Source: Candidatus Thalassospirochaeta sargassi (GTDB lineage Bacteria; Spirochaetota; Spirochaetia; UBA9216). Taken from it: a DNA stretch of 64,000 nucleotides. A program made the translations under genes and the position numbers. The notes beneath the pieces were generated by a model, which saw nothing but the letters and a program-made list of their open reading frames with translations, made no database searches and was not told the DNA's origin. The stretch is from contig JAQQAL010000017.1 of NCBI GenBank assembly GCA_028532855.1, positions 62,001-126,000 of the forward strand, written 5' to 3'. Positions 1-64,000 of this stretch are shown here, in pieces. Position 1 is the first letter of the stretch. The number at the start of each line of letters is the position of its first letter.

Positions 1-2
1 AT

Positions 3-134
3 GTTAATGTCAGCTTAAAGGCTATCTCAATAATTACTAAAAAACAGGATGTAGAAATGATTACAAAACAGCTGAACAGTGAAATGCATGTCAAAAAGTC
101 TATACAGTTAATACTCTTTTCTTCCGTAAAATAA
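3..134 (+). CDS. C-terminal end of an unidentified protein (cut by window edge)
   Basis: The frame beginning at base 3 is open from the window edge to a TAA at 132-134, giving a 43-residue tail that starts VNVSLKAIS and ends LILFSSVK. Its amphipathic, lysine-rich helical look is protein-like, and the next gene starts only 29 bases later on the same strand. The family cannot be recognised from so short a tail. A chance open frame remains possible. Confidence 0.4.
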   Translation, partial: VNVSLKAISIITKKQDVEMITKQLNSEMHVKKSIQLILFSSVK

Positions 135-163
135 AATATAGACTAATATAATGGAGTATTGAT

Positions 164-346
164 ATGGATAAACAGATCGAAGCCACTTGTGATGTCTGTC
201 GTAACCTATATAGAGCCACAAGAAGGAAGCATTACTGTCCTCATTGCAATAAATATTTTTATGTTTGCAATCGATGTCATGAGAAAGGCGCTCATTGTCC
301 CTATTGCGGTGTTCCCTTGAAAAGGAAGGCTGAGCCCCTTAAATAG
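164..346 (+). CDS. Small zinc-ribbon protein
   Basis: This 60-residue protein has four CxxC knuckles (CDVC at 9-12, CPHC at 25-28, CNRC at 36-39, CPYC at 46-49). That is enough for two zinc sites, in the manner of a double zinc ribbon. It has no signal peptide or membrane segment and ends in a basic tail (LKRKAEPLK). A GGAG motif lies about 7 bases before the ATG, and a TATAAT at 147-152 suggests a very short leader. The protein is likely a cytoplasmic nucleic-acid or protein-binding adaptor, but no named family is assigned. The zinc-binding prediction is strong; the role is unknown. Confidence 0.75.
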   Translation: MDKQIEATCDVCRNLYRATRRKHYCPHCNKYFYVCNRCHEKGAHCPYCGVPLKRKAEPLK

Positions 347-417
347 AGCATACTTTAAGAATATAAAAAAGACTTCCTTTTAAAGCTTATTTCCCGCTGT
401 TTCACCCCGGGTGGCGA

Positions 418-1803
418 TCAATTAAGTTCTACCGCAATTCCGGCAACCTGAATGTGAGTTTCATATCCTTTCTGATTCAATAGCTCCGCGAAACTTTCCA
501 TAACTCTCTTTTCGCCGTGAATCAGATGAATCCGTTTCGGTTTTTCAATGAAAGCATCAATCCAGCCCAGCAGTTCATCACGGTCGGCATGTGCCGAGAA
601 GGCGTGAATACGCTCAATATGAGCCTTAACCCTGAAAATATCTCCCATCATACGCACCTCATCAGCCCCGTCCAGCAGATGCCGGCCTAGAGTACCCTCA
701 GCCTGGTAACCAACAAATAGCACAGTATTTCTCGGATCCCATATACCGTGCTTCAGATGGTGGCGAATGCGGCCGCCGGTACACATTCCGCTGCCGGCAA
801 TAATAATTGCCGGTTCCTTCAGTTTGTTCAATGCCATCGAGTCTTCAGTTTTCGGGGTACATACTAATTCAGGAAATTTGAATGGAGTATCCTTACGGGC
901 CCGGGCATCTTCATCGTAGATCTCGGGGTGATCATGAAAGACCTCAGTAACCTTGATAGCCAGCGGACTATCGAGATAGATCTTAATATTTGGAAAGTCG
1001 GGCTTCTCATGAATCAGTTCGCTCAGAGTATATAGCAGCTCCTGCGTCCGCTCAAGAGCAAAGCTGGGAATAAGCAGCTTGCCGCCCCGCTCATATGTTT
1101 CTTTAATATGGTGAAAAAGGCTCTCCTTGCGCGGTTCCGGCTCTTTGTGCAATCTGTCGCCATAGGTAGTCTCTATAAATACATAATCGGCCCGGGGTAT
1201 AATGCTGGGGTCTTCTATAATCGGCACATTCCACTGTCCCAGATCACCGGAAAAAATTACCGTTTTGGTTGCATTACCCTCTGTTACAAAGAGCTGCACA
1301 ATTGATGAACCTATGATATGACCGGCATCTCTCAGGATAAACCTCAGCTCAGGAGAAATCTCTACGCTGCTATCGTATTCAGTTCGACGAATCGATTCCA
1401 GTACAGCTGGAACATCATCTCTTGTGTAAAGCGGTTCACGCGGCTCGAAGCCCCTGCGTTCCCTGCGCCGGTTCTCGTGTTCGGTGTCCTTTTCCTGAAT
1501 AAAGGCAGAATCCATCAACATTGCCGAAAGCAGATCAGCTGTGGCGGGGTTCGTGTAGATAGAACCCGAAAAACCATACCTGGTAAGCTTCGGCAGCAAT
1601 CCGCAGTGATCAATGTGACCGTGAGTAAGGATCAGAAAATCAATTGTCGCCGGATCAAATTCAAAGGGGGCATAGTTTCTCCGGTTAAGATTCTTGCTTC
1701 CCTGAAACATGCCGCAATCTATAAGAAAACGGTGACCATTGGTTTCTACAAGATGACATGAGCCTGTTACTGTCTCAGCAGCCCCATAACTGGTTACTTT
1801 CAT
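418..1803 (-). CDS. Metallo-beta-lactamase/beta-CASP ribonuclease-like protein
   Basis: This is a 461-residue protein of the prokaryotic CPSF73/YSH1-like group. The HxHxDH zinc motif is at 61-66 (HGHIDH), and further ligands sit in DAGHIIGS and SGDLG. A central beta-CASP insert carries GSGMCTGGR, and the C-terminal motifs SAHAD and HLIHGEK complete the active site. Members are zinc-dependent endo- or 5'-exoribonucleases acting on mRNA, or sometimes on DNA. Length is normal. The start ATG has a GGAGAAG ribosome site. It is transcribed alone on the minus strand and appears intact. The family call is firm; the cellular substrate is inferred only from the family. Confidence 0.92.
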   Translation of the reverse strand: MKVTSYGAAETVTGSCHLVETNGHRFLIDCGMFQGSKNLNRRNYAPFEFDPATIDFLILTHGHIDHCGLLPKLTRYGFSGSIYTNPATADLLSAMLMDSAFIQEKDTEHENRRRERRGFEPREPLYTRDDVPAVLESIRRTEYDSSVEISPELRFILRDAGHIIGSSIVQLFVTEGNATKTVIFSGDLGQWNVPIIEDPSIIPRADYVFIETTYGDRLHKEPEPRKESLFHHIKETYERGGKLLIPSFALERTQELLYTLSELIHEKPDFPNIKIYLDSPLAIKVTEVFHDHPEIYDEDARARKDTPFKFPELVCTPKTEDSMALNKLKEPAIIIAGSGMCTGGRIRHHLKHGIWDPRNTVLFVGYQAEGTLGRHLLDGADEVRMMGDIFRVKAHIERIHAFSAHADRDELLGWIDAFIEKPKRIHLIHGEKRVMESFAELLNQKGYETHIQVAGIAVELN

Positions 1804-1953
1804 TCACTTCTCCTTCCCTGCAGCAGCTTAATACAACGAATTGTTCATTTCCACATGAGTGAATTATAATATGATTTTTGTGAAAGATCATTGCGTTAAA
1901 TCAGGAAAAGTCTTTTCGAGGGTTTTAATAGTTAATTCAGGTTCCGCTTGTAT

Positions 1954-2145
1954 ACCGCAATATGCGGTTCTCCTTTTGGATTTGATAAAATTACAAACCT
2001 CTTCATCATGACAGAGATTGCATTCTAATAGCTGCATCAATTTTATCGGCCAACGACCGATTTTAGTCTTGAATTTCCGGCAATATCCCCTTATTATGTT
2101 AAATATTTTTTTGAAATATCAGCCTGTGTCCGATTAAACACAGGC
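1954..2145 (+). promoter_or_regulatory. Promoter and hairpins upstream of the etf operon
   Basis: The 368-base gap between the divergent nuclease and etfB holds no gene. A promoter TTGAAT (2069-2074), 17 bases, TATTAT (2092-2097) points to etfB and would start RNA near 2104. The 5' leader contains a perfect 8-base hairpin, GCCTGTGT (2122-2129) with ACACAGGC (2138-2145), ending 17 bases before the ribosome site. Further upstream an inverted repeat ACCGCA-ATA-TGCGGT (1954-1968) could be an operator. The functions of the repeats are inferred. Confidence 0.5.
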
Positions 2146-2171
2146 AAAAAGTTAAATATCAGGAGGAAAGG

Positions 2172-3047
2172 ATGGGTTTAAACCTCGTCGTTCTTGTTAA
2201 GCAGGTGCCGGATACAGCAAATATCACCGGCGATGCGATGAAAGAGGATGGAACTGTCAACAGGGCAGCTCTTCCCGCAATTTTCAATCCGGAAGATCTG
2301 CATGCACTTGAGGCAGCTCTTACAGTAAAGGATCAGTACCCGGACACAAAGGTAAACGTGCTTACTATGGGTCCCCCGCCGGCAATACAGGTTCTCAAGG
2401 AATCACTCTACCGTGGTGCTGACTTTGTAGCTCTTATTTCAGACAGAAGATTTGCTGCAGCCGACACTTTGGCAACATCATATGCACTCAAATGTGCAAT
2501 AGAGAAAATTGGTAATGTAGACATGGTTTTCTGCGGAAGACAGGCTATTGACGGTGATACCGCTCAGGTAGGTCCTCAGACAGCAGAAAAGCTAGGAATC
2601 AACCAGATTACCTGTGTTTCTGAGATTAACAGCATCGATACTTCAGCAAAAAAGGTTGATGCCACCAGATCTATTGAGGGGGGATTTGAAGAAGTCCGCT
2701 CAGGGTTCCCGGTACTCCTGACCTTCACCGACGAGGGGTACATACCGCGTCCTCCTTCAGCAATTAAAATGCTTGCTTACAAAAATGCATCGACAGATGT
2801 AAGCTCAGAAGCATTTGATGAAAGCTATCTCGACGGTGAAAGCGGCGTTAATACAAACCTGGCTCTCTGGGACATTGAAGCAATCAATGCCGATGTAGAA
2901 AGCTGCGGTCTTTCAGGTTCACCGACAAAGGTTAAGAAAATCCAGTCGGTTGTCCTCACTGCAGGCGATATCAAAATGGTGGACAACACTCAGGGGGCAA
3001 TTGCCGAGATGGTTCACGATCTGATAGCCGATCACACAATAGGATAA
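2172..3047 (+). CDS. etfB: Electron transfer flavoprotein, beta subunit
   Basis: This 291-residue EtfB forms a heterodimer with the next gene and carries electrons from acyl-CoA dehydrogenases. The N-terminus VVLVKQVPDT and the central DMVFCGRQAIDGDTAQVGPQ (AMP/FAD-binding loop) are diagnostic. The C-terminal helix wraps onto EtfA in the family. It is slightly longer than the roughly 250-residue norm. The ATG follows a strong AGGAGG site. It is the first gene of an operon with etfA (10-base gap) and an acyl-CoA dehydrogenase. The sequence does not show whether this Etf is bifurcating or conventional. Confidence 0.96.
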   Translation: MGLNLVVLVKQVPDTANITGDAMKEDGTVNRAALPAIFNPEDLHALEAALTVKDQYPDTKVNVLTMGPPPAIQVLKESLYRGADFVALISDRRFAAADTLATSYALKCAIEKIGNVDMVFCGRQAIDGDTAQVGPQTAEKLGINQITCVSEINSIDTSAKKVDATRSIEGGFEEVRSGFPVLLTFTDEGYIPRPPSAIKMLAYKNASTDVSSEAFDESYLDGESGVNTNLALWDIEAINADVESCGLSGSPTKVKKIQSVVLTAGDIKMVDNTQGAIAEMVHDLIADHTIG

Positions 3048-3057
3048 GGAGAGACAA

Positions 3058-4071
3058 TTGAGCAATAAAAATACAGTAATGGTCTTTATCCAGCAGGATG
3101 ACGGCATTGCAGCCGATGTAAGCCTTGAGCTGGTATGCAAGGCGCGTGAGCTTGCTGACAGGCTCGGTGTAAAAGTTTCTGCAATACTTGCCGGTGACAA
3201 GCTGGAAGCCGAGGCCAAAAAGGTAATAACCTACGGTGTTGACGAGGTCTTTCTTGTTGAAGACAAGAGACTCGCCCACTACACACCAATGCCCTATACA
3301 AAGGTTGTATCGCAGATTATCGAGAAAGAAAAACCTCAGATTTGTCTTTACGGTGCAACCACTACAGGCCGGGATCTAGGCCCCAGGATTGCATCACAGC
3401 TTAAGGTTGGCCTCACAGCCGACTGTACCGATCTTCAGATTGGAGATCATAAAATCAGGGATAAAGAGTTCACAAACATCCTGTACCAGATTCGTCCGGC
3501 ATTCGGCGGAAACATCATCGCAACAATCGTTTCACCTGAAAAAATTCCTCAGATGGCAACAGTCCGCGAGGGCGTTATGAAGTTGACCGAACCCGATGCA
3601 AACTACAAGGGTAAGATTACCCCTGTAAGCATTAAAATTGATGATGCGGATTGTATGACAGAAATAATCAAGCGGGTTCGTGAAGAAAAGTCTGTTAATC
3701 TCAAAGGCGCCCAGATTATCGTTTCAGGCGGTATCGGTGTAGAAACAAAAGAGAACTTCCAGCTTATCGAAGAACTTGCCCATGTTCTAGGCGGTGAGGT
3801 CGGAGCATCCCGTGCGGCTGTTGACGCCGGTCTTGTAAGCAAGGAACACCAGGTTGGTCAGACAGGGACAACTGTAAGGCCCAGACTCTATATTGCATGC
3901 GGTATTTCAGGTTCAATCCAGCACCGCGCGGGTATGGCTGATTCGGCAAAGATTATTGCTATCAACACTGACCCGGATGCACCAATCTTCGGCATAGCCC
4001 ACTACGGTATTGTCGGTGACCTGAATGATGTAATTCCTCAGTTCATCAAGGCATACAAGGCGAAAGCGTAG
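3058..4071 (+). CDS. etfA: Electron transfer flavoprotein, alpha subunit
   Basis: This 337-residue EtfA starts at a TTG with AAGGAGAG just upstream. The N-terminal domain is Rossmann-like. The C-terminal FAD domain (about 210-330) has GGIGVETKENFQLIEELA, SRAAVDAGL, the GQTG motif and the signature IACGISGSIQHRAGM. No ferredoxin-like extension is present, unlike some bifurcating or corrinoid-linked versions. With EtfB it binds FAD and passes electrons between acyl-CoA dehydrogenase and a downstream acceptor. It sits 10 bases after etfB and 21 bases before the dehydrogenase gene, so the three are co-transcribed. Confidence 0.96.
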   Translation: MSNKNTVMVFIQQDDGIAADVSLELVCKARELADRLGVKVSAILAGDKLEAEAKKVITYGVDEVFLVEDKRLAHYTPMPYTKVVSQIIEKEKPQICLYGATTTGRDLGPRIASQLKVGLTADCTDLQIGDHKIRDKEFTNILYQIRPAFGGNIIATIVSPEKIPQMATVREGVMKLTEPDANYKGKITPVSIKIDDADCMTEIIKRVREEKSVNLKGAQIIVSGGIGVETKENFQLIEELAHVLGGEVGASRAAVDAGLVSKEHQVGQTGTTVRPRLYIACGISGSIQHRAGMADSAKIIAINTDPDAPIFGIAHYGIVGDLNDVIPQFIKAYKAKA

Positions 4072-4092
4072 CTTCGGCATAAGGAGATATAA

Positions 4093-5805
4093 ATGGAAAA
4101 CTTTTTAACAGATAACGAAGATATACTGTTTCATCTTAAACACATCGATCTCGATGATATCATCACATTGAAAGAAAATAACTTCGCAGAGAAGGACATC
4201 TTCCCTCACGCACCGAAGGATATTGAAGACTGTAAAGATTCATATGAGAAGATTCTTGGACTTATAGGTGAGATTGCGGGAGAATATATGGCTCCTGTTG
4301 CTGCTGAGGTTGACGAAGAGGGGGTTAAGCTTGTTGACGGTGAGGTTATTTACGCCGAAGGCACCCAGATGGCCCTCGACATGCTGGCAAAAGCCGACTT
4401 GATGGGTCTTGCTAACCCCAGAAAATACGGCGGACTCAACTGTCCCGTAACCCTGATGTCCATGGCAGGAGAAATAATGAGTCGGGCCGACGGTTCTTTC
4501 CTGAACTTCGGGCTGCAGCAGGATATCTCCGAGACAGTCAACAAGTTCGGATCTGAAGAGCAGAAAGAAAGAATTATACCGATGCTGGCTCGAGGAGAAG
4601 AGACTTCATCGATGATTCTGACCGAACCTGATGCAGGCTCAGACCTCCAGGCTGTTGCGCTTCGAGCCCACCAGGCCGAAGACGGCAAATGGTACCTCAA
4701 CGGTGTTAAGCGTTTCATCACAAACGGAAACGGAAAGATTGCTCTCGTTCTGGCACGTTCCGAAGAAGGTTCGAAGGGAGCAGGCGGGCTCTCATTCTTC
4801 CTCTATGAAAGAGACGAGCACATGACCATCAGACGTATAGAGAATAAACTCGGTATTCACGGTTCACCGACATGTGAGCTGCAATTCAACAATGCTCCAT
4901 GTGAGCTTGTCGGACAGAGACGCCGCGGTCTTACAAAATACACCATGTGGCTGATGAACTCTGCCCGGCTGATGGTATCGGGCCAGGCTACAGGTATTGC
5001 AGAAGCGGCCTACCGTGAAGCATATAAATACGCAACCGAGAGAATTCAGTTCGGCAAACCGATTATTGAGTTCCCGCCGGTTTATGAAATGCTGACCGAG
5101 ATGAAGATTGCTGTTGAAGCAAGCCGAACCCTGCTATATGAAACATCAAAGTTCGTAGACCTCAAAGAGTGTTATGAGCATATCTCTGAAACCCAGCCCG
5201 AGCGAGCCAAAGAGGTTAAGGCTGAGATGAAGAAATACACAAGGCTTGCAAACCTCTTTACTCCTATGACAAAGCTTTTTAATACCGAAGCTGCCAACAG
5301 GGTTACCTACGATGGTATCCAGATTCACGGCGGCACCGGCTACATGAAGGAATTCAATGCTGAACGACACTATCGTGATGCGCGAATCACCAATATATAC
5401 GAAGGAACCTCACAGCTTCAGGTTGTTGCAGCCATCGGCGGCATAACCTCAGGAACAGCATCAAGGTTCATTGAAGATTTTATTGAAAACTCGGATTTCA
5501 GCCACTGTCCTGAACTTCTAAAGCAGGTGGAGAAAGCTAAGCTGAACTTTGAAAAAACTCTCATCAAGATTAAGGAAACTGCTGACCAGGATGTTGTAAC
5601 TTACCACTCAAGAAGACTTGTTGAGATGGCTACCGACATTGTTGTAGCACTTCTCTTTATGAGAGATGCAAAGCACGAAGAGCGTAAGATGAAGGTTGCT
5701 GAAACCTTTATTGCAAAAATGGTAACCAGGGTTGAGATGAACATGAACTTCATTGTTGGTGAGGAATCGACACTTCTGAAAAACTATCAGGACATCATCG
5801 GTTAG
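4093..5805 (+). CDS. Acyl-CoA dehydrogenase (long form)
   Basis: A 570-residue FAD enzyme that oxidises acyl-CoA (or reduces enoyl-CoA) with EtfAB as partner. Visible motifs are MILTEPDAGSDLQAV (FAD/substrate loop), the RIQFGKPI region, and IHGGTGYMKEFNAERHYRDARI followed by IYEGTSQLQ. The Glu of that last motif (near residue 437) is in the position of the catalytic base. It exceeds the usual 380 residues by an extra N-terminal segment and a helical C-terminal domain, as in the longer bacterial group. A good AAGGAG site precedes the ATG. It ends the etf operon just before a terminator. The exact substrate chain length is not readable. Confidence 0.93.
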   Translation: MENFLTDNEDILFHLKHIDLDDIITLKENNFAEKDIFPHAPKDIEDCKDSYEKILGLIGEIAGEYMAPVAAEVDEEGVKLVDGEVIYAEGTQMALDMLAKADLMGLANPRKYGGLNCPVTLMSMAGEIMSRADGSFLNFGLQQDISETVNKFGSEEQKERIIPMLARGEETSSMILTEPDAGSDLQAVALRAHQAEDGKWYLNGVKRFITNGNGKIALVLARSEEGSKGAGGLSFFLYERDEHMTIRRIENKLGIHGSPTCELQFNNAPCELVGQRRRGLTKYTMWLMNSARLMVSGQATGIAEAAYREAYKYATERIQFGKPIIEFPPVYEMLTEMKIAVEASRTLLYETSKFVDLKECYEHISETQPERAKEVKAEMKKYTRLANLFTPMTKLFNTEAANRVTYDGIQIHGGTGYMKEFNAERHYRDARITNIYEGTSQLQVVAAIGGITSGTASRFIEDFIENSDFSHCPELLKQVEKAKLNFEKTLIKIKETADQDVVTYHSRRLVEMATDIVVALLFMRDAKHEERKMKVAETFIAKMVTRVEMNMNFIVGEESTLLKNYQDIIG

Positions 5806-5830
5806 TTCATCTACCAAATTCTAATTTTCA

Positions 5831-5880
5831 GCGGAGATTGATCTTCGGGATAACCTCGACAATTCAGTCTCCGCTTTTTT
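5831..5880 (+). terminator. Rho-independent terminator of the etf operon
   Basis: GCGGAGATTGA (5831-5841) pairs with TTCAGTCTCCGC (5863-5874) over 11 pairs, one of them G-U, and is followed by a run of six T. It lies 25 bases after the dehydrogenase stop codon. A small upstream-most TTG start of the following frame would fall inside this hairpin. Confidence 0.85.
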
Positions 5881-6248
5881 ATGACCATATTCAAACATTG
5901 TTTCATATAAAATGTGATAAACTGTTCCAAAACAACAGGTGGAACTTTTGCAGGGCAATAATCAATGATTTATGTATGAACAGTTTCAAATATGCATTTA
6001 ATGAAACTAAATCTCTCCAGATCATTATCTCGTTGTTCAAAAGAGAGAAATATATTCAATTTGATTATAAAGACAACGGCCCGGGAAAAAAGCCTTCAAA
6101 TAAACTGGGATTCGGCACAACAATGATTGAAAATCTTATTCAAGATCTTCCTGAAGGCTGCTGTTCAAACTACGGTCTCGAATGGAAAATCAGATTTGTA
6201 AGTAAAATCACTATTCAGCCGTCAGAATCTGATTCTTCAGAACCATAA
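5838..6248 (+). pseudogene. Orphan histidine-kinase-type ATPase domain, probably a remnant
   Basis: The frame encodes only a GHKL/HATPase_c domain. It has an N-box-like NDLCMNSFKYAF, a G1 box DNGPGKK, and a G2-like LGFGTTMIENLIQDLPEG. It resembles the C-terminus of HisKA_2-type kinases such as the one at 24.1-25.5 kb. There is no dimerisation/phosphoacceptor (H-box) region. The first start codon, a TTG, lies inside the etf terminator, and no good ribosome site exists for any start. A truncated kinase gene is the simplest reading. A small stand-alone ATPase translated from an internal TTG is the alternative. Confidence 0.5.
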
Positions 6249-6275
6249 ACTTCCTCCGGCTGATAGAGATTGTAT

Positions 6276-6977
6276 CTATCTTCTTCGTCCGAATATTCTC
6301 AGAACAAACAGAAAGATATTGATAAAATCAAGATACAGCTTAAGCGCTCCAATAATTGAAATTCTGATGTAATCAGTCTCATCAACTGAACCACTGTACT
6401 GTCTGCTCATTGCAAGTATGCGCTGTGTGTCATAAGCAGTAAGTCCCATAAACACGGCAATACCCACATATGAAATCAGATAATAGAGTGCGGGGCTCTT
6501 TAGGAAGAAGTTTATTACTGATGCAATAATTATCCCAATAAGCCCCATCATAAGGTAATGCCCCATCCCCTGCAGGCTGCGGCTTGTTGTTAGAGCATAT
6601 AGACTCATAGCACCGAAAGCAGCCGCAGTCGTAACAAATGCAAGCGCAATGGTAGCGCCGGTGTAGGCCAGAAAGATAGTTGAGAGAGTAACACCGTTGA
6701 GTATTGCATACCCCGCAAAGGCTGCTGTAGCGGCACCTGAACTCATACGCATTATATTGCGGGAAAGATACATTACAAGAACAAGCTCACCTATGATTGC
6801 ACCGAAAAACAGCATAGGATTACTATAGAAAGCGCTCATCAGTGCCATATTGCCGGAAAACCACCATGCAACTGCACCGGTAAGTCCCAGACCGGCTGTC
6901 ATCCACATATATACATTCTTTATGATACTGCGCTCACGAACTGCAGCGGTATTAAAAGTATTATCATACTGACTCAA
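6276..6977 (-). CDS. Bax inhibitor-1 (BI-1/YccA) family membrane protein
   Basis: An integral membrane protein with about seven hydrophobic helices. The family motif region VRERSIIKNVYMWMTAGLG stands at the N-terminus, YDTQRI before the last helix, and a final charged FGRRR. Family members are pH-sensitive leak channels or modulators of membrane proteases such as FtsH. I place the start at TTG 6977 because AGGAG (6985-6989) lies 7 bases before it. That gives 233 residues, normal for the family. A longer frame reaches TTG 7046, but that codon lies inside a hairpin repeat with its AGGAG only one base away. Confidence 0.88.
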   Translation of the reverse strand: MSQYDNTFNTAAVRERSIIKNVYMWMTAGLGLTGAVAWWFSGNMALMSAFYSNPMLFFGAIIGELVLVMYLSRNIMRMSSGAATAAFAGYAILNGVTLSTIFLAYTGATIALAFVTTAAAFGAMSLYALTTSRSLQGMGHYLMMGLIGIIIASVINFFLKSPALYYLISYVGIAVFMGLTAYDTQRILAMSRQYSGSVDETDYIRISIIGALKLYLDFINIFLFVLRIFGRRR

Positions 6978-7023
6978 GTTAAAACTCCTATAATCCGCCA
7001 AGGATGGCGGTTGATTCCGATTA

Positions 7024-7087
7024 GAGTTTGAAAAGAATCTTTTCAAACTCCTGAATAAGAAAATTACATGGATGCAATTTTCTTATT
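7024..7087. repeat. Paired-hairpin intergenic element, copy 1
   Basis: Two perfect hairpins stand side by side. GAGTTTGAAAAG (7024-7035) pairs with CTTTTCAAACTC (7039-7050). AATAAGAAAATT (7054-7065) pairs with AATTTTCTTATT (7076-7087) around the loop ACATGGATGC. The same arrangement, with a shared AGTTTGA arm and ACATGGATG loop, recurs at 39738-39798, and a related pair is at 58361-58421. It lies upstream of the BI-1 gene. Confidence 0.7.
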
Positions 7088-7161
7088 AAAAATCGCCTCA
7101 AATGCCGTAATAGTCAAGCACTGGGGCCGAATTTTTACAATCTTTACAATTCAACCCGCTC

Positions 7162-7405
7162 CTACTCGTTATAATCCGGCGGATAACCGCCGTCTCCATA
7201 GGCGCCCGCTTCATTTGCGTCACCTTTGGTAAGGCTGCCTACAAGTTCAGTTATATCCGGATCCATATCTGCAAGCGTCGGATAGATTGCTGTATACTTC
7301 AGACGATAGTTGTTAGAATCGATGTTTTCAAAAATCTCCTGGCTATAAAAGTCTATACTCAGATTATCAGTATCAGTGTCAAATCTATTACCATGATATC
7401 TTATT
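7162..7405 (-). pseudogene. Remnant of a coding gene (3' end only)
   Basis: On the minus strand a frame of about 80 codons ends at TAG 7162-7164. Its product has natural composition: ...DFYSQEIFENIDSNNY, a central LKYTAIYPTLADMDPDIT, and an acidic, glycine-rich end YGDGGYPPDYNE. Just upstream the frame closes with a TGA near 7408 and has no ATG, GTG or TTG start. It abuts the promoter of the divergent TetR gene. I read it as the surviving C-terminus of a deleted, probably exported protein. The family is not recognised. Confidence 0.5.
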
Positions 7406-7421
7406 AATCACCGCAGAGAGA

Positions 7422-7450
7422 TTGACTGATTAGTCAGTCTTTATTATATT
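7422..7450 (+). promoter_or_regulatory. TetR gene promoter with embedded operator
   Basis: TTGACT (7422-7427), 17 bases, TATATT (7445-7450), then six bases to the ATG at 7457. The RNA should begin at the start codon. Nested palindromes fill the spacer: GACTGA-TTAG-TCAGTC (7424-7439) and TGACT-GATT-AGTCA (7423-7436). This is typical of an autoregulated TetR gene. Confidence 0.75.
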
Positions 7451-7456
7451 CAATTT

Positions 7457-8020
7457 ATGATCGACAAAAGAGCGGCCCTGCTTAGCAGCGCACTCGAATT
7501 ATTTTCAATCAGGGGTTATGAAAATACCCCCACAAGCCTTATATCGAAAAATGCAGGAGTTGCAACCGGCACGCTTTTTCATCACTTCTCCTCAAAAGAA
7601 GAACTGATCAACCAGCTATACCTGGACTGTAAGCTCAAGATGATGCAGCAGATTGAAAACAGCATCAAGGCTGCGAAATCAACAGATGATAAAATCAAGG
7701 CTGTCTGGGAAGCTATGATTAGATGGGCTCTTGAGAATGAGGAACGTTTTCTTTTTATAATGCAGAACAAGCGCAACTCATACATAAAAGAAGAAACCCG
7801 TCAACAGGTCAAAACCCAGTCAGATGAGTTAAAAGCATTTATTCTTGAGATTGATAATCTTAATACGCTTCGCAACCTGCCGCCTGACTTAATTGCTGAG
7901 ATATCTTCATCAATGATTGACGGCGCAATCTCATATTTCAGAAGAAATCCTGAGCAATATGCAGACTCCAAGATCAGAGAAGCTGCATATCAGGTTTTTA
8001 AGAATGCTTTTATGAAATAG
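7457..8020 (+). CDS. TetR-family transcriptional regulator
   Basis: This 187-residue repressor has an N-terminal TetR helix-turn-helix: ALELFSIRGYENTPTSLISKNAGVA over residues 10-34, then TGTLFHHFSSKEEL. A divergent all-helical ligand domain follows. No ribosome site precedes the ATG; the -10 box ends six bases upstream, so the mRNA is predicted to be leaderless. The palindrome inside its promoter implies autorepression. The aldo/keto reductase gene starts 27 bases downstream and is probably the regulated partner. The ligand is unknown. Confidence 0.92.
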   Translation: MIDKRAALLSSALELFSIRGYENTPTSLISKNAGVATGTLFHHFSSKEELINQLYLDCKLKMMQQIENSIKAAKSTDDKIKAVWEAMIRWALENEERFLFIMQNKRNSYIKEETRQQVKTQSDELKAFILEIDNLNTLRNLPPDLIAEISSSMIDGAISYFRRNPEQYADSKIREAAYQVFKNAFMK

Positions 8021-8047
8021 TTTCTTTTACACTAAACGGGGGACGTA

Positions 8048-9256
8048 ATGCAGTATAGAAAACTTGGAAAGATAAATTTTGAAGTATCAGCCCTGGGCTT
8101 CGGCGCCATGAGGCTGCCCGGTATGAAGAACCCGCTTGACCCTAGGGTTGATGAGAAAGAAGCAATCAGAATGATAAGACACGCAATTGACAGCGGAATT
8201 AATTATCTTGATACCGCATGGCCCTACCATATGGGGGCAAGTGAGCGGATAGTGGGAAAAGCACTTCAGGACGGTTACCGCGAAAAGGTATTTCTTGTTA
8301 CCAAGCTGCCTATGTTTCTTGTAAATAAAAAAGATGATTTCAACCGCTATTTAGACAGTCAGCTGGAGCGGCTTCAGACAGACTACCTGGATTGCTACCT
8401 GTTTCATGCAATGTCTGCAGGCGCATTAGACAAACTGGAGAAATTCAGCTTTATAGAAGATATGGAACGTGAGAAGACAGCTGGGCGGATTAAAAACATC
8501 GGTTTTTCGTTTCACGACACTCTCCCGGTTTTCAAAAAAATTGTCGACTACTACGACTGGGATCTTGCACAGATTCAATATAACTATCTGGACACCGCTG
8601 TGCAGGCGGGACATGAAGGCCTGCTGTATGCAGCGCAAAAGGGTATAGCAATAACCATCATGGAACCGCTCAAGGGCGGAATGCTTGCTAATCCCCCGGG
8701 TGAAGCACGCCAGGTTCTGGATGCAAGTTCAGTAAAACATACACCGGTTGACTGGGCTCTACAATACCTGTGGAATCTGCCCGAGGTATCAGTCGTGCTG
8801 TCGGGGATGAGCACTATGGAGCAGCTTGAGCAGAATATTTTGAGTGCAGAGAACTCCGGCATAGACAGCCTCAGTGTGGAGGAAAATAATACAATTGACA
8901 AAATAATCACAATCTACCAGAAACGAATCCTCGTGCCCTGCACCGCATGTAAATACTGCATGCCCTGCCCTGCTGGTGTAAATATTCCAGCGAACTTCGC
9001 GGCTGTGAATACAGCAAATACAAAACCCGTCACGTTCATGGATAGAGTTATGAAAGCCAGAAATAAGAGGGTTTACCGTAAAATGGATAAATCAAGAGAC
9101 AAGGTAGACAAAAAAAATCCGAATGGAAATGCATCGCTCTGTATTGAATGCGGGAAATGCATACCTCTATGTCCGCAGGGAATAGATATACCGACAGAAC
9201 TTGCAAAGGTTCACCAGGTGATGGGAAAAAGAAAGAAACCGGAAGATGTGTTTTAA
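8048..9256 (+). CDS. Aldo/keto reductase with C-terminal 4Fe-4S domain
   Basis: This 402-residue oxidoreductase has an AKR barrel with the catalytic tetrad Asp55 (YLDTAWPY), Tyr60, Lys86 (LVTKLP) and His120 (CYLFHAM). A C-terminal ferredoxin-like region has CxxCxxCxxCP (CTACKYCMPCP, about 298-308) and CxxCxxCxxxCP (CIECGKCIPLCP). This matches the COG1453-type predicted oxidoreductases found mostly in anaerobes, which may couple carbonyl reduction to Fe-S electron carriers. The ATG follows GGGGGAC. It lies in an operon behind the TetR gene, which suggests induction by a toxic carbonyl or similar ligand. The substrate is unknown. Confidence 0.92.
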   Translation: MQYRKLGKINFEVSALGFGAMRLPGMKNPLDPRVDEKEAIRMIRHAIDSGINYLDTAWPYHMGASERIVGKALQDGYREKVFLVTKLPMFLVNKKDDFNRYLDSQLERLQTDYLDCYLFHAMSAGALDKLEKFSFIEDMEREKTAGRIKNIGFSFHDTLPVFKKIVDYYDWDLAQIQYNYLDTAVQAGHEGLLYAAQKGIAITIMEPLKGGMLANPPGEARQVLDASSVKHTPVDWALQYLWNLPEVSVVLSGMSTMEQLEQNILSAENSGIDSLSVEENNTIDKIITIYQKRILVPCTACKYCMPCPAGVNIPANFAAVNTANTKPVTFMDRVMKARNKRVYRKMDKSRDKVDKKNPNGNASLCIECGKCIPLCPQGIDIPTELAKVHQVMGKRKKPEDVF

Positions 9257-9331
9257 AATTACAAATACCGGATTTAATGATAAAGCAGAAATTTTATGGA
9301 AATTCAAGCTGAATAAGGATAGGATATAGAT

Positions 9332-9778
9332 ATGAAAAAGATTAGTTTGATAATAATAACAATTCTCTTAGTCACACTTGCGGGATGTACAACAACCCTA
9401 GGCGGAGTCAAAGACAACCCTCAAAAACATGCTGGAAATGATGTCAGAATCAACGCAAGAATTGCCCTTGAGGTACCCCTGCCCTTTTTAGACTATTCTC
9501 TTTATCAGATTAAAGACGACACCGACAGAATGTTCCTTTTTACCGACAAAAAGTACAAGATTGACGACAGGATACGCATTCGTGTTCATGTAATCGGTAT
9601 TTCCGACGGTAAATCCCTATCTGCTTTTGAGGAGATTGCACAGCAGACAGCAAACTATATGGTTAAACACAGAATGGAGTCTGAGGCCAAGGCCCGTGCA
9701 CTGAGTCAGAAACTCGTAAGATTGATGACAACACTCGGCACGAAGGCGGAAGGCAGTTATTTCCTGATAGCCTACTAG
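9332..9778 (+). CDS. Small lipoprotein with OB-fold-like domain
   Basis: This 148-residue protein has a type II signal peptide: a basic start MKK, a hydrophobic core IIITILLVT and lipobox LAGC, with the modified Cys at 19. The mature part begins TTTLGGVKDNPQKHAGNDVRI and then alternates short beta strands (YQIKDD, MFLFTDKKYK, RIRIRVHVIGI). This resembles the OB-like domains of stress-induced periplasmic proteins. An alpha-helical stretch precedes a hydrophobic end (SYFLIAY). It is likely membrane-anchored in the envelope. Its specific role is unknown. It follows the reductase gene by 75 bases and may be separately transcribed. Confidence 0.8.
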   Translation: MKKISLIIITILLVTLAGCTTTLGGVKDNPQKHAGNDVRINARIALEVPLPFLDYSLYQIKDDTDRMFLFTDKKYKIDDRIRIRVHVIGISDGKSLSAFEEIAQQTANYMVKHRMESEAKARALSQKLVRLMTTLGTKAEGSYFLIAY

Positions 9779-9806
9779 GCAACAGGATTTATTAAAACAT
9801 TAGAAT

Positions 9807-10934
9807 TCACAGGCCGGTACAGATTCGGTTAATTTTTCGCTGAATCAAGCCGGCTTTTTTAAAACGCTCCCGGATATTCTTACCTGTCTCTGAGTTCTCT
9901 GAATAAGGTTCAAGTTTCAATTCCAGTCTCTTATCCAGCGTCATCAGCTTCTCTTCCTCAAAAAGCTTGTCGACAAAATACAGGACTGCGGCCTCATCTA
10001 TTTCATCATCTTCATTGTGTATAATATCCATATGCTGCGCGATTATTTCACCGGTCTCAGGGTAGCCGAATTCAGACAGCAACCTTCCACCCGCACGGGC
10101 ATGATCTGGTTCGGGTTTACAGATATCATGCAGTAAGGCGGCGGCCTTCAGAAGTCCGGGGTTCAGCCTGTGACCGCAGCTGTTCAGCCGTTCGGCATAT
10201 CTAACTGCAAGCTCTGCTGTCTTTTCCATATGACGAACGGTTTGACCTGACGGTCTCTTTTTACGGATAATCCTATCTATTTCAAATGGACCGGGATAAC
10301 AGACATCGAGGCGGCAATGTTTTTTTATCATAGATCTATATTCGGAATCATCGTCGATGTCATCCAGTATCCCGCAGTCATCAACCTCGACAGATTCAGT
10401 TCGAAATGCCGGGCTGCTTAAAACCGAATGCAGGCCGCGAAAATCGGGGGCATTTTCATCAGCCTCAAGAATTGCATTAAAAACCGTGTATTTGATAAAA
10501 GGCGGATGACCGGGGTTGCCATTGTAGACCGGCGAGATAATATCGGCATCCGAATGGTCAGCAGACTCAATAAGCATCGCCACAGTCCGCGGCTCTACAA
10601 ACGGATAATCGACGGGAAGCATCAGAAACCCTTCAGTTTCATCGGGCAGAGCACGGACGCCCGCTAAAACAGAAGAGAACATACCCCGCTTATAATCCGG
10701 ATTTTCAATTATTGCAAGCGGATAATCCGATTGCATGCGTCGAAGAACTGGATGAAGCAGCTGTCTTTTATATCCTGTAACAGCATAAACCCTGTCTACA
10801 CCACCGTCACTTAGAATTCTCACGGCACGTTCAATTACAAGCTCATCACCTATAGGATAGAGCGCTTTATGAGCGCTCATCCTGCTGGAGTAGCCGGCAG
10901 CGGCAATAACAGCTGTAATTGAAGGATGTTTCAT
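9807..10934 (-). CDS. NTP-transferase (MobA/MocA-like) fused to an HD domain
   Basis: A two-domain, 375-residue protein. Residues 1-190 are a nucleotidyltransferase with the signature AVIAAAGYSSRM (9-20), AHKAL, and LPVDYPFVEP as the metal-binding Asp region. This resembles the molybdopterin nucleotidyltransferases MobA and MocA. Residues about 230-350 form an HD phosphohydrolase domain (HMEKTAELA, ALLHDICK, a late His/Asp pair). The fusion resembles a family found beside selenium-dependent molybdenum hydroxylases, though none is in this window. It lies 37 bases after the metal transporter genes. TGCTATGAT (an extended -10, with TATGAT at 10941-10946) ends six bases before its ATG, so it may also have its own leaderless transcript. 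Confidence 0.85.
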   Translation of the reverse strand: MKHPSITAVIAAAGYSSRMSAHKALYPIGDELVIERAVRILSDGGVDRVYAVTGYKRQLLHPVLRRMQSDYPLAIIENPDYKRGMFSSVLAGVRALPDETEGFLMLPVDYPFVEPRTVAMLIESADHSDADIISPVYNGNPGHPPFIKYTVFNAILEADENAPDFRGLHSVLSSPAFRTESVEVDDCGILDDIDDDSEYRSMIKKHCRLDVCYPGPFEIDRIIRKKRPSGQTVRHMEKTAELAVRYAERLNSCGHRLNPGLLKAAALLHDICKPEPDHARAGGRLLSEFGYPETGEIIAQHMDIIHNEDDEIDEAAVLYFVDKLFEEEKLMTLDKRLELKLEPYSENSETGKNIRERFKKAGLIQRKINRICTGL

Positions 10935-10970
10935 ACAGCAATCATAGCATGATTACGCCCGGGTATAGTC

Positions 10971-11756
10971 CTAATTATTCAATAGCTTTTCAGCATTAAA
11001 TCGTACAACACCGGACAGGGTATCAGGCGCCGGATCACCGTTCTGGAGCGGAAACCCCGGAAAATTGATCAGTTCTACTAAATTGGCACCTGTTATTTCA
11101 ACAAGCGGAGCAGCCATAGGATTATGTGCGTTATCAATTATCAAGAAAGGCTCCGTCCTACCCAACTCGGCAATCTGACGGACCTCAAGAGGCTGCGGTC
11201 CGAATACCCCGAGAATCTCAAATCCAAGAGCCTGAACCAGGGGTTGCTGATGAAAATGTACAAGAACGGGTTTGCCGAATAGTCCGCTATCCTTCAGCCT
11301 CTGACGAGAGTATGCAATTTCCCGCTTGTACTCAGATATATTCTCTTCAGCCAGTGACACAGTCCCGAGTTTTTGCGCAATCGCCAAAACCGACTGCTCA
11401 AGCACAGTCGGTGCATAGCTGGTCATGATCTTCACCATCTTATCTTCAGGCTTGCGAAAACTGTCGAAGACTGTCTTCATTAAAACCTCGTATCCGGCAT
11501 AGACAAGAAGATCAGCATCTCTTACGTTTTTAACGTCTGAGGGTTTAAGCTCATACTCAGGCGGGTGTTCCATACTTGAGGGCGCAAGCTGTTCGACCGT
11601 ATAGTCTGCAGACCCGGCCGTAGCCATTTTAACATAGGCCGCCGTCCAGGAATTTGTTGCGAGCACCTCGATTTTTTCATCCGCCGAGAGCGGATAAACG
11701 GCAATTAAAATCAGTATTAAAAATATTATTTTGCTTTTACTCTTTAATGTATTCAT
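10971..11756 (-). CDS. Metal ABC transporter, substrate-binding protein
   Basis: This 261-residue protein has a cleavable signal peptide (basic MNTLKSKSKI, a hydrophobic stretch to YPLSADEK) and a short TroA/ZnuA-like fold. Recognisable parts are the early EVLATNSWTAAYVKMATA, EHPPEYELKPSDV (first domain ligands), HFHQQPL, and GVFGPQPLEVRQIAEL. It captures a divalent cation (Zn or Mn) in the periplasm for the permease encoded just upstream. Its gene overlaps the permease gene by 20 bases. It is somewhat shorter than typical ZnuA (about 300) and has no His-rich loop. Metal identity is not readable. Confidence 0.88.
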   Translation of the reverse strand: MNTLKSKSKIIFLILILIAVYPLSADEKIEVLATNSWTAAYVKMATAGSADYTVEQLAPSSMEHPPEYELKPSDVKNVRDADLLVYAGYEVLMKTVFDSFRKPEDKMVKIMTSYAPTVLEQSVLAIAQKLGTVSLAEENISEYKREIAYSRQRLKDSGLFGKPVLVHFHQQPLVQALGFEILGVFGPQPLEVRQIAELGRTEPFLIIDNAHNPMAAPLVEITGANLVELINFPGFPLQNGDPAPDTLSGVVRFNAEKLLNN

Positions 11757-12564
11757 GTTTCAATCCTTTTGTATTTCTGACAAATATAGTAATAATAAAC
11801 ATGACAGCAGCGGGAATGGCAACCCCCGCACTGACAGGAATATCAAAAAATAATGAGATAAAGAAGCCTGCAATTGAGAAGGCTCCACCCAGCACACAGG
11901 ACAGTACCATTGTCTGCTTAAGACCGGTGGCCAGAAGTCCGGCAATGACAACCGGCAGTATCAGCTGGGCATCAAGCAGGAGGGCTCCCATAAGCTGCAT
12001 AGCCGAGGCGACGACGAGTGAGGTAATCAGCATTACGATAAGCTCAAAGACATTTACATTTATACCAAGTGAGGCAGCGACATCGCGGTCATAAAAAACA
12101 GCAGTCAAATACCTGAAAAATATCAAAGCAAACAGAACGATCCCGCCGCCAATTGCAGCCGCTGAGATAATTGAACCCGTGTCGCTTGCATACAGGCTGC
12201 CCCATAGCAGAGTCAGCGTATCCTTCGCCGGTACATGAAAACGTGCAGTGATTACCGACGCTGCGGCGATTGTGGCTACCATAAAGAACATTGACAGGTG
12301 ACCATAGTCTGATTTCAAAATACGCGAACTCTGGTTCAGAATCACTATCAGCAGCAGATTGACAACAAAACTGGTCACTGACAGGTTAAGCCCAAACGCC
12401 AGACCGAGGGCGCCGCCCAGAAGTACTCCGTGCATAAGCAGATAGCGTATCGGCAGGATGTTCATTCTAAGAATGAAAACTCCGCCGAGAGGAAAAGTGA
12501 AACCGGAAATGAGCAGAAGCACCAGGCCGCGCATCACCGGCGGGTATGTCAGCAGGTCGAACAC
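11737..12564 (-). CDS. Metal ABC transporter permease (ABC-3 family)
   Basis: A 275-residue integral membrane protein with about eight hydrophobic helices. The ABC-3 pattern is present: PLGGVFILRMNILPIRYLLMHGVLLGGALG near the N-terminus and YDRDVAASLGINVNVFELIVML before the coupling region. It imports Zn/Mn-type cations together with the flanking ATPase and binding protein. The start overlaps the ATPase gene by 16 bases and the end overlaps the binding-protein gene by 20. All three are therefore translated from one mRNA. Confidence 0.9.
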   Translation of the reverse strand: MFDLLTYPPVMRGLVLLLISGFTFPLGGVFILRMNILPIRYLLMHGVLLGGALGLAFGLNLSVTSFVVNLLLIVILNQSSRILKSDYGHLSMFFMVATIAAASVITARFHVPAKDTLTLLWGSLYASDTGSIISAAAIGGGIVLFALIFFRYLTAVFYDRDVAASLGINVNVFELIVMLITSLVVASAMQLMGALLLDAQLILPVVIAGLLATGLKQTMVLSCVLGGAFSIAGFFISLFFDIPVSAGVAIPAAVMFIITIFVRNTKGLKHEYIKE

Positions 12565-13622
12565 AGTACACCATCCTTAAGGGTTTTAACCGGCCAGCCT
12601 AGTCTTTCCACCCACTCATGATCATGCGACACAAGGAGGATTGTCGGCATATGACTTCGGACAACATGCGTCAGCACATCAAGGAATTCGTCCTTTGATT
12701 CACGGTCGAGAAAGGATGTCGGCTCATCCATCAGGATGAGCCCGGCCTTCTGCGCCAGGCAGCGGGCTAGCGAGACGCGCTGCTTTTCACCACCTGAGAG
12801 GGTGTTTATGTTCCGCCCGGCCAGATGAAAGCATCCTGTACGCCGCATTGACACTTCTATCTGATATTCACTTTCAGATTTAGACAGCTTCTGCCCCAAA
12901 AGCCCCAGAGAGACAACCTCTTCGGCTGTAATCGGGAATTCAGTCTGTTTGATACTCTGATTGACATAGCCTACCGGCGAGGGTATTTTTTTAACCCGGG
13001 CCTGTGGCATTCCACCCAGAATTATCTCGCCTGAGAACGGCTGCAGCCTGCCTATCAAGGTTTTAAGCATTGTGGATTTACCAGTGCCGTTATCCCCGGC
13101 AATTACGAGCTGATCTCCGGCGCGCATCCGTATATTTAAGCCTTTGAGGATCTTCTTCCCGTCATAACCTGCTTCCAACTCTTTTATTTCAAGATCTATC
13201 CCCTGAAGCCTTCCGGCCCGCTTCCGGAGCATCCTGTATACATGGTCAAGATCCATTTCATTGGTTATCAAATCTTCTGTTCTGCATTCGATCTTATCTA
13301 CCAGCTGGTTATATCCGCAATTCACCCCGTATCGTTCAAAAACCTCAAGAGCCGGAACACTTATAGTATCGATGAAACATCGCCTGAAACCCATCCTTGA
13401 AATAAGTGAAGCCGCGGCTCTTCCGGCTATTCTGTCATGCAGAAAAATATCAGCAGCCTTGAAGGCCATCGCATGCAGATAATCTTCTACCTCAAAAAGA
13501 GGATAAAGCCATTTTCCAGCACTCTCAAAAATCGTCTCATCAGCTGAGTTATATAACTGAAGCGATACACCTCCGGGAAGAGGTTTAGTAATATTATTGT
13601 TCATGTTACTGGATTTTCCCAT
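12549..13622 (-). CDS. Metal ABC transporter ATPase with N-terminal DUF1893 domain
   Basis: A fusion of 357 residues. Residues about 18-125 match DUF1893: SLQLYNSADETIFES, the GRAAASLI helix, and ISVPALEVFERYGV followed by a Y-x3-LV segment. That domain is usually a small stand-alone protein of deaminase-like fold. Residues 140-357 are an ABC ATPase with Walker A GDNGTGKST, Q-loop VNQSIKQ, signature LSGGEKQRVSLA, Walker B LILMDEPT and H-loop SHDH. It powers the metal importer encoded downstream. The N-terminal domain may sense or regulate. GTGATT, 17 bases, TAAGAT, then six bases to the ATG predicts a leaderless mRNA. Confidence 0.88.
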   Translation of the reverse strand: MGKSSNMNNNITKPLPGGVSLQLYNSADETIFESAGKWLYPLFEVEDYLHAMAFKAADIFLHDRIAGRAAASLISRMGFRRCFIDTISVPALEVFERYGVNCGYNQLVDKIECRTEDLITNEMDLDHVYRMLRKRAGRLQGIDLEIKELEAGYDGKKILKGLNIRMRAGDQLVIAGDNGTGKSTMLKTLIGRLQPFSGEIILGGMPQARVKKIPSPVGYVNQSIKQTEFPITAEEVVSLGLLGQKLSKSESEYQIEVSMRRTGCFHLAGRNINTLSGGEKQRVSLARCLAQKAGLILMDEPTSFLDRESKDEFLDVLTHVVRSHMPTILLVSHDHEWVERLGWPVKTLKDGVLCSTC

Positions 13623-13628
13623 AACTAT

Positions 13629-13686
13629 ATCTTACAATAATATTTATATTGAATCACTAGCAGAATATTGATAATTGTTAACAATT
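13629..13686 (-). promoter_or_regulatory. Metal-transporter promoter with upstream palindrome
   Basis: On the minus strand GTGATT (13652-13657), 17 bases, TATAAT-like TAAGAT (13629-13634), six bases, ATG 13622. A 14-base perfect palindrome AATTGTTAACAATT (13673-13686) lies 16 bases upstream of the -35, between this operon and the divergent TauE gene. A Fur/Zur-class or other metalloregulator site is possible, though it does not match a classic Fur box. Confidence 0.5.
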
Positions 13687-13757
13687 TATTAAATTTATTA
13701 GCAGTTTACATAAAAATCAGAAAAATGATAACATCCTATACACTGGGAGTAAATTAA

Positions 13758-14540
13758 TTGATAGCAATAATTCATTATTTCATTGGATTTACAGCATCGG
13801 TTATAGGTGCTATAAGCGGTATAGGCGGCGGTATAATAATAAAGCCGGTACTTGATACATTCGGCTTTTTCAACATTGCGACAATTAATTTTCTTTCGGG
13901 CTGCACAGTGCTCTGTATGTCGGCTGCATCTATAATCAAAAGCCGCAGCTCAGAAGTTTCCATCGATTTAAAAATCGGCCGCCCCCTGGCTGCAAGCGGC
14001 GTAGTGGGCGGAGTTGCCGGAAAGTTCCTGTTCAATCTTCTTATAAAAAACACAACTGAAGAAAGTATAAACAATGTAATGATTATACAGTCCGCCGTCC
14101 TGCTTCTGCTGACGGTCGGGGTCTTAATATTCACCGTAAATAAAAAGAAGTTCAGACAGCACAGCTTTAAATCCCCGGCAATTATTTCCGTAACAGGTTT
14201 AATGCTTGGTCTCACTGGAGCCTTCCTGGGGATAGGCGGAGGCCCCATAAACCTGATGGTGCTCTACGTATTCTTCTCAATGGATTCGAAAACTTCTGCT
14301 CTCAATTCTCTTTTTATTATTTTCTTCTCGCAGCTTGCCAGCCTGATATTCACTATAGCAGGCGGAAATATCCCTGAAATCAACGTACTCGTTCTTGCTG
14401 TGATGATAACCGGCGGAATCAGTGGGGCAATAACTGGGTCTGCGATAACAAAAAAACTCTCCAACAATCAAGTCGATCGACTATTCATAATTGTCCTGAT
14501 ACTGATAATCATTATATCAATCAAAAATATCGCGCTTTAA
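13758..14540 (+). CDS. TauE/SafE-family membrane exporter
   Basis: This 260-residue protein has about eight membrane helices. The duplicated glycine-rich TauE/SafE motif appears twice: AISGIGGGIIIKPVL near residue 18-32 and LTGAFLGIGGGPINLMVLY near 155-173. Members export sulfite, sulfoacetate or other organic anions. It starts at TTG with GGGAG 8 bases upstream. It diverges from the metal transporter, sharing an intergenic palindrome. The substrate cannot be read; a sulfur anion is the usual assumption. Confidence 0.88.
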   Translation: MIAIIHYFIGFTASVIGAISGIGGGIIIKPVLDTFGFFNIATINFLSGCTVLCMSAASIIKSRSSEVSIDLKIGRPLAASGVVGGVAGKFLFNLLIKNTTEESINNVMIIQSAVLLLLTVGVLIFTVNKKKFRQHSFKSPAIISVTGLMLGLTGAFLGIGGGPINLMVLYVFFSMDSKTSALNSLFIIFFSQLASLIFTIAGGNIPEINVLVLAVMITGGISGAITGSAITKKLSNNQVDRLFIIVLILIIIISIKNIAL

Positions 14541-14614
14541 TACAACTGAACAAGAAACCTGATAGTATAGCTGCCTGTCGCCCCGCATCATATTATGCAC
14601 ATTTTATGAGATAA

Positions 14615-15721
14615 TTATTTCTTCTCAGGGTACAGTTTTAAAACCTCGTACTTATCCGCAGCGCAGATTCCCCTTTCAGAGATAAGCCCCGTAATAAGCT
14701 TCCTCGGGGTAACATCAAAGGCATAGTTTGCGGCCGGAGATCCTTCGGGGGTAATATTAACAACCCTCAGACTGCCGTCTTCAACATCGCGCCCCCTGAT
14801 ACAGGTAACCTCTGCTGCATCACGCTGTTCTATCGGGATATCGGCAACACCATCCTCAATTTCCCAGTCGAATGTTGATGAGGGGAAGGTCACGTAAAAA
14901 GGGACTCCATTATCCTTCGCTGCAAGAGCCTTCAGATAAGTACCGATTTTATTAGCGACATCTCCGGTATAGCTAACCCTGTCAGCACCAACAAAGATAA
15001 TATCAACCATGTTGTGCTGCATCAAATGACCGCCGGTATTATCTGCAATAATAGTATGAGGAACACCGTGCTGTTTCAATTCCCATGCTGTAAGCCGTGC
15101 GCCCTGATTTCGGGGCCTTGTTTCATCAACCCAGACATGAACATCTATCCCTTTTTCAAAGGCTGTATAGATTGGGGCGGTTGCTGATCCAAAATCGGCG
15201 AACGCAAGCCAGCCGGCATTGCAGTGGGTCAAAATGTTAACCGGCCCGTCTTTTTCAGAAGCAATTTCCTCAATCAGCTTAACTCCGTACTCGCCGATCT
15301 TCCGGGCGGAGACTTCATCTTCCTCTGCTGTATTTTCAGCGGTATTCTTTGCTATTGCAATCTTCTCAGTGATAGAATTGCCTGCGGATATAGCAGACAG
15401 CTGACGGTCGATCCCCCACTTCAGGTTTGCGGCAGTAGGGCGGGTTGCGTTTAGCTGTTCGGCAAATCGCTTTATATCCGCATCAAAATTATCAGGGTCG
15501 GCATTCAAGGCGGCAAGATACATCCCCATCGCGGCAGCAACTCCAATAAGCCCCGCCCCGCGCAGATGCATCTCCCTGATGGCACGGGCCATCTCATCGA
15601 CGGTTCTGATATCTTCTATAACAAATTCAAACGGAAGCGGTCGCTGATCAATTATCTGTACAAGCTTCTCGTCATCTTTATTTATCCATATTGTTTTATA
15701 GGCTTTTCCGTTTACATTCAT
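14615..15721 (-). CDS. mtnA: S-methyl-5-thioribose-1-phosphate isomerase
   Basis: This 368-residue enzyme converts 5-methylthioribose-1-phosphate to methylthioribulose-1-phosphate in methionine salvage. Diagnostic segments are MHLRGAGLIGVAAAMGMYLAA, ILTHCNAGWLA (catalytic Cys), VWVDETRPRNQGARLTAWEL, and VGADRVSYTGDVANKIGTY (catalytic Asp). It belongs to the eIF2B-like isomerase superfamily. It lies 9 bases after the aminotransferase gene in a ridA-malY-mtnA operon. The other salvage genes (mtnB, C, D, K) are not in the window, so the product may feed a shorter or different pathway. Confidence 0.95.
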   Translation of the reverse strand: MNVNGKAYKTIWINKDDEKLVQIIDQRPLPFEFVIEDIRTVDEMARAIREMHLRGAGLIGVAAAMGMYLAALNADPDNFDADIKRFAEQLNATRPTAANLKWGIDRQLSAISAGNSITEKIAIAKNTAENTAEEDEVSARKIGEYGVKLIEEIASEKDGPVNILTHCNAGWLAFADFGSATAPIYTAFEKGIDVHVWVDETRPRNQGARLTAWELKQHGVPHTIIADNTGGHLMQHNMVDIIFVGADRVSYTGDVANKIGTYLKALAAKDNGVPFYVTFPSSTFDWEIEDGVADIPIEQRDAAEVTCIRGRDVEDGSLRVVNITPEGSPAANYAFDVTPRKLITGLISERGICAADKYEVLKLYPEKK

Positions 15722-15730
15722 TCTGTCCTC

Positions 15731-16921
15731 CTATTCTGTAAACTGCGCGGCAATCCGTTCAAACGCTTCCTTTATCATCGGCCGGGGCGACGCCAGGCAA
15801 ACCCGCTCAAAACCGGAACCTGAATCAGGGTCAAACATTGTACCGCTTTCAAGGATTACATTAGCGTCAACATATATCCGTTTCCTGATTTCTTCAGCAG
15901 CTAGATTGTAGCCCCTGAAGTCCATCCAGAGAATGTAGGTACCTTCGGGCCGGAATGCTTTAACCTTCGGCATTTCTTTAGAAAGAAACTCAAGAACCCA
16001 GTCTATCGTGCCGTCAAGATAGATTTTGAGCTCTTCAAGCCAATCCTCACATTCATTGTATGCCGCAATTACTGCATTGTATGTGAACGGGGACGGCATC
16101 GCGTTTCCAAGTGTCCGCAGAAAGGTTTTTCGTAGAACCGGATCAGAAATTACTACATTAGTAGCTGCTAGCCCCGCAGTGTTGAAGGTCTTGTTTATGG
16201 CCGTACATGTAAGAATGTGGCCGGTTGAATCAGCAACCTTTGCAAGGGGTACAAATTCTGAGTCTTTTCGTATCAGATCACCGTGAATTTCATCGGCCAC
16301 TATAAGTACATTATGCTTTGCACAGATTCGCGAAAGCTCTTTTAAATTAGTATTGCTGAAAATCCTGCCGCTTGGATTATGCGGGTTACATAGAATGAAC
16401 AGTCTGTTTTCGGGCTTTTGTGCCGTTTTTTCAAAATCTTCGAGATCAGGGCTGTAATAGCCTTCGTCATTAAGAATCATCTGATTGTTGGCAACAACCC
16501 GTCCGTTTCCTTCAATTTCAGCCGTAAAAGGATAATAAACAGGGCGCTGTATAATTACCCCCTCGCCAGGTTCTGTAAATGCCCTGATAGCTGTTGCGAC
16601 AGCATGCACTGTTCCCGGACAGAAGACAATCTCTTCCTGCCTGATACTCCAGTTGTGTCGTCTTTCAAACCAGTCAATCACCGCACTGTAATATGCCGGC
16701 GGTGCCATAGTATACCCGTAAATCCGCTGATCAGCAGTGCGATGCATTGCATTAACAATCGGCGGAGGTACGGCAATATCCATATCGGCTGTAAAGAGCG
16801 GGAGGGTATCATCATCAAAACGCTCGGTAAATCCCATGGCCTTCAGCTTTTCACCGAAGTCCCATTTAACCGAACCGCTACCCCGCCTGTCAATTATTTC
16901 ATCAAAATTATATTTCATCAT
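15731..16921 (-). CDS. MalY/PatB-type C-S lyase (PLP aminotransferase fold)
   Basis: This 396-residue fold-type I PLP enzyme has the PatB/MalY N-terminus FDEIIDRRGSGSVKWD and LPLFTADMDIAVPP. It also has CNPHNPSGRIF, ADEIHGDLI (Asp to the pyridine ring), TAINKTFNTAGL (Schiff-base Lys) and the late LASPRP arginine. These enzymes beta-cleave cystathionine or cysteine conjugates to a thiol, ammonia and pyruvate. Its start overlaps the end of ridA by 4 bases. The lyase releases an enamine/imine that RidA hydrolyses, so the pairing is functionally sensible. It is followed by mtnA. Confidence 0.92.
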   Translation of the reverse strand: MMKYNFDEIIDRRGSGSVKWDFGEKLKAMGFTERFDDDTLPLFTADMDIAVPPPIVNAMHRTADQRIYGYTMAPPAYYSAVIDWFERRHNWSIRQEEIVFCPGTVHAVATAIRAFTEPGEGVIIQRPVYYPFTAEIEGNGRVVANNQMILNDEGYYSPDLEDFEKTAQKPENRLFILCNPHNPSGRIFSNTNLKELSRICAKHNVLIVADEIHGDLIRKDSEFVPLAKVADSTGHILTCTAINKTFNTAGLAATNVVISDPVLRKTFLRTLGNAMPSPFTYNAVIAAYNECEDWLEELKIYLDGTIDWVLEFLSKEMPKVKAFRPEGTYILWMDFRGYNLAAEEIRKRIYVDANVILESGTMFDPDSGSGFERVCLASPRPMIKEAFERIAAQFTE

Positions 16922-17298
16922 GATTTAAGAGCTATTACTTCAATCTCAACCTTGGCGCCTTTAGGCAGATCCTTTACTGCAAATGCCGCCCGGGCCGGAA
17001 ATGGCTCAGAGAAAAAATCAGCATACACCCCGTTCATTCCTGCAAAATCCGCGATGTCGGCAAGCAGAACTGTGGTTTTGACAACATCATTCATTGTGCA
17101 GTCTGCCGACTCAAGGATAGCCCGTACATTAGACAGAGACTGCTTAGCCTGAGCTTCAATTGTATTTCCGGCTAACTCACCCGTTGCGGGATCAACTGGT
17201 ATCTGACCGGAAACATAGATGAAACCGCCTGCTTCAACGGCCTGTGAATAGGGGCCGATGGCTGCCGGAGCGTTATCAGTGTGAATTCTTTTTTTCAT
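16918..17298 (-). CDS. ridA: RidA/YjgF reactive-imine deaminase
   Basis: This 126-residue protein is typical in length and motif: AIGPYSQAVEAGGFIYVSGQIP at 13-34, an LxNVRAILE segment, and the C-terminal PARAAFAVKDLPKGAKVEIEVIA with the conserved Arg. RidA trimers hydrolyse 2-aminoacrylate and iminopropionate released by PLP lyases. It is the first gene of the ridA-malY-mtnA operon. AGGAG stands 7 bases before the ATG. It probably protects PLP enzymes from the by-product of the adjacent lyase. Confidence 0.95.
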   Translation of the reverse strand: MKKRIHTDNAPAAIGPYSQAVEAGGFIYVSGQIPVDPATGELAGNTIEAQAKQSLSNVRAILESADCTMNDVVKTTVLLADIADFAGMNGVYADFFSEPFPARAAFAVKDLPKGAKVEIEVIALKS

Positions 17299-17321
17299 AT
17301 GTGCTCCTGTAAGTTGAGAAT

Positions 17322-17350
17322 ATATTACCTTTATTGTATTCGGTTGACAA
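17322..17350 (-). promoter_or_regulatory. Promoter of the ridA-malY-mtnA operon
   Basis: Minus-strand TTGTCA (17345-17350), 17 bases, TAATAT (17322-17327), about 23 bases upstream of the ridA ATG, with a normal AGGAG leader. No riboswitch-like structure is evident. Confidence 0.6.
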
Positions 17351-17402
17351 CCATACTTTTTTAAAGAACACAGCGAATTAAAAAGTCAGGCTCTTTGCTT
17401 AG

Positions 17403-18830
17403 CTAAGGCAGATACACCTGCGCAAAAAAACGATTGTACTCAGCCTGAGCTTCATACTTCGTTACATCAGTATCACATTCAGGACACCAGTGTCCGGCGC
17501 GAAGCACCGCATTCGGACTGGCCGCAAACTCATGCCCCAGTGCACAGCGCCATTCAAGCGGTGTATAAATGTCACCCGACCTCATCGTCGAACTTAAACA
17601 ATGGCCGCCCCGGAATTCAGCAGCCTGCCGGCAATCTTCAAGGCTTATATCTTCAATATATAGATCTTCATTCCATCCGTGATCCAGAAGTAGTTTATCA
17701 GGAACCCTGTCTATTCGATAATCTTCCCACTGCTCAGGTATTTTCTCCCAGTTTTCAAGGCTTCCCCAGAACGCCCGGATCCGCTCCGTAATGTTATTTT
17801 CAATCCAGTTACGGGTTCCGCCGGCCCTCCTGCTGAGGGGTTCGAAAATCAGTTTCCGCGATATTTTTCCCGGGAGAAGCCTCAGCAATCTGTAATACGA
17901 GGGAATATTGAGAGATTTCAAAAAGCCGGAATATGTGCTGCGCCTGAAATCAAGCCAGGCATTCAGTTTGTCGGAATCATCATACCATACACAATGAAAA
18001 TTTCGTGTCGCAAAATCTCTGGGCTTAAACAATTTTTGAATATCAGCAATGCCGATTCGTGCAAAAATATTCTTTGTAAAATCATAGAATGTCTCACGGA
18101 ATTCAGGTCCGCTGCCAATATTATATATATTACGCCAGAATTCATCCGGAAGATCTTTTGTACAGAGACTGTAGAGGACTCGGCCAGAATCTTCCGCTGT
18201 GGACCATTCAATGTGGGTACTCAACGGAGAGTGAAATAATATCGGTTCCATCATTCTCAGCATATCTTCATGAAGCATTCCGCTCTGGCGGAGTGATACC
18301 CACCTGTGTAATCCGGACTCGATTACTGCACGCTCAGCCCGCACCTTGCTTGCCCCATAACAGTCAAAGGTACTTATTCTTATCGGATCACCGGTTCGAC
18401 CCCAATGAACTGGAGCGGGACGATTGCCCAGAAACGCCACGGTAGCAATATAAACGAGTTTTATGTGATCCGGAGCTTTCTGCTCCTTTATCGCCTGAAT
18501 AACATTCAGTGTACCGCCGAGATTTATCTTGTCAGTCAACTCGGGGTTAATATCGGCTGCAGGGGGAATCAGAGCGCCTAGATGAAGGACATAGTCAGCC
18601 CCTTCTACCCCCTTCCTGATATCCGCAATATTACAGAGGTCGCCTTCAATAATTTCAACATTGGGCAGTTTAAGAAATTGCCTTAACTTTTTGTACTCCT
18701 TTTTAAGAGGCAGCACGAGAAGCCTGAGATTAATATTGCTGTTTCCGGACAAGAGCTTTACAGCTTCCATCCCCATATGGCCAGAAGCCCCTGTCATGAA
18801 TACATTTGTTTTTAAACTATTCCTGTTCAT
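17403..18830 (-). CDS. NAD-dependent epimerase/dehydratase (SDR) with C-terminal zinc ribbon
   Basis: Residues about 8-300 are an extended SDR. They contain the nucleotide loop MTGASGHMGMEAV, EGDLCNIADI, VLHLGALIPP, and a YGASKVRAERAV active-site Tyr-x3-Lys. The C-terminal 70 residues hold WRCALGHEFAASP and GHWCPEC, a Cys-x2-GH with a Cys-x2-Cys that looks like a treble-clef or zinc ribbon. ATG 18830 is preferred over TTG 18839. The -10-like TATGTT lies 8 bases before it and no ribosome site is seen. The substrate (nucleotide-sugar or other) is unknown; the zinc tail suggests a protein or nucleic-acid contact. Confidence 0.8.
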   Translation of the reverse strand: MNRNSLKTNVFMTGASGHMGMEAVKLLSGNSNINLRLLVLPLKKEYKKLRQFLKLPNVEIIEGDLCNIADIRKGVEGADYVLHLGALIPPAADINPELTDKINLGGTLNVIQAIKEQKAPDHIKLVYIATVAFLGNRPAPVHWGRTGDPIRISTFDCYGASKVRAERAVIESGLHRWVSLRQSGMLHEDMLRMMEPILFHSPLSTHIEWSTAEDSGRVLYSLCTKDLPDEFWRNIYNIGSGPEFRETFYDFTKNIFARIGIADIQKLFKPRDFATRNFHCVWYDDSDKLNAWLDFRRSTYSGFLKSLNIPSYYRLLRLLPGKISRKLIFEPLSRRAGGTRNWIENNITERIRAFWGSLENWEKIPEQWEDYRIDRVPDKLLLDHGWNEDLYIEDISLEDCRQAAEFRGGHCLSSTMRSGDIYTPLEWRCALGHEFAASPNAVLRAGHWCPECDTDVTKYEAQAEYNRFFAQVYLP

Positions 18831-18913
18831 ATATATCAAACATAACGCCGCACAAATTTTAAAAACATCGCCCGGAGGTATGAAAGAGATACCAGTTTAT
18901 AATGATTTTCTAA

Positions 18914-18929
18914 TCACCCTTAGGGGTGA
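18914..18929 (-). terminator. Hairpin at the end of the membrane LuxR gene
   Basis: TCACCC (18914-18919) pairs with GGGTGA (18924-18929) around TTAG. It spans the stop codon on the minus strand and is followed there by TTAGAAAATC. With no strong T-run it is a weak terminator or processing site. Confidence 0.4.
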
Positions 18930-19852
18930 CTTCGGATTTTAGCAAGGAGCTGGAGCCTGTTTGATACACCAGCTTTCCGGTAGATATTTCTAACATGTGT
19001 TTTTACGGTATTCTGAGAAATAAAAAGGCTCTCTGATATTTCATTATTAGAACGGCCCTCAATTAATAGCCTGACAATCTCCCCCTCCCTCTCGCTGATC
19101 TCCATGGCCAGGCAGAAACATTCAGTAAGCTTCGATAAATCTTTTTCTTCCGGTTCATAGCGGTGCATATAATGCCTTGAAGTAAATAGGTAAACATGAA
19201 TCAGGAAGACGACATAAGATAAATAAACAAGCTTGTAGGCAGAATCCATTAGTCTCAACAGATCAATAACGGCAAAGATTCCAATGGGAATAAAAGAGAT
19301 TATAATACTCAGAAGTAACTGACGATTACGAATTTCTCTTGTGCGCTTCAGAAAAATTGCAGCAGTCAGGGCCGGAAAAAATAAGAACAGGCTGCCGTAA
19401 ATAAACAGTTCATTAAGCGCATGCGATAGAGCCACAGACCAGTCGCTTCCATGTAAAAACACAATAAAATACAGTCCGAACAGGAAAAAAAACAAAGCAC
19501 AGACAGTGATAATACCAGTACCGATTCTATGACGTTTTTCATTAAGTTCAAGCAGGCTTAACATGTAGCGACAAACACCGTAAATAACAACAGGAACCGT
19601 CACACAGGTCAGCACAAGCAGAAAAAGAGAAATTCCCGGAGCTACCTGTCCAACCGCAGCGGCAAGCTCATCAGAAAAGATATTGTAAAAAAGAGATGCA
19701 AAACTGTGAATGAAAAGTGCTGTAAGAATAAGAAGGAGTCTGCCTACAATACGATCCCTTGTCCGGATAAAAAATACTGTACACAGAAAAGTCAGAGAGA
19801 AAATCAGAGAAAAATGACAAATTAAAAAAAACTCCGAGGCGAGTCTCCACAT
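18920..19852 (-). CDS. Membrane-bound LuxR-type regulator (7TM-HTH)
   Basis: A 310-residue one-component regulator. About seven hydrophobic helices (residues 5-225) precede a LuxR helix-turn-helix at the C-terminus (ISEREGEIVRLLIEGRSNNEISESLFISQNTVKTHVRNIYRKAG). It probably senses a membrane signal and binds DNA directly. I start it at ATG 19852 because TGCTATAAT (-10 at 19859-19864, extended by TGC) ends six bases before that codon, giving a leaderless mRNA. A GTG 48 bases upstream lies upstream of that promoter. The target genes are unknown. A similar architecture recurs at 34.0-35.4 kb. Confidence 0.82.
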   Translation of the reverse strand: MWRLASEFFLICHFSLIFSLTFLCTVFFIRTRDRIVGRLLLILTALFIHSFASLFYNIFSDELAAAVGQVAPGISLFLLVLTCVTVPVVIYGVCRYMLSLLELNEKRHRIGTGIITVCALFFFLFGLYFIVFLHGSDWSVALSHALNELFIYGSLFLFFPALTAAIFLKRTREIRNRQLLLSIIISFIPIGIFAVIDLLRLMDSAYKLVYLSYVVFLIHVYLFTSRHYMHRYEPEEKDLSKLTECFCLAMEISEREGEIVRLLIEGRSNNEISESLFISQNTVKTHVRNIYRKAGVSNRLQLLAKIRSHP

Positions 19853-20021
19853 GTTTTTATTATAGCATAAATCATCCAGCTGGAACTTATTGATTATCAC
19901 CGGAAACAGGGCTATATTTCATATTGAACGGTTATCTCAGCCGACGGCGATGCCGGGATGGTGTGTGACATGATTATTCTTCTATGAAATGGACGGCAAA
20001 GGGGGCTAAAGGAATCGATAT

Positions 20022-20432
20022 ATGAAAATTGACTATCTGAAAGCAAGACTGACAGCAGAGCTGTGCAGTTTTTTCGGAAATGACTTCAAAAGAATAGAAC
20101 ATGCCCTCGAGGTATTGAACTACTCAGAGATCATCGCTGCCAGAATTGGGGGCTGCGATAATGAAATAATCACGGCAGCATCACTCTTTCATGATCTTGG
20201 AATTAAACCGGCAGAAGAAATATACGGCCATAATAACGGAAAGCTGCAGGAAGAGCTGGGCCCTGCGGAAGCCAGGCTAATCCTGAACGGACAGGGATTT
20301 GACAAAGCTAAAACTGATATTGTATGCGATATCATCTCAAATCATCACTCAGCGTCACGATTCAAATATCCGGAACTTGAGGTGCTGAAACAGGCTGACG
20401 CGATAGTGAATAAACTGCATAACGAATTATAA
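20022..20432 (+). CDS. HD-domain phosphohydrolase-like protein
   Basis: This 136-residue protein contains the HD motif set: RIEHALEVLNYSEII (first His), AASLFHDLGI (HD pair near 57-58), then SNHHSASRF and a late Asp (KQADAIVN). HDIG proteins are metal-dependent phosphohydrolases acting on nucleotides. A ribosome site AAAGGA lies 10 bases before the ATG. Its end overlaps the convergent methyltransferase gene by six bases. It may be a small nucleotidase; the substrate is unknown. Confidence 0.8.
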   Translation: MKIDYLKARLTAELCSFFGNDFKRIEHALEVLNYSEIIAARIGGCDNEIITAASLFHDLGIKPAEEIYGHNNGKLQEELGPAEARLILNGQGFDKAKTDIVCDIISNHHSASRFKYPELEVLKQADAIVNKLHNEL

Positions 20433-20987
20433 GCTCATAATCGTATACAGCGAATCCATCTCTGCCATCTCGGTATAACGTCTCATCTCAACAATATTAA
20501 AACAGCCCGGAATAATTTGTTTCAACTTGTCCTCGGTAATCTGATGAAACATCAAACCCTCATAATTCTCAACCTCGCTGCCGTACCAGAACGAATGCAT
20601 TACTATTCCGCCCTGATTTAATAATTCAGACTGCCGATTGAATGACGCAATCATATTATCATAACTGAGATGATGCATAACCTTATTAGAGAAAACAGCA
20701 TCAAAGGTCCTATCGGTATCCAACGTTACCGCATCAAGCTTCATTAGATCAGCATTTGGATACAGTTTTCGATACCGGTTGAGAAAGATTTTCGAGGTAT
20801 CGGAACCGGTAACCCTATAGAATTCACTCAGAAGGAGTAAGTCAACACCCGGGCCCATACCAATTTCAAGAACAGTACTGCCGGGATTCAGATATATGCC
20901 CAGGCGTTTAATCAATTCCATCCCGTCATACCCTTCAGCCATTTCAAGGTACTGCCTTACATTTTCGTCGCTGTCGTAAAAACCCAT
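20427..20987 (-). CDS. SAM-dependent methyltransferase (class I)
   Basis: A 186-residue Rossmann-type methyltransferase: motif I VLEIGMGPGVDLLLLS, an acidic SAM ligand in VTGSDTSKIF, and motif IV-like FDAVFSNKVMHHLSYD. ATG 20987 is chosen because it lies one base after the stop of the VOC gene with AGG just before it. A TTG 18 bases upstream is the alternative. It is coupled to the VOC-protein gene and ends against the HD gene. The acceptor substrate is unknown, probably a small molecule. Confidence 0.82.
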   Translation of the reverse strand: MGFYDSDENVRQYLEMAEGYDGMELIKRLGIYLNPGSTVLEIGMGPGVDLLLLSEFYRVTGSDTSKIFLNRYRKLYPNADLMKLDAVTLDTDRTFDAVFSNKVMHHLSYDNMIASFNRQSELLNQGGIVMHSFWYGSEVENYEGLMFHQITEDKLKQIIPGCFNIVEMRRYTEMAEMDSLYTIMSL

Positions 20988-20988
20988 A

Positions 20989-21357
20989 CTACCTGTGCTG
21001 ATCAAAAAGAATCTGATTTCCGTCAGGATCTGTAATCATGAAGCTGCCCGGCCCATCTTCACCTTCAACCTCTGAATCCGGATTGTACCCGGCTGATTTC
21101 AATTTCACTGCGATTTCCCGTACATCCTGAAATTCCTCCAGCTCAGAGGCATCCTGAGCCCAGCCCGGATTGAATGTCAGCAGATTTTTCTCAAACATCC
21201 CCTGAAACAACCCTATTACAGTGCTGCCGTTTCTCAGGATCAGCCAGCCCTGTTCTTCATCTCCACCGAATGGCTTGAACCCCAGAGCTGTATAAAATTC
21301 CTTCGATTTCTTTATATCTTTTACTGCAAGACTTGTTGAAAAGGCTCCTAACTGCAT
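20989..21357 (-). CDS. VOC (glyoxalase/bleomycin-resistance) family protein
   Basis: This 122-residue protein has the VOC pattern: SLAVKDIKKSKEFYTALGF in the N-terminal module and MITDPDGNQILFDQ at the C-terminus, where E/H metal ligands or binding residues usually sit. ATG 21357 is taken as start because AAGGAG lies 7 bases before it; a longer frame begins 30 bases upstream without such a site. It is followed at once by a methyltransferase gene. Members include glyoxalases, dioxygenases and drug-binding proteins, so no activity is assigned. Confidence 0.85.
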   Translation of the reverse strand: MQLGAFSTSLAVKDIKKSKEFYTALGFKPFGGDEEQGWLILRNGSTVIGLFQGMFEKNLLTFNPGWAQDASELEEFQDVREIAVKLKSAGYNPDSEVEGEDGPGSFMITDPDGNQILFDQHR

Positions 21358-21443
21358 ATGCACTCTCCTTTGTTGAAGAATCCTCATTCAGATAAAACTA
21401 TTATAACCCGGTTTGATCATTATGAACACAAGACATTTCAGCC

Positions 21444-21472
21444 TTGACTTTATGAACATCGTTCATTATGAT
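21444..21472 (+). promoter_or_regulatory. TetR-MATE operon promoter with embedded operator
   Basis: TTGACT (21444-21449), 17 bases, TATGAT (21467-21472), six bases, ATG 21479. The inverted repeat ATGAAC-ATC-GTTCAT (21452-21466) occupies the spacer, which fits repression by the TetR protein encoded directly downstream. Confidence 0.8.
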
Positions 21473-21478
21473 GCCTGC

Positions 21479-22045
21479 ATGCCGAAAGTAATACCTCAGC
21501 TCGACGAGCAGATTATTAAAAAAGCGGAAGTGCTGTTTATCCGTGATGGATTTGACGGAGTCAGCATGCGAAAGCTGGCCGCCGAGGTTAATATAGCCGT
21601 CGGGACATTATACAATTATTATCCCAACAAGACCGTACTGTTCTATTCAATTATGGAAAAGAGCTGGAAGCGGACTTTTGAAGATATAAAAACGCTTGTA
21701 GAAACGGCATCTAAAGAAGGACGCCCCCACCGCCGTGAAGCTATTGAATTAATATACGACGGAATAAAGGCCAGGGGGGCGTTTACAAATAAAACCTTCG
21801 AGCTTGAATCATCGGTGAAGCATGCTCACAAACTTAAAACCCATGATCCGGGGTGGCAGCGTAAGCTGATTATTCTTCTGGCTGAAACCCTTTCCCCGCT
21901 TGGAGCCGGTTTTGCAGGAGCTGATCGGGAACGCATCATAAAGATGATGATCGCATCAATCCGCTATTTCATTCAGACATCAGACTCCGATTCGAGGGAT
22001 GCGGATATTGACTTTTTATTGAATATTGTCGAGGAGTGCAACTAA
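21479..22045 (+). CDS. TetR-family transcriptional regulator
   Basis: This 188-residue TetR repressor has the helix-turn-helix KAEVLFIRDGFDGVSMRKLAAEVNIAVGTLYNYYPNK near its N-terminus. The start is set at ATG 21479. The promoter and operator lie immediately upstream, so earlier in-frame ATGs would fall inside or before the promoter. The mRNA is predicted leaderless. It is translationally coupled to the MATE exporter (stop and start overlap as TAATG), which makes it the likely regulator of that exporter through a drug-like ligand. Confidence 0.92.
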   Translation: MPKVIPQLDEQIIKKAEVLFIRDGFDGVSMRKLAAEVNIAVGTLYNYYPNKTVLFYSIMEKSWKRTFEDIKTLVETASKEGRPHRREAIELIYDGIKARGAFTNKTFELESSVKHAHKLKTHDPGWQRKLIILLAETLSPLGAGFAGADRERIIKMMIASIRYFIQTSDSDSRDADIDFLLNIVEECN

Positions 22046-23418
22046 TGGAACATAAAAGAGAGATAATGCTTCGCGAAGCTCCGGTTAACAAGGCTATCAC
22101 CAGTATGGCGGGGCCTGCAATTATCGGGATGATGGTAAGCGCCATCTATAATATTGTTGATACATTTTTTGTTGGCATGCTGAATGATACTGCATCCCTC
22201 GGGGCCACTACAGTACTTTTTCCTGTGTTCATGCTGATATCGGCGGTCGGAATGACCTTCGGTATGGGGTCGGCATCGGCAATTTCCCGCAAGCTCGGCG
22301 AAAAACGCAGGGAGGAAGCCTCACAGGTCGCATCGACAGCGTTTTTCACAACTATGGGAATTGCGGTTGTTTTCATCATTCTTGGAAATATATTCATACA
22401 TCAGCTGCTAAGCCTTTTCGGTGCAACCGAATCAATACTTGCCAAGGCCGAGATTTACGGTTCTGTTATCATAAGCGGTTCCATTTTTCAAATGCTGAAC
22501 ATGAACATGAACAACATGCTCAGGGCTGAGGGTGCGGCAAAAGTAAGTGGTGCAGCATTGGCCATTGGCGCGATACTGAATATCATTCTGGATCCACTTT
22601 ACATGTTTGTGTTTGATTTAGGCCTTGCAGGTGCAGCATGGGCTACTGTTACCGGTCAGGTTGTAAGCACTTTCTTTCTCGCAAGTTTTTTTGTCCGGAG
22701 AAAAACGATTGTCCATATTGATCCGAGAAAATTTCATCCGACGGTTTCGACATACGCTCAGATTATGAAAATAGGTATTCCGACATTCCTGCGTCAGGCT
22801 CTTAACAGCTTTGCTATGGCAATGCTGACAAACGCCGCTGCGCCCTTTGGAGACAGCGCGATTGCCGCCATAGGGATAACACTCCGGGTTGTAATGATGC
22901 CGATGATGGTTCTTTTCGGATTCAGCCAGGGTTTTCAGCCCCTTGCAGGTTATGCCTGGGGTGCTAAAAACATAAGCAGGGTTCGTGAGGCTGTAAAATT
23001 TTCCGTAAAATGGACCAGCATCTTCGCCATCTCTGCCGCCGTTATTCTGTTCACGGGCGCCGGCTTGATAATGACTGCGTTCTCGAAAGATCCTGAGGTA
23101 GTAGCAAGGGGGACTCTCTCTCTTCGTCTGAATGTAGTTATCATGCCCTTTCTTGGCTTCCAGCTGATCTATTCATTTCTCTATCAGGCGCTAGGCAGAG
23201 GGCGCCCGTCAATGCTTCTTGCTGTTGCACGCCAGGGGTTTTTCTTTCTGCCGCTGGTTCTTATTATGCCGCGAATCTTCGGTCTGACCGGGGTCTATTC
23301 AGCCCAGCCTGTAGCAGATGTACTGACACTGGCCCTGACAGCCCTGCTTGCCGTTGGGATTTCAGGAGAGTTGAAAAAACTTGATACAAACAAAAACGAT
23401 GCAGTTCTAAAAAATTGA
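22045..23418 (+). CDS. MATE-family multidrug/Na+ efflux protein
   Basis: A 457-residue exporter with about 12 membrane helices in two six-helix halves. Typical MATE segments include PAIIGMMVSAIYNIVDTFFVGML, FGMGSASAISRKLGEK, MLRAEGAAKVSGAALAIGAILNIILDPLYM, and FGFSQGFQPLAGYAWGAKN. The ATG overlaps the TetR stop codon and has GAGGAG upstream. It exports organic cations by Na+ or H+ antiport. Co-regulation with the TetR gene predicts induction by a substrate. Confidence 0.93.
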   Translation: MEHKREIMLREAPVNKAITSMAGPAIIGMMVSAIYNIVDTFFVGMLNDTASLGATTVLFPVFMLISAVGMTFGMGSASAISRKLGEKRREEASQVASTAFFTTMGIAVVFIILGNIFIHQLLSLFGATESILAKAEIYGSVIISGSIFQMLNMNMNNMLRAEGAAKVSGAALAIGAILNIILDPLYMFVFDLGLAGAAWATVTGQVVSTFFLASFFVRRKTIVHIDPRKFHPTVSTYAQIMKIGIPTFLRQALNSFAMAMLTNAAAPFGDSAIAAIGITLRVVMMPMMVLFGFSQGFQPLAGYAWGAKNISRVREAVKFSVKWTSIFAISAAVILFTGAGLIMTAFSKDPEVVARGTLSLRLNVVIMPFLGFQLIYSFLYQALGRGRPSMLLAVARQGFFFLPLVLIMPRIFGLTGVYSAQPVADVLTLALTALLAVGISGELKKLDTNKNDAVLKN

Positions 23419-23458
23419 CAAACACCCTCCGCAGGAATATCATATTCAGGGAGGTGAT

Positions 23459-24127
23459 ATGGATTACATTGTAGCAAGAGATCTTAATAGTCTTTATATT
23501 ATTCTGGATATAATCTGGCTTGTTGTTCTGACTGTCATTTTCCTTTATTCAGGAAAAAAACAGGCGGTTATAGTTGGTGTACTCGCAGGGCTGCTGTACT
23601 TCATTGTCGACTATGGCGGATTCTATATGCTTGCCGGGACCCGAAGCGTAGAAGGCGCTCCCACCGGCTTATTTCTATTCTGGCTATCTATGAGCTATGG
23701 CTTTACAAACTTCACATGGATCTGGCTATTGCTTGAAAATGATGGACACCAACTCGAATGGTCCCTGCTGCCGATAATTGGCTGGCTTGGCGTAGGTCTT
23801 CTTGCACAGAACTTTGGTACGAATTTCCATCAAATTCATATACAGCGATATGTCGGCAGCTATCACGGAATTATGGCTGCAATTCTAACTGTCGGTTACC
23901 TGATTCTCATTATCCGTAACCTCAATAGTAAACACGGGCAGGCTCCCATTGCCCGGCTTATTATAATAGGTATTGGAGTTCAGTTTGCCTGGGAAGCAGT
24001 ACTACTGCTTACCGGGATTCGCCCGGCCGGAGTAAGACCACTGATCATAAATTCTCTTATTGAAACAAACCTCGGTATGCCTTATATCTATCTGATTGAG
24101 TTAAAATTAAATAATAAAACTGATTAG
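23459..24127 (+). CDS. Uncharacterised multi-spanning membrane protein
   Basis: This 222-residue protein has about seven hydrophobic helices and short loops, with conserved-looking aromatic segments (SMSYGFTNFTWIWLLLEN, HIQRYVGSYHGIMA). It has no cofactor or transport motif that I recognise. A clear GGAGGTGAT ribosome site precedes the ATG. It sits between the MATE gene and a convergent histidine kinase gene, overlapping the latter by 21 bases. Its function is unknown. Confidence 0.75.
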   Translation: MDYIVARDLNSLYIILDIIWLVVLTVIFLYSGKKQAVIVGVLAGLLYFIVDYGGFYMLAGTRSVEGAPTGLFLFWLSMSYGFTNFTWIWLLLENDGHQLEWSLLPIIGWLGVGLLAQNFGTNFHQIHIQRYVGSYHGIMAAILTVGYLILIIRNLNSKHGQAPIARLIIIGIGVQFAWEAVLLLTGIRPAGVRPLIINSLIETNLGMPYIYLIELKLNNKTD

Positions 24128-25474
24128 ACAGACTGCACCGTCTTCGTTGTAGAATTCGGCACTGCCGCCAATCTGCTTGGTGAGCATTTTTATCAGCTGA
24201 ATCCCGAAACTTCCGTCTCTAATGTGCTCAGGATCCCCGAATCCTATACCGTTATCCCTGAATGTTATACTCACCTGGTTGAGATCCTTCTGAACGCAGA
24301 TCTTTATAAGGTTTTCGTTCATAGCGTCGGTAAACGCATATTTCATGGCGTTTGTCAGCAGTTCATTCAGAATTATTCCCAATGAAAATACGATATCAGT
24401 CGGAATTATAAAATCCTGTAGATTTTTCTCAATAGTAACAGTGTCACTCTGCGGGTAAACACCTGCAATCTCATCGATTAATTTTGTAAAATAAGCTTTG
24501 GAAGAGGTAGCCATAAAATCTTCTGATTGATACAGCTTTTCATACAGGATCCGCATTGAACTCAGTCTGCCGGCAGCATCCATGAGTACTCCGCTAATCT
24601 CATCATTATTTATATTCGAATCCTGAATCATCAGGAGGCTTTCAACCGCAGCCATATTATTCTTGATTCGATGGTGAACCTCACGCAGGATGATGTCTTT
24701 CTCTTTAAGAAGAGCCTCGATTTTCTCCTCAGCCTGTTTTTTTTCGGTTATATCATCAACCTTACCCATTACACCGACTACCTGGCCGCTGTCAACAATA
24801 GGAATAAGATGGTATTCCAGATATAGACGATTTCCCCACTTGCTTTCATAGTCTATAAGATTATGCACTGGTTCGGCAGTATTTACAGCCTTACTGAAAT
24901 CCGCCGAAAAACCGATATCGACCAGTGATTTAAACGTAAAAACATTGATTTTTTTGGTCTCTTCAAGTGATGGGGAACCAAGAATCTGGAGCATTTTTCT
25001 GTTCGCTTCAATTACATTTCCATCGAGGTCCATATACAGTATTCCGGAAACAGAATTATCGAAAAGATTCCTGTAACGCTTTTCACTGTCTTCGAGAGCC
25101 TTTTTCATTAGTTTACTCTCGGTGATATCCTGGATTATACCGGTAACAGAGCCCTCTGTTTCATCATATTCCGCAACTGAACGAACCCAGCGGATTTCTC
25201 CATCTCTTTGGCGTCTCAATTGAAATTCAACATCGTAAATACTAACTCCCATGATCAGATCTTTCAGCTTTTCATCGAGCATAGTTCTATATTCAGGAAG
25301 AGGAATGCGCTGAATTTCAGCAAGTGTAAAATTTTTCTTTGATAATCCGTAAATCTCAATGGCAGAGTCTGTTCCTACAACGATATTTCTCTTCAACTCT
25401 ATCTTCCATGAACCGAGATTTGCTATTTTTTCCGCACGGGAATAGTGATCACTGCCGAAATAATTAGAATCCAT
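24107..25474 (-). CDS. PAS-domain sensor histidine kinase (HisKA_2 type)
   Basis: A soluble, roughly 455-residue sensor kinase. Two PAS domains are visible: one at about 10-130 ending WVRSVAEYDETEGSVTGIIQDITE, and one at about 135-255 beginning EDSEKRYRNLFDNSVSGILYM. The HisKA_2 phosphoacceptor helix LREVHHRIKNNMAAVESLL follows, then the HATPase domain with NELLTNAMKYAF, DNGIGFG and SFGIQLI. No membrane segment or receiver domain is present, and no response regulator gene is adjacent. ATG 25474 is preferred; TAGAAT ends seven bases before it. A TTG at 25504 is the alternative. Confidence 0.88.
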   Translation of the reverse strand: MDSNYFGSDHYSRAEKIANLGSWKIELKRNIVVGTDSAIEIYGLSKKNFTLAEIQRIPLPEYRTMLDEKLKDLIMGVSIYDVEFQLRRQRDGEIRWVRSVAEYDETEGSVTGIIQDITESKLMKKALEDSEKRYRNLFDNSVSGILYMDLDGNVIEANRKMLQILGSPSLEETKKINVFTFKSLVDIGFSADFSKAVNTAEPVHNLIDYESKWGNRLYLEYHLIPIVDSGQVVGVMGKVDDITEKKQAEEKIEALLKEKDIILREVHHRIKNNMAAVESLLMIQDSNINNDEISGVLMDAAGRLSSMRILYEKLYQSEDFMATSSKAYFTKLIDEIAGVYPQSDTVTIEKNLQDFIIPTDIVFSLGIILNELLTNAMKYAFTDAMNENLIKICVQKDLNQVSITFRDNGIGFGDPEHIRDGSFGIQLIKMLTKQIGGSAEFYNEDGAVCLISFII

Positions 25475-25538
25475 CTCCGTTATTCTAATACACCAGTGAA
25501 GCAAATTCCAGTTTTTAAGCGGTTTTCATTCAAAAACA

Positions 25539-25568
25539 TTGAATTATAAATGATGAACAATATATACT
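25539..25568 (+). promoter_or_regulatory. Promoter of cinA, predicted leaderless
   Basis: TTGAAT (25539-25544), 18 bases, TATACT (25563-25568), six bases, ATG 25575. No ribosome-binding site is present. Confidence 0.65.
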
Positions 25569-25574
25569 CAGTCC

Positions 25575-26816
25575 ATGAATGCAACAATAATAACAATAGG
25601 CGATGAACTTCTTATAGGACAGGTTGTCGATACAAATTCTGCATGGATGGCAACCGAACTCACTAAACTCGGATTTACAATTGAAAATCATATATCTATA
25701 TCCGATACCGGTGATAAAATACGCTCTACAATTGACAGATATCTTCCGGAGAACGACCTGATAATCTTCACCGGCGGACTAGGCCCCACCAACGACGATA
25801 TAACCAAAAAGGTTCTTACTGAATATTTTAATTCCAGTCTCGTTCTCTCTGAGGACGTTCTATCTGCAGTTGAGGCAAAAATTAAAAGTTACGGCTCAAC
25901 AATGAATGATCTAAACCGAGAACAGGCCCTTGTCCCCGCCGCCGCAAAAGTACTTATGAACAATCACGGAACAGCTCCCGGGATGTGGTTTGAAAAAGAC
26001 GGAAGGGTTGTAATCAGCCTGCCCGGTGTGCCTTCTGAGATGAAGGGTATTTTCAATGATCATATCAAGCGTGAACTCGGCAGTTACTTCAGCCTGCCGC
26101 ATATAATCTATAAAACGATAATGGTAAGCGGTATATCCGAAGCACATCTGGCCGAGAAACTCAGCAATTGGGAGGCCGCCCTCCCGGCCGGCGTCAGCCT
26201 GGCTTATCTGCCGTCTCCCGAGGCTATAAGACTTCGACTGGGCGCAAAGGGCGTCGATGAGGCCTCAGTTTTAAAACTGCTCGATGAACCGATAAAAACC
26301 CTGCATGATATCATTGCCAGGTATATTTACGGATATGATAACGAGACGCTTGAAGAGGTGATTGGCCGCATGATAGCAGAACGCGGCAGCCATCTTGCCT
26401 GTGCCGAAAGCTGCACCGGGGGCACAATTGCCCAGAGAATAACTGCAATTCCCGGCTGCTCTAAATGGTTCAAGGGCGGCGCGGTGGTTTATTCAAACGA
26501 AGTAAAATCAGCCGTCCTCGGAGTTGAAGCTGAAACCCTGGAGCGATTCGGCGCCGTCAGTGAAGAAACGGTTACCGAAATGGTAAAGGGCGCGCAAAAA
26601 GTCTTTGGCGCCGAATACGCGGTAGCCACCTCCGGAATAGCCGGACCGACAGGCGGTAGCAGCGAGAAACCGGTGGGGACAGTGTGGACCGCCGCAGCCG
26701 GACCCGGATTTATAGTAACAAAAAAATTCAACTTCGGTAAAAACCGGACAATGAATATACGACGGTCAACCGCCGGGGCGCTGAGCCTGCTACAGAAAGC
26801 GATAAACTGTAATTAA
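25575..26816 (+). CDS. cinA: CinA-type ADP-ribose pyrophosphatase/nicotinamide-nucleotide amidase
   Basis: This 413-residue, full-length CinA has two domains. The N-terminal MoaB/MogA-like domain has GDELLIGQVVDTNSAWMA, FTGGLGPTNDDIT and LPGVPSEM. The C-terminal NMN deamidase domain has CAESCTGGTIAQRITAIPGCSKWFKGG, VVYSNE and TSGIAGPTGG. It acts in pyridine nucleotide salvage, and in some bacteria it is linked to competence. The start is fixed by the promoter directly upstream. It is apparently a single-gene transcript. Confidence 0.95.
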   Translation: MNATIITIGDELLIGQVVDTNSAWMATELTKLGFTIENHISISDTGDKIRSTIDRYLPENDLIIFTGGLGPTNDDITKKVLTEYFNSSLVLSEDVLSAVEAKIKSYGSTMNDLNREQALVPAAAKVLMNNHGTAPGMWFEKDGRVVISLPGVPSEMKGIFNDHIKRELGSYFSLPHIIYKTIMVSGISEAHLAEKLSNWEAALPAGVSLAYLPSPEAIRLRLGAKGVDEASVLKLLDEPIKTLHDIIARYIYGYDNETLEEVIGRMIAERGSHLACAESCTGGTIAQRITAIPGCSKWFKGGAVVYSNEVKSAVLGVEAETLERFGAVSEETVTEMVKGAQKVFGAEYAVATSGIAGPTGGSSEKPVGTVWTAAAGPGFIVTKKFNFGKNRTMNIRRSTAGALSLLQKAINCN

Positions 26817-26878
26817 CAGGAAAACAAGCACCGGAGCGAGTCAGTTCAATATAGCTATACTTGAATTGATGAGTTTCT

Positions 26879-28219
26879 TTAATACCGTGACGACCGGCGA
26901 AGAACATGAGCAGCCCACAATAGAGTCATGACCGCTGCCGACCAGTTGATGAAGATTAAACCCGTCCAGACGCCCCTCTCTGCCATACCGAAGGTAAAAC
27001 ACAAAAGGTAGAAGACTGCTGCCGGGGCTGCAATCTGCCGGTAAAGCCCCATCCACATTATCATCGCCGGCTTTTTCAGCCCCTGGAGAAGCGAATTACT
27101 TTGAAACAGAATGATATAGCTGTAAAATGTAAATCCCTGAAGCAAGAGGTAGTTATAACCTATTTTTATTACTTCTTCGGTTTCAGTGAACAGACCAATC
27201 AGATGCCTGCCGAATATCAGCACCGGCGGCAGAATCACAATCATCAGACCGGCTCCTGCAAGAAGCGACAGCCTGAATGATTTTCGAACCCTGTCAGGAT
27301 TCTCCGCTCCGTTATTCTGTCCTACGAGGGCTGCAAGGGCGGTATTCAAACCCGAGGAAGGCACAAGGGCTATCTGTTCCACCCTCACTGCCGCTCCGTA
27401 AGCCGCAACTGGATTACGGCCGAAGGCGGAAATAAACCAGGTAATAACAAAGGTTCCGAGGGCCATAGTCAGAAAATTCATTGTAGCGGGAACAGCCTGA
27501 CTGAGAATCTCCCTGACAGCCTGAAATGTTGGAACAAAATCAGGCGCCTTTACCTTTCTAAGCCCCCCGATCCTTATAATCTTACTAAATAGGTAGATAG
27601 TCGTGACAACCTGAATTATTACTGTTGCAAGGGCTACCCCGGCCTCCTGCATATTGAAAACATACATAAACAGCGGATCAAGGCCTATATTCAGAAGAAA
27701 CCCGACTATTAACGCATTGCGGTAGGATTTGGTATCCCCGCGTGCGGCAAGTGCGGCTGAAAAAATATAAGCGGTATTTATTACAGGCATGCCGAAAATG
27801 ATAATTCTGGCATATGAAACCGCACCGCTGAGAACAGCCCCCCGGCTGTTCAGCAGGATGAATATATCCTCGAGAAAGAAAAAAAGTATAATCCCTGTGA
27901 TAAAGAATGAAATTATTGATACAGTTATTATCCGCGCCAGATATTTCCTTGCAGCTTCTTCCCTTCCAGCACCGATTGCATTGGAAATCAGGGCCGCCGC
28001 CGCACCGGAAAAGCCCACCCCCAGAGCCATGACCAGCATGTACATCGGGAAATTTATAGACAGTGCAGCCAGAGAATCAGTTGATAGACGGCCAGCCCAG
28101 TAGGTATCAACTACATTATACATCGTATTAAAAAAAGCGCCTGTACTCGCTGGAACAGCCAGCCTTCTCAAATGCCCGGTTAACGACCCCTTTGTCAAAT
28201 CGGCAGTATTATTGTCCAT
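26879..28219 (-). CDS. MATE-family efflux protein
   Basis: A 446-residue MATE transporter: LAVPASTGAFFNTMYNVVDTYWAGRL, AAAALISNAIGAGREEAARKYL, LLNIGLDPLFMYVFNMQEAGVALATV, LAALVGQNNGAENPDRVRKS. About 12 helices are present. GGAG lies before the ATG at 28219. It diverges from a second MATE gene (28310) across a 22-base palindrome, so the two exporters may answer to one regulator. Substrate is unknown; the exporter appears complete. Confidence 0.92.
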   Translation of the reverse strand: MDNNTADLTKGSLTGHLRRLAVPASTGAFFNTMYNVVDTYWAGRLSTDSLAALSINFPMYMLVMALGVGFSGAAAALISNAIGAGREEAARKYLARIITVSIISFFITGIILFFFLEDIFILLNSRGAVLSGAVSYARIIIFGMPVINTAYIFSAALAARGDTKSYRNALIVGFLLNIGLDPLFMYVFNMQEAGVALATVIIQVVTTIYLFSKIIRIGGLRKVKAPDFVPTFQAVREILSQAVPATMNFLTMALGTFVITWFISAFGRNPVAAYGAAVRVEQIALVPSSGLNTALAALVGQNNGAENPDRVRKSFRLSLLAGAGLMIVILPPVLIFGRHLIGLFTETEEVIKIGYNYLLLQGFTFYSYIILFQSNSLLQGLKKPAMIMWMGLYRQIAAPAAVFYLLCFTFGMAERGVWTGLIFINWSAAVMTLLWAAHVLRRSSRY

Positions 28220-28229
28220 TTAATCTCCA

Positions 28230-28251
28230 ATTACCTTAGTTCTAAGGTAAT
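28230..28251. promoter_or_regulatory. 22-base palindromic operator between divergent MATE genes
   Basis: ATTACCTTAG (28230-28239) and CTAAGGTAAT (28242-28251) form a perfect dyad with a 2-base centre. It lies 11 bases from the minus-strand ATG and 24 bases upstream of the plus-strand promoter. The ACCTTA...TAAGGT form recalls MerR- or TetR-type sites, but no regulator gene is adjacent. Confidence 0.7.
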
Positions 28252-28274
28252 AAATAATATAGGTAAAGACAATG

Positions 28275-28303
28275 TTGATTATGACAGATGATTTCAATAT
28301 GAT
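28275..28303 (+). promoter_or_regulatory. Promoter of the plus-strand MATE gene, predicted leaderless
   Basis: TTGATT (28275-28280), 17 bases, TATGAT (28298-28303), six bases, ATG 28310, with no ribosome site. Confidence 0.7.
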
Positions 28304-28309
28304 AACCCC

Positions 28310-29686
28310 ATGACAGATATAGGTGCGCCCGCTTACAGCCTGAGAAACAATATTAAGAGAATAACAGTTCTCGGTGCGCCCCTGCTTGCAGGCCGCCTCT
28401 CGCACTATTCCCATCAGGTCGCAGACTCCATAATGCTGGGTCATTTCGGCGAAGGAAGTCTGGAACTTGCTGCGCTCGCTGTAGCCGGCATGTTTTTCTG
28501 GGTTCTCAACACATTTCTATGGCCTCTGTCCAACGGAATTCAGGCAATTGTTTCACGAAGGCTCGGCTCCGGCGGTGAGACGGCAGGACCGTCAAACCTC
28601 GGGCAAATTATGGATCAGGGTATTATTACTGCATTGATTTTTTCTCTTGTCGCTTTTACACTTTCCTTCTTTACAGGCCCGTTGTTCCGACTGATTCTGC
28701 ATGAAGAGCGAATAATTGAACTATCGCTGGACTATATAAGAATACTCAGATGGTCTTTCATCCCGCAGGGCGTTCAAATAATCATAATGCGATTCTTTTC
28801 CTCAATACATAAACCCCGCTATTCAATGATTACAAGCTTAGTTTCCAACGGCGTTAATATTATCCTGAACTATATTTTTATCTACGGTAAATTTGGACTG
28901 CCCGAAATGGGCATAAAGGGGGCTGCACTGGGTTCGCTGCTGTCCATGTGGATAGCACTTCTTTACATCCTTTCCGTGACTTTGCGCAAAGAGTATATCA
29001 GGAAATACCGTTTTTTCCATTCCCGTAAACCGGACTGGAGGATCATCAAAAACATTATAAGAATTGCAATGCCTCCTGCAATACAGAACATACTCGCAAT
29101 GCTGATTATGCTTTTCTATGAGGCAATGGTCGAGAACATCGGGGCCGTATATCTTGCATCAACACATATCGTTCTGTCGTTTTATCGAATCAATAAAACA
29201 ATAGTAGGAGGATTTTCACACGGTGCAGCAATCCTGATAGGTAATGAACTCGGCGCAGAAAACAAAAGGGCGGCAAAGGCTGTCATGCACGCCGGGTATT
29301 TGATAGGTGCGGCCATCGGCCTGATAATATTCATACTTGTATTCTGTTTTCCGGGAACGGTTGCATCAATTTTCGCGGCACCGGGAGAAACCCTTGATAC
29401 AGCAACCATTGCATTGCGCTTCTTCGCCATTTTCTTTTTCTTTGAGATTTTAGGATTCACCTTCGAGATGGTATTCACAGGCAATGCCTGGGGTAAATTT
29501 GTTCTGTTTTCTGAGTTTACCACAAACATCCTCTTCATCCTGACCTTTACGTTTATCACCACAAGGCTGTTGGGAATGGGAGTGAATATGGCCTGGCTTG
29601 GATTCGGGCTTTATCAGGTATTTCATTCACTACTGCTTCATATCGGATACAAATCCGGGCACTGGATGCATGCAAAGGTGGATTAG
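28310..29686 (+). CDS. MATE-family efflux protein
   Basis: A 458-residue transporter with about 12 helices in the MATE arrangement: LAGRLSHYSHQVADSIMLGHFGEGSL, GIQAIVSRRLGSGGE, ISSIHKPRYSMITSLVSNGVNIILNYIFIYGKFGLPEMGIKGAALG, AAILIGNELGAENKRAAKA. The LPEMGIKGAALGS region is typical of the NorM-like branch. It is divergent from another MATE gene. The start is supported by the promoter that ends six bases upstream. It probably exports a cationic compound. Confidence 0.92.
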   Translation: MTDIGAPAYSLRNNIKRITVLGAPLLAGRLSHYSHQVADSIMLGHFGEGSLELAALAVAGMFFWVLNTFLWPLSNGIQAIVSRRLGSGGETAGPSNLGQIMDQGIITALIFSLVAFTLSFFTGPLFRLILHEERIIELSLDYIRILRWSFIPQGVQIIIMRFFSSIHKPRYSMITSLVSNGVNIILNYIFIYGKFGLPEMGIKGAALGSLLSMWIALLYILSVTLRKEYIRKYRFFHSRKPDWRIIKNIIRIAMPPAIQNILAMLIMLFYEAMVENIGAVYLASTHIVLSFYRINKTIVGGFSHGAAILIGNELGAENKRAAKAVMHAGYLIGAAIGLIIFILVFCFPGTVASIFAAPGETLDTATIALRFFAIFFFFEILGFTFEMVFTGNAWGKFVLFSEFTTNILFILTFTFITTRLLGMGVNMAWLGFGLYQVFHSLLLHIGYKSGHWMHAKVD

Positions 29687-29734
29687 CAGCGATATTTAGT
29701 GGCACTTACCGATATTATCAAGTAAAATAATCCT

Positions 29735-30199
29735 ATGAATATTAAAAACAGAATTAAAGAACTAGGCCTGTCACTGCCGGAAGCGCCCTCGAGCGAAGGA
29801 AGGTATACAACGGGAGTGATATCAAACGGATTGCTTTACCTTTCGGGAAACGGGGGCCCTGATCCCTCAAATCTGAAATACTACGGCAAACTGGGGGCTG
29901 AAGTCACAGTTGAAGAAGGCAGGGAATGCGCGGCCGGTGCTGCTCTGACGTTACTGAGCACCGCTGAAAAACATTTAGGCAGTCTTGAACGGATAGAACG
30001 TATTGTAAAACTTACAGGATTTGTAAATTCTGTTCCGGATTTCACTCAGCATCCGGCAGTAATTGACGGTGCATCTGAACTGCTGATAAAGATTTTAGGT
30101 GAAGAGAAAGGGGCACACGCCAGAAGCGCAATCGGTACTGCAAGCCTGCCGTTCAATATCCCAGTAGAAATAGAGATAATAATACAGGTAGCATCATGA
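29735..30199 (+). CDS. RidA/YjgF-family protein (chorismate-mutase-like subgroup)
   Basis: A 154-residue member of the longer Rid subgroup: YTTGVISNGLLYLSGNGGPDP, VKLTGFVNSVPDFTQHPAVIDGASELL, GAHARSAIGTASLPFNIPVEIE. The conserved Arg is kept (ARSAIG). No ribosome site is visible; TAAAAT (29723-29728) ends six bases before the ATG. Its stop overlaps the start of the dipeptidase gene by four bases. A role as imine hydrolase or accessory to amino-acid catabolism is likely but unproven. Confidence 0.85.
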   Translation: MNIKNRIKELGLSLPEAPSSEGRYTTGVISNGLLYLSGNGGPDPSNLKYYGKLGAEVTVEEGRECAAGAALTLLSTAEKHLGSLERIERIVKLTGFVNSVPDFTQHPAVIDGASELLIKILGEEKGAHARSAIGTASLPFNIPVEIEIIIQVAS

Positions 30200-31176
30200 T
30201 GTATTTTGACATACATGGCCATAATGCCGGCCTGCTCCCCTTCATCCTCCGCGCGGCTACCCTGTTCCGAATGCCGAAGGACAGAAGTGTGAAAGAGATT
30301 ATATCAGCCGGATTAACAGGCGGCTTGATATGCGCAATTGGAGACCCTGAGACATACGGTTTCAGAGATCTGAAAAACGATACGAAAACCGTCCTCAACC
30401 AGATTTCAGACATCGGAAAATCCATATGCGAAAACGGTTCAGTGATCGTACTCAGCCCTGCGGAGCTGAAAGAAATCGCGGACGCTGACCGGAGCGGTTT
30501 CATTTTGGGAATTGAAGGCGGCGATTTTATAGATGATGAGATGTCGGCGGTAGACGCTGTATATAAGGCCGGGGTAAGATTAATTGCGCCGATGCACTAC
30601 AGCATAAACAGCCTCGGCAGCATCGATTTAGGATGGAAGGGCCGGATAATTCCGGAGGGTGATAAAACGGGACTTACCGAAAAGGGCCTCCGCTTTGTAC
30701 AGAAGGCCAATGATAATGGAATAATTATTGATCTGGCGCATGCCGATGAAATGACAATTGCCGAGGCAGCCGGACGCAGTAGAACCCCTGTAATCTGTTC
30801 ACATACCGGCCCTCGCGCACTCACGGGTTACGGCAGGCATATAACTGATCTATCGCTGAAGCTCATCGCTCAAAGCGGGGGGGTAATCGGGCTGTGGCCA
30901 TTTTTAAACAGGGGAGAAGGTACTATAGACAGCGATGCGTTCAAAAAGCAGGCACTGTATATGCGAAATCTCATCGGAGCTGAGCACATGGCCGTCGGGA
31001 CTGATTTCAACGGAGTACCGGGTTATATGAAGGGATACAGAGATATTACTGAAAGCTGGAAAATCATGAATCTTCTGTCTTCCGCAGGCTTTACTGATGA
31101 CGAGACAGAAGGTATAGCAGGCCGAAACTTTCTACGAGTATTTAACGATGTTGATTCGGCAAAGAATGAAAGCTGA
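30196..31176 (+). CDS. Membrane-dipeptidase family metallohydrolase (peptidase M19)
   Basis: This 326-residue M19 enzyme keeps its metal ligands: DIHGH at residues 4-8, GIEGGD (bridging Glu), DLAHAD (His), SHTGPRAL (His) and VGTDFNGVPG (Asp). It lacks a signal peptide, so it is cytoplasmic. The family hydrolyses dipeptides, including D-residue-containing ones, or related amides. It is coupled to the RidA-like gene by ATGA. It is convergent with an amidohydrolase gene only 14 bases away, which suggests one catabolic cluster. Confidence 0.9.
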   Translation: MMYFDIHGHNAGLLPFILRAATLFRMPKDRSVKEIISAGLTGGLICAIGDPETYGFRDLKNDTKTVLNQISDIGKSICENGSVIVLSPAELKEIADADRSGFILGIEGGDFIDDEMSAVDAVYKAGVRLIAPMHYSINSLGSIDLGWKGRIIPEGDKTGLTEKGLRFVQKANDNGIIIDLAHADEMTIAEAAGRSRTPVICSHTGPRALTGYGRHITDLSLKLIAQSGGVIGLWPFLNRGEGTIDSDAFKKQALYMRNLIGAEHMAVGTDFNGVPGYMKGYRDITESWKIMNLLSSAGFTDDETEGIAGRNFLRVFNDVDSAKNES

Positions 31177-31189
31177 AGCCTGAATACAA

Positions 31190-32467
31190 TTAAAAAGCCT
31201 TCTTTATCTGCGGCCTGCGAACAAGCCGGCCCTGTGCTGCAACCATCCGGGGCTTAGACAGTGCTGAAAGATCCTCCAGGGGATTATCGGCTGTGACAAT
31301 AATGTCGGCAGCCTTACCTACATCAAGACTGCCGGTGATCCCGTCAATTCCTAATATCTCAGCTGTAGCGATTGTACCGACTTCCAGTGCCCCGGCTGCA
31401 GTCAACCCTGCATGTTCCATGAGAAAGCGCAGCTCGTTCCAGACGTCATAATGTGAAACAAAGGGCACACCCGAATCTGCACCGCAGCCAATTTTCACCC
31501 CTGCCTCAACAGCCTGATTAACGGCTTTTATCTGCCCCTTCATGACAATCTCGGCATTAGCGAATTTGATATTATCCCAGGATGTTAACTCCTTCCTGTT
31601 TTCCATTATTCTGACGGGTGCTGACAGGGTTGGAATATAAGCAGAATAACCGCGAAGAGAGTTCGGATTCTTAAGAAAAAGATCAATCATCTGCCGGTCA
31701 AGCTCGCTGCCGTGCTCTATTGTATCAACACCCCCAAGTAAGGCTTCCTTAACACCTAGACTGCTTTCTGCATGACAGGCTACCATAAGCCCCCGTCTGT
31801 GTGCTTCATCGCAGACAGCTGCTATCTCCTCAACCGTCATATGAACACATCCGGCCTGGCCTATTTTACGCGCGTCGGTAACACCTCCGGTGCTTATAAG
31901 TTTGATCACATCAACAGAATGCTGATCATTCATTCTTACAGCCTTCCGGCACTCCCAGGGTGAATCAGCCGTGAGCGGCGTGAGCATATCTCCATGTCCT
32001 CCGGAAGCGCAAATCAGCCTGCCGGCCGTAAGCAGACGGGGAAATGCATCACCGGAATCTTTAAGTTCGTTACGGACGGCAATATCATAGTAAAGCGGGT
32101 CGCCCAGACTGCGGATAGTCGTTACCCCGGCATTAACTGCATTGGTGATATTCCGTTTAATCATATTACCTGCAAGCTTCCGGCCAGGCCCAGTCGACAG
32201 GAATTTCAGCAGAATCCTTGTAGACTTGTTAAATCCTATGGACGGTTTTCCGCTTGCAATCAGATGAGCATGGGCATTTATAATACCGGGCACAAGATAG
32301 CAGCCGTTAAGGTCTATCTCCTCAGAATAGGATTCAACGGTTGAATTACCCGATACAATTTCCTTAATCAGACCGTCTGCACCCACGCCCAACGATACAC
32401 CATGCTTAATATCGATATCCGCCCGTCCGTTGATCAGGCTGCAATTCTTAAGAATAAACGAGGTCAT
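31190..32467 (-). CDS. Metal-dependent amidohydrolase (imidazolonepropionase/prolidase-like)
   Basis: This 425-residue amidohydrolase-superfamily enzyme has HxH in GIINAHAHLIASG, a probable carboxylated Lys in DVIKLISTGG, His in VACHAESS and IEHGSELD, and an Asp in IGCGADSGVPF. The closing DVGKAADIIVTADNPLED is typical of COG1228 (Xaa-Pro dipeptidase/imidazolonepropionase-like) members. It acts on cyclic amides or proline dipeptides in characterised relatives. Its start overlaps the upstream membrane-protein gene, so it is part of a three-gene minus-strand operon with two membrane proteins. Confidence 0.9.
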   Translation of the reverse strand: MTSFILKNCSLINGRADIDIKHGVSLGVGADGLIKEIVSGNSTVESYSEEIDLNGCYLVPGIINAHAHLIASGKPSIGFNKSTRILLKFLSTGPGRKLAGNMIKRNITNAVNAGVTTIRSLGDPLYYDIAVRNELKDSGDAFPRLLTAGRLICASGGHGDMLTPLTADSPWECRKAVRMNDQHSVDVIKLISTGGVTDARKIGQAGCVHMTVEEIAAVCDEAHRRGLMVACHAESSLGVKEALLGGVDTIEHGSELDRQMIDLFLKNPNSLRGYSAYIPTLSAPVRIMENRKELTSWDNIKFANAEIVMKGQIKAVNQAVEAGVKIGCGADSGVPFVSHYDVWNELRFLMEHAGLTAAGALEVGTIATAEILGIDGITGSLDVGKAADIIVTADNPLEDLSALSKPRMVAAQGRLVRRPQIKKAF

Positions 32468-33126
32468 TAAAGCAGTCCCTTTTTGTAGAGAATCCTTGCT
32501 GCAATTACTGAAAGCAGCGCACTCAGCGGAATCATTGCCGAGGTGGGTACATCAGCAGCAAGAAAGACCAGGATTGTTATCACGAGTGGGGTAATAGCTA
32601 GTTTCCAGTTTCTCATTATCCAGTACGCGCCGAGAGCACCGAAGAGAGCCGGCAGAACATTATCGAATGCCGGTTTGAGTTCCGGCCTGCTTAATACCGG
32701 TGAAAGCGGAACAATCAGCAGGACTCCAAGAAAAATGATAACTGCTGAAACAATTGCGGATGTTGCAACTGAGATTATCGATATAATTTCCGCATCTTCA
32801 GATGCAGGATCTGTATCTGAAATTTCAAGAGCCATAACAGCCGCCGGCACCTTGAGATTAGACAGATTGCCGGTAAGAAAACCGAGATATGTCGCACCGC
32901 TTCCGAGAATAGGAGCATATGTAAATATTTCAGCAAAGGCCATCGGTACCATAATAAGTGAAAGGCTTAAGACCCCGGAGGCAATTTTTCCGAAGGGCGG
33001 AAAGATATTCCATCTCAAACTGATAATTACAGGGATTGCGAGCAGCATCAGTGCACCTATGCTCATCGTCAGCCTGCCTGTTAAATGTATTTTATCATCA
33101 AAGGCTTTTAATCCGTGATCATTCAT
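32467..33126 (-). CDS. Membrane protein, probable partner of the DUF5058 protein
   Basis: A 219-residue protein with about six membrane helices, polar edges and no signal peptide. A glycine/proline-rich stretch (IFTYAPILGSGATYLGFLTGNLSNLKVPAAVMALE) looks like a substrate-path loop. I do not recognise the family by name. TAATG overlaps couple it to the DUF5058 gene upstream and the amidohydrolase downstream. The constant pairing suggests a two-component transporter feeding the hydrolase. Function is inferred from context only. Confidence 0.65.
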   Translation of the reverse strand: MNDHGLKAFDDKIHLTGRLTMSIGALMLLAIPVIISLRWNIFPPFGKIASGVLSLSLIMVPMAFAEIFTYAPILGSGATYLGFLTGNLSNLKVPAAVMALEISDTDPASEDAEIISIISVATSAIVSAVIIFLGVLLIVPLSPVLSRPELKPAFDNVLPALFGALGAYWIMRNWKLAITPLVITILVFLAADVPTSAMIPLSALLSVIAARILYKKGLL

Positions 33127-33851
33127 TATAGTACCCCCTTAAAAATGTTGGAAAACAATATAGCTGCTGCCATGGCTCCTATCATACTGAATGAAAGAGC
33201 AAATTCCTTTAGCCAGGCAACCTTGAATTTCCGTTCAATAAAAGTAGAAATCAGCATAATCACAGCGCCTGAAAGCAGGGTGATAAGCTCAATACCGCCG
33301 CGTGTTATCGGAGGCCCGATAAACACTGATATCAAACCCATGTATGCGGCCATAATCAATGCATGCATCCATGTTGAATCTTTTGCCTGCACCTTTTTAA
33401 AACCGCTTGAAATCCTTTTTAGAAAGAAAACGAGAATGATAGGCGCAGAAATAGTTCCGAGGGTCATAATCCAGGTGGAACTGGAAAAAACTTCCGCTGT
33501 ATAGCCGTCACCACCGAGTCCGCTTATACCCATTATTTCCGCACCCATACCAGCGGCCATAAGCTCATATGATGCTGAGCCCAGAACCGATAATCTTATC
33601 CACGGAAACGGAATCCCAAGGACAGGAGCCATTGCAATAAGCGATATCACAATCGGGATAGACGGGACTATAGAAAGCACTGCACTCGATTTTACAGCTT
33701 TCAGCATTCGGGCTTTTTCAATTCCCCTGCGCTGACCTTCCTTCCATGCAGTTACAAAAAAGATAATAGACTGGCATACGATAAGAACAAAAATGACGGC
33801 TGCTATAAGAAACAGCAACCCGCTGTTAGCAACATTGAGATAGTTTTCCAT
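33126..33851 (-). CDS. DUF5058-family membrane protein
   Basis: This 241-residue protein has about six membrane segments. The region FVTAWKEGQRRGI and SAVLSIVPSIPIVISLIAMAPVLGIPFPWIRLSVLGSASYELMAAGMGAE matches my memory of DUF5058 proteins. CGGAG precedes the ATG. It is the first gene of an operon with a second membrane protein and an amidohydrolase, all with overlapping ends. It may be half of an uncharacterised transporter for peptides or cyclic amides. The family name is fairly sure; the function is unknown. Confidence 0.72.
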   Translation of the reverse strand: MENYLNVANSGLLFLIAAVIFVLIVCQSIIFFVTAWKEGQRRGIEKARMLKAVKSSAVLSIVPSIPIVISLIAMAPVLGIPFPWIRLSVLGSASYELMAAGMGAEIMGISGLGGDGYTAEVFSSSTWIMTLGTISAPIILVFFLKRISSGFKKVQAKDSTWMHALIMAAYMGLISVFIGPPITRGGIELITLLSGAVIMLISTFIERKFKVAWLKEFALSFSMIGAMAAAILFSNIFKGVL

Positions 33852-34043
33852 TTATGACTCCGGTTAATTAATTACAATTATTCTATTTTATTAACAGGAC
33901 TGTGTACATCACAAAATTTGCAAAAATAGTTGTTTGTATTAATAGTTCTATGGGGGTACAGTAAAACAAAGCAACGTCCCCTATGATTTGCTGTATCTTG
34001 AATGGAGGGAATTACCTATACTATTAAATTAATCTTTTGACGT

Positions 34044-35351
34044 TTAATCTTTACCGGAGATAATCCGGTATTTTAGCGAGATATTATGGAGTTCAAGCTT
34101 ATTATTGATCCCCAGCTTGTTGTAAATATTCTCATGATGGTGTTCAACTGTTCTGATCGAAATATTCAGTTCGCGGGCAATTTCTTTGTTTGTAAAGCCG
34201 GCAACTGACAGGTAGAGGACATCAGTCTCACGCGGGGTAATACCGAAGCGCTCTTGAAATCCTTCCAGGGTCTGCTCTTTAGTAGCTACACATACTGCGC
34301 CGATATACTCGTCAATCTCATTTTTTACCCCCTGAATCTGCAGTACATAAGATGAGCGGGGCTTTTCAAGACATTTTATTGTTACGTGTAGAGCACTTCC
34401 TGTATTGTTTCCATGGACCATATCCTCTAGCTCTTTTTGCATCCGTTCACCGCAATGAAACAGGCTGCAGATGGAATAAGGCTCCTTTATTTCTGCATAC
34501 TTCGCCAATCTGCCTGCACAAGGGTTCTGAAACATCACTTCACCCTGCATATCCAGTAAGAAAACAGGTTCATCTATACCGCTTATGAGTTCGGCAGCGT
34601 ACCTGTCAGGAGCAAGAACCATTAAATGATATTTGAATATTGCAACTCTGACACCGATTAGAAGCGGGGTTACAATTATCAGAAATGCTAAATTGGAGAC
34701 CAAGGATTGCAACACTCCGGATCCTGTATAATATAATCCAAGAGACAACACCCAGCCTATCGTCCCAATCAACTGTGAATACATGATGGGTCTCAGTTGT
34801 TTTTTTTTTCGTTCACTGAAAGGTTTTTTATAGCGATATAAAACAAGCATGAAACTGCCTACACACAGTAAGATAAATACTACAAAAGATATGTTAAGCC
34901 AGAAATTACTAGGTGAACTGTAATTTTCCCATCCCCAGGGTGTATGAAAAACATCCTGAATTGATTTCCCCAAAACTGCTACCAGGCCAATCAGAAACGA
35001 TGGCAGATATATGAAAGGAATCAGCCAATTATACATCAACCGCTCATTCTTAGATATTAATATCATTGCAAAATGAAGCATTATAGAAGGATAAAACGAT
35101 GCGGGGAAAACAAGCATACGATTCCAGAATAAGGCGGTATCGTGGTCGGGAGATGTCACATACTGATTAAAAAAAAGACAAACCAGCATATAATCCAAGG
35201 CAAAGATCGAGTAAATAATGTTTATAAGACGACGGCGATTCAGCCTCAGCACAGCGATAGAACCTTCAAAAGCAATGAGGGCACTTATCATGCATAGAGC
35301 AGAAAACACAATCATTATCCCAATTGTAAAATCTGCAATATGAGTCGTCAA
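34044..35351 (-). CDS. 7TM-PAS-LuxR membrane-bound regulator
   Basis: A 435-residue one-component sensor. Residues 1-245 form about seven membrane helices like the N-terminal 7TM domain of some histidine kinases (AIFKYHLMVLAPDRYAAELISGIDEPVFLLD linker). Residues about 250-365 are a PAS domain. The C-terminus is a LuxR helix-turn-helix (GITPRETDVLYLSVAGFTNKEIARELNISIRTVEHHHENIYNKLG). It probably links a membrane signal to transcription of nearby genes. The TTG start is uncertain; AAAGG stands about 23 bases upstream. The beta-barrel gene lies 26 bases upstream on the same strand. Confidence 0.82.
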   Translation of the reverse strand: MTTHIADFTIGIMIVFSALCMISALIAFEGSIAVLRLNRRRLINIIYSIFALDYMLVCLFFNQYVTSPDHDTALFWNRMLVFPASFYPSIMLHFAMILISKNERLMYNWLIPFIYLPSFLIGLVAVLGKSIQDVFHTPWGWENYSSPSNFWLNISFVVFILLCVGSFMLVLYRYKKPFSERKKKQLRPIMYSQLIGTIGWVLSLGLYYTGSGVLQSLVSNLAFLIIVTPLLIGVRVAIFKYHLMVLAPDRYAAELISGIDEPVFLLDMQGEVMFQNPCAGRLAKYAEIKEPYSICSLFHCGERMQKELEDMVHGNNTGSALHVTIKCLEKPRSSYVLQIQGVKNEIDEYIGAVCVATKEQTLEGFQERFGITPRETDVLYLSVAGFTNKEIARELNISIRTVEHHHENIYNKLGINNKLELHNISLKYRIISGKD

Positions 35352-35377
35352 GAACGTTTTTAGAATCTTTTGAACCT

Positions 35378-35896
35378 TTAGAAATTATAAACAATTGCAA
35401 AAACAGGCATAACCCCCGGCTCTTTCCAGCCTGAGTCAAGATTGTGCTCAAACATTGCGGCAACTCCTGCCCGCAGCCCGAGTGCGTGTTCCTCATTAAA
35501 TCTGTACGAAATAAGAAGACATGCACCCGGTAAAAAACCGTAGTACGGATCATCAATCATCGGGTCCCAGTCAACATAACGCCCTTCGATAAAATCAAAG
35601 TATGCAATTGGCAGACCTGCTTCGAAATCAAGCTGAAAATGTTCTTCGGGAAGATTCAAATGATAGACAACAAGCACGTTATAGGTGAAACAGGTCCACC
35701 CCAGAGGGGACACACCGAAACCGGCTTTCATCCCGATTGAATCATTAAAAAAGTATTCAACATCAAGCTGAATATGCAGCATCTGGTTTAACTCAAGTGA
35801 AAAATCCCAGGGACGTTCGAGCCTGGAATCGTCAGCGGAAACGTTGGCGACAGCCAGAATTAATAAAATCAGAAAAAGAGAACATTTTTTAAACAT
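35378..35896 (-). CDS. Small secreted beta-barrel-like outer-membrane protein
   Basis: A 172-residue protein with a signal peptide (MFKKCSLFLILLILAVANVSA, cleavage near 21). The mature part alternates hydrophobic and polar residues in strand-like runs (FSLELNQMLHIQLDVEYFF, HALGLRAGVAAMFEHNL) and ends in Phe (FAIVYNF), as outer-membrane barrel proteins often do. GGAGGAGC stands upstream of the ATG. It is followed by the 7TM-PAS-LuxR gene. No specific family is recognised. Confidence 0.7.
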   Translation of the reverse strand: MFKKCSLFLILLILAVANVSADDSRLERPWDFSLELNQMLHIQLDVEYFFNDSIGMKAGFGVSPLGWTCFTYNVLVVYHLNLPEEHFQLDFEAGLPIAYFDFIEGRYVDWDPMIDDPYYGFLPGACLLISYRFNEEHALGLRAGVAAMFEHNLDSGWKEPGVMPVFAIVYNF

Positions 35897-35962
35897 AAGC
35901 TCCTCCGATTACATATTAATAATACACCATTATTTATCCTTGCATATAAGTATTTTTTTATC

Positions 35963-35991
35963 TTGATTGTTTTTATTCAACGTAATATGAT
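35963..35991 (+). promoter_or_regulatory. Promoter of the leader peptide-rhodanese-TauE operon
   Basis: TTGATT (35963-35968), 17 bases, TATGAT (35986-35991), six bases, then ATG 35998 of the leader ORF. The layout equals that of the MATE promoter at 28275-28303. Confidence 0.72.
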
Positions 35992-35997
35992 CGTATT

Positions 35998-36042
35998 ATG
36001 AAGGCAAGACAGATCTGCCGATGCTGGTGGACAGGTTTCTAA
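35998..36042 (+). CDS. Predicted Cys/Trp leader peptide (14 codons)
   Basis: ATG 35998 to TAA 36040-36042 encodes MKARQICRCWWTGF. The -10 box ends six bases before the ATG, so translation should begin at the 5' end of the mRNA. Two Cys codons (36016-36018, 36022-36024) are followed by two Trp codons, then by a stop 71 bases before the rhodanese ATG. A short leader with paired Cys codons ahead of sulfur genes resembles cysteine-responsive attenuators known from other bacteria. Stalling at Cys would report sulfur supply to the downstream genes. The peptide is read from sequence; the regulation is inferred. Confidence 0.65.
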   Translation: MKARQICRCWWTGF

Positions 36043-36112
36043 TTATCCCTCCTCGTTACCATTTTACTTTTTACAAAAACTAAATTTTACTCTATTAACA
36101 GGAGCACTCGAT

Positions 36113-36514
36113 ATGGAAAATCTTGACAAAGCCTTAAAATCAATGACCTTCGAATTTTTCGGAGGCGGAAACCACAAAATGACGGCAGAAAAATTCATGA
36201 ATGCCGAGAACACATTCTTTTTAGATGTTAGAGCCATGGAGGAGTTTGAAACCCTTTCATTCGGACTTAAATATCACATGCCCTCGGCACACATACCTAT
36301 TAACCAGGTATGTGACCGCATAAACGAATTACCGAAGGATAAAACAATCGGTATTTTCTGCGCATCAGGGAACAGGTCAACAATGGTATATCTATACCTG
36401 AAAGCACATGGCTTCGACAACGTTCGGATAATCGAAGGTGGTTACAACGAACTTGTAGCCGAACTTAAGCCCGGCAAGCTTCTTCAGAAGCTTAAAGAAC
36501 CGGTTTTATCATGA
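36113..36514 (+). CDS. Rhodanese-domain sulfurtransferase
   Basis: This 133-residue protein is a single rhodanese domain: FFLDVRAMEEFET, then AHIPINQV, the active-site loop IFCASGNRSTMVYLYLKAHGF (catalytic Cys in CASGNRS), and IIEGGYNEL. It transfers sulfane sulfur between donors and thiols in the cytoplasm. The ATG follows AGGAG. It overlaps the TauE-like exporter gene by four bases (ATGA), and a Cys-rich leader peptide precedes both. It is therefore likely part of a sulfur-overflow or sulfane-sulfur handling unit. Confidence 0.92.
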   Translation: MENLDKALKSMTFEFFGGGNHKMTAEKFMNAENTFFLDVRAMEEFETLSFGLKYHMPSAHIPINQVCDRINELPKDKTIGIFCASGNRSTMVYLYLKAHGFDNVRIIEGGYNELVAELKPGKLLQKLKEPVLS

Positions 36515-37302
36515 ACTACATCATATTATCCCTGATAATATTAGCTATAGCATTCCTCATGACGATGACCGGACGCGGCGGCGGCAACTTCTATGTTGTC
36601 GCTCTCGTCGCCGCCGGGATGTCTATGCACCAGTCTGCTGCTTCGGGCCAGTTCATCCTGATGGTGACGGCCCTGTGCGGCATGTTGATCTTCAGCAAAA
36701 ATAAACTCGTTGACTGGAAGCTGGCCCTCGTAATTGACCCGGCCACCGACGTTATGGCCTTTGCAGGCGGGTACTTCTCAGAGTATATCGGCGGCGTTTA
36801 CCTGAAGTTTATCTTTTCCGCTATGCTTGTAATTGCGGGATTCCTCATGCTGATGAAATTCAACGACAGACCCTTACCGGAAATTAAACGTCCGGGATAC
36901 TGGCACAGAACCTTCGGTGATTCAAGTTATGTCGTAAACCTCTGGATTGCAATACCCGTCTGCGCTGTTGTTGGACTTGCCTCAGGTGCATTAGGAATAT
37001 CCGGCGGCTCATTCAAGGTCCCGTTGATGGTACTGCTCTGCGGTGTACCGATGCCGATTGCTGTTGGCACATCTTCGGCTATGGTTGCAGCTACTGCCCT
37101 TATGGGTTTCATAGGGCACGCGGCGCAGGGACATTTCGAGCTTCAGGCAGCCCTGCCTTTTGCTGCCGCCGCAGCAGTTGGCGGAATCCTCGGCGGGAAA
37201 CTGGCGCTTAAAACCAAACCCAAACGCCTCAAGCTAATTTTTGCATTGACAACCCTTGCCGCAGCGGGATTTATGGTTGTAAATGCACTTACGAGCGTTT
37301 GA
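36511..37302 (+). CDS. TauE/SafE-family exporter, second copy
   Basis: A 263-residue protein with about eight helices and the paired glycine motifs MTMTGRGGGNFYVVAL (16-31) and SGALGISGGSFKVPLMVLL (near 160), as in the TauE/SafE sulfite/organosulfur exporters. It is encoded four bases inside the rhodanese gene. With the rhodanese it should export or import a sulfur anion such as sulfite or thiosulfate. It differs in sequence from the TauE-like protein at 13758. Substrate is not shown. Confidence 0.9.
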   Translation: MNYIILSLIILAIAFLMTMTGRGGGNFYVVALVAAGMSMHQSAASGQFILMVTALCGMLIFSKNKLVDWKLALVIDPATDVMAFAGGYFSEYIGGVYLKFIFSAMLVIAGFLMLMKFNDRPLPEIKRPGYWHRTFGDSSYVVNLWIAIPVCAVVGLASGALGISGGSFKVPLMVLLCGVPMPIAVGTSSAMVAATALMGFIGHAAQGHFELQAALPFAAAAAVGGILGGKLALKTKPKRLKLIFALTTLAAAGFMVVNALTSV

Positions 37303-37308
37303 TACTAC

Positions 37309-38244
37309 TCAGCTTAGTATTCTCAGCGCGGCAGTTTCGTCAGTGATGAGGGTGGTAATCAGACCGCCTGTTAAAGCAGCTTTTATAGCGTCAGCTTTTT
37401 CAGCACCACAGGCAATACCGACGCGCTCGGGGATATTCAGAAAATTGTCAAATTCTATCCCGATAATCCGGTAATTTACCGGAAGTGCCAGCATATTTCC
37501 CTCTGCGCCGTAACTGTATCCGCACATATGGCCTACAGCTCCGGCCCGCAGGGTGTCTTCAGCCTCATCGTAAGAAAGAAAACCAGCCTTTACAAGGGCT
37601 GACTTATCAGGATCATTTGAAGAGAGACCTACGAACGCGATGTCGAGGTCGGAGGTTCGCTGCAGAGTTTCTCTAATGCCGTTCTCAGCAATGAGCATTT
37701 CTTTTACTTCAATATTTTTTACAAGTACAGGGCACTGCAGCGGGTAGTACCTTGCATTCAGAAGTTTAGACAATTCGCGGGCCAAATCAGCTCCGTCATA
37801 CTGGGGATTTGATGCGCCGAGGCCGCCCATAAGCTGAACAACCTCGATGTCGACGACATTCAGGTGCTTCATCTGATGCACCATCTGAAAAAGAGATGTC
37901 CCCCAGGCAACACCGACCTTCATGCCGTCTTTGATAGCAGAAGATGCAAATGCAGCCGCTTCGGCGCCGGCTCTGCTTAAAACAGCAGCAGAATCTTCAT
38001 TTGAAGGGACTATTACGGCTTCTCTAATACCGAAACGATCGCGAAGCCTGTCGCTCAAGCCGCGGGAGAACGCCGAACTCTCGCGAATTCTTATTTCGAC
38101 AATCCCCTCTTCACGGCATTGCTTCAATATATTTGAAACAGTCGGCCGGGACAGATTATATTCCCTGGCAATTTCCTGCTGTGAGATTTCATCGATGTAA
38201 TATCTTCTGGCTAATTCAACCAGAAAGTCCCGGCTTCTCTGCAT
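37309..38244 (-). CDS. SorC-family transcriptional regulator
   Basis: A 311-residue regulator with an N-terminal winged helix-turn-helix (YYIDEISQQEIAREYNLSRPTVSNILKQCREEGIVEIRI) and a C-terminal sugar-phosphate-binding SorC domain (VGVAWGTSLFQMVHQM, VQLMGGLG, AFVGLSSNDPDKSALVKAGFLSYDEA). Members respond to phosphorylated sugars. It follows lpd by nine bases and so appears to be the last gene of the dehydrogenase operon. It may regulate the promoter at 43.2 kb through the palindrome there. Confidence 0.9.
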   Translation of the reverse strand: MQRSRDFLVELARRYYIDEISQQEIAREYNLSRPTVSNILKQCREEGIVEIRIRESSAFSRGLSDRLRDRFGIREAVIVPSNEDSAAVLSRAGAEAAAFASSAIKDGMKVGVAWGTSLFQMVHQMKHLNVVDIEVVQLMGGLGASNPQYDGADLARELSKLLNARYYPLQCPVLVKNIEVKEMLIAENGIRETLQRTSDLDIAFVGLSSNDPDKSALVKAGFLSYDEAEDTLRAGAVGHMCGYSYGAEGNMLALPVNYRIIGIEFDNFLNIPERVGIACGAEKADAIKAALTGGLITTLITDETAALRILS

Positions 38245-38253
38245 TATTCAACT

Positions 38254-39690
38254 CTAGTTCTTTTTTTTTGGGGGCAAATGAATACATTTACCGAGAGCAT
38301 CTGCAGCGGCTTCCATGAAGGCTTCCGATACAGTTGGATGTCCATGAATAATCTCGGCAACCTCATGCGCAGTTATCTCCATTGACATAAGGGCTGCGGC
38401 TTCATTGATTATTTCCGATGCGCCAAGACCTACAATGTGAACACCGAGTATCTCACCGTATTTTGCATCAATTATTACCTTGACAAAGCCGTCAGGAGCA
38501 CCTGCTGAGAGAGCTCTGCCGTTTGCTGCGAGAGGAAAACTTCCCACAGAAATTGCACCCTGTTCAGCTGCTTCGGCCTCGGAAAGACCTACACTGCCGA
38601 CCTCCGGTACCGAGTATACCACGGATGGTACATACCGCAAATCGACAGAGACCGGTGCATGTTCGGAAACTTCTTTCGAGTTGACCCCTGCATGCTTAGC
38701 AGCATTAACTGCAGCAGCTTCACCCATCTTGAATGCGGCATGTGCAAGCATCTTGCGACCGTTAACGTCACCGGGAGCAAAAACACCCTTTACGGAGGTT
38801 TCCATTTCATCGTTTACAACAATCTTGCCGCGTTCGGTTTCAATGTTCAGGCCGTCGACACAGCTGAGATCAGCGCTTCTTCCGATTGACAGCAATGCCT
38901 TATCGGCTTCAACACTCTCACCATTTGCGAGAACGAGTTTAAGCCCGCTCTTTGTTTCTTCAAACTTCTCAAGACCAATGCCGGTTTTAACATCGACACC
39001 CTTCTTCTTGAGTGATTTCAGAACAAGGTCGGAGGCTTCCTTTTCCATAAAGGGCAGGATCCTTTTTTCAAGCTCTACAATAGTTACCCTGCTTCCAAAG
39101 GCCGCAAAGACCATCGCCATTTCAACACCGATCACTCCTCCACCGATTATTGCAAGAGCGGGGGGAACCTCCTGGATATCAAGAATCTCATCACTTGTGA
39201 GAACCTTTTCACTCTCAACACCCGGAATCGGAAGCTTAACAGCCTTCGAACCGCCGCAGAGGATGATTGATCCGGCGGTAAGCACAGCATCTCCCGATTT
39301 ACCTCCGGAGACACTGACCTCAGTTGCAGACTTTGCCACACCTGTTCCATAGAAAACATCAACATTGTTTGCCTTTAATAGCGACCCGACACCGCCGGTA
39401 AGCTTTTTGACAACCTTGTTCTTTGCCTTAACAACAGTGGGCATATCAACATTTACCTCGGTTGATGCAAGGTTAATTCCTCGTGAAGCCATTTCTTCAA
39501 GTTCATAGATGAAATCGGCACTTTTCAAAAAATTCTTTGTGGGTATACAACCGCGATTAAGACATGTACCGCCGAGAATGTCTTTCTCGACACAGGCGGT
39601 CTTTGCACCAACCTGGGCAGCTTTTATAGCGGCTACGTAACCGGCGGGACCGCCGCCGATTACTATTACATCATATTTATTTTCAGCCAT
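38254..39690 (-). CDS. lpdA: Dihydrolipoyl dehydrogenase (E3)
   Basis: A 478-residue flavoprotein with the FAD motif VIVIGGGPAGYVAAI, redox-active disulfide in GGTCLNRGCIPTK (Cys43, Cys48), NAD-binding AIIGGGVIGVEMAMVF, and the closing HGHPTVSEAFMEAA with the catalytic His. It reoxidises dihydrolipoyl groups on the E2 encoded upstream. It lies fourth in the E1a-E1b-E2-E3 order, separated from E2 by a paired-hairpin element. No N-terminal lipoyl domain is present. It is complete. Confidence 0.95.
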   Translation of the reverse strand: MAENKYDVIVIGGGPAGYVAAIKAAQVGAKTACVEKDILGGTCLNRGCIPTKNFLKSADFIYELEEMASRGINLASTEVNVDMPTVVKAKNKVVKKLTGGVGSLLKANNVDVFYGTGVAKSATEVSVSGGKSGDAVLTAGSIILCGGSKAVKLPIPGVESEKVLTSDEILDIQEVPPALAIIGGGVIGVEMAMVFAAFGSRVTIVELEKRILPFMEKEASDLVLKSLKKKGVDVKTGIGLEKFEETKSGLKLVLANGESVEADKALLSIGRSADLSCVDGLNIETERGKIVVNDEMETSVKGVFAPGDVNGRKMLAHAAFKMGEAAAVNAAKHAGVNSKEVSEHAPVSVDLRYVPSVVYSVPEVGSVGLSEAEAAEQGAISVGSFPLAANGRALSAGAPDGFVKVIIDAKYGEILGVHIVGLGASEIINEAAALMSMEITAHEVAEIIHGHPTVSEAFMEAAADALGKCIHLPPKKKN

Positions 39691-39737
39691 TTATTACTCC
39701 GATAAATATTTCCTGCACGGATGCAGGCTTAGGAGAT

Positions 39738-39798
39738 GAAGTTTGAGACCTTGGTCTCAAACTTCTTAATTAAAAGAATTACATGGATGTGATTCTTT
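39738..39798. repeat. Paired-hairpin intergenic element, copy 2
   Basis: GAAGTTTGAGACC (39738-39750) and GGTCTCAAACTTC (39753-39765) form a perfect 13-pair hairpin. AAAGAATTACAT (39773-39784) and ATGTGATTCTTT (39787-39798) form a second with one mismatch. It stands between the E2 and E3 genes, where it could lower downstream expression or stabilise the upstream mRNA. Confidence 0.75.
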
Positions 39799-39803
39799 CA
39801 ATC

Positions 39804-41141
39804 CTATGCAAGGATAGTAAGCGGCGCTTCAAGGAAATCCTTGACTGTCTTGATAGCTATTGCAGCCTCGGCTCCGTCAACAACACGATGGTCGAAGGTC
39901 AGGCTCAGGCCCATTTCTTTACGGACGACAACCTCTCCGTCAACCATTGCAAGCTTATCTTCCACTGCACATACTCCAAGAATACCAGCTTCTGGCTGAT
40001 TGATGATTGGTGTGAATGAGGTTACACCGAACATTCCGACATTGGAAACAGTGAATGTTCCGCCTTCCATCTCATCCATCTGAAGCTTACCTTCACGGCC
40101 TTTAACGGAAAGCTCCCTGGCCGCTGCAGAGATTCCAGTAATTGAATACATGTCGGCATCTTTGATGACAGGAACCAGCAGCCCCTTAGGTGTGGCAACA
40201 GCCATTCCAAGGTTGATTCTGCCCTTATACAGAAGCTGATTATTTCCAGCAAGGCTTGCATTCATTCTAGGATTAAGTCTAAGCATTCTTGCTGTTGCAA
40301 GCAGTACAAAATCGTTAATCGAAATCTTTACATCAAGTGATTCGTTAAGACTCTTTCGCATTGCAAGAAGCTCTGTAACATCAGCCTTGGCATTCTCTGT
40401 TACAACGGGAATTTCGGTGTGACTCTGAAGCATTCTCTTACCGGTAATCTGCTGAATCTTTGTAAGATCAACAAGTTCATCCTGATAATTCGGAACAAAA
40501 GCCTCATCAACTGCACCGGACATTCCTGAAAGTGCAGTCAGGTCAGCCTTGAAAATCTTACCGGCATGTCCTGAACCTGCTATCTCAGAAAGTGAGATGT
40601 CCTGGTCGGCTGCAACACGGGCCGCAAGAGGGGTTGCTGTAACCGCGGGTGCTGCCATGACATCAGCTTCGCGTACTTCCCCATGCTTTCCACTGGGTTC
40701 AATATCGGCAAGGTTAACATTTTTCTCGCCTGCAACACGTCTGGCTGCGGGGGTTGCTTTAACTCTGTCCCCAATCATGTCTGCCTTTGCTGTCTTCGGA
40801 GCAGAGGCTGGAACAGCAGGAGCTGCTGCGGCAGGTGCTGCTTCTGCCGGTGATGCTTCTTCAGCCTTAGGCTCAGCTTCGTCCTCTTCAGGGATCTCTT
40901 CACCGGGTTCGCCTATCCAGGCTATTACTTTAACAACAGGAACAGTTGTACCCGCCGGATGTACTATCTTAAGAATTGTGCCATCATAATCGGATTCAAG
41001 CTCCATAGAAGACTTATCGGTCTCAATCTCGGCAACAATATCGCCCTGAGAAACGACATCACCTTCTTTTATGAACCATTCAATGATAACACCCTCTTCC
41101 ATCGCCATGCCCGTCTTGGGCATAATTATTTTTTCAGCCAT
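39804..41141 (-). CDS. 2-oxoacid dehydrogenase E2 acyltransferase with two PSBDs
   Basis: A 445-residue E2. It has one lipoyl domain (lipoylated Lys43 in EIETDKSSME), then an Ala/Pro/Glu linker. Two peripheral-subunit-binding domains follow in tandem: VKATPAARRVAGEKNVNLADI at 127-147 and VTATPLAARVAADQDISLSEI at 167-187, each with its GxxGxxxxxD tail. The acyltransferase domain follows (LTFDHRVVDGAEAA). Most bacterial E2s carry one PSBD. It forms the core of the complex with the E1 and E3 encoded on either side. Substrate, pyruvate or acetoin, is not decided by sequence. Confidence 0.93.
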   Translation of the reverse strand: MAEKIIMPKTGMAMEEGVIIEWFIKEGDVVSQGDIVAEIETDKSSMELESDYDGTILKIVHPAGTTVPVVKVIAWIGEPGEEIPEEDEAEPKAEEASPAEAAPAAAAPAVPASAPKTAKADMIGDRVKATPAARRVAGEKNVNLADIEPSGKHGEVREADVMAAPAVTATPLAARVAADQDISLSEIAGSGHAGKIFKADLTALSGMSGAVDEAFVPNYQDELVDLTKIQQITGKRMLQSHTEIPVVTENAKADVTELLAMRKSLNESLDVKISINDFVLLATARMLRLNPRMNASLAGNNQLLYKGRINLGMAVATPKGLLVPVIKDADMYSITGISAAARELSVKGREGKLQMDEMEGGTFTVSNVGMFGVTSFTPIINQPEAGILGVCAVEDKLAMVDGEVVVRKEMGLSLTFDHRVVDGAEAAIAIKTVKDFLEAPLTILA

Positions 41142-41150
41142 TTTGCCCTC

Positions 41151-42131
41151 CTACAGCAGGTTCTTAATAGCAGCTGTTATTTTTTCTTCTGTCGGTACAA
41201 CCTGAGCCTCGAGGTTCGGGTTGTAAGGAATTGGAACATCGAGTCCACCAAGTCTCTTAACCGGAGCATCAAGGTAGAAAAAAGCGTCGGATTCTACAAC
41301 AACAGAAACAAGCTCTCCGCCGAATCCGCCTGTCTGACATGCTTCATGCACAACCAGAACCTTACCGGTTTTCTTTGCTGATTTGATAAGTGCTTCCTTA
41401 TCAAGGGGCACAAGGGTTCTGATATCTACAACTTCTACATCTATACCCTCTTTTGCCAGATCTTCAGCAACCTTGAGGCTTCGCGGAACCATTCGTCCGT
41501 AGGTAATAATTGTTACATCCTTACCTTCACGCTTAACATCTGCCTTACCTAAGGGGATAATTTCATCTTCACCGATTTCAGCCACAGGCCCCTTCTGTCT
41601 GTAAAGGAGTTTCTGTTCAAGGAAAACAACCGGGTTGTTGTCTCTGATAGAAGCCTTGAGAAGCCCCTTTGCATCAGCGGGTGTAGAAGGAATGACAACC
41701 TTAAGACCGGGAACATGGGCTACCCATGCTTCAAGACTCTGGCTGTGCTGCTCTGCAGCGCCGGTACCTGATCCTCCCGGGGCCCTAAGAACCATAGGAA
41801 CAGCACCCTGACCACCAAACTGAAATCTGTTTTTAGCTGCCTGGTTTGCAAGCTGATCCATTGCAAGAGTCATAAAGTCTGAAAACATCATTTCGGCAAT
41901 AGTCTTCAGCCCGGTCATAGAAGCACCTGCGGCACAACCGGTAATTACCTGCTCTGAAATTGGAGTATCCTTAACTCTTTCAGGGCCGAACTCTTCGAAC
42001 ATACCTTTTGATACGCCAAATGCTCCGCCGTATACTCCAATATCTTCACCTATAAAGATCAGATTCTTATCCAGGCGCATTTCTTCACTCATCGCCTCAT
42101 TTATCGCTTGCGCGTATGTTATATCTCTCAT
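41151..42131 (-). CDS. 2-oxoacid dehydrogenase E1, beta subunit
   Basis: A 326-residue E1 beta with [37 protein letters not shown], the interface [38 protein letters not shown], and [17 protein letters not shown]. It pairs with E1 alpha to bind thiamine diphosphate and to decarboxylate the 2-oxoacid. It lies between E1 alpha and E2 with 9-23 base gaps. It appears complete. The relatives are pyruvate and acetoin dehydrogenases. Confidence 0.94.
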
Positions 42132-42154
42132 TTTATTCTCCTTATAGCAAGTGC

Positions 42155-43114
42155 TTAGTCTGCATATACATCATCAAAGATGTTTTCGATCTTGGGTTCC
42201 GGGCTGCTCTCTGCAAATGCAACTGCATCCTTAATGTCCTGGGCAGCCTGTGCTTCAATAGCTTCAAGCTCAGCTTCAGTCATCACCTTGTTTTTAAGAA
42301 TAAAATCCCGATGACGTTTAATCGGACATTTTTCCTTCCACTCGGCGACCTCTTCTTTTGTTCTATATATCTGCGCATCAGATTTGGAATGCCCCATCCA
42401 CCTGTACGTATTAAGTACCATCAGCATAGGCCCGTTTTCAAGAATATACTTTTTTGCCTTGATTGTTTCTTCATATATATTGACGACATCATTTCCATCA
42501 AGAGCAATACCCTTCATCCCGTAACCTTCAGCACGAATTGAGATATCATCAATAGCCATAGATTTTTTTGTACTGGTAGACATCCCGTAATAATTATTTG
42601 TACAGACAAAAAGCACCGGGAGCTTCCATGTAGCGGCAAGGTTTAATGACTCGTGAAAGGATCCCTCGTTTGTCGCACCGTCACCAAAAAATACGACTGT
42701 GATATTGTCTTCTTTATTGTACTGCTGCTTCAAAGCAGCACCGGTGGCAAGAGGTATACCTCCGCCGACAATTCCGTTGGCTCCGAGGCTTCCTACTGAG
42801 AAGTCCGCGATGTGCATACATCCGCCCTTCCCCTTGCAGTAACCTGTTTCTTTACCGAGGAACTCAGCCATCATTTTCTTGATGTCCATGTTCTTTCCTA
42901 TACCCTGATTATGCCCTCTGTGTGTCTGAAGAATATAATCCTCAACTTCAAGAGATGTACATACACCAACACCGGTTGCCTCTTCACCGATACAAAAGTG
43001 GGCGGTTCCGTGAACCTTTCCTTCAACGAATAATCTTGCTGCAGTTTCTTCAAATTTTCTGGTCTGCACCATCTTCAGATACAATTCTTTATGTGTTTCT
43101 TTTGACAGCTTCAT
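42155..43114 (-). CDS. 2-oxoacid dehydrogenase E1, alpha subunit
   Basis: A 319-residue E1 alpha carrying the thiamine-diphosphate motif [31 protein letters not shown] (GDG...NN). It also has [19 protein letters not shown] and [21 protein letters not shown]. It belongs to the AcoA/PdhA class and is the first gene of the operon. Its ribosome site GGGGAGG lies five bases before the ATG and can pair with CCTCC just upstream. Which of pyruvate or acetoin is the substrate cannot be settled here; pyruvate is more common. Confidence 0.94.
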
Positions 43115-43119
43115 TATAG

Positions 43120-43150
43120 CCTCCCCGGAGGAAAACTTCCGCAGGAAGTT
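43120..43150 (-). promoter_or_regulatory. Hairpins covering the E1-alpha ribosome-binding site
   Basis: CCTCC (43120-43124) and GGAGG (43127-43131) are complementary, so the ribosome site of the E1-alpha mRNA can be masked. A second hairpin, AACTTCC (43134-43140) with GGAAGTT (43144-43150), stands just 5' of it in the mRNA. The loop of the first is tight, so the effect may be modest. Confidence 0.4.
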
Positions 43151-43192
43151 CGCCCCTATGTCAATATTTAATTTTCTGTGTCTGTAGTAAAC

Positions 43193-43248
43193 TTAGTAAA
43201 TTTATTAACTTTTGTAAAGTATATATGAATAGTTTTTACATTTGTCAA
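43193..43248 (-). promoter_or_regulatory. Promoter and operator of the dehydrogenase operon
   Basis: Minus-strand TTGACA (43243-43248), 17 bases, TATATA (43220-43225); RNA should start near 43213. The near-perfect palindrome TTAGTAAATTTATTAA (43193-43208) covers about +5 to +20, a position suited to repression, perhaps by the SorC-type protein. Confidence 0.6.
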
Positions 43249-43338
43249 CTATTAAGCCTTTCCTGGGTTAAGCAGTTGTTATTTCGATATGAAACTCGCG
43301 TCATATAAATACAGGCATATTATAATCATGAATAAATC

Positions 43339-43347
43339 TGCTATACT
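43339..43347 (+). promoter_or_regulatory. Extended -10 of metH, predicted leaderless
   Basis: TGCTATACT ends at 43347, six bases before the metH ATG. No -35 or ribosome site is clear. Confidence 0.55.
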
Positions 43348-43353
43348 GATTAT

Positions 43354-46300
43354 ATGAATAATAAGCAGTCGATAATTTCAACCCTTAATAAACGGATCAT
43401 GCTTCTCGACGGAGCAATGGGCACAATGATTCAACAAGCCGGTCCTGCCCGAATAGACTTCAGCTATAATGACAGGCAAGCACCGGGAAACAACGATCTA
43501 CTTAATTTAACAAGACCTGATCTCATTAAATCAATTCACAGTGAAATGCTCACCGCAGGAGCTGATATAATAGAAACAAACACATTTAACAGCACATCTA
43601 CCGCTCAAAGTGAGTATGGAATGCAGGACTTAGCATATGAGCTTAACCTTGCCGGGGTAAGAATAGCTAGAGAAGCAGCCGACAGCCATATGAAAAAATA
43701 TCCCGGCACAGATAAATTTGTTGCGGGGATCCTCGGCCCTACAACCCGCACCCTGTCAATGTCACCCGATGTCAACGACCCGGCTGCTCGAAATATTACT
43801 TTCACTGAACTGGCGGAATCATACTCAACCGCGATAAAGGCTTTGGTCAACGGCGGTGCTGATCTTCTTATGATCGAAACAATCTTCGATACCTTAAACG
43901 CCAAGGCTGCAATCTTTGCCGCACACACTTTTTTTGAACAATCAGGCAAGGAAATCCCGTTGATGATTTCAGGCACAATAACCGATGCAAGCGGTCGAAC
44001 CCTGTCCGGCCAGACAGCTGAAGCCTTCTATCATTCAGTCGCTCACGCCCGTCCGCTTAGCGTAGGATTTAACTGCGCCCTGGGTGCTGATCAGCTTAAA
44101 AAATATGTCAAAGCAGTTTCTGATACAGCGACATGCTTTGTAAGTGCACATCCTAATGCCGGGCTGCCTAACGCAATGGGTGAGTATGATCATAGCCCTG
44201 AGTTTATGGCCGGGATTATAAGCGGATTTGCCGAAGACGGTATCATTAACATTGTCGGAGGCTGTTGCGGAACAACCCCTGAACACATCAGGGCCATAGC
44301 TTCTGCGGTCGAAGGCATTAGCCCAAGACAGTCGAGGGAAGATTCCCATACACCGGTGTTCACAGGCCTGGAACCTCTCAGCCTCAACGAAAACAGCCTT
44401 TTTATAAATATAGGTGAACGCACAAATGTGGCTGGATCAGCGAAATTCAAGCGCCTTATTGAACAGAAGGATTATCAGCAGGCGCTTGATATTGCACGCT
44501 CACAGGTAGAAAGCGGCGCTCAGATGATAGACATTAACATGGATGATGCAATGCTGGAAGCGAGGGAGGAAATGACCCATTTTTTAAAACTCCTTGCATC
44601 TGAGCCTGAAATAAGCCGTGTACCTATAGTGATTGATTCATCAAGGTGGGAGGTAATTGAAGCTGGCCTTGGGTGTGTGCAGGGAAAATCAATCGTTAAC
44701 TCCATAAGTCTGAAAGAGGGCGAAGAGGTGTTTTTAGAGCACGCCGCATTGCTGATGCGCTATGGGGCTGCAGCTATTATCATGGCTTTTGATGAGAATG
44801 GGCAGGCGGATAATTTCGAACGGAAAACGACAATCTGCCGGCGGGCATATGATCTGCTTATTGAAAGACTCAACTTTCCGCCGGAAAATATCATTTTCGA
44901 TCCTAACATTTTCGCAGTCGGAACGGGAATAGCTGAGCATGCAAACTACGGTATTGATTTCATTAAGGCAGTCGATTACATCAAATCTGAGCTTCCTCAT
45001 GCGATGATAAGCGGAGGAGTCAGCAACCTGTCCTTCTCATTCAGGGGGAATAATCCGCTGAGGGAAGCAATACATTCCGTATTTCTCTATCACGCGATAA
45101 AATCCGGAATGGACATGGGGATCGTAAATCCCGCACAGCTCACTGTATATGATGAAATACCCTCCGATCTGCTGAACCGGATTGAAGATCTGATTCTCAA
45201 CCGCAGACCCGATGCTACCGAGCGGCTGCTGGATGCGGCCGAAGGCCTGGTCTCCACATCTAAAACTATAACCGAAGATCTAAGCTGGCGGGAAAACAGT
45301 GTAGAGGACAGACTATCACATGCACTTGTGAAGGGGATTACAAAATGGATAGATGAAGATGCTGAGGAATGCCGTAAAATCCTTGGCGATCCGGTTCTTG
45401 TAATAGAAGGCCCCCTTATGGCCGGGATGAACCGGGTCGGGGAACTATTCGGCAGCGGAAAAATGTTTCTGCCCCAGGTTGTTAAAAGCGCCCGGGTAAT
45501 GAAGCAGGCTGTATCCTGGCTTATGCCCTTTATTGAAGCGTCAAAGAAAGATTCGGGCGACAATGGCGGGTCTACAGCTGCCGGAAAAATAGTTCTGGCG
45601 ACAGTAAAGGGTGATGTTCACGACATTGGCAAGAACATTGTAGGGGTTGTCCTTCAATGTAATAACTACGAAATAATTGATCTTGGTGTTATGGTAGAGT
45701 CGGATAATATACTTGATACAGCGGAGCGTGAGGGGGCTGATATAGTCGGACTTTCAGGTCTAATAACCCCGTCACTTGAGGAGATGCGCAACGTTGCCTC
45801 AATGATGCAAAAACGGGGAATGAAGCAGCCCTTGCTTATAGGCGGAGCGACAACCTCGAAAATACATACAGCCGTAAAGATCGCCCCGCTATATGATGAA
45901 CCGGTTATTCATGTTAAAGATGCCTCGCTCTCAGTCGCAGTGGTATCAAAATTTTTATCAAATACGGAAAAGGCTTCTTTTTCCCGCTCTATCCGGCAGG
46001 AACATGAGAGACAGCGTGAGCTCTTTGAAGCAAAAAGCGGAAATATTGAATATATTTCACTTAAAGAAGCCCGCCAAAAACGATTCAAGCCAGAGTACAA
46101 ACCGGTCAAACCAGCCTTCACAGGACAGAGAAGCTTTCCGGACTTCCCGCTTGAGAAGCTGCGTGATTACATTGACTGGACCTTCTTTTTCTATGCCTGG
46201 GAAATAAGCGGAAAATTCCCGCAAATATTCGAGGATAAGGATAAGGGCACTGAAGCCAGAAAATTGTATGATGATGCAAACCTTATGCTTGATCAGATTA

Positions 46301-47034
46301 TTGCCGACCGCTCCCTGACTGCAAACGGAACCCTGGCATTTCAACCCGCTGCATCGACTGACGACGACACAATTATTATATACACCGATGATACACGCAG
46401 CAGTGAACTCTTTCGTCTGCCGACACTGAGACAGCAGCGAAAAAAGGAAAAAATACCTCATTATTATGCACTCAGCGATTTTATAGCTCCGGAAGGTTCG
46501 GGAATTAATGATTATATCGGCTTCTTCGCAGTCACTGCCGGTCACGGTATTGAACAGCTGACCGCAAAGTACACTGAGGCTGTTGATGATTATTCTGCCA
46601 TCATGGCTAAAATCCTTGCCGACCGTCTTGCAGAGGCCTTTGCCGAGGCTATGCATGAAATGGTTCGAACACAGCTTTGGGGCTATGCCCCTGAAGAAAA
46701 GCTGGCGCTGCGGGAGCTGCTGTCCGTAAAGTATGACGGCATCAGACCGGCTCCAGGATATCCTGCCTGCCCGGCTCACAGCGAGAAAGCTGTTTTCTTT
46801 CCGCTACTCGATACAGAAAAGACTGCAGGAATAACATTGACTGAAAGCAATATGATGGTGCCCGGGGCATCAGTATCCGGCTATTACTTCTCACACCCCG
46901 AATCCCTTTATTACAGCGTCGGCAGGATAATGAAGGATCAGGCAGAAGACTATGCAGACAGACTCGAATGCAGCCTGTCCGAGGTTGAAAAACAACTGGC
47001 AGCATCACTCGCATATGAACCCGATGGAGAATAA
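43354..47034 (+). CDS. metH: Cobalamin-dependent methionine synthase
   Basis: This 1226-residue, full-length MetH makes methionine from homocysteine and methyl-THF. Domains in order: homocysteine binding ([13 protein letters not shown]; zinc Cys in FNCALG near 239 and GGCCGTT near 302); pterin binding ([19 protein letters not shown]-like DINMDD); B12 cap; B12 binding with the axial His756 in [11 protein letters not shown]; and the AdoMet reactivation domain ([14 protein letters not shown]). The whole chain is conserved. No ribosome site precedes the ATG, and an extended -10 ends six bases away. It is followed by a ferredoxin-nitroreductase gene one base later, which may supply electrons for reactivation. 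Confidence 0.97.
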
Positions 47035-47035
47035 A

Positions 47036-47902
47036 ATGACTTATACTATTGATACCGACAAATGTACGTTCTGTGGTCTTTGCGCAGAAGAATGTCCGTC
47101 AAACATCATTACAATAGATAAAAACAGAAAAAAAGCTGAAATTACAGACGACGGCAGATGTATCAAATGCAGCCACTGCGGAATGATATGCCCGGTTGGC
47201 GCAGTAAGATACGGAGACGAAGAACTTTTGGAATATGATGCTGATGCCGCTCGTCTTGCCGCGGAACCGGAGACAATAAGAGCTTTCGATCATATGATCA
47301 GCTCAAAACGTTCTGTAAGAGCATATAAGGATACTGAAATTGCAGAAGGGGAACTGGATGCAATTTTACACGCCGGCAACACAACCGCGACCGCTCAAAA
47401 CAGCCGGCAGGTTGATGCTATGGTACTCACCGGCAAAGAGGTTGCTGACGCCTCAAAAGTAATTGCAGCTGTGTCTATGAAGGTAATTAAAGCAGTGTTA
47501 AACCCTGTGATTAGACGAATACTCAGCCAGACTAAACTAAAATCCTATGCCGATAAAAATTTGATCGAAGATTATCACAAACGGGTACAGGCTACTATAG
47601 ATGGAATCGACGACGCGTTCTTTTTCGGTGCCCCGGTTGTTGTTATATTGACGTATCCTGTTAAGGGAAAACGCTTCGGCCGTACCGACTGCGCCCTCGC
47701 AGGGGAAAATATGATGCTCACAGCACATGTCAGGGGTATAGGCTCATGCATGATAGGCTTCGCTGAGGCTGCGCTTTTTACTAAGAGACTTCGGAGGAAG
47801 GTCGGAATCCCCTCAGACAGAAGGATAGGACTGGTATTTACCTTAGGCTATCAAAAACCTGAATACTACCGGTACCCCAAAAGGGAAGAATGGACAATAT
47901 AG
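47036..47902 (+). CDS. Ferredoxin-fused nitroreductase
   Basis: A 288-residue protein. The N-terminal 2[4Fe-4S] ferredoxin has CTFCGLCAEECP and CIKCSHCGMICP. The remainder is a nitroreductase/FMN-reductase fold (SSKRSVRAYKDTEI, NTTATAQNSRQVDA, DCALAGENMMLTAHVRGIGSCMIG). Such fusions move electrons from Fe-S to FMN substrates. ATG 47036 lies one base after the metH stop codon, with GGAG inside the end of metH, so the two are coupled. A longer frame starting at 46952 overlaps metH and has no ribosome site. A role in reductive reactivation of MetH is a hypothesis. Confidence 0.9.
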   Translation: MTYTIDTDKCTFCGLCAEECPSNIITIDKNRKKAEITDDGRCIKCSHCGMICPVGAVRYGDEELLEYDADAARLAAEPETIRAFDHMISSKRSVRAYKDTEIAEGELDAILHAGNTTATAQNSRQVDAMVLTGKEVADASKVIAAVSMKVIKAVLNPVIRRILSQTKLKSYADKNLIEDYHKRVQATIDGIDDAFFFGAPVVVILTYPVKGKRFGRTDCALAGENMMLTAHVRGIGSCMIGFAEAALFTKRLRRKVGIPSDRRIGLVFTLGYQKPEYYRYPKREEWTI

Positions 47903-48020
47903 TAAAAAATGGTGAAAAACTTCACTTCTTAATTTCTAAAGATTTCAAATCAAGACTGATGAAACGCTGTTGGTTCCTGTCGTCCCCCCAGATACTTTCA
48001 GAATCTGTGGCATAAATTTA

Positions 48021-49304
48021 TCAATTTTGAACTAATTCAAGAATCCAACGAACCCAGCTTAAGATGGTCGAAGCGCGTCGGGAGTAGGTTGAGTCACTAT
48101 TGATTTTATATAACCCAGCCTCTTTCATAATCTCAACGACTTCTTCTCGTGTAGGTTCTTCAGCTTTATGAAAATATAATAATAGAACTTCTGCAAAAAC
48201 AGTATGTTTTAAAATTAATTCCGCAAACATCAATTGTTTTTCTTTAAATTTCAATTCTAGAATATTTTTACCCTCAGTTGTTAAGCGACAACCAATATCA
48301 TCTCGATTTGAATCTTTAATGAGGCCAAGATATCTTCCAGCATTAGTATAATAATCAGTTTGTCTTGGATCAAAATCATAAGTTGTTGTTATTTCATCCT
48401 TGGTTAACGGTTTATCATTAAGTAATTCACAAAGATTAATAATTCGCTCAAACGAATCCGCCTGTGGAAATGGTATCTTGGGCTCACGAATCTGTGTTGT
48501 TGTATGTGAAAGTTCAAGTAACTCATCTATAGTAATTTCCTGCTTTTCAAGCGAGTAAAGTCGTTTCCTTAACAGAGTTATAGAATTTATCTCATTTTCA
48601 TTCTCAAATTTATACTCATATAAATGGAAAATGCCATTAGTATATATCATAAATATCGGGCGAATCGATTTATTAATCTTCCTCTTCCATAATCTATAAG
48701 GATAATATAATTGCCTAATCAAAAAATCAGTAGATATCGAGTTCTTAGCTTCAACCAAACACAATGAATCTAAGCTTTCAAATCCACCATCAATTTCAAT
48801 TTGTGAATTTGAAACATCGATATCAATTTTAGAATCATTTAAAGAACAATCGACTTTAAATGAAAAAGAGTCTGAACTCATCCGCCCGGTCACTGTTGGT
48901 AATAATTCAGCACCTAAAAAATCTTCCAACATACCTGACGCATATGCACAACTGATAGCAGCAGCTTCACTTGTAATGTGATTTGTATTTAAGCTCTGCA
49001 GATATTGTGGTAACACAACAAAATTTATAGGTTCATTCTCATCAAATTCTATATCTTTATAAATTTCCATTGGCGCAATGACATAGTCACCTCTAGTCAC
49101 AGGTAATATTGAAAGTTTGTTCTCTCTGAATATTTCTGGCAAATTCGCTTTATGATCAAATTTGGTCATAAGCCGCGCTTCCCGAAATTCATTTATTTCA
49201 GTGGCACTTATTCTAAAATTACCCTCTGATTTTATAACAGATAGAATATTCTTCTTTAGAAAGAGTTTTTCCCAAGCAAGATCATTCTTAGTCTTCTTTA
49301 AACT
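48021..49304 (-). CDS. Probable type II restriction endonuclease
   Basis: A roughly 427-residue protein encoded next to a DNA adenine methylase. A PD-(D/E)xK nuclease core is visible in QIEIDGGFESLDSLCLVEAKNSISTDFLIRQLYYPYRLW, with Asp, then Glu-x-Lys (VEAK). The N- and C-terminal parts are all-helical. ATG 49304 overlaps the methylase gene by 17 bases; a GTG start 36 bases upstream is possible. The gene is AT-rich relative to the rest of the window, which points to transfer as a restriction-modification unit. It would cut the site methylated by the partner; the site is not readable. Confidence 0.75.
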   Translation of the reverse strand, partial: SLKKTKNDLAWEKLFLKKNILSVIKSEGNFRISATEINEFREARLMTKFDHKANLPEIFRENKLSILPVTRGDYVIAPMEIYKDIEFDENEPINFVVLPQYLQSLNTNHITSEAAAISCAYASGMLEDFLGAELLPTVTGRMSSDSFSFKVDCSLNDSKIDIDVSNSQIEIDGGFESLDSLCLVEAKNSISTDFLIRQLYYPYRLWKRKINKSIRPIFMIYTNGIFHLYEYKFENENEINSITLLRKRLYSLEKQEITIDELLELSHTTTQIREPKIPFPQADSFERIINLCELLNDKPLTKDEITTTYDFDPRQTDYYTNAGRYLGLIKDSNRDDIGCRLTTEGKNILELKFKEKQLMFAELILKHTVFAEVLLLYFHKAEEPTREEVVEIMKEAGLYKINSDSTYSRRASTILSWVRWILELVQN

Positions 49305-50157
49305 CATAATTTCTAACCAAAACTTCTTTAACAGCCCCACGTTTCTCAGCTTTAGAATTTACCGCCCTATTTGCATTAATATGAAAGATTTTATAATTTT
49401 TGTATAAACCATTAATAAAATCAGTAGAAGAATTAGACAATAAGAAATGAACACCTTTCTCATCTAAATGATCACAATGTTTTTTAAGTCTAATCTGTTC
49501 ATCTTTGTCAAACCCACCTTTTGTATAGCCGGTAAAATTCGCACTATTTGATACTGGATCATAAGGAGGATCCAAATACACAAAGGAAGATGGGGTAATT
49601 TCATTCAATACTTCACTATAATCAGTATTTAAAATATTAATATCATTATTAGAAAAATAATTGTGAATTGCCCTAATTGTAATATCATTAACGATGTTTG
49701 GGTTTTTATAGCGTCCAAATGGCGTATTGAATTCGCCGGCACTATTCACTCTGAAAAGCCCGTTATAACAGGTCTTATTCAAAAATACTATGCGTGAAGC
49801 ACGTTCAATATTGCTTAAATTTTTATAAACCTCTTTATCTCGATCTAAACCCCGAATTTCATAAAAATATTCCTCTTCATTTTTATGTTTTTTTAAATCG
49901 TCAATTAGGTCCTCTGGACAGTCTCTTATAACTTTATAAAGATTAACCAGTTCGGAATTTGTGTCATTAATAACAGCTTTATTAGGCTGAAGGTGAAAAA
50001 GAACTGCGCCACCACCAATAAAAGGTTCATAATACGTAGTCTTGCTATTATAAACTTCTTGAGGAAGATGCTTTTCAATATCCTTTAATAACTGTCGCTT
50101 TCCTCCTACCCATTTAACAATAGGAGATACAAGTTTATTTAGTTTCTTTTTTGCCAT
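49288..50157 (-). CDS. DNA adenine methylase (Dam/D12 class)
   Basis: A 289-residue N6-adenine methylase of the alpha group: motif I PIVKWVGGKRQLL with YYEPFIGGGAVLFHL, the catalytic YLDPPYDPVSNSANFTGYTKGGFDKDEQIRL, and a target-recognition loop NKTCYNGLFRVNSAGEFNTPFGRYKNPN. That loop is close to the Dam/DpnII type, so GATC is the first guess for the site. The restriction enzyme gene overlaps its end by 17 bases. It is AT-rich like its partner, unlike its neighbours. Confidence 0.9.
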   Translation of the reverse strand: MAKKKLNKLVSPIVKWVGGKRQLLKDIEKHLPQEVYNSKTTYYEPFIGGGAVLFHLQPNKAVINDTNSELVNLYKVIRDCPEDLIDDLKKHKNEEEYFYEIRGLDRDKEVYKNLSNIERASRIVFLNKTCYNGLFRVNSAGEFNTPFGRYKNPNIVNDITIRAIHNYFSNNDINILNTDYSEVLNEITPSSFVYLDPPYDPVSNSANFTGYTKGGFDKDEQIRLKKHCDHLDEKGVHFLLSNSSTDFINGLYKNYKIFHINANRAVNSKAEKRGAVKEVLVRNYEFKED

Positions 50158-50231
50158 TCCCTAACCTGATAGTATTCTTAAAGTTATAATACACTTAGAC
50201 ATTAGGGGATGCAATGATGAAGTAAAAAAAA

Positions 50232-50252
50232 AGACCGGAATAATTCCGGTCT
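50232..50252 (-). terminator. Terminator of the HesB-like selenoprotein gene
   Basis: AGACCGGAAT (50232-50241) pairs with ATTCCGGTCT (50243-50252), and nine A at 50224-50232 give a T-run on the minus strand. It lies 23 bases after the selenoprotein stop codon. Confidence 0.85.
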
Positions 50253-50274
50253 GCTCAACCGCAGGCTGCTTTTT

Positions 50275-50559
50275 TCAACAGGTACCGCCTGCTGAGGATT
50301 GAATTGTTAATCCCTTCTGCCAGAAGGTTTCGATATAATCTATAACAGCATTTTCGACAACATGTTTTATACGTTCCTCAAACTGAAACATAAACCCATC
50401 ATGTTCAAGGGCGGTCATATTTTCATCAGACTCATCCAGAGCCATACTCAACTGAGGACCGCCTCAGCCAAACCCCTGAATGAAAACAGTAAAAACCTTT
50501 CCCGGTTTTGAATCTGCAAATTCCTTCAGAGGACCCTTTGCCTTATCAGTAATAGTCAT
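50275..50559 (-). CDS. HesB/IscA-like selenoprotein (in-frame UGA = Sec)
   Basis: The frame from ATG 50559 to TGA 50275-50277 encodes 94 residues with one internal TGA at 50464-50466 (codon 32). The surrounding GFG-Sec-GGPQLSMALDESDENM aligns with the Cys motif of A-type Fe-S carriers. The protein continues normally (HDGFMFQFEERI, VIDYIETFWQKGLTIQSSAGGTC) in the HesB pattern and ends in Cys94. A candidate bSECIS has a GAG/CUC stem with a UAUGG loop about 18-22 bases after the UGA. TTGACT, 17 bases, TAATTT, six bases, ATG predicts a leaderless mRNA. Known HesB-like selenoproteins carry Sec here. Read as two ORFs it would be missed. Confidence 0.85.
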
Positions 50560-50629
50560 TTCCGGAAATTACTATATACTTCTGTAATAGTCAAGAATCT
50601 ATCTCTCCTATTTGACTACATCCTTTTTC

Positions 50630-51859
50630 TCACCCCCCTCTCTGAAATAAAAGCCTGAACCCGTCAGTCAGCTTCATGCTCTTGCCGGTGCGGAGAATTG
50701 CAAGCCTGAAAATTTTACCAGAGCCTACGGCCACCGCAATAATTGAGACAAGCATTATCGCAACACATAATATTATATGCAGCATCCCCGGAGGTGACAC
50801 TATAACTCGAACAAACATTGTCATTGGAGCGGTAAGCGGAAAAAAGGACATGAAAACAGTCACAGGCGCTTCAGGGTTCATAACAAGATAGGAAACCATC
50901 ACCATAGGAAGCACAAGCGGGATAATAAAGGGTATCTGCAGCTGACCGTAACTCTGCTCATCCTGTGCAAGGGCTCCGCAGACAGCATAGAGCCCGGAAT
51001 AAAGGAAAAATGCCAGCAGAAAAAATAGAATCAGGTAGCCGAGCATATCCGCGGAAAGCAGCGACGGCATGCTGATATCGAGGGCGGGGCCTACAACCTT
51101 CATCAACAGCAGTGATACGCCTATCCAGATACCGTACTGTATAATACCGGCAATGCCCATCCCGGCAATCTTGCCGATCATCAGGGTCGCTGGTCTCACC
51201 GAAGACAGCATTACTTCTACAGTCTTGCTCGTCTTCTCGGTTACAACCGAGCGGCCTATCATCTGGCTGTATAAAAGGGTTGTCATATACAGTAGCATAA
51301 TAAAAGCGATTGCCGTATAGATGAAATCATTGAAATTCTGACCTGCCTTGTCAGCGCCGTCGCGATTCAGCTGAACAATATCAAACTCAGGCACAGCAGT
51401 CAGCATCGCAACCTGTTCCGAAGCAATACCGGCTTCCGCCGCTCGCAGATTTGTAAGGATTCCCGCGATAGTGTTTCGAACTGTCTCCGTCATTATTATA
51501 TTGCTCCCTTCTCGTGTATAAAACTGCAGGGTCTGAGCATCTATAGCATTTTCAGGCAACACAAGGACACCTTCTACATTGCCATCAAAACAATCTTCAC
51601 GGGCAGCTTCAAAATCAAGAGCCCGATATATCGTAATATAATCCGGGCTTGATGCAATAAGCATATCTGCAAGCCCAGCCTCTCCGTATACAGCAATACG
51701 CACATCGGTTACTTCATCAATGCCGCGCTGAGCTAAAAGACCGGGAACTACGGCAACTGCTATAATCAGAACAGGCCCCAGAATTGTCAAAACTATGAAA
51801 CTCTTGCGAGCGGCGGTTCGGCGAAAATTATATTTTATCATGACAAGAATTTTATTCAT
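50630..51859 (-). CDS. ABC-2 type exporter permease (NatB-like)
   Basis: A 409-residue membrane protein. One N-terminal helix (SFIVLTILGPVLIIAVAVVPGLLA) is followed by a large extracytoplasmic domain (residues about 40-175) and then five or six helices (MLLYMTTLLYSQMIGRSVVTEKTSKTVEVMLSSV). That is the Na+-exporter NatB/ABC-2 pattern. ATG 51859 has AGGAG nine bases upstream and overlaps the ATPase gene by eight bases. An ATG-like start further upstream is less likely. With the ATPase it forms an exporter of unknown substrate. Confidence 0.88.
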   Translation of the reverse strand: MNKILVMIKYNFRRTAARKSFIVLTILGPVLIIAVAVVPGLLAQRGIDEVTDVRIAVYGEAGLADMLIASSPDYITIYRALDFEAAREDCFDGNVEGVLVLPENAIDAQTLQFYTREGSNIIMTETVRNTIAGILTNLRAAEAGIASEQVAMLTAVPEFDIVQLNRDGADKAGQNFNDFIYTAIAFIMLLYMTTLLYSQMIGRSVVTEKTSKTVEVMLSSVRPATLMIGKIAGMGIAGIIQYGIWIGVSLLLMKVVGPALDISMPSLLSADMLGYLILFFLLAFFLYSGLYAVCGALAQDEQSYGQLQIPFIIPLVLPMVMVSYLVMNPEAPVTVFMSFFPLTAPMTMFVRVIVSPPGMLHIILCVAIMLVSIIAVAVGSGKIFRLAILRTGKSMKLTDGFRLLFQRGG

Positions 51860-52760
51860 TTCGGGATTCTCCTTCTCCTGCAAGATCAATAAAGATTTTA
51901 TGAAGACTAGGCCGCTGAACCTCGAAGCGGCTTATTTTTAGTTTTTCAACAACAGCTTTCAGCAGTTTCTGCTCCACTTCAGGTTCATTAACTAATGAAA
52001 CCTCGCACGATCCGGGCCACTCAATCAGTTCTTCAACAAATGCCAGATCACGAATAAAGGACGCAGTTCCCTCAAAATCAATAACAACTGTATTTCGACC
52101 ATGACGGCTTTTTACCTCTGAGACTGTTCCGTCAGTTTTAGCCTTACCTTCTTTCAGGATACATATCCTGTTACAGATTTTCTCAGCATGATCCATGATA
52201 TGTGTAGAAAAGATGATAGTCTTCCCCCCATCCCTAAGCTCTGCAATTATAGCGCTCATCTGATCGGCACTGACGGGGTCAAGACCTGAAAATGGTTCAT
52301 CAAGAATAATGATGTCCGGATTATGCAGTATTGTTGAGATAAACTGTATCTTTTGACTCATCCCCTTGGACAAATCATCGGTCATGTTTTTTTTCCATTC
52401 AAACAGCCCAAAACGTTTAAGATAGAAATCTATGAGCTTCATCGAATTCCTGGCCGGCATTCCCTTAAGCTCAGCAAGGAAAACCAGCAGTTCGTCTACA
52501 GCAACCTTCTTGTATAATCCACGCTCTTCAGGCATATAGCCTATACGATCTTTATCTGATTCCAGGATCTTTCTACCGTCAAAAAGGATTTCACCGCTGC
52601 TCGGCTGAATTATGTTCATTATCATCCTGATTGTTGTAGATTTTCCTGCCCCGTTAGGCCCCAGAAGACCGTAAATTTCTCCGCGCTCAAGGGAGAATGA
52701 AAGCCCCTTCACAGCTTCGATGCTGCCGTAATTTTTGTGAACGTTGATGATATCTATCAT
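51852..52760 (-). CDS. ABC transporter ATP-binding protein (NatA-like)
   Basis: A 302-residue ATPase: Walker A LLGPNGAGKST, signature DLSKGMSQKIQFI (variant of LSGGQ), Walker B DIIILDEPFSGLDP, and the H-loop FSTHIMDHAEK. The C-terminal 80 residues form the extra domain typical of ABC-2 exporter ATPases. The ribosome site GGGGTGAG precedes the ATG. It overlaps the permease gene by eight bases and both are transcribed toward the selenoprotein gene. Confidence 0.92.
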   Translation of the reverse strand: MIDIINVHKNYGSIEAVKGLSFSLERGEIYGLLGPNGAGKSTTIRMIMNIIQPSSGEILFDGRKILESDKDRIGYMPEERGLYKKVAVDELLVFLAELKGMPARNSMKLIDFYLKRFGLFEWKKNMTDDLSKGMSQKIQFISTILHNPDIIILDEPFSGLDPVSADQMSAIIAELRDGGKTIIFSTHIMDHAEKICNRICILKEGKAKTDGTVSEVKSRHGRNTVVIDFEGTASFIRDLAFVEELIEWPGSCEVSLVNEPEVEQKLLKAVVEKLKISRFEVQRPSLHKIFIDLAGEGESRNE

Positions 52761-52921
52761 TACTCACCCCTTATATAATCTTTTACAACCAGGAAGGATA
52801 GTTATTCAATTATATAACAAAAACCCCGGGAAAGTTTGTCACTTAGTTGCTGAAATAGAAATTCTTGCTTTGTAGTTTAAGGGGTAGTATATTTAATAGA
52901 TAATAATTTTAAGGAGTGACA

Positions 52922-53461
52922 ATGAGTATCAAAAAAGAGATGCAGGATGCAATTAATGATCAGATAAATGCCGAAATGTTCTCAGCCTATCTTTACCTAT
53001 CAATGGCCAGCTGGTTTGAAGATGAAGATCTTCCGGGATTCGGCAACTGGATGAGATGTCAATATATGGAAGAAACGATGCACGCAATGAAGTTCTTCAA
53101 CTTCCTGAATGAACGCGGCGGCAGAGCAGAACTTAAACCTATTGAAGGTCCAGATATAAACTGGAATTCATATCAGGAAGCGTTTGCAGCCGTTGTGGCC
53201 CATGAGGAATATATAAGTGAAAGAATTAACAAACTTGTTTCACTTTCAAGAAAACTTGAGGACTACGCGACTGAAAGCTTTCTAATGTGGTATGTCGATG
53301 AACAGGTTGAAGAAGAAGATGAAGCCAATAAAATTCTTGCGAAGTTAAAAAGACTTAAGGAAGACTCAAACGGACTTCTTCGCTTCGACAGCGAGATGGC
53401 AGGTAGAGCAGTAGCTGCTGCTGCAGTCCCGACAATTCTTGATCAAGCTTTGGTTGATTAA
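52922..53461 (+). CDS. ftnA: Ferritin
   Basis: A 179-residue, four-helix-bundle non-haem ferritin. Ferroxidase ligands are visible: Glu18 in NAEMFSAYLYL, Glu51 and His54 in EETMHAMKFF, and the later AHEEYISERINKL and VDEQVEEEDEANKI glutamates. It stores iron in the cytoplasm as a 24-mer. AAGGAG stands seven bases before ATG 52922. A strong terminator follows. It is a single-gene transcript, without a visible Fur box. Confidence 0.95.
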   Translation: MSIKKEMQDAINDQINAEMFSAYLYLSMASWFEDEDLPGFGNWMRCQYMEETMHAMKFFNFLNERGGRAELKPIEGPDINWNSYQEAFAAVVAHEEYISERINKLVSLSRKLEDYATESFLMWYVDEQVEEEDEANKILAKLKRLKEDSNGLLRFDSEMAGRAVAAAAVPTILDQALVD

Positions 53462-53481
53462 AATAGATACTGATAAATTGG

Positions 53482-53504
53482 AGCCCGGGGAAACCGGGCT
53501 TTTT
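53482..53504 (+). terminator. Terminator of the ferritin gene
   Basis: AGCCCGG (53482-53488) pairs with CCGGGCT (53494-53500) around GGAAA and is followed by TTTT (53501-53504). Confidence 0.88.
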
Positions 53505-53521
53505 CTTTGCTTTTTCAATAT

Positions 53522-53663
53522 ATGAAAGTTCTTTCAGTAAATTTAAGTGGTTTTTACTATATTTGACCTATATAAGGCGAAATATATACGTTTTCATGAA
53601 AATTTTCATTTGACAATTCACTATTTTAGGGTTTATGCTAATTTTATATGAAAGTACTTTCAT
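53522..53663 (+). promoter_or_regulatory. LacI-type promoter with three operator-like palindromes
   Basis: TTGACA (53610-53615), 18 bases, TATGCT (53634-53639) gives a start near 53646. Three related palindromes flank it: ATGAAAGTTCTTTCAG (53522-53537), ATGAAAATTTTCAT (53596-53609) and the perfect ATGAAAGTACTTTCAT (53648-53663, at the transcription start). Their spacing of 74 and about 53 bases (centre to centre) suits DNA looping by the LacI protein. Confidence 0.75.
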
Positions 53664-53683
53664 TAAGTTCTTTCAGGAGATCT

Positions 53684-54697
53684 ATGGCCAAAACAAGTGA
53701 AGAAAGAATGACAATCTACGACGTCGCAAATGAAGCGGGGGTGAGTATTACAACCGTTTCAAGATTTCTTAATAATCCTAATAACGTAAAGGATTCAACC
53801 GGCGACAGAATTGCAGAAGCAATGGACAAGCTTGACTATATTCCACAGGGAAATACCGGAACCAGAGCAAAACGTTCAGTAGGACGAATCGGTGTACTAA
53901 CCCCCTTTTTCCCGATGCCTTCCTTCGTTGCAAGGCTTGACGGGGTAATTCCCCCGCTGAGAGAAGCAAATTATGAAGTTATAATCTATACCATTGAAAA
54001 TCCTGAACAACTTGACGAGTATCTTACCTCGGTTCCGTTTACAAGACGAATTGACGGACTGATTCTGATATCAGTACACCTTACAGAGGATCAGCATCGG
54101 ATACTGAGCGCTTCAGGACTGGATATTGTAATGATAGAATCCGACGACGAAAATTACTCAAGGGTATTAGCCGACGATTTCAGGGGCGGTCAGACTGCAG
54201 CCGATCTTTTTCTGAAAAAAAACTACCTCCCCTGTGCTTATTTCGGTGACATAAACAACAACCTGTCCTACAGTTGCCACCCTTCGGAATCAAGACTTAT
54301 AGCATTCAGTGAACGCCTCAAACAGGGCGGATATCAGATTGAAGATAAGTTTATCCTTGAATCCCGGACCACCGTTGATGAAGCGCGCCGGGTTTTTTCC
54401 GAACTACTTGCAAAAGGTGAAAGGCCTCGAGCAATTTTCGCCATGTCCGATCTGCACGCTATAGGCGTTCTGAAGGCAGCAAAGGATTTCGACATAAAGG
54501 TGCCGGAAGAACTCGCAATTCTCGGCTTTGATGATATTGAGGCGGCAGACTGGATGGAGCTTTCAACCATTACTCAGCACCTGCTTGATTCAGGCAGAAT
54601 AGCCGCCGGACTACTGCTGGAAAAGATGTCCGGCAAGGTGGAAACAATACAAAAAGTCAACCTCCAGATAGGGTTGATTGAACGGTCTACGACCTGA
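53684..54697 (+). CDS. LacI-family transcriptional regulator
   Basis: This 337-residue repressor has the LacI helix-turn-helix TIYDVANEAGVSITTVSRFLNN in its first 35 residues. A periplasmic-binding-like sensor domain follows (RIGVLTPFFPMPSFVARLDGV, LILISVHL, ILGFDDIEAADWMELSTI). ATG 53684 has AGGAG four bases upstream. A longer frame starting at ATG 53648 lies inside an operator. It likely represses itself and the sugar ABC genes downstream, with a sugar as inducer. Confidence 0.92.
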   Translation: MAKTSEERMTIYDVANEAGVSITTVSRFLNNPNNVKDSTGDRIAEAMDKLDYIPQGNTGTRAKRSVGRIGVLTPFFPMPSFVARLDGVIPPLREANYEVIIYTIENPEQLDEYLTSVPFTRRIDGLILISVHLTEDQHRILSASGLDIVMIESDDENYSRVLADDFRGGQTAADLFLKKNYLPCAYFGDINNNLSYSCHPSESRLIAFSERLKQGGYQIEDKFILESRTTVDEARRVFSELLAKGERPRAIFAMSDLHAIGVLKAAKDFDIKVPEELAILGFDDIEAADWMELSTITQHLLDSGRIAAGLLLEKMSGKVETIQKVNLQIGLIERSTT

Positions 54698-54700
54698 GAT

Positions 54701-54716
54701 CGGACGGATACGTCCG
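54701..54716 (+). terminator. Hairpin between LacI and the binding-protein gene
   Basis: CGGACG (54701-54706) and CGTCCG (54711-54716) pair around GATA, followed by CCGTTTTC. It is a partial terminator or processing site that could uncouple LacI and transporter levels. Confidence 0.5.
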
Positions 54717-54771
54717 CCGTTTTCAGTATATATGGATATCGCGGCAATATGCCGTAAAAGAGGAGATTTAT

Positions 54772-56094
54772 ATGAAAAAAACACTTTTAGTTCTGTTAAG
54801 TCTGCTGCTGATTGCTTCTTTTGCAATTGCAGGCGGCCAGCAGGAAGAACCTATGTCTGCAGCAGTCGATGCAGATGACCCGTATGCAGCCGTACGGGGC
54901 ACTGTCGTAACAATGGCCGGACCCTTCGTAGACAGCGATGCGGTTAAATTTGAAAATTCAGTGAAGGCATTTGAAGAAATGACCGGCATTGACATTCAGT
55001 ACGAAGGTTCAAAAGAATTTGAAGCATCAATCGCTATTTCAATCGAAGGCGGTTCACCGCCAGATATTGCAGACTTTCCGCAGCCGGGTCTTCTTAAGAA
55101 CTTTGTAGCAAAAGGCTACGTTGTAGACCTCAATAAAACTCTTGACATGGACGCGGTTAAATCTAACTACATACAGAGCTGGCTTGATATGGCTACAATG
55201 GATTCTCCCGACGGACCTATCATGGCCGGTGTATGGGGCCGTGTAAACGGTAAATCATTGGTATGGTACAACAAGGCTGAGTTCGATGCAGCAGGATATG
55301 AAGTACCTACAACCTGGGCCGAACTTGAAGCCCTTCAGGATATGATAATGGCCGACGGTGATTCTCCCTGGTGTGTAGGTATTGAATCTGGTGCTGCAAC
55401 CGGCTGGGCCATGACCGACTGGGTTGAAGAGATGATGCTTAGAACCACCAGCCTTGAAAACTATGACAAGTGGGTAGCAGGCGAACTCAAATTCGACAGC
55501 CCCGAAGTTCGTGAAGCAATCGAAACAGTTGCAGACATCTGGTTTAAAGACGGTATGGTTTACGGCGGACGCAAAAGCATAGCCACAACATCATTCGGCG
55601 ATGCACCCAAGGTAATGTTTGAAAAACCGCCCAAGGCATGGATGCACAAACAGGGCAATTTCATCACATCATTCTTCCCGGACAACGTAGTTGCCGGCAC
55701 AGATTATGACTTTTTCTACCTGCCTACAGTTAAAGAAGAATACGGACGCCCCGTACTTGTTGCAGGCGACATCTATGCAATGTTCAACGATAGACCCGAA
55801 GTAAGAATGGTAATGCAGTACTTTGCTACCGGTGCTTCAGTAGAAGGCTGGGTAAAGGCAGGAGGAGCAATCTCACCGCATAAAGACTCAGAGCTTTCAT
55901 GGTATACCAATGATGTAGACCGCAAGGTTGCAGAGGTTATTCAGAACGCAACATCAGTACGCTTCGACGGTTCGGATCTCATGCCCGGTCAGGTTGGCGC
56001 AGGTTCATTCTGGAAAGAAATGACGGCCTATGTATCCGGTTCTAAAACCCTTGATGAAGCCCTCAAGGCAATTGACGCTTCATGGCCGGAATAA
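54772..56094 (+). CDS. Sugar ABC transporter, substrate-binding protein (AglE-like)
   Basis: A 440-residue, family 1 solute-binding protein with a signal peptide (MKKTLLVLLSLLLIASFAIA) followed by GGQQEEP. No lipobox Cys is present, so it would be released or held by another anchor. The mature part begins GTVVTMAGPFV and contains EGGSPPDIADFPQPGLLKNF and SLVWYNKAEFDAAGYEVPTTWAEL, typical of sugar-binding proteins. GAGGAG precedes the ATG. It is the first structural gene after LacI. An alpha-glucoside is plausible from the permeases but not proven. Confidence 0.9.
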   Translation: MKKTLLVLLSLLLIASFAIAGGQQEEPMSAAVDADDPYAAVRGTVVTMAGPFVDSDAVKFENSVKAFEEMTGIDIQYEGSKEFEASIAISIEGGSPPDIADFPQPGLLKNFVAKGYVVDLNKTLDMDAVKSNYIQSWLDMATMDSPDGPIMAGVWGRVNGKSLVWYNKAEFDAAGYEVPTTWAELEALQDMIMADGDSPWCVGIESGAATGWAMTDWVEEMMLRTTSLENYDKWVAGELKFDSPEVREAIETVADIWFKDGMVYGGRKSIATTSFGDAPKVMFEKPPKAWMHKQGNFITSFFPDNVVAGTDYDFFYLPTVKEEYGRPVLVAGDIYAMFNDRPEVRMVMQYFATGASVEGWVKAGGAISPHKDSELSWYTNDVDRKVAEVIQNATSVRFDGSDLMPGQVGAGSFWKEMTAYVSGSKTLDEALKAIDASWPE

Positions 56095-56119
56095 TAGAGA
56101 TTAGGTTTCAATAATTTAA

Positions 56120-56159
56120 AAACGGGAACAGGTTCATAGAGTTGGGTCTGTTCCCGTTT
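56120..56159 (+). terminator. Intercistronic hairpin after the binding-protein gene
   Basis: AAACGGGAACAG (56120-56131) pairs perfectly with CTGTTCCCGTTT (56148-56159) around a 16-base loop, with a short T-run. It lies between the binding protein and permease genes and should leave more binding protein than permease. Confidence 0.75.
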
Positions 56160-56189
56160 CTTTACCAAATCCGAGGAGGTACTAACAAG

Positions 56190-57272
56190 ATGGATATTGA
56201 TACCAGAAGAAATCCTGTTTCACTGGCCGCTCTCGTTATTCTTACCGCAGTTGTACTTATAGGCGGATTCCTGCTGCTTCAGACGGATGCAATGCAGAAT
56301 ATTAAGATCTTTTTGACTTTATTCGCAGTCGTCTGGGGGCTCGGAAGTGCAGCACTTCTGTTTTTCACCCTCAACGCAGTTGCCGAATCTATGCCGCGGA
56401 AAATCAGATCGGTTGCGGTAGCGATAGTATTTGCCGGACCGGCAGTTTTTCTGCTTATCTGGGCACTGGTTCTGCCTACTTTCAGAACTTTGAGATTTAG
56501 CCTCATGGATGCCCACGGCACCAATTTTATAGGCCTTGCAAACTATAAATTTGCATTCACTGATCCGATAATGCTTGAGGCATTCAGAAATAACCTTCTC
56601 TGGATGGTTTTCGGAACGGCATTCTGTGTAATTATGGGACTGGTTATTGCAGTCCTGGCGGATAAAAGCCGTCGGGAAAAACTCTTCAAATCACTGATAT
56701 TTATGCCGATGGCTATCTCTTTCGTCGGTGCCGGAGTTATCTGGAAATTCATGTACGCCTATAAGGGCGAGGGATTCAACGTCACGGAAATCGGATTATT
56801 GAATGCAATAGTTACAGCATTAGGCGGAGAAGCCCAGGCATGGCTTCTAATTCCGTTCTGGAACAACTTTTTTCTGATTGTAATAATGATATGGCTGCAA
56901 ACCGGTTATGCAATGGTTATACTGTCTTCAGCCATAAAAGCCATTCCAGGTGAAATCAATGAAGCTGCACGTGTAGACGGTGCAAACTCTTTTACAATAT
57001 TCTTCAAGATTACGGTTCCCTACATCATGCCGACGATAGTCACCGTTACTACAACAATTCTTATATTCAGCCTGAAACTCTTCGATATTGTCAGAGTTAT
57101 GACAGGCGGAAATTTCGGAACAAATGTTATAGCAAACGAATTCTATCTAAGACAATTCACTTACGGTAATTCAGGTCAGGCTTCGGCAATCGCTGTAGTA
57201 CTGCTCGTTGTTATTATACCTGTTCTCATGTACAACCTGAGAGAGTTCCGAGGCAGGAGGACACTGAAATGA
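56190..57272 (+). CDS. Sugar ABC transporter permease 1 (AglF-like)
   Basis: A roughly 360-residue MalF-type permease with an N-terminal hydrophobic pair and a six-helix core. The EAA loop is visible in EINEAARVDGANSFTIFFKITVPYIMPTI. ATG 56190 has GAGGAGG upstream; a longer frame begins inside the preceding hairpin region. It transports a sugar with the second permease, which starts four bases inside its end. No ATPase gene is in this operon, so a shared MsmK-like ATPase is expected elsewhere. Confidence 0.9.
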   Translation: MDIDTRRNPVSLAALVILTAVVLIGGFLLLQTDAMQNIKIFLTLFAVVWGLGSAALLFFTLNAVAESMPRKIRSVAVAIVFAGPAVFLLIWALVLPTFRTLRFSLMDAHGTNFIGLANYKFAFTDPIMLEAFRNNLLWMVFGTAFCVIMGLVIAVLADKSRREKLFKSLIFMPMAISFVGAGVIWKFMYAYKGEGFNVTEIGLLNAIVTALGGEAQAWLLIPFWNNFFLIVIMIWLQTGYAMVILSSAIKAIPGEINEAARVDGANSFTIFFKITVPYIMPTIVTVTTTILIFSLKLFDIVRVMTGGNFGTNVIANEFYLRQFTYGNSGQASAIAVVLLVVIIPVLMYNLREFRGRRTLK

Positions 57273-58360
57273 AGAAAGTAAAAGACAAGAAACACAGTCC
57301 GATTGTTACAATAGTTCTGATAATAATAGTTGTAGCATGGACTGTTCCCACCCTCGGTGTTTTTATCACATCCTGGCGTGATTCAAGGGATATCTACTCT
57401 TCCGGATGGTGGACGGTTCTTCCTCATAAAGACACTGTAAAAACCGAAGAGTTTGAAATGCCGAGAGATCTTGATATGGATCAGCCCATTGAAATTGAGG
57501 GCGTTACAGCCGAATTCCAGGAATGGCGAGAGGGAATTGAAGTGGAAGAAGGCCGGACCCTCAGATGGTACGGCAACAAGCGTTCCAGAAAGGTTGAGGT
57601 GTACGAAGAAAAATGGATAGGCTTCGGAGCTAACCTGACCCTCCAGAATTATAAAGACGTTCTGTCAGCGGGGACAATCACCTATGAGGACGCCCAGGGC
57701 AATACAATCACCAGGCAGGGGAATAATTTCGCCGATGCGGTTCTCAATTCAATTGCGGTAAGCATACCGGCTACTATTATTCCAATTCTCATAGCCGCTT
57801 TTGCCGCCTACGCCTTCTCCTGGATGGAGTTCCCGGGACGTAAACCACTGTTTATAATGGTAGTTGCCCTGCTTGTCGTTCCGCTGCAGATAGCACTTAT
57901 TCCGATACTCCGGGACTATACGAACTGGGGACTGAACGGAACATACCTTGGAATGTGGCTGGCACATACAGGCTTCGGACTGCCTTTAGCTGTTTATCTT
58001 CTATATAATTATATAAGCAACCTGCCGCGCGACATCTTTGAGTCGGCGTACCTTGACGGGGCAACACCCTTCGTTACATTCGTCCGCCTCGTGCTTCCGC
58101 TATCCATTCCGGCATTAGCAAGCTTTGCAATATTCCAGTTCCTCTGGGTCTGGAACGACTACCTTGTAGCCCTCGTCTTTCTTGGAGACAAGAACCGTGT
58201 AGTTACCGCAGCACTTGCTGCCATGGTTGGCGAAAAGGGTCAAGACTGGCATGTACTTACAGCTGGTGCATTCATGAGTATGATAATCCCACTGGCCGTA
58301 TTCTTCGGCCTGCAGAGGTTCTTTGTTCGAGGAATGATGGCCGGTTCGGTTAAAGGATAG
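57269..58360 (+). CDS. Sugar ABC transporter permease 2 (AglG-like)
   Basis: A 363-residue MalG-type permease. The N-terminal helix is followed by a long extracytoplasmic insert (about 55-150, with EMPRDLDMDQPIEIEGVTAE) characteristic of the AglG group. The core helices then carry the EAA loop (LPRDIFESAYLDGATPFVTFVRLVLPLSIPALASF). Its ATG overlaps the previous stop codon, with AGGAGG nine bases upstream. A paired-hairpin element begins at the base after the stop. The AglG-like insert supports an alpha-glucoside or related sugar. Confidence 0.9.
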   Translation: MKKVKDKKHSPIVTIVLIIIVVAWTVPTLGVFITSWRDSRDIYSSGWWTVLPHKDTVKTEEFEMPRDLDMDQPIEIEGVTAEFQEWREGIEVEEGRTLRWYGNKRSRKVEVYEEKWIGFGANLTLQNYKDVLSAGTITYEDAQGNTITRQGNNFADAVLNSIAVSIPATIIPILIAAFAAYAFSWMEFPGRKPLFIMVVALLVVPLQIALIPILRDYTNWGLNGTYLGMWLAHTGFGLPLAVYLLYNYISNLPRDIFESAYLDGATPFVTFVRLVLPLSIPALASFAIFQFLWVWNDYLVALVFLGDKNRVVTAALAAMVGEKGQDWHVLTAGAFMSMIIPLAVFFGLQRFFVRGMMAGSVKG

Positions 58361-58421
58361 TTGCATTATACAGCCCTGTATAATGCAATTAAGAAGTATG
58401 GAAATCCTGTTTCCATACTTC
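58361..58421 (+). repeat. Paired-hairpin element, copy 3, also likely terminator
   Basis: TTGCATTATACA (58361-58372) pairs with TGTATAATGCAA (58377-58388). GAAGTATGGAAA (58393-58404) pairs with TTTCCATACTTC (58410-58421), and GCTTTTTAC follows. The join AATTAAGAAGT matches the minus strand of copy 2. It begins directly after the permease stop codon. Confidence 0.75.
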
Positions 58422-58556
58422 AGCCTGCTTTTTACTGCTTTTGGATAGATCCCCGGAATACACCTCCTTCCCCCATATTTTTCTCATTCTACAGGAAACT
58501 GAATAAAAGCCTTTACAAATTTGCGCCTCTTCGCAATATACTGTAGACTGATTATC

Positions 58557-59429
58557 ATGCATGCCATTGAGTTTCACAAGTTAACCAAATACTACGGAAA
58601 GGCCAGAGGAATTATTGAAGTTGATTTCAATGTTGAAGAAGGTGAAATCTTCGGTTTCATCGGGCCTAACGGGGCCGGAAAATCTACGGCTATAAGAACA
58701 ATTCTGGGCCTGATATTTCCTACAAGCGGTTCTGCTGATATTTTCGGCAGGGACTGCATTAAATATGGCCCCGAGATTCGTGAGAACATCGGGTACCTGC
58801 CCTCCGAGGTGTTCTATTATGAGAAAATGAAGGTGATCGATCTGCTGAAATATTCAGCCGGTTTTTACAAAAAGGACTGTACTAAACGCCTTTATGAACT
58901 TGCCGATATCATGGAACTGGATCTAAAAAGGCGCATTGAAGATTTATCCTACGGAAATAAGAAGAAGGTGGGCATAGTTCAGGGACTGTTGCATCAGCCT
59001 AAACTGATTATCCTGGATGAACCGACAAGCGGCCTTGACCCCCTGATGCAGCAGAAATTCTTTGATATTATTTCTGAAGAAAACAGTAAAGGCTCAACAG
59101 TATTCTTTTCATCTCACATCTTAGCGGAAGTTCAGGAACTCTGCAGCAGAGTAGCAATTATCAAAGAAGGGAAAATTATCAAACTTGAAGATATTAAAAC
59201 ACTGCGACAAGACAATTATAAAAAAATAGTAGTCAAGGGCGACAACCTCGACAGTTCAGCCTACCGGATTGAAGGTGTAAGCGAGATGACCGGGGATACA
59301 CGAACCCTGAATTTTTTCTACAGGGGCGATATTAATAAACTGTCCAGGATAATCAGTTCTCAAAAAATTGAGGACATACTGATTCAGGAACCCACCCTCG
59401 AAGAAATCTTCATGCATTACTATAAATAG
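58557..59429 (+). CDS. ABC transporter ATP-binding protein
   Basis: A 290-residue ATPase with Walker A FIGPNGAGKSTAIRTI, signature DLSYGNKKKVGIVQG, Walker B LIILDEPTSGLDPL and H-loop FFSSHILAEVQELC, plus a C-terminal ABC-2-type extension. ATG 58557 is the start; an earlier TTG is in the promoter region, where TATACT lies at 58537-58542. It is followed by two permease genes in the same direction. The set resembles the antibiotic- or lipid-exporter type with two integral subunits. Substrate is unknown. Confidence 0.9.
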   Translation: MHAIEFHKLTKYYGKARGIIEVDFNVEEGEIFGFIGPNGAGKSTAIRTILGLIFPTSGSADIFGRDCIKYGPEIRENIGYLPSEVFYYEKMKVIDLLKYSAGFYKKDCTKRLYELADIMELDLKRRIEDLSYGNKKKVGIVQGLLHQPKLIILDEPTSGLDPLMQQKFFDIISEENSKGSTVFFSSHILAEVQELCSRVAIIKEGKIIKLEDIKTLRQDNYKKIVVKGDNLDSSAYRIEGVSEMTGDTRTLNFFYRGDINKLSRIISSQKIEDILIQEPTLEEIFMHYYK

Positions 59430-59437
59430 GCCGTATT

Positions 59438-60241
59438 ATGAATATTTTTATATATGAGATGAAAACCTATCAAAATTCTATAATAATCTGGAGCCTGTCG
59501 ATTTCCGCCTTAATGCTGCTTTTTATGGCTATATACCCTACATTCGCAGAGGACGCAGCTTTGATGGAGTCAATTTTATCCAATTTCCCCGAAGAATTCG
59601 CCAGGGCTTTCGGGATGGGCGGTAACCTTTCCCTGACCTCTGTTCCAGGCTATTTTAAATTTATATTTATCTACATTCAGCTAGCAATATCTATCCAGAG
59701 CTCCAATTACGGTTTTCATTTTCTCTCAGTTGACGAAAGAGAATTAACAGCAGATTTCATAATGAGTAAACCGGTATCACGTAGAAAGCTAGTAATATCA
59801 AAATTCAGCGCGGCTTTTTCAGGATTAATAATTACAAATACAATCACCACTGCCGCAGGCCTTATTTCAATTGAACTATTTCGGAATGGAAACAGTTATG
59901 ATGCAGGTAACATTCTGGTTCTTATGTCTTCAACATTCTTCTTTCAATTATTTTTCTTATCTGCAGGAATGCTTGTTTCTGTTTCAGTTAAAAAAATACG
60001 CAGCGTTCTCGCCTATTCAATGGGTCTTGCTTTCGGAATGTATATTATAAGCGCATTAAAAGAAGCGCTCGGCATGAAGGCTCTGGGGTACATCAGCCCC
60101 TTCTACCATTTTGAACCGGGCTACATGATCGAGTTTGGAAAATACAATATGGAAAGAGCATCTATCAGTTTTGCCTTCATTATTGTTTCAATTGTTGTCA
60201 GCTGGAACCTGTATATGAAACGCGACATCCATTCACTATAG
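59438..60241 (+). CDS. ABC exporter permease subunit
   Basis: A 267-residue membrane protein of the ABC-2 superfamily. The pattern is one N-terminal helix (IIIWSLSISALMLLFMAIYP), a gap, then about five helices. The motif LSVDERELTADFIMSKPVSRRKLVISKF after the second helix is typical of bacitracin/lipid-exporter permeases. It starts nine bases after the ATPase gene. It probably pairs with the next permease as a heterodimer, as the two share the same layout. Confidence 0.85.
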   Translation: MNIFIYEMKTYQNSIIIWSLSISALMLLFMAIYPTFAEDAALMESILSNFPEEFARAFGMGGNLSLTSVPGYFKFIFIYIQLAISIQSSNYGFHFLSVDERELTADFIMSKPVSRRKLVISKFSAAFSGLIITNTITTAAGLISIELFRNGNSYDAGNILVLMSSTFFFQLFFLSAGMLVSVSVKKIRSVLAYSMGLAFGMYIISALKEALGMKALGYISPFYHFEPGYMIEFGKYNMERASISFAFIIVSIVVSWNLYMKRDIHSL

Positions 60242-60253
60242 GAGATGATTTCA

Positions 60254-61048
60254 ATGAATATAGTCTTAAGAGAATTGCGCTCAAACTTGAAATCTCTCAT
60301 TATCTGGAGCGGATGTATGGCCACCCTTATATTAATAATGATGATGGAGTTTGAGGCCTACTACGATAACCCCGAAATGGCCGGACTGCTCGATGCCATG
60401 CCTCAGGCTTTAATGAAGGCTTTTTCAATAGCCGGCCCCAACCTTACAACCCTCATCGGATTTGTCAGCATAGCCTCCGTGTATTTTTACATTATGCTGG
60501 GAATATTCGCAGTTCTTCTCGGCAGCTCAATTATTTCAAAAGAAGAACGCGATAAAACAGCTGAGTTCTTTCTTACCCTCCCTATATCCAGGACACGTGC
60601 GATTTCAGCCAAACTGATCGCAGCAGTCATCAACTGTCTACTTCTTACCGGTGTAACAGCTGCAGCACTTTATTCCTCAGCGGCACCATACAACCCGGAT
60701 CAGGAATTCTTGAGGTTCTTCAGACTGCTGATGTCGGCTCTTTTTATCATTCAGATGATTTTTCTCAGTACGGGAATGTGCACAGCGGCTGTTATCAAAC
60801 ACTATAAAAAATCTGGTAACTATTCCGTGTATACCCTGCTGACTGCATACATAATTTCAGTAGTTATCTCAATGGACAATAAAATAGATTTTCTTAAGTA
60901 TTTTACACCTTTTAAGTATTTTGAAGCTCAGTATATTGCTGCATCCGGAGAACTTGAACTCAAATATCTGATTATTTCCGCTGTTATAATTATTGCAGGA
61001 TTTACAGGTACATATCTGATTTACCCGAAACGTGATTTATATATATAG
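60254..61048 (+). CDS. ABC exporter permease subunit, second
   Basis: A 264-residue protein with the same layout as its neighbour: an N-terminal helix, SKEERDKTAEFFLTLPISRTRAISAKLIAA, then further helices. The two share the E-x5-F motif family (E-R-D-K-T-A-E-F-F here; ERELTADF there) and are probably paralogs. ATG 60254 has AGGAG 9 bases upstream. It completes a three-gene exporter. Its end is followed by the promoter of the aminotransferase gene. Confidence 0.85.
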   Translation: MNIVLRELRSNLKSLIIWSGCMATLILIMMMEFEAYYDNPEMAGLLDAMPQALMKAFSIAGPNLTTLIGFVSIASVYFYIMLGIFAVLLGSSIISKEERDKTAEFFLTLPISRTRAISAKLIAAVINCLLLTGVTAAALYSSAAPYNPDQEFLRFFRLLMSALFIIQMIFLSTGMCTAAVIKHYKKSGNYSVYTLLTAYIISVVISMDNKIDFLKYFTPFKYFEAQYIAASGELELKYLIISAVIIIAGFTGTYLIYPKRDLYI

Positions 61049-61100
61049 TTTTATTGCATATTGACGAAAAACTCGTATAATTCTTCTCAAGGGGAACAGA

Positions 61101-62564
61101 ATGAATTTGAGTGAATATTTTAAACCTTTCCGTGAGAACACAATAGGTTTTGACGCTAAAATGCAGCTCACCTCCGGTGATACTGGCGGAATAGTCTATG
61201 CCGATTGGGTTGCAAGCGGTAGAATGTATGAGCCTATTGAAGATTTTATGCGTACAGAGATTGCTCCCCTGGTTGCCAACACTCATACAGAAACAACCCT
61301 CACCGGAACGACAATGACCAGAGCCTATCACGACGCCCGGAATGTCATTAAAAAACATGTTAATGCGGGGAAATCTGATTCTCTATTTCTCGTCGGATTC
61401 GGCATGACTGCGGCAATAAACAAACTGCAGAGGATCCTTGGTTTAAGGCTGCCCGAAGGCTGCCCCGAGAGCTGCGGCGGGGCAAAACCCCTGGTTATTA
61501 TTACTCATATGGAACATCATTCAAACCAGATTACCTGGGAAGAATGTGCGTGCGACGTCGAGATTATCCCCCGCGTAGATGAAACAGGACTGCCAGATCT
61601 TGAAGCTCTGCAGTTCATGCTGGATGAAAACAGAAACAGGCCCCAGATTATAGGCGCATTCTCAGCATGCTCAAACGTAACTGGTATAATCACGCCCTAC
61701 CATAAAATGGCGAAGATGATGCACAGAGCGGGCAGACTCTGTTTTGTCGACTTTGCCGCATCAGCCCCATATGTCGACATTGACATGCACCCCGAAGATC
61801 CGGAAGAGGCGCTCGATGTCATCTATTTTTCACCCCATAAATTCCTTGGCGGCCCGGGCTCATCCGGTGTACTTGTCATGAATAACACCCTCTACACAAG
61901 AGACGTTCCTGACAATCCGGGCGGCGGTACGGTAAAATGGACCACCCCCTTCGGCAGCCATTCCTATGTCGATGAAATTGAGATGCGGGAGGACGGCGGT
62001 ACACCGGGCTTTCTACAGGCTATAAGAACTGCGCTGTGCATCAAACTTAAGGAAACCATGGGTACCGTGAATATTCGTGAGCGTGAAGAAGAGCTGAAAA
62101 AGATTCTCCTGGAAGAATTATCCAAAGAACCTCAGGTTTATCTTCTGGAACCCCAGAACAGAGACAGACTGGGCATTATTTCAATCTACGCCCCCGGCGA
62201 GCATCACAACCTTATAGTTAAACTGCTTAACGACAAATTCGGAATACAAACCCGGGGTGGTTGCAGCTGCGCTGGTACTTACGGTCATCTGCTGTTTTCG
62301 ATTGACCAGTCCACATCCCAGAAAATAACCGACATGATAGAAAGCGGCGACCTCACTCAAAAACCCGGCTGGGTACGCATTTCACTTCATCCGACAATGA
62401 CTGATGAAAACGCACGGTACATTGGAAGTTCTGTTGTCAGTGTAATCAGAAACTATAAGGCATGGGGTCAGGACTATACCTTTCATCAGGACAGCGGAGA
62501 GTTTACACTCAAGACTGATGGGCCGGAGCTGCCCGGCATACTTGACAGGTTTAAAGCAGTATAG
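61101..62564 (+). CDS. Class V aminotransferase (cysteine desulfurase-like)
   Basis: A 487-residue fold-type I PLP enzyme. The PLP-binding Lys lies in YFSPHKFLGGPGSSGVLV (near 247), with Asp/His in DFAASAPYVDID and HMEHHSNQ. A Cys-rich loop (TRGGCSCAGTYGHLLF, near 385) is where cysteine desulfurases hold the catalytic Cys. It exceeds SufS by about 80 residues. AGGGGAA precedes the ATG. A promoter TTGCAT-16-TATAAT (61055-61082) supports a separate transcript. A cysteine desulfurase or selenocysteine-lyase-like activity is possible, of interest given the selenoprotein in the window. Confidence 0.85.
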   Translation: MNLSEYFKPFRENTIGFDAKMQLTSGDTGGIVYADWVASGRMYEPIEDFMRTEIAPLVANTHTETTLTGTTMTRAYHDARNVIKKHVNAGKSDSLFLVGFGMTAAINKLQRILGLRLPEGCPESCGGAKPLVIITHMEHHSNQITWEECACDVEIIPRVDETGLPDLEALQFMLDENRNRPQIIGAFSACSNVTGIITPYHKMAKMMHRAGRLCFVDFAASAPYVDIDMHPEDPEEALDVIYFSPHKFLGGPGSSGVLVMNNTLYTRDVPDNPGGGTVKWTTPFGSHSYVDEIEMREDGGTPGFLQAIRTALCIKLKETMGTVNIREREEELKKILLEELSKEPQVYLLEPQNRDRLGIISIYAPGEHHNLIVKLLNDKFGIQTRGGCSCAGTYGHLLFSIDQSTSQKITDMIESGDLTQKPGWVRISLHPTMTDENARYIGSSVVSVIRNYKAWGQDYTFHQDSGEFTLKTDGPELPGILDRFKAV

Positions 62565-62570
62565 ATTCAC

Positions 62571-64000
62571 ATGGAGCAGGATGATCTGATATCAGCCGCT
62601 GAAACGGCTTCAATACTGAGCATTTCCGAAGCGAGTGTACGCAACTGGGTAAGACACGGATACCTCCACAAGAATGACGGCTGGTTTGATAGAGCTGAAG
62701 TTAAAACACTGCTGGAAAAAATACGCTGCGGTGAAATAGACAGACTGAACAGCAGGGCTAACAAAAGGCATCAGAATGGCAACCTTCTTCCGACAGGAAA
62801 GCTGCATGATATTGCTGCATCTTTAATAGAACAGGACCTGCCTGTTTGCGATATCATGTTTTTGATTTGTCTACATCAGTTTTGTGAAGCAGGATTATGC
62901 AGAATTGAAAAACCAATTCATATTAATGAAAACCATTGCAGAACCCCAATAATTTTCAAACACCTCTCATCATATATGCCAGTTTCGAGTCTGTCTAAAC
63001 TCGAAAATACCTGGAAAAGAGTCAAGTCAATTAAGTTACCTCACACCCTTCCTGCTGATTCCGATACCGCAGGCAAGATTTACCAAGCCCTTAATAGCAG
63101 AGGCTGCCGTGCTTTTACAGGCTCATTCTATACACCTGTAGATACTGCAGACCAATTAGTTACCACCTGTCTCGATATGGTAAAGGACAAGCCTGTTTCA
63201 AAGGTTACCTTCATTGACCCCTGCTGTGGAACTGGTCAGTTTCTTCTCTCATTTATAAAGGCTGGTGGCTCGCCCGAAAATGCTTTCGGGATTGATGCAG
63301 ATCCTACTGCGATCTTTATTGCAGCCTCCAATCTCCTCATCCAATGTCCGGAACTCTCGACAACACCTCGACTGTTTCTGCAAGATGGCTTGATGGATAC
63401 AATAAAATGCTCCGGTAAATTTGATCTGAGTGTTACTAACCCTCCCTGGGGGGCAAAATCAGTTGAGAACAAAACAACACTTTCAAAAATCTATCCATCG
63501 ATTAAAAGCGGCGAAACCTTTTCGTACTTTATAAATCGATGTATGAATCTGATAAACAGGCAGGGCATGGCAGGATTTGTACTGCCTGAATCTATCTTAA
63601 ATGTACAAAAACATATTGATATTCGCCGAATGCTAATGGAAGAATCCAGGATTATAGAGCTAAGAAACCATGGGAAGATCTTTAAGGGAGTATATACAGG
63701 TGTAGTAACATTGATAGCAACTAAATCTGCAGGAAAACAATCTTCAATGTTAAGATTAAACAATGATTTCACCTTCAGCATCATAACCGACCGCAGGAGC
63801 ACAAAACTAATTGATAAGCTCTATGATCTTCCTCACAGTACTCTTGAAAATAATGCTGATTGGGCATTGGGGATTGTCACAGGAGACAATGAAAGGTATT
63901 TAACAGCTGAACCGGCTTCAGATACAGAGCCGATAATCCGCGGCAGCAATATTCATCCAGGTATGGTGTTCCCGCCGCAGCAACATATCAGGTTTACTCC
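62571..64000 (+). CDS. N6-adenine DNA methylase with N-terminal MerR-like HTH (partial)
   Basis: The frame starts at ATG 62571, six bases after the aminotransferase stop codon, and is open to the window edge (476 codons so far). Residues 1-45 have a MerR/excisionase-like helix-turn-helix (ISAAETASILSISEASVRNWVRHGYL). Motif I DPCCGTGQFLLSF is near 214 and the catalytic TNPPWGAKS near 288 is an NPPW variant of NPPY. The DNA-recognition region follows (NADWALGIVTGDNERYLTAEP). It resembles TaqI-like N6-adenine methylases of restriction systems. The 3' end is missing. Confidence 0.85.
   Translation, partial: MEQDDLISAAETASILSISEASVRNWVRHGYLHKNDGWFDRAEVKTLLEKIRCGEIDRLNSRANKRHQNGNLLPTGKLHDIAASLIEQDLPVCDIMFLICLHQFCEAGLCRIEKPIHINENHCRTPIIFKHLSSYMPVSSLSKLENTWKRVKSIKLPHTLPADSDTAGKIYQALNSRGCRAFTGSFYTPVDTADQLVTTCLDMVKDKPVSKVTFIDPCCGTGQFLLSFIKAGGSPENAFGIDADPTAIFIAASNLLIQCPELSTTPRLFLQDGLMDTIKCSGKFDLSVTNPPWGAKSVENKTTLSKIYPSIKSGETFSYFINRCMNLINRQGMAGFVLPESILNVQKHIDIRRMLMEESRIIELRNHGKIFKGVYTGVVTLIATKSAGKQSSMLRLNNDFTFSIITDRRSTKLIDKLYDLPHSTLENNADWALGIVTGDNERYLTAEPASDTEPIIRGSNIHPGMVFPPQQHIRFT

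What the first reader, a model, noticed from the sequence alone, without database searches (positions are those of the whole stretch)
50275..50559. HesB/IscA-like selenoprotein hidden by an in-frame UGA
A 94-codon frame is interrupted by one TGA (50464-50466) placed exactly where A-type Fe-S carriers have their active Cys: GFG-Sec-GGP. Coding character continues across the TGA, a terminator follows, and a promoter precedes it. HesB-like selenoproteins are a known family, so recoding, not pseudogenisation, is the best reading. A candidate bSECIS (GAG/CUC stem, UAUGG loop 18-22 bases downstream) is visible. Standard gene calling would miss it. It implies that the organism has SelA/B/C/D.
Basis: partly seen in the sequence, partly recalled or inferred. 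Interest (0 to 1): 0.88.

Follow-up and report, generated by a model that had tools for sequence, protein, structure and literature searches.

The report
Spirochaete HesB/IscA-like selenoprotein gene
A small bacterial gene that looks broken by a stop codon almost certainly makes an intact iron-sulphur-carrier-like protein by reading that stop as selenocysteine; it is a good catch of a gene that annotation tends to miss, but it belongs to a selenoprotein family known for about twenty years.

Summary
The finding is real and its interpretation holds, with one correction. On the minus strand (50559-50275) a 94-residue frame has one in-frame UGA at codon 32 (50466-50464), in the motif GFG-UGA-GGP. 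Five close relatives and 29 more sampled genomes of the phylum carry the UGA in the same column. Purifying selection acts on both sides of it. The window's own genome has tRNA-Sec, selA and selB side by side, plus selD. In 393 genomes of the phylum, 28 of 30 with the UGA form have selA (overall 90 of 393). One relative without selA has Cys instead, and its hairpin is broken.

The hairpin is GGCUC-UGGAU-GAGUC at 50443-50429, paired in all 36 sequences with compensatory changes in three pairs; it fits the published bSECIS model.

The predicted fold matches IscA and SufA. This is the HesB-like selenoprotein family, sixth most frequent in bacteria in a 2016 survey. The window protein is a divergent short member, below the NCBIfam cut-offs (52.9 against 85 bits; 27.4 against 66.35), so automatic annotation would probably miss it. 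The cellular role of these proteins is unknown.

The parts
50275..50559 (-). CDS of the HesB/IscA-like selenoprotein: ATG at 50559, 94 residues with Sec32, stop TGA at 50277-50275
   Evidence: Translation; family hits; homologues with the same UGA; dN/dS
50464..50466 (-). In-frame UGA read as selenocysteine 32 (motif GFG-U-GGP, i.e. UxGP)
   Evidence: TGA in 36 of 36 Sec-type sequences; Cys in the others; aligned with the first conserved Cys of IscA-type proteins
50429..50443 (-). bSECIS core hairpin GGCUC-UGGAU-GAGUC; apical loop 50438-50434 with GG at loop positions 2-3; 25 nt between UGA and loop
   Evidence: 5 pairs formed in 36/36 sequences, compensatory changes at 3 pairs; synonymous sites frozen (Leu codon CTG 36/36)
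50410..50463 (-). Longer RNA fold around the bSECIS: 7-bp lower stem GGCGGUC (50463-50457) with GACCGCC (50416-50410)
   Evidence: MFE -21.5 kcal/mol, z -3.3 against shuffles; lower stem present only in the three closest species, so not part of the conserved core
50232..50252 (-). Intrinsic-terminator-like hairpin followed by eight T, downstream of the CDS
   Evidence: 9 pairs, 5 of them G-C
50566..50594 (-). Putative promoter: TTGACT (50594-50589), 17-base spacer, TAATTT (50571-50566), overlapping the conserved element TATATAGTAA (50578-50569)
   Evidence: Same arrangement and distance to ATG in two other species of the genus; not found by the consensus scan: weak

Best explanation
A monocistronic-looking gene encodes a 94-residue HesB/IscA-like selenoprotein. 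SelB carries Sec-tRNA(Sec) to the ribosome, binds the hairpin GGCUC-UGGAU-GAGUC whose loop begins after 25 nt from the UGA, and decodes the UGA at codon 32 as selenocysteine. The product has the A-type carrier fold. Sec32 sits at the place of the first conserved Cys of IscA, and a single C-terminal Cys (Cys94) is the only other invariant thiol. Shown here by computation: frame, UGA conservation, hairpin covariation, Sec machinery in the same genome, co-occurrence with selA, and predicted fold. Inferred: that Sec is actually inserted. Least certain: that Sec32 and Cys94 together bind a metal or Fe-S cluster, or act as a selenol-thiol pair in Fe-S or metal handling. The confidence given is for the selenoprotein reading; for the Fe-S or metal role it is about 0.5.
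For: Sec machinery: tRNA-Sec with anticodon TCA (68.6 bits, above cut-off); selA (466 bits) and selB (282 bits, 566 aa) next to it on one strand of contig C14; selD on C5 (354.8 bits). UGA conserved: relatives at 79, 69, 54, 46 and 37% identity all have one TGA, as do 29 more genomes of the phylum and genomes of Atribacterota, Tissierellia and Zixiibacteriota. dN/dS about 0.1-0.27 on both sides of the UGA within the three closest species. bSECIS; loop G in second position and distance to the UGA as in the published model (PMC13188914). Co-occurrence with selA in 28 of 30 genomes against 62 of 363, p about 1e-17 without correction for relatedness; the five close relatives with UGA have selA, while two relatives with Cys lack it. 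Family: NF038090 E 3.6e-14, TIGR00049 E 2.6e-8, TIGR01911 E 3.7e-6. Fold: pLDDT 89.7, best PDB matches E. coli IscA and SufA.
Against: No protein or ribosome evidence for Sec insertion. Scores are under the curated cut-offs of every family model. Two of the 30 phylum genomes with the UGA form have no detected selA, though both are only 81-83% complete. Nothing here tests Fe-S binding, and a disruption mutant of the HesB-like selenoprotein gene in Methanococcus maripaludis was not impaired in nitrogen fixation (PMC11097638).
Confidence: 0.96

Rival explanations
1. Pseudogene: an A-type carrier gene inactivated by a point mutation Cys (TGY) to TGA.
For: A single stop inside a small frame; the same genome holds a Cys-type paralogue (C9:33891-34160).
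Against: The same UGA in 36 sequences from several families and phyla; dN/dS well under 1 after the UGA; covarying hairpin; complete Sec machinery.
Confidence: 0.01
2. UGA is read by another route: near-cognate readthrough or reassignment of UGA (for example to Trp).
For: The frame is open through the UGA under any such code.
Against: UGA ends this gene and many of its relatives, so it is a stop elsewhere. The aligned residue in homologues is Cys, not Trp. UGA forms go with selA, and a selA-less relative has Cys.
Confidence: 0.01
3. It is a regulated truncation: the UGA mainly stops translation, and readthrough serves as a selenium switch.
For: All Sec codons compete with termination (established knowledge); nothing here measures efficiency.
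Against: The 31-residue product would hold only the first helix and strands of the fold. Selection is about as strong after the UGA as before it.
Confidence: 0.02

Closest known systems
HesB-like selenoprotein family (TIGR01911 HesB_rel_seleno; NF038090 IscA_HesB_Se)
   Same: UxGP motif, Sec in place of the first conserved Cys, about 95-105 residues, bSECIS just after the UGA, organism with the Sec trait
   Different: Divergent: scores 27.4 of 66.35 and 52.9 of 85 bits needed. Other Sec-type spirochaete members also score under the cut-offs (about 50 bits to NF038090 for L023 and L051). It belongs to a short subgroup (93-95 aa) found in its genus and two other families of its class
Canonical A-type carriers IscA / SufA / ErpA (PF01521, TIGR00049)
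   Same: Same predicted fold (TM up to about 0.74 to E. coli IscA); Sec32 aligns with their first conserved Cys
   Different: C-terminal Cys-x-Cys reduced to one Cys; GCxGF-type motif replaced by UGGP; below the PF01521 cut-off (17.4 of 26.3 bits)
Cys-type HesB-like paralogues of the same spirochaetes (C9:33891-34160 in this genome; L026-L031)
   Same: Similar length, GxGCGxP motif, a Trp-containing FWGK motif near the C-terminus
   Different: Cys instead of Sec, no MALDE stretch and hence no bSECIS, a well supported separate clade (100/100)

Membership tests
Bacterial selenoprotein (Sec by UGA recoding) | In-frame UGA conserved in homologues, aligned with Cys in non-Sec homologues | tested here: met
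Bacterial selenoprotein (Sec by UGA recoding) | bSECIS hairpin after the UGA: apical loop of 3-9 nt, G in one of the first two loop positions, 16-37 nt from the UGA | tested here: met
   5-nt loop UGGAU, G at position 2, 25 nt between UGA and loop; covariation
Bacterial selenoprotein (Sec by UGA recoding) | selA, selB, selC, selD in the genome | tested here: met
Bacterial selenoprotein (Sec by UGA recoding) | Selenium present in the protein | not testable with these tools
   Needs 75Se labelling or mass spectrometry
HesB-like selenoprotein (TIGR01911 / NF038090) | UxGP motif at the A-type carrier's first Cys | tested here: met
   UGGP at residues 32-35; motif as listed in PMC13188914
HesB-like selenoprotein (TIGR01911 / NF038090) | Score above the curated model cut-off | tested here: not met
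   52.9 against 85 (NF038090), 27.4 against 66.35 (TIGR01911); it lies outside the models' automatic naming range although these are among its best hits, so it is filed as a divergent member of the broader HesB-like selenoprotein family, not as a certified hit of either model
Canonical A-type Fe-S carrier (IscA/SufA/ErpA) | A-type carrier fold | tested here: met
   AlphaFold model pLDDT 89.7; Foldseek probability 1.00 to IscA and SufA
Canonical A-type Fe-S carrier (IscA/SufA/ErpA) | Three cluster-binding Cys: one central and a C-terminal C-x-C | tested here: not met
   Only Sec32 and one C-terminal Cys94
Canonical A-type Fe-S carrier (IscA/SufA/ErpA) | Binds and delivers an Fe-S cluster | not testable with these tools
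   Biochemistry needed

The most novel reading that the evidence does not exclude
This genome has no match to SufB/SufD and none to the A-type family PF01521. The Sec protein and one divergent Cys paralogue are then its only detected A-type-like proteins, and the Sec protein may be its working A-type carrier, with a selenol ligand making part of Fe-S or metal delivery depend on selenium.
Probability: 0.12. Interest if true: 0.55.

Novelty: new member of a known kind. Interest (0 to 1): 0.27.

Why it matters
It is a clean example of a gene that standard calling is likely to miss and that family models would not name, although relatives are common in its phylum: 30 of 393 sampled genomes carry the UGA form. 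HesB-like selenoproteins have been known since the early bacterial selenoproteome surveys, but their function is still unclear. The spirochaete set offers a natural comparison: Sec form with selA, Cys form without selA, and one apparent Sec-to-Cys change with a decayed bSECIS.

Tried and rejected
Viral contigs hold no relative. Formate dehydrogenase as a further selenoprotein: only a distant match under the cut-off, no UGA. F420-hydrogenase delta subunit FlpD/MvhD: absent. Pfam PF01521 and SufBD searches of the genome: no match. Rfam at gathering scores shows nothing at this place. The lower 7-bp stem (50463-50457 with 50416-50410) was considered as part of the bSECIS, but only the three closest species have it.

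Full report
What is there. The frame is on the minus strand. From ATG at 50559 to TGA at 50277-50275 it encodes MTITDKAKGPLKEFADSKPGKVFTVFIQGFG-U-GGPQLSMALDESDENMTALEHDGFMFQFEERIKHVVENAVIDYIETFWQKGLTIQSSAGGTC, with one in-frame TGA at codon 32, 50466-50464. Third-position G+C is 35% before and 37% after the TGA. A terminator-like hairpin with eight T follows at 50252-50232. The gene lies after two same-strand ABC-transporter genes (52760-51852 and 51889-50630) and before a DNA adenine methylase gene (50157-49288) with a second same-strand gene beyond it (49340-48021) (names by inspection of the translations).

The genome decodes Sec. The assembly that holds the window (3.84 Mb, 53 contigs, completeness 100%) has a tRNA-Sec with anticodon TCA (68.6 bits against a cut-off of 47), selA (466 bits), selB (282 bits, 566 aa) and selD (354.8 bits). 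tRNA-Sec, selA and selB lie side by side on one strand of contig C14.

The UGA is conserved. In 198 related genomes the five best matches outside the own genome, at 78 to 38% identity, each have exactly one TGA, at the same codon. A profile search of 393 genomes of the phylum gives 30 genomes with the UGA form, the own one included. A scan of named genomes adds UGA forms in Atribacterota, Tissierellia and Zixiibacteriota. All 36 Sec-type sequences collected have TGA at this column, followed by x-G-P in every case. Non-UGA homologues have Cys there. Named close relatives are metagenome-assembled Spirochaetales genomes.

Selection. Between the three closest species dN is 0.07-0.19 and dS 0.76-0.92 before the UGA, and 0.13-0.22 and 0.65-0.93 after it. 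The part after the UGA is therefore translated.

The bSECIS. The sequences align without gaps from the UGA on. RNAalifold chooses one hairpin, columns 24-28 with 34-38, GGCUC-UGGAU-GAGUC in the window (50443-50429). It is formed in 36 of 36 sequences, with changes on both sides at three of five pairs. With two further outer pairs the covariation score is 0.323 against 0.217 in shuffles (none of 500 as high), and sliding the partner destroys it. The Leu codon in the 5' arm and loop is CTG in 36 of 36, and the Ala/Thr/Val codon before it ends in T in 36 of 36, as expected if RNA structure constrains synonymous sites. The published bSECIS model asks for a small apical loop with a G in one of its first two positions, 16-37 nt after the UGA (PMC13188914); here the loop is UGGAU, with 25 nt between it and the UGA. 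The 58 bases after the UGA also fold with a 7-bp lower stem (z -3.3), found only in the three closest species.

Co-occurrence. selA is found in 90 of 393 genomes of the phylum. Of the 30 with the UGA form 28 have it; the two without are 81-83% complete. Fisher's p is about 1e-17, descriptive only because the genomes are related. The five close relatives with the UGA have selA, and two relatives with only a Cys form do not. G226, in a genus whose other sampled members with this gene carry the UGA form and selA, lacks selA and has TGT at the codon; its hairpin reads GGCUA-UAGAU-GAGUC, with the innermost pair and the loop GG lost, and its C-terminus looks degraded. This resembles the Sec-to-Cys conversions with remnant SECIS described for this family (PMC1794560).

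What the protein is. The best family hits are NF038090 (IscA_HesB_Se, E 3.6e-14), TIGR00049 (E 2.6e-8) and TIGR01911 (HesB_rel_seleno, E 3.7e-6), all below their curated cut-offs; Pfam PF01521 is also below cut-off. All 31 Sec-type proteins scanned match the first two selenoprotein models and TIGR00049 at E 0.001 or better. A profile of these 31 finds IscA-type proteins in the PDB, with the Sec column on their first conserved Cys. The AlphaFold model (pLDDT 89.7) has E. coli IscA and SufA as nearest solved folds. Sec32 and one C-terminal Cys94 are invariant in the 31-sequence alignment. Canonical A-type carriers have a C-terminal Cys-x-Cys (established knowledge), which this protein lacks. The tree puts the window protein with two species of its genus (100/99) and, less firmly (85/81), with a third species and a second family of its class; the Cys-type paralogues of the same organisms form a separate clade (100/100).

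How it probably works. SelB-dependent insertion of Sec at codon 32 is strongly supported by computation and not shown experimentally. The biochemical role is inference: the fold and the position of Sec32 suggest a metal or Fe-S ligand, or a selenol-thiol pair with Cys94. The genome has no match to SufB/SufD or to PF01521 at E 0.001, so the Sec protein and one Cys paralogue (C9:33891-34160) are its only detected A-type-like proteins. The function of HesB-like selenoproteins is described as unclear in the literature, and a Methanococcus maripaludis mutant was not impaired in nitrogen fixation (PMC11097638).

Novelty. HesB-like selenoproteins were among 25 families counted in bacteria in 2006 (PMC1794560) and ranked sixth by number of organisms in 2016 (86 organisms, PMC5029168). 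In the 2006 survey the spirochaete listed as selenoprotein-rich, Treponema denticola, was not credited with one. The window gene is thus a divergent new member of a known family, in a phylum where the family proves to be frequent.

Noticed in passing
L068 (G226:C39:24620-24856): Apparent Sec-to-Cys conversion in a selA-less member of a genus whose other sampled members with this gene have the UGA form: TGT at the codon, bSECIS loop GG and innermost pair lost, C-terminus degraded.
   Followed up: partly
window 50569-50578 (-); L021, L022, L030 upstream of the gene: The 10-mer TATATAGTAA stands directly upstream of hesB-like genes in three species of the genus, and also upstream of the Cys-type homologue of a related genus (G006); expected 0.11 times by chance in the whole window. 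Possible promoter or operator. In the three species no Shine-Dalgarno sequence is seen before the ATG, so leaderless translation is possible.
   Followed up: partly
window 50630-53461: Two ABC-transporter genes precede the hesB-like gene on the same strand in four species of the genus; a ferritin-like gene (52916-53461) lies next to them here and in G003 (L035).
   Followed up: partly
window 48021-50157 (-): DNA adenine methylase gene followed by a gene of 439 aa, perhaps a DpnII/MboI-type restriction-modification pair; the methylase gene also follows the hesB-like gene in G003 and G004, and the pair does in G003.
   Followed up: no
window 6994-7091 (+): TD-2 RNA (RF03162), a small RNA family, above the gathering score.
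   Followed up: no
whole genome G000: No match to SufB/SufD (PF01458) or canonical A-type carriers (PF01521) in a genome rated 100% complete; Fe-S assembly must use another system, which was not searched for.
   Followed up: partly
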